Assembly (NCBI GenBank): GCA_023213315.1
Contig: JAKCPI010002423.1
Coordinates: 62,001-126,000 of the forward strand
Length of the DNA stretch: 64,000 bases
DNA from: Euborellia annulipes
Taxonomy: Eukaryota > Arthropoda > Insecta > Dermaptera > Anisolabididae
Direction of reading: 5' to 3'
The notes under the pieces: generated by a model
What the model was told of the DNA's origin: nothing
Databases searched by the model: none
Seen by the model: the letters and a program-made list of their open reading frames with translations, nothing else
Made by a program: the position numbers and the translations under genes
Shown here: piece by piece, positions 1-64,000 of the stretch
Numbering within the stretch: the stretch's first letter is position 1
Layout of the letters: every line of letters begins with the position of its first letter

Positions 1-1508
1 TGGATGATCCTTAGTTCTGAGTTCTAGCTGAATCAATTTTTCTCAAACATTTTTACTTTTTAAACAGGTGCGTAAATAACACCCGTGCAAACCCCGAAAT
101 GCGGGGGTGGGGGGGGGGCAGGAGGTCAAGGGGCGCAGAGACCCGGGCGCATAAAAAATATATAAAAGAATTTAAAAAATAAAATGTAGTAAATAGCCTA
201 CATAGTTATCAAAATAAATTTTACAATTCATTGAGATATCTTAATAAAACTGTTCCATAAATAATCAAGGTCGCCCAGGGGGGCCAGAATTTCGGGGCAT
301 CATTTTTACTGTAAGGAGAGCTTTGTTATTATTGAATCAATAAAATTTTGTATACAGTAGGTCTATAATTTAAATATTTTTTAAAATAATAAAATGTATT
401 AAAATTTAGACCAGATTTTTTTTTGGGGGGGGGGGCTGCTAAATTTTTATGCCTACGGGGGGGGGGGGCTCAAGTCAATGTAGTCACACCCCTATTTTTA
501 AATATTAATTATGTTTGTCATTTTTTATATGTTTAACTCTTTTAATTTATAAATTTTATTTATTTGTTAGGTGATTAACATGATTTTAGCAAATCAAACC
601 AAAGAAAAAAAATTTTTAATAATGTAAAAAAAAAAAAATAATAAAAGTTCACGCAATTTTCAAAAGATAGCGCTGTCATCGCAAATTATTTCATTTCCAA
701 CACATGCGTTTGTCATTTTTTTTCTTTTTGTGTTCTCTGTCTTTGTTTACGCCTGCAATCAGCTGATTCACATTTATTATTAATTTATATGTTTTTTTGA
801 TTAAGAAAAATATCAACTTCATATTTAATCAAGAATAATATTAGTACGATTTAAATTTATAAAAAATACTCCAAAAAAATGTAAGTATAATTTCTAGACT
901 ATAGAAATCTAAGATAAAGTTTGGTTATCTATAATATATAAGTTTGATTATTAAGAGTCGATTCTTATGAAATCATTAGTTATTGTTAAAGTCATTTTTT
1001 AACAATAAATTGTTATTTATTTAAGTAATTTGTCTATAAACATGTTGGTACATAATCATTAAAGGTGAGTTGATGAAATTTTTATATTAAATAATAATCC
1101 ATAATATCACATTTTTCATAAATTTACATACTAGCTTACATAAATATAAAATCTTTTATATAACATTTCTATCAAAAATAATTAGGCCTACTATTATACT
1201 TTAGCATTACATATTCATATTTTTCAATATATTTCATTCAAATGATCTTTTTTCGAATTCATTTTATTTTAATAATAATGAATAATTGAACATTAAAATT
1301 ATATTTATTGTATTTATCCAATAAAAAAATATAATTTTAATCAATTTTTTTTTTTAAACAAATTATTTGGAAAATAACTTTTGATATTTCTTAGTCTGTT
1401 ACACATAAATAATTTTCTATTTTGACTTTTTAAGAATGTTCCCAGATTAACAATATATATATATTAGACTCTATATAATGACAATTTGTGAACAGGTTTT
1501 TGTATTTT
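1..1508. other. AT-rich stretch with G-tracts, no gene seen
   Basis: No open frame or splice pattern here resembles a protein family. Guanine runs of 9-12 bases occur near 105-118, 425-436 and 459-470 in otherwise AT-rich DNA. A good splice-donor consensus (GTAAGT) near 881 could belong to an untranslated first exon of the downstream RAMAC gene, but nothing else supports that. Confidence 0.5.
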
Positions 1509-2029
1509 AACAATAAGTGAGGTAGAGAAACAGGCAGCTAGAAATTAAGCCTCTACGAAATGAACGCTTCAAGAGTATTGGAGACAGTTTCAGCTTTAAT
1601 TAGATAACGCCATCCTCAGATCCTTTTTAGAGAGTATGAACTCAAATTCCAGCCCATTGAGTCAAATGTAGATTTGTCAATTTGGGGTATTAATATACAT
1701 AAAATTGCTTGATATATATATATATCCCAATCAATGCTAACCTTTTTATAACAATTTTGATACTTGAACTGACTGCATCGTATAAAAAAAACTCTTAGCA
1801 TTGGTTGGAATATATGTACAGCATTTTGGAATATATGTAAGCAATTTTATGTATATTAATACCCACAAATTGACAACTCTACATTTGACTCAATGCGCTG
1901 GAATTTGAGTTCATACTCTTGAAAATAGACTGAGGATGGCGTTATCTAATTAAAGCCGAAACTGTCTTGAATACTCTTGAGTTTCATTTAGTTTCATTCC
2001 CTGGCTGACCTGTTCCTCACTTATTAATA
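1509..2029. repeat. Palindromic element with a weak hammerhead-like core
   Basis: Arms of about 200 bp (about 1509-1712 and 1826-2029) are inverted copies around an AT-rich loop. On the + strand the core CTGAGGAT lies at 1930-1937, followed by a GGC/GCC stem and GAAACTGTC. The left arm carries the same motif on the - strand. Stem I pairs poorly, so this looks like a decayed member of the hammerhead-bearing palindrome group described elsewhere in the window. Confidence 0.6.
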
Positions 2030-2644
2030 TAATATATATATTTTAAATACACCTATATATATATATATTATATATGCATTTGTATATATTATTATTATAT
2101 AATTATGATTTTCTCATATTTTTCATCTTAAAAAAAAATTGCATATTTTTCAATAGTTTTTCTTTTAACATTCAGATCGTAAAATAGATAAAATGAGATC
2201 TGAAAATTGCCATTTTGAGATTTTATCTTAAGTATTTGATAGATGTTGCTAAAGACATTAAATGTTTTGATTGGGGATTCGCGAAACTTATATTTCGTTA
2301 ACCACTTTCTAATGAAAATGTATTAGGGAACAGGCTAGATGGAGTTGATTCGACACGCTAAATTTCTTCTATGTGAGAAACAAAAATTTAATTTTTCTTG
2401 ATCCAATTCATACTTTTTACTTATTTTCTTGAACGAATTTTGAAAAGATTATTTTAAGAGTTTAATTTTTTTGAATGTCACAATTATTTATTGAAACTTA
2501 GGCCAACTTATTTATGAATGATATGAATTTTAAATTATCGTTTGTGGAGGATTTTTTTTTATTATTACTTCGACTCAACTCGCCATAGTTTTTTAAATTA
2601 CTTTTTTATGATTATATACCGTGTTACAGTAGAGGACAGACTCA

Positions 2645-3415
2645 GGTTTATTCTCTAAGCAAAAACGTTAAATTTTAACATCTGAAATCAGCGTTAATTC
2701 ATTTTAACACTCTTTGCCTCTAGCTATTGGATTTAATGAATTTAAGTACTTAAGCCACACCAAATTGGGTCCTTGTGTGGGGCGAGATCTTTTCCCACTT
2801 TCCTACTCTATGAGGAAACTTCTGCAAATGTTAGAATTTGCGGCAAGCTGGATTCGAACCCGAGCCGTGTTGAGACTTCGGATGTCATGTCCAGAGGGTG
2901 TCTTTAATATTTTAACACCGTATTTAATTAATAAAAATGGCGTCTTTAACCTAAAAAGTAGGTTATGATTTTGACAGCTTTGAGATAAAAGTAACTTGTT
3001 AACGTCGCCTACTAGTAGAAAATAACAAATCAAACTAGTAATGCGTATGCGCGAGAGGGGAGTAAAAACACGATCAAGCAGAAAACATAGCTATCCTAAT
3101 ATGAATCGTTCTCACCTGGTGCAAAAAAGTAAAATGTTAACGTCACTGTTGAAGCTTGGTTTAGAGCAGCGGTTCCCAACCCGTGGGCCGCGAGCTGATT
3201 GGAACTGGGCCGCGGACGTCTAAGAAAAGATAAAAATTATATATATACACTGGATTTCAGCGTTTTTTTTTTCCGGTAAAAGTGGGCCGCACATCAAAAA
3301 AGTTTGGGAACCACTGGTTTAGAGAATAGCATTTTTAACGATGGTGTTATTTCTTTACTTTTTAACATCCAATTTTTGATGTTAAATTTTAACACATGTT
3401 TTTAGAGAATAGACC
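2645..3415. mobile_element. Non-autonomous TIR element (family A)
   Basis: The ends are inverted: GGTTTATTCTCTAAGC at the left and its near complement ending TTTAGAGAATAGACC at the right, continuing into TTAAATTTTAACATC. The internal text recurs at 53996-54400, and the left end recurs at 38708-38840. No transposase is visible. A tRNA-type B box (GGTTCGAATCC, - strand) lies near 2850. A hAT-type MITE is inserted at 3167-3316. Confidence 0.65.
3167..3316. mobile_element. hAT-type MITE with 8-bp target duplication
   Basis: The element begins CAGCGGTTCCCAACC and ends GGTTTGGGAACCACTG-like (read + as TTTGGGAACCACTG), giving hAT-style inverted ends. It is flanked by the identical 8-mer GTTTAGAG at 3159-3166 and 3317-3324. 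It is 150 bp long, carries GC-rich GGGCCGC motifs near each end, and has no coding capacity. It lies inside the family A element. Confidence 0.88.
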
Positions 3416-3842
3416 AAACATAATTTTTTTATTTATATTTAAAATATGGGAAACTTAAATTATGTAAGAGAAAGTTGTACGAACTATTTAATCGTTGCAT
3501 ATGTATAATTTAATAGTAATTATAAAGAAAGATAGGATATAATGTTTTCTTATCTATGTTTGTCACTTTTGAAGATCCAGAAACGACTTATTAAGAGCTT
3601 TTAAAAATGATCAACTAAGATAAGAAAACAGGCAAAAGCATATTTCATTAATATGATAAAAAACAATCCATCCGAGTTCACTTCAAAGATATTAGAATAA
3701 TAAAGATTTTAGCCTCTTCTTATTTGGAAATGAATATTATCTACAAGTGTATGAGAGTAAATATTAAAGCATCCCCATGCGTTTGGTCATGTGATTATTT
3801 CATTGTTTTTAGGTTTTGATAAAAGAAACGAAACATCTTTAT

Positions 3843-4085
3843 TAGATTTAATAGGAGAATTAAATTCAGGGATGATACACAAAGTTTTTTTGTTCTAATG
3901 ATTTATTTATTTAAAATTTAATTTATACATATTTCGACACATACTGATGTATGAAATTCACTTCCGGTGATGACACATATGGCGTCGAAATACGTATAAA
4001 GTGTTAATGTTAAATAAATAAATCATTGAAACAAAAATACCTTATGTATATCATACCTGAATTTAATTCTCCTATTAAATCATAA
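3843..4085. repeat. Palindromic element with hammerhead-like motif (AUACGUAU type)
   Basis: Inverted arms of about 110 bp meet near 3957. The right arm carries stem I CACTT (3959-3963) / AAGTG (3999-4003), a GAC/GTC stem II and GAAATACGTAT. The catalytic core reads CCGGTGAT instead of CTGATGAT, so this copy is probably inactive. The outer sequence matches the intact member at 24995-25240. Confidence 0.7.
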
Positions 4086-4233
4086 TGTTTCAACTAGAGC
4101 CAACGGTTACCAATTTAAGATTAATCTTTATTAGAATTCTCTTCTACGTTATCCACAAAAGTTTCGTAAAAGAATTTTTTTCTTTTTCAATAAATAACGT
4201 TTTGGGGTGCTTTTAATATTGACCTGTACTGTA

Positions 4234-4385
4234 CAGTGAATGCCAAAATTAATTCCCACACAGGAGTTTTCCTATTTCACTAGTTTTATAAAACTTTCCA
4301 AGGTTGGAATCTCCAAAAATTTTTCATATTTAAAATAAAATAATCATATGTAAGATGTATGATATATATAATTTTGGCACTCACT
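4234..4385. mobile_element. MITE with CAGTGA ends, TA target
   Basis: CAGTGAATGCCAAAATT at the left is mirrored by AATTTTGGCACTCACTA at the right, and the left end is preceded by TA. The length is about 150 bp with no coding capacity. The ends resemble other CAGTGAG MITEs here (30125-30322, 47147-47327, 47392-47598), consistent with Tc1/mariner-mobilised elements. A half copy starts near 3751. Confidence 0.65.
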
Positions 4386-4935
4386 AGAGAAGAGGCTTGT
4401 GGGATTGAGAATAACATTTTTGGTAGGAACCTGATCTACGCGTAGATACGTTTTAATATTTCGAGTATGCATATTGAAATGGATTTCTAATTTGGATTAA
4501 GTGAAAGCTTAAGGCAAAAACAACACAAAAATTTTATCTTTGTAATTTTAAATTATTTGGTTCTATTTAAATCTAAATTCTCTTATTTTCTCAACTATAA
4601 ATTTAGTTTAATGATTAGGAAAAATAGGAACCTTGAATAAAAAGTGAAGATTAGATAATATTATAATTTGAAAATGCTTTTATTTTATTTCAGTCTTACA
4701 AATAAATAATAATACATAATATTAATAAGCTTAAATGAGATTTTATTACTGTTACTCTATTCTTTTAGTAACATTAATGAAATAGCATGGCATTAAGTGA
4801 AAAAGCCGCTTTTCTCTAAAATGCTCTTCAAAAATTTATTTTTTTATTTCTTAAAAAAATCTTTTTTTTAATTTTCTTTTTTTCTATTAACTTTATTTGG
4901 CCATACAAAGACATAATTTTTCAGAGAAGAGAACA

Positions 4936-5481
4936 ATGGCAGAGAAATTAAGCATCTCTGAATTGACCAAAGAACAAGAAACATTCCTTGCTGAATGCGA
5001 GAAAGAGTTCGCTAAACGGTATACCGACGACGAGGCTGATTTCAAGAAAATCTGCGAAGCTCCACGTCGTCCGCCACCGATCGTCGAGCCATGGTACAAT
5101 AAACCTCGACGAAATTTTGACTGGTCCCGTCAAAGGGAAGGCGGAGGAGGTTCCCGTCAAAGGGATGGCGGAGGAGGTTACCGTCAAAGGGATGGCAGAG
5201 GAGGTTACCGTCAAAGGGATGACGATGGAGGTTACCGTCAAAGGGATGACGATGGAGGTTACCGTCAAAGGGATGGCGATGGAGGTTACCGTCAAAGGGA
5301 TGGCGATGGAGGTTACCGTCAAAGGGATGGCGGTGGCGGTTATCATCAAAGGGACGGCGGCGGAGGTTTTCACCACAGGGATGGCGGTGGAGGTTCCCGT
5401 CGAAGAGATTTCTCTCCATATCAGAGAGGAAGACATCATGATGACCATGGTTATCATCAACGAAAACGACCTCACAATTAA
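4936..5481 (+). CDS. RAMAC: RAMAC-like RNMT-activating mini protein
   Basis: This encodes a 181-residue protein resembling RAMAC (RNMT-activating mini protein, FAM103A1), which binds the mRNA cap guanine-N7 methyltransferase RNMT in the nucleus and stimulates cap methylation. The first 55 residues hold the activator-type motif (EFAKRYTDDEADFKK, then PPPIVEPWYN). The rest is an R/G/Q/Y-rich RNA-binding-like tail, much longer than in vertebrate RAMAC because of ten copies of a 9-residue unit (RQRDGGGGY type). It ends in a basic, His-rich tail. The start chosen is the ATG at 4936; the frame is open further upstream but with no other ATG. A plausible splice acceptor (TTTTTCAG) just upstream near 4924 suggests a 5' untranslated exon. 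The stop codon lies 20 bp from the stop of the convergent RXYLT1 gene. Confidence 0.85.
   Translation: MAEKLSISELTKEQETFLAECEKEFAKRYTDDEADFKKICEAPRRPPPIVEPWYNKPRRNFDWSRQREGGGGSRQRDGGGGYRQRDGRGGYRQRDDDGGYRQRDDDGGYRQRDGDGGYRQRDGDGGYRQRDGGGGYHQRDGGGGFHHRDGGGGSRRRDFSPYQRGRHHDDHGYHQRKRPHN
5128..5397 (+). repeat. 27-bp tandem repeat inside RAMAC
   Basis: Ten head-to-tail units of 27 bp keep the reading frame and encode variants of RQRDGGGGY. Units vary mainly at positions 5 and 6 of the 9-mer (GG, GR, DD, GD). The last two units diverge most (HQRDGGGGF, HHRDGGGGS). The pattern is typical of a length-variable coding minisatellite. Confidence 0.93.
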
Positions 5482-5501
5482 AAAAAAAATATATAAAACA
5501 A

Positions 5502-7630
5502 CTAATCGAATGTAATTCTTTTAAAAAAGAAATTCTTCTCAATTATATTTAAAAATCGTTGTTTTTGTTTCGATTTGAATTGTTTATACCACTCCACGAT
5601 AGATGCTCGCCTATCAATTTTCTCCTCCCAACTCAAATGTTCCTCTCGTTTAAGAACTTCAACAATTTCATTCCATTGTTTAATCCAAATCACCGGTGCA
5701 TTATATTCCTTTAAAAGACGTAACGGAGATAGGCCATCCTTCGAACATTCTCCTGGTGTCAGCCTATCTTCCACCACGGGAACACTTCCTAAAAACAAAG
5801 AAACATAAGTCTACAATAGTATTGTAGGGAAAAAAATATTTTTTACATTTAATTCGTTTTTTTTTTTTAAATCAAAAATAGCAAAATTTTTATATATTTG
5901 GAGATTGATTTGATTTTATTTGCTCTGGGCATTAGTAAAGAGGTAGAAGTTTTGGTTGATTATAAGTTTACTTCATGTTCTAACAACAAAAATTTATACG
6001 AATTACATTGGCTACCAATTGACTTGAAAATACAAGTACGGTGTATAAATATATTCAGATGCCGATAAAAAATTTAAAAACTTATTTTTTCTATATTCGG
6101 ATACGACCCTACTAACTAGGAAGATTTTTTTAAATAATTATTATTTTAAGAGGGTAAAAATGAGAAATGCAGCTAAGATTATTTCTTTATTTGGTTAATT
6201 CACACAGCTGACGTTTCGGTTCCGTGTTTGAACCATCTTCAGAGCTGGCGAAAAGTAATTATGAAAGTGTCATAGTGGATTTTATACATTGTTGAAAAAT
6301 TCTTATATAATATAAAAATTTTATATAATATAAAATTTTTCAACAATGTATAAAATCCACTATGACACTTTCATAATGACTTTTCGCCAGCTCTGAAGAT
6401 GGTTCAAACACGGAACCGAAACGTCAGCTGTGTGAATTAACCAAATAAAGAAATAATCTTAGCTGCATTTCTCATTTTTACCCTCTTAATAATATAACAA
6501 CTCAGCTATAAATTGTTTACGCAACAATTAAATAATTATATTAGCCTATTACATTATTATTCAAAGTTTTTAATAATTTGGAACAATTATTTTTATTTAG
6601 ATATTTTCTATTTATTTTTTATCTTTAGATTTATTTTTTATATTGAATACAAAGGCAAAGAATTCAAAATATTTAATCGTATCAAGATTAAAGGTCCCAG
6701 GCAAAATCTATGAATTGGATACCAATCAAATAGTCTAAATGGCCTCAGATGCCGAAAAAGACCTTAAAAAAGATTGTTTTTACCTAGAGACATGGCTTCA
6801 TAGATACGATAGCATTCAGTATTGATCCCCACAGGACTTAAAGTCAAATCAGAGTCTAGGATAGTATTAATATATCTTTTCAAGGAAGCATTGGTCTCTT
6901 TAGGACTCCATTCTTTTCTTGAGTGAATAATACATTGTTCTGTTTTATTTAAAAAGTTCACAAGGTGTTCTCTAGATGAGTTTTTGTAAACAGTGCCTTG
7001 GAAATTACAAACATGATTCCTAGAGGAGATAAGATCAATTTGAGAACTAGGGATGTCAGGGAAACTTCGATATGTTGCCACACCAAGGGGCCATTGAAAT
7101 ACTTGTTGGTTGTCAACACGAGTCCAGTCGTAGACGACAAAGAGAACGTCAACTAATCCACCTCGTGAGCGCAGGTAGCTTTCAATCCACTGGTTGTTAC
7201 AACGTTCATCACCCAATATTAAAACAGCTGTACGTTTTAAATTGGGATACAAAGGAAGATAATCCAGCCATAATCGTGCTTGAGAAATTTTTTCTTGAGA
7301 TCGTCCATTGAGTACCAGGATTAGATATTGAACCATCGGAAAGGAATCCTGCACCATTTGTGAACCAGAACGATAAATAAATTCTATACGGGTAGTTTGC
7401 CATCGTCCAAAAATATTTCCATTCTCATTGGAAAGAATCTCCCCATTGATAATATGTGACCAAAGGTAATCAGCGATTGCCGCCTTCCCCCATATTTCGA
7501 CTACTTCACGAACTTTGTTGGGTTTAGTTCCGACTTTATTTGAATAGAAGAGATGATAGAAAGAATAAAATGTGATAAGAATATATACAAGGAGAAATAG
7601 AAGAAGAAGCGCTTTACATTGCGCTTTCAT
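5502..7630 (-). CDS. RXYLT1: RXYLT1 (TMEM5)-like ribitol xylosyltransferase, 2 exons
   Basis: The gene is read on the - strand: exon 1 is 7630-6784 and exon 2 is 5788-5502. The junction splits the Gly of the conserved GSVPVVED motif exactly (CTAG|GT...AG|GA). The 377-residue product matches RXYLT1/TMEM5, a Golgi type II membrane enzyme that adds xylose to ribitol-phosphate during matriglycan assembly on alpha-dystroglycan. Residues about 7-28 form a hydrophobic signal-anchor. Family motifs follow: WGKAAIADYLWSHI, LGDERCNNQW, QWPLGVATYRSFP, a Lys/Glu-rich stretch, and SPVGINTECYRIYEA just before the junction. The human protein is somewhat longer, with the difference at the N-terminus. Exon 2 ends in a basic tail like the vertebrate one. 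The single intron contains a hammerhead-bearing palindrome. The gene is convergent with RAMAC and divergent from TRIP12. Confidence 0.93.
6136..6495. repeat. Near-perfect palindrome with hammerhead motifs in both arms
   Basis: Arms of about 170 bp meet near 6318 inside the RXYLT1 intron. On + strand 6388-6430 the order is CAGCT, CTGAAGAT, GGTTC...GAACC, GAA, ACGT, C, AGCTG. This is a type I hammerhead layout with stem I, core, stem II, a four-base stem III and a GUC-type cleavage site. The mirror image at 6205-6247 has the same motif on the - strand. Downstream of each lies a shared tail containing AATAAAGAAATAATCTTAGC. Confidence 0.88.
6388..6430 (+). ncRNA. Hammerhead ribozyme-like motif, type I, short stem III
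   Basis: Stem I is CAGCT/AGCTG (6388-6392 with 6426-6430). The core CTGAAGA plus one extra T spans 6393-6400. Stem II is GGTTC/GAACC, then GAA at 6418-6420, stem III ACGT at 6421-6424 and cleavage-position C at 6425. All required core bases are present. The extra T after the core is a non-standard feature shared by every copy here. An identical - strand copy lies at 6205-6247. Confidence 0.78.
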
Positions 7631-9171
7631 TCTGACAAGTCAACTCATAATATTTGAGGTTATGTTTATGCTACTTGAAACAAAAAAAAATCTGTTTATT
7701 TATTAAGAATTTTAAATGTGCAATTATTAATAATTTTGTTAATTTAAATAAGAAATGATAATTAGTGATTTTGAAAGTGATTGTTTTATATTTGGCGGTT
7801 CGAACAGCTGGCAAATAAATTTTTGAAACAAGACATGTAAAGATGATCAATATAGTTCCTTTTAATGAACGATTTCACCGGCGCCACTTTTGATTTAAGA
7901 ATTTTTTCTTTTGAACTTATATTTATAAAGACTGATGAGGATTTTTAATTTATAATAATTTGACATACAACCTTTGTTTTGGATAAATGCGGGCGACTGA
8001 AATTCTTGCAGTATTTTACTTCTCATGATAAATTTTTTTTCATTTCGTTCTTCGCTCTTTTCAAAGACTAGTTCTTTTAAACGAGTTCATTCCATCTACA
8101 AACACGAGTGCAATGAGCAACACAAAAGCCAACCAGCACTGGCATTCATCGCTGCTTGTCACCACCTTCAGCCATTTCCATTTGGACTCCAGACTTTTCT
8201 TTTACAATCATATTTTAGTTAGCCAGCTTAGTAATCAGATTCTTTAATTTCATTAATTTAAGACTGATTAGTGTTTAATCGGTGCCTGTTCCAAAATTTA
8301 TTCGACCACGAAGGCTCTGGCTGCTGTTGGCTTCACCTTCGCCTCGGCGACCGAGCGATGAGTCGTCTCGTATTTGTTCCATTCTATCGTTTCAGGGGTA
8401 CGATCTCTCTTAGCCGTGATCAAGGTACTCTCAAGGTCCCATCCATTTTCCTTTAAAATTTATTTTTAACCAATTCTAGAATAGAATTTTTTGATTTATT
8501 AATTAATTTTAGTGCCAATTGAACTCAAAAGAGTCCTTGGCTTTTTGGATCGTCTCGCCAGGTCTAATCATGGTGGATACCAACGTTCTTTTGTTTATGT
8601 CGAAATCTTTCCTAATTCAACTCGCATTTATTTCATAACTTTTAAAAATATTTATTTAACTAGTATATTTTTAAATTTTATAAAAAAAAATTTCAATAAT
8701 CGATTATTAATTTAAAAAATACTAATCAATAATAAAAATAAATTCATTAAATATATAATCTTTGAAATTTTTTTTTTTTTTTTTGAAATTTTTGTTCTTA
8801 AAAATTATTTAATTTTATTTATATATATAAATTAAATTAAAAAATTTTCTTTTTATTTTATTAATCTAGTAATTTTTTTTGTTCATATCTTGGTAATATA
8901 AATTTCATTTGTCAAAGCATAATCAAATTCAATTATTCTTTGACAAATAAATGCTTTAATAAGTAATCGTTGGTTTTGATTACAATTTTTCATTCAATAA
9001 ACTAAAAATAAAAAAAATTTTTTTGTTTAAAATATCTATTAATAAATTTCAATAATGGATGACATGCAAGTGATAAAACAAATTGTAATGAATGCCAGGT
9101 TGGTTTTGTACAAAAGCACATGTCTCTTTTTCTCTTAATAATTTGGATGCATTTATTTATTTTTGCTACAG
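7631..9171. promoter_or_regulatory. Divergent RXYLT1/TRIP12 promoter interval and leader
   Basis: RXYLT1 starts at 7630 on the - strand and the first TRIP12 coding exon is preceded by an acceptor (TTTGCTACAG) ending at 9171, so this interval must contain both promoters and an untranslated TRIP12 first exon. Two GC-richer blocks, about 8060-8215 and 8290-8640, stand out from the AT-rich surroundings and could be leader exons. I saw no open frame matching a family and no clear TATA box. Confidence 0.5.
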
Positions 9172-9214
9172 GTTTAGTTTGATTGTGGCATGATTGGATT
9201 CATGCAGAGCGTCT
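9172..9214 (+). other. TRIP12: TRIP12 5' untranslated segment of first coding exon
   Basis: An acceptor with a pyrimidine-rich tract ends in CTACAG at 9171, and 43 bases separate it from the chosen ATG. This implies at least one upstream non-coding exon in the 7.6-9.1 kb interval. Confidence 0.5.
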
Positions 9215-55766
<46,552 letters not shown>

Positions 55767-55795
55767 TTCGAACGAATAATCACCAATGAACAAAA

Positions 55796-55801
55796 AAATA
55801 A
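55796..55801 (+). terminator. Possible TRIP12 poly(A) signal AATAAA
   Basis: AATAAA lies about 30 bases after the stop codon. Several other AATAAA hexamers follow in the AT-rich flank, so a longer 3' end is equally possible. Confidence 0.4.
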
Positions 55802-56364
55802 AGAAAAAAAAAAGAAAAACGCCAGGTAAATACATCTCTGGGGATTTTTTTAGTGAACAAAGTGCAATTCACATGGAGAATATACCTTAAAGAATTTGTT
55901 AAATTAAATATTTGGAATTTTTCCGTTTTTTAGGGTATCTTCAAATCTAACATCTTTATTATTATTTTCTTTTTTTTTTTTAATTAGAGGAAATATATAT
56001 TGTTATATATATTTACTCCAAATATATAAATATTATAAATAACGAAAATAGTTCCGTTTGTAGTTAAATTCCCGACAATATAATATATTGTTTGGAATAA
56101 AACTGCAGAGCATATATATATATATAATCTTAATATCAAGACCGAAAACAAATGAAAAGATATTGTGACGTGAACTAAATGTATTAATATAAAAAAAAAT
56201 CAACAAAAAAAAAGTGACATTCTATAAACATATGTCTTCTATTAAAAAAAGAAATAAAACGAAAATAGTAATGATTTATTCAAATAGCTTTTTTTCTATC
56301 TCTTGAATGATTGTAAAAACAAATAATATCAGAATTTTCTAATAGAAATTAATTTAAGTGGCGC

Positions 56365-56395
<31 letters not shown>

Positions 56396-58227
56396 TATAT
56401 ATATATATATTGAGTGTAAAAAACCCTAAATTCAAAAAATACTATGGAGCATTTATCTCGCGTCTCACATTCTCAAGGAAGAGAGACAGAGAATATAAAT
56501 AAATAAATACCAAGAATGCAAGGGAATTCGATTGTTGTGAAGAGCATTGAAAACAGCGTCAAGGAGGGGAATATTTTTTTATATAAATGGGTTTTAAAAA
56601 TTTTGTGTGTGTATATATATATATCAATATATATTTTATATATATATATATATATATATTTAAATTTATATATACATATTGACATGTATATATTTATTTA
56701 GGTTTATCTATATATATATATATATAATATATATAAATATAAATAGATAGATCTTCAAGAATGCGAGTGTGTCAATGTGTGTGTGGCTGTGTTAAATGAA
56801 TAAAGGAGAAGAAAATATGCTAAGTTATCTGTTTTCATTATTTTATATATATATATATTTATAAATAAATATATATATATATAATTCTATTTCAAATAGT
56901 GAATTTGATTTAAGAATGTGATGATAATAAATAAATGAATAAAAACTTGTGCTTTTTTAACCGTAAAAAAATACATAAATACATTCAACGAATTTTATTT
57001 GCATGGGTAATTTTTTTTTATTATCCTTCCGGAAAAAAAATAATTTGTTTTAGTTGAAACGTCAGAATTTTTTTTTTTAAATATATATATCCTAGTTTAA
57101 ATTTGAATTTGATTTGGATTTTTTTTTCTTTTGTAAACAGCACAAGAAGAAAAATAGAGTTCTCTGTGATCTCTACCCCCTCCCCCCCTCCTCCTTTAAA
57201 TTCCTTCACGTTTCGATTACAAAAGGAAAATCAAACATAAACAAAATAATCAGTAAATATATATATATGAATTTTAAAGAATATTCTTTTTTTTTTCCAA
57301 TATAATTAATATTATATTATTATTATTATTATTATTATATAAGAGTTCTTTCATTTTTTTTTCTTTCTGTTTATATATAAAACAAAATAAAAATTAAAAA
57401 TTATATTTAAGTTTAATAATGTATCTATGTATTATACTATTCAAAACTACAACTATAAAAATCTTGCTGAAAAATGTCCATTTTTTGATCTTTTTTTTAG
57501 AAAAAAAAAAAACCTTACTCTACGAATATCATATATTTAATTTGTTATTGTATTTGTAGATGTAAAGTTCTAGTTAAAAAAAAACAAGAGCTTATTTCAA
57601 ACAAACTAGTTAAATTTCTCATTTCCCTACAACCACTTTAACTGTCTTCAGAAATAAAGACAGAATTCATATAACGAAAGAGAAATTTAAAATGATTCAT
57701 TATTTTTTTTTGGAAATATATGTAAAATTTCATTAATTTTTATATTGTTCATCCTCAAACAAATATATCATGTATGACTTCCCTCAGACTTTTTGGTTTA
57801 CTCTATCAAAGTGTGATTATCTTAAAAATTCTACTGCCAAAAATCAAGAAAAAAATGTGTTTTTTTTTTTTTTCAAAATTGTGCGTGGGATCTTTTCCTC
57901 CTTATCTCAAGAAACTTTTCACTTTTCGAAAAATATGTAATATATCATAATAATGATGTGTTGGTGCAAATGGGCATAGATGGTTTATTCAAATAGCTTT
58001 TTTTCTATCAACAAATAATATGAGAATTTTCTAATAGAAATTAATTTAAGTGGCGCATATATATATATAAAAATATATATAAATAAATAAATATATATAT
58101 ATATTGAAAAAAACCCTAAATTCAAAGAATACTATGGAGCATTTATCTCGCGTCTCACATTCTCAAGGAAGAGAGACGGAGAATATAAATAAATAAATAC
58201 CAAGAATGCAGAGCATTGAAAACAGCG
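55802..58227. other. AT-rich TRIP12 3' flank with a local direct duplication
   Basis: No gene is recognised. Block 56276-56572 recurs in direct orientation at 57984-58238, with near identity from AAATAGCTTTTTTTCTATC to ACAGCGTCAAGGAGGGGA. Small deletions in the second copy include about 20 bases after CCAAGAATGCA. TA microsatellites are abundant. Confidence 0.7.
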
Positions 58228-58353
58228 TCAAGGAGGGGAGGATCCCGAGGCAAATTTTTTAATATCGGTCTTTTCAACTTCTAATCCTCTCCCACTTAGC
58301 GGTGGAATGAAGAACGCAAACAATAAGAAGAGAAGAAAGTGTTTCCCTTTCAT
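58228..58353 (-). CDS. Possible small secreted protein or signal-peptide exon
   Basis: On the - strand an ATG at 58353 opens a 41-codon frame whose start MKGKHFLLFLLFAFFIPPLS is a textbook signal peptide (basic n-region, 13-residue hydrophobic core, small residue near the cut). It continues GRGLEVEKTDIKKFASGSSP and stops. A TATAAAAG box lies at 58409-58402, about 50 bases upstream of the ATG, as expected of a short leader. The stop falls at the edge of the duplicated block, so the original gene may have continued into further exons that are lost or unrecognised. I know no family match. It may be a real small gene, a truncated first exon, or chance. Confidence 0.35.
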   Translation of the reverse strand: MKGKHFLLFLLFAFFIPPLSGRGLEVEKTDIKKFASGSSPP

Positions 58354-58401
58354 TTTAGTGTTTAAAATTTTAATTGAGTGTATTTGAAAAATTCTTTCCC
58401 A

Positions 58402-58409
58402 CTTTTATA
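58402..58409 (-). promoter_or_regulatory. TATA box candidate for the 58353 frame
   Basis: TATAAAAG reads on the - strand about 50 bases before the ATG at 58353. In such AT-rich DNA it could be coincidental. Confidence 0.35.
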
Positions 58410-58956
58410 AGAAAAGGATTAAGGAGCCTCTCATCAAACTAGTCATCATCTTGCTTCCAAAATCCAGATTTTTTTTTCTGAAGGTCAGTTCTTTTTTATC
58501 TTTATATAAGATAATTTTATTTTATTCATTTTATTTTATTTTCTTTGATATTAAATAAAACAAAATTTTATTTATAATTTATTTATTTATTTTTTTGACA
58601 AATGTTGACACTTATTAGAATAATAATTTATATGAAGATATTTAAAAACATTAAAAATACAAATATTTACAAGTTGGTATTTGTGATTTTGTCTTATTTT
58701 TGTTTTTGGAATACCAGAATGACGGTAAAGAAATGATTTGTGAACTGCCCTTCTCCAAGGCAGGACAATGAAGCAGAAATGTGATTGTGTTAGAGTACCT
58801 TGTGAGTAAAACTTTATTTAGGGTGGGATCAAGACTTTGAAAAAGCCCCGACTAGAGATATAAAATTGCTGCATATATGACTTCACAATATCTTCTCCCT
58901 CACACACTAGAAAAAATCCAGGCAAAATAAAATTTACATGTACGAAAATTTCGCTA

Positions 58957-59452
58957 AGTCTGATCGCACACCATTTGAGCAAAACTCTCTTGGACAAAAC
59001 GTTTTGCTCAATGCCAACGCACATCGATTAGGCAAAATGTTTTACCATTGAACGTTTTGTCAATCGGTCTGCATTGGCATTGGACAAAATTTTCGGCCAT
59101 TGAACAAAAACGCTCAATGACAAAACATTTTGCTCAATGCCAACGCACACCGATTGAGCAAAACGCTCAATATAAATACAAATCAAATTTTTAAGGATTA
59201 ATTATTAAAATTGTACATTAAAAATAAATTTTTTTTCGAAAGTATTTTTTTCAAATCTCGGAGGGGGTAATTACCCCCCCCCCCCTCCCTTGTATCCGCC
59301 GTTGATTGCAAAACATTTTGTTCAATTAATCGAATCATGCCCAATTCTTTTTGCCTAGTCGATGTGCGTTGACCCATAGAAAAGCATTGAAAAAACTGTT
59401 TTAGGCACGATTAGTCAAAAACGTTTTTGCTCAATTGATGTGCGTTCAGCCT
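58957..59452. mobile_element. Rearranged TIR MITE (GGCTGAACGCACATC family)
   Basis: The right end TCAATTGATGTGCGTTCAGCC complements the left end of the copy at 18381. Internal words (ATGCCAACGCACACCGATTG) repeat several times. A short C-tract unit (59260-59305) is inserted. Confidence 0.6.
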
Positions 59453-59880
59453 AAAAGAGAATCTAATAGAACGGAGTTGTCATATTTAAATAATTGTATG
59501 GACTTGAAGGTAACTTCTTATCTAGGGTGTTGACAATGACTCGACTCCAGAAAAGTGACAATGAAAGTACTTTCAATTACTTGAAATTATATTTTATTCT
59601 TCATTATAAACTCTCTCATTGAAATACGAACTTTTTATTTTACCTGGGTTTATGAATCTCCACCCTTTTATCTACCCTATCTCATTAAATTAAATTAAAT
59701 TGTACACATTAACAATATAACAATATATATATATAATAAATAAATTTATTAGTGGCGACTAGAAACATCGATCAATATATAAAATTATTATAAACTACAT
59801 TTAAAACATGCAAGAATAAATTCTTTTGAAGTTTTTAACTCAAAAGATTTTATTATAAGTAATATAAATATATTAATTAG

Positions 59881-60110
59881 CTCAGGGACCCACATCTTGC
59901 GGGTACGTGGATGGCGACCACGAGCTGCCCTAGCTGGGACTGGCATTACTTAAGTTCTTTTCATGTCAGTCTCTTCCTTTATATATTTTCAATAGGCGTC
60001 AGACCAGCCTGTACTATTCCTTCCCGGTCGCAAAAACCCAAGAATGACAAATTCCGCCGACCCCGCACTACGGGAATAATCAGGCGAAGAAAGAAGAAGA
60101 AGAAGATTAT
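59881..60110 (+). mobile_element. Possible 3' end of a non-LTR retroelement
   Basis: A GC-richer block runs from CTCAGGGACCCACATCTTGC to a short GAAGAAAGAAGAAGAAGA tail. The sudden composition and simple-repeat tail resemble a 5'-truncated non-LTR insertion. No reverse transcriptase motif is present, so the call is tentative. Confidence 0.35.
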
Positions 60111-60774
60111 AAATATATTAATGAAATATTTCAAGACTAGTTTCAACATTTCTTTTGAGCAGACTTACTATTTGGCGTAATTAGAAAGTGAAGAAGTTGA
60201 TTTTTTTATTGATAATCACCGAAAGGTTGAGAAGAAAAATAAATAAGCTTAAGCTTATTATATCGTGAAACTCACAAATACAACCTTTGATCAAAATGTT
60301 TCACTTGAAACCCACACCGCAATCCTTAAATTTAATATATATATGTTATAATATAACATATTTTGATAAAGGAATATAGTTTTTGAGAAATTATTGTTGA
60401 TAATTCTAGATGTCTGAACAAAGGGCTTCCCTCTCCCCTTTTCTAATTACGCCAATAACAATACAATTCTTGACTAGAATTATTTATTTTTAAAAAAATT
60501 ATAAAAGAAATTATCAGTGTTTCCATATTATACCGAGACAAATTTAAAGAGGGCAAGTGCCGAAATTTTTAAAATAACTGTCTTCTCATACAGTACATCC
60601 CATCGCCGAACCCTTCGAAAGATTTTAATTTTAACAAACGAAATATGGGAACATCCTCCGTCGCCTTTGAGATCCTAATATATAAATACTCCAGGAAAAT
60701 ATTTTTTTTAAAATTTGAATGAAACTATTGTCTATAATAGGTACCTTTGAACAATATATATGCAGTGGCATAAA

Positions 60775-61143
60775 GGATCCAAGCGCCATTAACCTAAATC
60801 TGAGATAACACAATTGTAATCTAAACCAATGGCAATGACCTTTGTTATTTATAGAAAATAAGTGCCCAGAGTAATAATGTGATTTAAATAAGATGCCTAC
60901 AAGATAACGGCATGGGCGTAACTAGAGAATTTGGCTGGGGGGGCCATGGGACCAGCTATCCTCTCTGGGAGGGGCAGGGGGGAGGGTTGGGGGGGGGAAA
61001 AGTCCCATAATTTTTCAATTTTTCTTGGGGCAGGGAGCTTTCTGAGGGGGGAGGGGGGCACCCCCTAGTTACGCCCATGGATGGCGGTCTTATCTCAATT
61101 TGGATCATAATGGCGCTTGGTTCCTTTATGCATAACATCGTCC
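60775..61143. mobile_element. TIR element (second copy of the 10982 family) with nested MITE
   Basis: CATAAAGGATCCAAGCGCCA at the left is mirrored by TGGCGCTTGGTTCCTTTATG at the right. The same internal text as at 10982-11238 is split by an insertion at 60911-61079. Confidence 0.68.
60911..61079. mobile_element. Nested MITE with perfect 15-bp TIRs and G-tracts
   Basis: CATGGGCGTAACTAG at 60911-60925 is exactly complementary to CTAGTTACGCCCATG at 61065-61079. The interior is unusually G-rich (GGGGGGG runs). Confidence 0.75.
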
Positions 61144-61462
61144 ATATATATTTTTAAAATATTTTAGGGCGATAATTTTTTAAAATGAGTGGGGACTTAT
61201 ATGTCTCTGATATTAATATTTAAGGAATTTGAATAAAAGTAAAATAATCATATAAGTATTATAAAAATATTTTGCTCTAATTTCTTATTGAGATCGCGCT
61301 TTTTGACTATGTTAATTTAAAGCATTTAAAGAGATCCGTGTTTTTGACTGAAGTTTTCAATGGAACTTTAGTGATCATGGGAAAAAGGTTACATTAATAA
61401 ATAAATACTTTAAAATCCTAAGACTCCTTTCAAATAATTAGCAGTTTATCAAGGAAAAAATT

Positions 61463-62419
61463 CTATATTTTTCCGAGTTTATGTTGTTCCAAATGTTTCT
61501 TAAATGTAACTAAATAAGTGAATTGTTTCCTGCAAACTTCACATTGGTATGGCTTCTCCCCAGAATGGATTCTTTGGTGAATTTTTAGATTAGATGAATT
61601 GCTGAAATGCTTATGACAATGAATGCATTCGTAGGGTTTATCACCTGAATGGGTTCGTATATGAGTCCTGAGGTACGAGGCATGTGAGAAGACCTTCTTA
61701 CATACTTGACATTCGAACGGTTTTTCATTGGAATGAATACGAAGATGGTTTTTAAAATATGAAGAATCAGAAAATTCCTTATAGCACACTTCACATTGAT
61801 AAGGTTTCTCGCCTGAATGAGTTCGCATATGCCTTTTCAAATCGGATGAATTGGTAAATGGTTTTTTACATTCTTTACATTGATAAGGATTATCATTTGA
61901 GTGTATCCTTTGATGTCTAGTAAAATCAGAGGAATGGGAAAATTCCTTTTTACATTCAGAACATTGAAAAGGTTTTTTTTCAGCATGTAGTCTTAAATGT
62001 CTATTCAAATCAGAAGAATAGCAATATTGTTTACCACACACCTCACATGTATACAACTTCTCACCAGTATGAGTTCTCTCATGTGATTTCAAATGATACG
62101 ATTTAGTAAACTCTTTCAAACAAAGACTACAGTAAAAACGAGTCCGTTTATTTTTATCTTTGCTTTCTTTCTTCTGATTTTTTGTTCGTTTTTTATGGCC
62201 AAATTTCGTTTTTATAAAAGTGAAAATTTTCAAAGAAAAACATTTCTGCTGGTGTTTATCCAAGAAATATAAACTAACAAAAGATGATGAACAAAAAAGA
62301 CATGGGAACACTGGACCTGAAAGAATTTTCCATTTTATTTTCCCAGTATATTTATTACTATTTTTTTTTTTAAACAAATACTAACCTATATGAATATAAG
62401 TACAAGTATGTGAATCCAT
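61463..62419 (-). CDS. C2H2 zinc-finger protein, 2 exons
   Basis: The gene is read on the - strand. Proposed exon 1 is 62419-62386 (ATG, encoding MDSHTCTYIHI plus one base); the intron is 62385-62317 (69 bp, GTTAGT...TTTCAG); exon 2 is 62316-61463. The 295-residue product has an atypical N-terminal Cys2-type motif (CLFCSSSF), a Lys-rich stretch, then eight tandem C2H2 fingers with TGEKP-like linkers (first YCSLCLKEFTKSYHLKSHER, last YQCEVCRKQF...). It should act as a nuclear DNA-binding transcription factor with unknown targets. The finger frame runs further upstream to 62377 but contains no ATG there, which is why the short spliced exon is preferred. It is divergent from MRPL40, about 480 bp away. 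No orthologue can be assigned, since the fingers are generic. Confidence 0.85.
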
Positions 62420-62899
62420 GATATCTTTATAAGTAAGACATTTTTTAAAAGCTAACAAAATTTTTCAAATTCCACAAATTGCATGTCAGTATAAATATTT
62501 TTTATACCTTAATTATAAAGAAATATGAAATGTAAATTTGTCAATTTGACATTAAGCCTCGTTAAGCTAGAAACAAAAGAAAATCTCAAAAACATTTATT
62601 TAAACATATATATATATATACATTTTAAAAATGTTTTCATCTATTTTAATTAATAGATCAAAAATAATTGGAATAAATGTATATATATATAGCCAACTAG
62701 CTAATGTATATATATAGCCAACTAGCTAAAAAAAAAGATAAATAAATTATATTTAAATTTCCTTTCTCGTCGAACTAAATTAGTTGATCAATTTTCCACC
62801 AGATTGCTCTAGTTGAAATCATTCATGAAAAACTAACCTAATTGATTTTGATTGATTTGACAATTTTTATTTTATTTTTCAATTGAGTTTTTATTCAAA
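62420..62899. promoter_or_regulatory. Divergent zinc-finger/MRPL40 promoter interval
   Basis: About 480 bp of AT-rich DNA separate the two start codons. A short duplicate (TATATATATAGCCAACTAGC) occurs twice at 62683-62727. No defined promoter element could be assigned. Confidence 0.5.
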
Positions 62900-64000
62900 A
62901 TGTTTTCTAGTTTCACAAACATATTGTTTAGACAAAATATTTCGATATCAAATATAAAAAGATCATTTACTCTTTTTAATAATCCCCTATTTTTTAAAGC
63001 AACTCCTTGTCTTTTGTAAGTATATTACAATTCCTTTTGATTACCTAATTATTAAAAATTAACAATAAAATACGATTTTTTTTTTTAGTGCTGAACCGTT
63101 AAAGAAGAAGAAACGAATAGATCCAGCTATTATTCGAGCTCGAGAAGAAAGAAGAAAAAAGAGAATAGAGAAGGAAATTAAAAAATTAGAAAAAATCACA
63201 AAAAATTTCAAGCCATGCGAGGAAATTGAACCATCTTATGACATAATTAGCAGCGCTAAGTAAGAGTAATTGGCTAAACTACAGTATTCAGTTCATTCGC
63301 TTTTGGGTACATAATTTATACTTGAAAAAAAAAAAACCTTAGAGGGGCCCGACCTTTCATTAAGGCTCTCCTTAGAAAAAATTAAAGCAACTTTAGAAAA
63401 CTCTCGGACCTGCCCAACCTGAGTGAACTTTATTCTGCAGATTTACCGAATATTTCCAACATGACTTAACTCAATTATAATTGTATATACCTAATGAATC
63501 ACATAAATTCAACTCTCTCTTATCTGCTTACTAGGACATTTTGATATATTCAGGTCTTGTCAGATTGGTGATTTGTCTACATTAGAAATGATATGGGTCA
63601 TTTCTAATATCATTTTCTTGGCTGCTGCCTCTAAATTAATAAAAGGATATATATATATAGGCGATTAGCCGAGGGGATAAAACAGTTAAGCTTATAATCC
63701 TGAGTTGAAGACAACTCGAGTTCAAATCTACCTCATGGCAATAAATTATCCAACTCTATTTGAGATGCCTCCTCCTGAGGAAGGAAACGGGAACCCATCT
63801 GAGTAACATTCCTTTGAAAGTTACTCTTCAGAGTAACCAAAACGTGTCAGGGCTGACACTAATGACTGAGATAGAGATATATATTAATTTTTTTTTTTTT
63901 TTTACAGAGAAAGACAAAGGGAAAACATTGAGATTTCAGATGAAGTAAAAGAAGAACGTATCATTCTGGAGAAAAAATGGGCAACTTATAAACTAAAACA
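62900..64000 (+). CDS. MRPL40: Mitochondrial ribosomal protein L40 (5' part, runs off window)
   Basis: Exons are 62900-63015, 63089-63259 and 63908 to beyond 64000. All junctions keep phase with GT-AG borders (CTTTT|GTAAGT; GCTAA|GTAAGA). The N-terminus MFSSFTNILFRQNISISNIK has Arg/Lys and no acidic residues, as in a mitochondrial targeting peptide. AEPLKKKKRIDPAIIRA and a basic coiled stretch follow, then EERIILEKKWATYKLK, all matching MRPL40 (mL40), a component of the large subunit of the mitochondrial ribosome. The 3' exons lie outside the window. Confidence 0.9.
63655..63860 (+). mobile_element. tRNA-derived SINE in MRPL40 intron 2
   Basis: A-box-like TTAGCCGAGGGGATAAAAC is followed by the B-box-like GAGTTCAAATC about 45 bases later. 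The spacing and head suggest a class II (Leu/Ser-type) tRNA origin. The body ends before the exon 3 acceptor. Confidence 0.55.

Follow-up and report, generated by a model that had tools for sequence, protein, structure and literature searches.

Which kind of mobile element leaves mirror-image insertions whose arms carry a hammerhead-like ribozyme motif? The question is raised by a stretch of 64 000 nucleotides from Euborellia annulipes (C1770:62001–126000, hereafter the window; the genome comprises 903 Mb in 25,949 contigs), in which an earlier note had described at least eight palindromes of one design, with the motif in each arm, and had proposed a new, hammerhead-mobilized foldback family. 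Host genes are found in the same window, namely an RXYLT1 exon (6764–7639, minus strand, detected with Pfam), whose protein shows 51% identity to Periplaneta and 55% to Cryptotermes (top match 72%, insects being best among the named matches), and HECT-domain exons (53180–53953). The eight palindromes (elements A to H) and a ninth, decayed copy are located as follows, in window positions:

1503–2034: element A, head-to-head pair with more diverged arms; motifs at 1619 (minus) and 1930 (plus), stem I weak.
3847–4123: element B, head-to-head pair, relative of E; motif decayed; right tail of 37 bp; duplications ATCTTTATTAGA at 3835–3846 and 4124–4135.
6130–6141: left target-site duplication of element C, TTAAATAATTAT, a perfect 12-bp direct repeat with 6528–6539.
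6142–6527: element C, head-to-head pair of 386 bp; palindrome 6142–6494, longer tail on the right arm (6495–6527).
6205–6247, minus strand: left-arm hammerhead of element C; stem I CAGCT/AGCTG, CTGAAGA, stem II GGTTC/GAACC, GAA, ACGT, C; found by the strict scan.
6388–6430, plus strand: right-arm hammerhead of element C, identical to the left-arm motif; found by the strict scan.
6528–6539: right target-site duplication of element C, repeating 6130–6141.
21316–21501: element D, head-to-head pair; motif confined to the right arm (about 21409–21448, plus); left tail of 33 bp; duplications TTTTGTATAA at 21306–21315 and 21502–21511.
24997–25285: element E, head-to-head pair; 118-nt arms 100% complementary; motifs at about 25064–25107 (minus) and 25127–25170 (plus); right tail of 46 bp; duplications GTAATATTTCAA at 24985–24996 and 25286–25297.
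31365–31475 (approximate), minus strand: ninth copy, a single decayed arm related to family C and to locus L208 of the genome sample described below; stem II, GAAACGTC and the tail kept, CTGANGA lost.
36410–36887: element F, head-to-head pair; motif at 36795 (plus) in the right arm, left arm decayed; no target duplication found.
51203–51499: element G, relative of H; motif at 51325 (minus) in the left arm, whose long tail reaches about 51203; the right arm is damaged, and no target duplication was detected.
52067–52529: element H, head-to-head pair; motifs at about 52116–52158 (minus) and 52396–52438 (plus); right tail of 40 bp; duplications AAAATATACTTTTG at 52053–52066 and 52530–52543.

All eight are inverted repeats bearing the motif in at least one arm, and to this extent the common design stands; the statement that each arm carries the motif does not, as both arms are intact in only three of the eight palindromes (C, E and H). 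The arms of these three are 98% (6136–6495, C), 100% (24995–25240, E) and 97% (52062–52512, H) complementary. Elsewhere, the core of B is mutated in its one clear arm, the right arm of G (51488) has lost GAA, the left arm of F is decayed and stem I of A is weak; the 47-nt arms of D are 100% complementary, yet the motif is present in one of them only. By blastn, the eight palindromes fall into six unlinked groups (A, B + E, C, D, F and G + H). The whole of element C is predicted to fold as a single long hairpin (−273.7 kcal mol−1, z −41), which should mask the ribozyme in read-through RNA once the element is inserted.

Read outward from the centre, the motif opens with the first strand of stem I and CTGANGA, followed by an extra T, stem II and GAA; after a tiny stem III (variants ACGT, ATAT, ATACGTAT and ACTGT) come one unpaired base and the second strand of stem I. 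The window motifs thus display features of type I hammerheads, i.e. CTGANGA, stem II, GAA, an opening stem I and covariation. At most loci stem III is self-complementary, which would suit the pairing of two motifs in a tandem RNA; dimeric hammerheads are reviewed in PMC6155905. A strict motif scan retrieved four arms from the window (6242 and 52154, minus; 6393 and 52400, plus) versus none from 30 order-3 Markov simulations, and a looser one retrieved 10 arms versus none from 25 simulations of 40 kb, nine of the ten being head-to-head and one (51325, minus) scored as single. The earliest scan, run without the extra base after CTGANGA, gave no matches.

The covariation of stems I and II, already claimed from the sequence, was confirmed. 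Indeed, native partners paired at 52 of 56 positions over seven loci, against a mean of 32.4 after partner swapping, and a single permutation of the 5040 (the native one) reached 52. When the stem pieces were joined, with stem limits cut by eye and with relatives (B/E and G/H) among the eight rows, 87.5% of the cells were paired versus 53.9% after shuffling and 29–40% after sliding, and 30 cells were changed on both sides versus 10.5 after shuffling. The left arm of A, whose stem I is poor, was omitted from both tests. Rfam returned 36 matches up to E 10 in the window, none to a hammerhead family; its microRNA-like palindrome matches and other weak ones were rejected, every score lying below the gathering threshold. 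Likewise, the matches of DNA pattern scans (34 in the viral_contigs set, at least 120 in genome_contigs) appear to be a mixture of fortuitous matches and phage hammerheads possessing a genuine stem III, and were set aside.

The ends of the elements provide a second type of evidence. Perfect flanking direct repeats of 10–14 bp were found around five of the eight palindromes (B, C, D, E and H), whereas only 14 of 400 random control pairs reach 10 bp; at F and G no flanking repeat of 8 bp was found, and A has a low-complexity candidate only. The duplicated bases of these five loci are mostly A or T (53/60). In all five elements with duplications, a tail of 33–46 bp extends one side only, the repeat adjoining the palindrome directly on the other side. 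This tail is family sequence, being common to B and E, and to H and G. Measured from the ATG of the motif, the short arms extend to between +82 and +100 (C, E and H; +84 for the right arm of D) and the long ones to between +124 and +148 (H, C and E; C at +129), the long arm of D ending at +117 by addition. Between B and E, long ends agree within 1 nt and short ends within about 3–7 nt.

Such ends are familiar from Penelope-like elements (PLEs). In PMC3846280, an optional 31-bp extension is described on one of two inverted pLTRs of Adineta vaga, head-to-head being the most frequent orientation, and in the Anolis Poseidon element PAc a tail of 30–40 bp lies between two internal reverse-transcription start sites (PMC11167929). 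The window units share with these Penelope/Poseidon PLEs a minimal hammerhead without usable stem III (PMC3846280, PMC6155905 and PMC11167929), the optional tail of about 30–40 bp on one inverted copy, target duplications, AT-rich targets, head-to-head orientation and two internal reverse-transcription start sites. The one-arm extension of the window elements is the PLE ‘tail’. Since three PLE signals are found together in the window, namely a minimal hammerhead with an ATG at stem II, an optional tail and a variable, AT-rich duplication, the elements carry a PLE terminal signature. Accordingly, the idea of a new repeat class is not supported: tail, duplications, inverted orientation and motif position are all known PLE features (PMC11167929 and PMC3846280).

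The window units nevertheless differ from these PLEs in being bare pairs with no open reading frame (ORF), and, for family C, in having a discrete 5′ end. PLEs proper have an ORF with a telomerase-like reverse transcriptase (RT) and usually a GIY-YIG endonuclease, which are absent from the window units. A tblastn search of the window with 230 PLE proteins gave no match at E ≤ 0.05 (positive control, 1e-90), in agreement with the earlier observation of inverted dimers without a visible RT. In the window motifs, the ATG at stem II is formed by the extra T, and its frame closes within 18 codons in the seven families read; this ATG is therefore not the start of a long ORF. In anole PAc, the ORF begins at hammerhead stem II (PMC11167929). 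None of the 230 PLE proteins, many of which are N-terminally incomplete, starts with M and has RNV within 25 residues, so that no link can be drawn through the ORF start.

The earlier note had suggested looking for full-length relatives with RT or GIY-YIG domains, and PLE ORFs followed by a hammerhead of the same layout do exist in the genome. In a 200-kb sample, taken at arbitrary places on contigs chosen for carrying a family C copy, tblastn detected two loci with PLE ORF fragments: L202 (1e-36; RT and C-terminal fragments) and L203 (5.6e-24). Pfam made no call above its cut-offs on either ORF, and their identity as PLEs is that given by tblastn. The L203 ORF (189 amino acids, with a KVYIGQTGR stretch) ends at 1482 and is followed about 470 nt further by a hammerhead at 1009 (CTGATGATGGCA...TGCCGAAACGTC) with a poor stem I; the insertion, which looks single in orientation, ends at +129, as does C, and is flanked by an 18-bp target duplication. 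At L202, the hammerhead (2679; stem II GAAG/CTTC, A replacing the extra T) lies about 400–450 nt after the coding stretch, whose ORF is broken, and the copy itself forms part of a head-to-head palindrome, each arm of which measures about 1.08 kb. The layout of these two loci indicates that hammerhead and tail mark the PLE 3′ end in this genome too. Both belong to families other than C, E and H, and the analysis turned up no parent with an ORF for any of these three. The viral_contigs set was also scanned with PLE proteins, and no relative was confirmed.

The looser motif scan of the same sample retrieved four loci, three of them head-to-head (L208, L210 and L220) and one single (L217), and missed the motifs of L202 and L203. 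A blastn search with the window families detected a C pair (L207), a D-like stretch (L204) and B- or E-like fragments (L205, L213, L214 and L217). Among five sample palindromes examined for a duplication of at least 9 bp, L208 alone had one (13 bp, with a left tail); the L204 palindrome found in this test differs from the D-like one. The pentamer GCTGC, weak on its own, occurs 65–78 nt into the unit in L203, L208, L220, F, C and the single arm at 31456.

Family C was then followed across the genome with the dimer as query. The search gave 80 matches, two per place (both strands), 40 being scored out of 2103 first-look matches. The resulting set comprises the window copy and 39 fetched places, and is reduced to 36 independent copies when L169, L174, L178 and L189 are dropped, as these share flanking sequence with another copy and are probably duplicates. 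All 40 copies are head-to-head because a dimer query selects dimers. Duplications of at least 11 bp flank 26 of the 36 copies (control, 5/180); their length ranges from 9 to 16 bp, and seven copies have no duplication of 9 bp. The hammerhead is intact in 43 of the 80 arms with the strict pattern and in 56 with the looser one.

From this analysis, an asymmetry between the two tails of a pair emerged. The 40 copies comprise 31 long/short, five short/short and no long/long pairs, plus four with a truncated arm, and the corresponding figures for the 36 independent copies are 27, 5, 0 and 4. Thus, 27 of the 32 classifiable independent copies are long/short (P = 6e-5 against one half). When 37 copies were scored a second time, 28 were long/short, five short/short and one long/long among 34 classifiable (P = 1e-4); L163 is long/long with one query and long/short with another.

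At the inner side of the units, the centre varies from copy to copy, the exceptions being probable duplicates. A frequent layout combines one arm reaching a fixed 5′ end (TTCATTTATGTACC...), which lies about 107 nt before the core of the motif, with a shortened one: the start is at position 5 or below in 20 of 72 arms, at positions 6–20 in two and further in for the remainder. Judged by eye, the 24 nt upstream of the 5′ point have nothing in common beyond TTC. No arm out of 80 starts after the predicted cut site, in a set where the dimer query favoured long arms. Variable centres, together with one full and one truncated arm, imply that the pair is made at insertion: the palindrome of family C forms anew each time and does not move as a unit.

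This result bears on the foldback reading. A foldback DNA transposon or miniature inverted-repeat element (MITE), moving as one palindromic unit with the hammerhead as an incidental passenger, would account for near-perfect palindromes in many copies. However, foldback and MITE copies are single units with symmetric ends, whereas family C has variable centres, ends made asymmetric by the tail, and duplications of variable length, by which such a mode of transposition is contradicted for this family. We regard it as highly improbable for the elements as a whole.

The same data bear on whether the units are mere 5′-truncated fragments of autonomous PLEs, that is, solo inverted pLTR pairs rather than a separate non-autonomous family. 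Inverted pLTRs and truncation are usual in PLEs (PMC8969392), L203 itself resembles a truncated ORF copy, and the genome-wide search covers family C alone. Against this reading stand the discrete 5′ end, at which 20 of 72 family C arms start and which is preceded by nothing common beyond TTC, and the reading frames, which close within 18 codons; in addition, no PLE homology was found inside the 40 copies, a single weak match (E = 0.005) lying in the flank of L192. We therefore hold this reading to be unlikely. With no PLE enzyme in the window or in the family C copies, the elements are best seen as PLE-dependent units, not as PLEs, and are probably non-autonomous.

The relationship between the two arms of a pair was further assessed at diagnostic sites in the region between the hammerhead and the short end. 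At eight such sites, the arms of the 36 independent copies were discordant 21 times, against 81.6 expected, a value reached in none of 3000 permutations; with nine sites and all 40 copies, 27 discordances were counted against 94 expected. In the 36-copy test, six sites were strongly concordant and two (39 and 53) showed no concordance, to which site 58 is added in the 40-copy test. An early test on 21 copies (107 discordant, 98 expected) was discarded, as it included misaligned columns of the AT-rich centre. Private variants occur in one arm 71 times and in both arms four times; arm-to-arm conversion is therefore rare, and is not the cause of the shared alleles. The two arms therefore derive from a single RNA, or from RNAs that one locus or one period supplied; the shared alleles could reflect a single active source per period. 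Against a common source, the divergence between a copy's own arms averages 0.038, hardly lower than the 0.053 between copies, and the partner is the nearest arm for only nine of 42 arms.

Two routes to such a pair have to be considered, both using PLE machinery. In the first, which is the main rival to priming on both strands, the second arm arises by self-priming, an inverted arm being synthesized once the first strand, or an antisense RNA, has folded back on itself at the 5′ end to serve as its own template. This mechanism, proposed in 2013 and favoured for the A. vaga Penelope elements (PMC3846280), fits with arms that nearly always share a source, and the structure of one truncated and one full arm is also compatible with snap-back. 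However, 17 independent pairs combine a full and a truncated arm with a long and a short tail, and the long tail belongs to the truncated arm in seven of them and to the full arm in 10. In these seven pairs, the truncated arm holds a tail that is missing from the full arm and was therefore not copied from it, unless the full arm was trimmed later; moreover, short ends lie at a fixed place and not at random. The antisense-RNA version is harder to exclude. Overall, self-priming appears rather improbable.

The explanation that we prefer, with a probability of about 0.72, is that the units are non-coding, non-autonomous, SINE-like parasites of PLEs, paired through target-primed reverse transcription on both target strands. 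The RNA unit would begin at a defined 5′ end (seen in family C alone) and include a minimal hammerhead; its 3′ region would stop at either of two fixed RT start sites, a proximal one about 80–100 nt and a distal one 117–148 nt after the motif ATG. The enzyme would be a PLE reverse transcriptase/GIY-YIG endonuclease acting in trans, whose cuts in the two strands of an AT-rich target would be spaced by about 12 nt. From either cut, a separate cDNA would be primed on RNA of one source, usually with one distal and one proximal start; the two cDNAs, in many cases a full-length and a truncated one, would meet 5′ end to 5′ end and be joined into a head-to-head pair bounded by a duplicated target of about 12 bp. 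The hammerhead, if it cleaves, may process read-through or tandem RNA, and is probably dispensable for insertion. Indeed, nothing seen here supports the proposal that it mobilizes the elements, and hammerhead mutants of the anole PLE still insert (PMC11167929).

Several published properties of PLEs are relevant to this scheme. In vitro, the anole PLE protein cleaves and extends both strands, and the hammerhead of this element depends on its protein (PMC11167929). In PMC7229834, PLEs are named as a strong candidate to mobilize retrozymes. Metazoan retrozymes resemble the window units as short non-coding hammerhead units (about 170–400 nt, same source), but they are repeated directly in tandem, carry canonical hammerheads and form circular RNAs, whereas the window units are inverted pairs with minimal hammerheads.

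SINEs and LINEs offer a more general parallel. SINEs are non-coding RNAs that borrow the 3′ signal of another element, and in LINE twin priming inversions arise through second-strand priming. The window pairs differ from both in having unit 3′ ends at both outer ends, and in that inversion is usual in the sample.

Tails of unequal length suggest that the enzyme, or the RNA, has two non-equivalent sides. In its most specific and still tentative form, which we consider possible though somewhat short of an even chance, the two-strand scheme would be that high-copy hammerhead RNAs of about 245 nt pair because an asymmetric PLE RT dimer primes both strands, one distally and one proximally, on same-source RNAs, each insertion being the footprint of one complete integration. 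Several observations count against the two-strand model: short/short pairs occur (5/36); A, F and G are without a clean duplication, as are seven of the 36 family C copies; in vitro, the anole protein shows no start-site difference between strands (PMC11167929); and the query-independent evidence for dimers is small (three of four motif loci in the sample), on contigs chosen for a C copy.

Inverted pLTRs, tails and PLE hammerheads are already published (PMC11167929, PMC3846280, PMC8969392, PMC7229834 and PMC6155905). In a literature search that covered few subscription papers, no description was found of bare non-coding PLE-type pairs, of a long/short rule or of a SINE-like PLE family; both the long/short rule and the common source of the two arms were measured in the present analysis.

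The later steps of PLE insertion were described in the 2024 in vitro study as ‘yet to be validated’ (PMC11167929). The 40 family C copies already favour copying on both strands, and they show a rule of one long and one short arm and a common source for the two arms. If many of the 2103 first-look matches are likewise short, complete mirror-image insertions with intact boundaries, the mechanism of PLE insertion would become a question of counting; and, if the preferred explanation is true, PLEs would gain a SINE-like parasite.

Insertions of family C, the head-to-head hammerhead element at 6142-6527 of the window with 39 further genomic copies retrieved, have common flanks within three groups of genomic places (L165/L169/L174, L187/L189 and L164/L178); the members of each group are probably segmental duplicates or uncollapsed assembly haplotypes. 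A head-to-head orientation is observed for the copies of the Penelope-like element (PLE) RT ORF at L202 (1-2300), a sample stretch from the same genome, and L222. The arms of this pair, of approximately 1.08 kb, are 96.5% alike, and by eye both seem to contain the same non-PLE stretch.

Other features in the window:
30146-30307, MITE-like palindrome
47389-47601, MITE-like palindrome
17427-17609, palindrome with hammerhead-like halves facing inward, flanked by C and G tracts
42230-42879, remnant of a Tc1-type transposase, with a Pfam match to its first part

The two MITE-like palindromes contain no hammerhead and appear to be related, judging by eye from their similar ends. Stem II of the inward-facing palindrome is unlike between arms (GATGG/CCATC versus GGTCG/CGACC); this palindrome could be a tail-to-tail relative, or a coincidence.

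Phage-like hammerheads were encountered in four viral contigs (L020, L026, L028 and L031). The extra T that precedes stem II in the window motifs is also present in these hammerheads, which, as judged by eye, appear to possess a real stem III.
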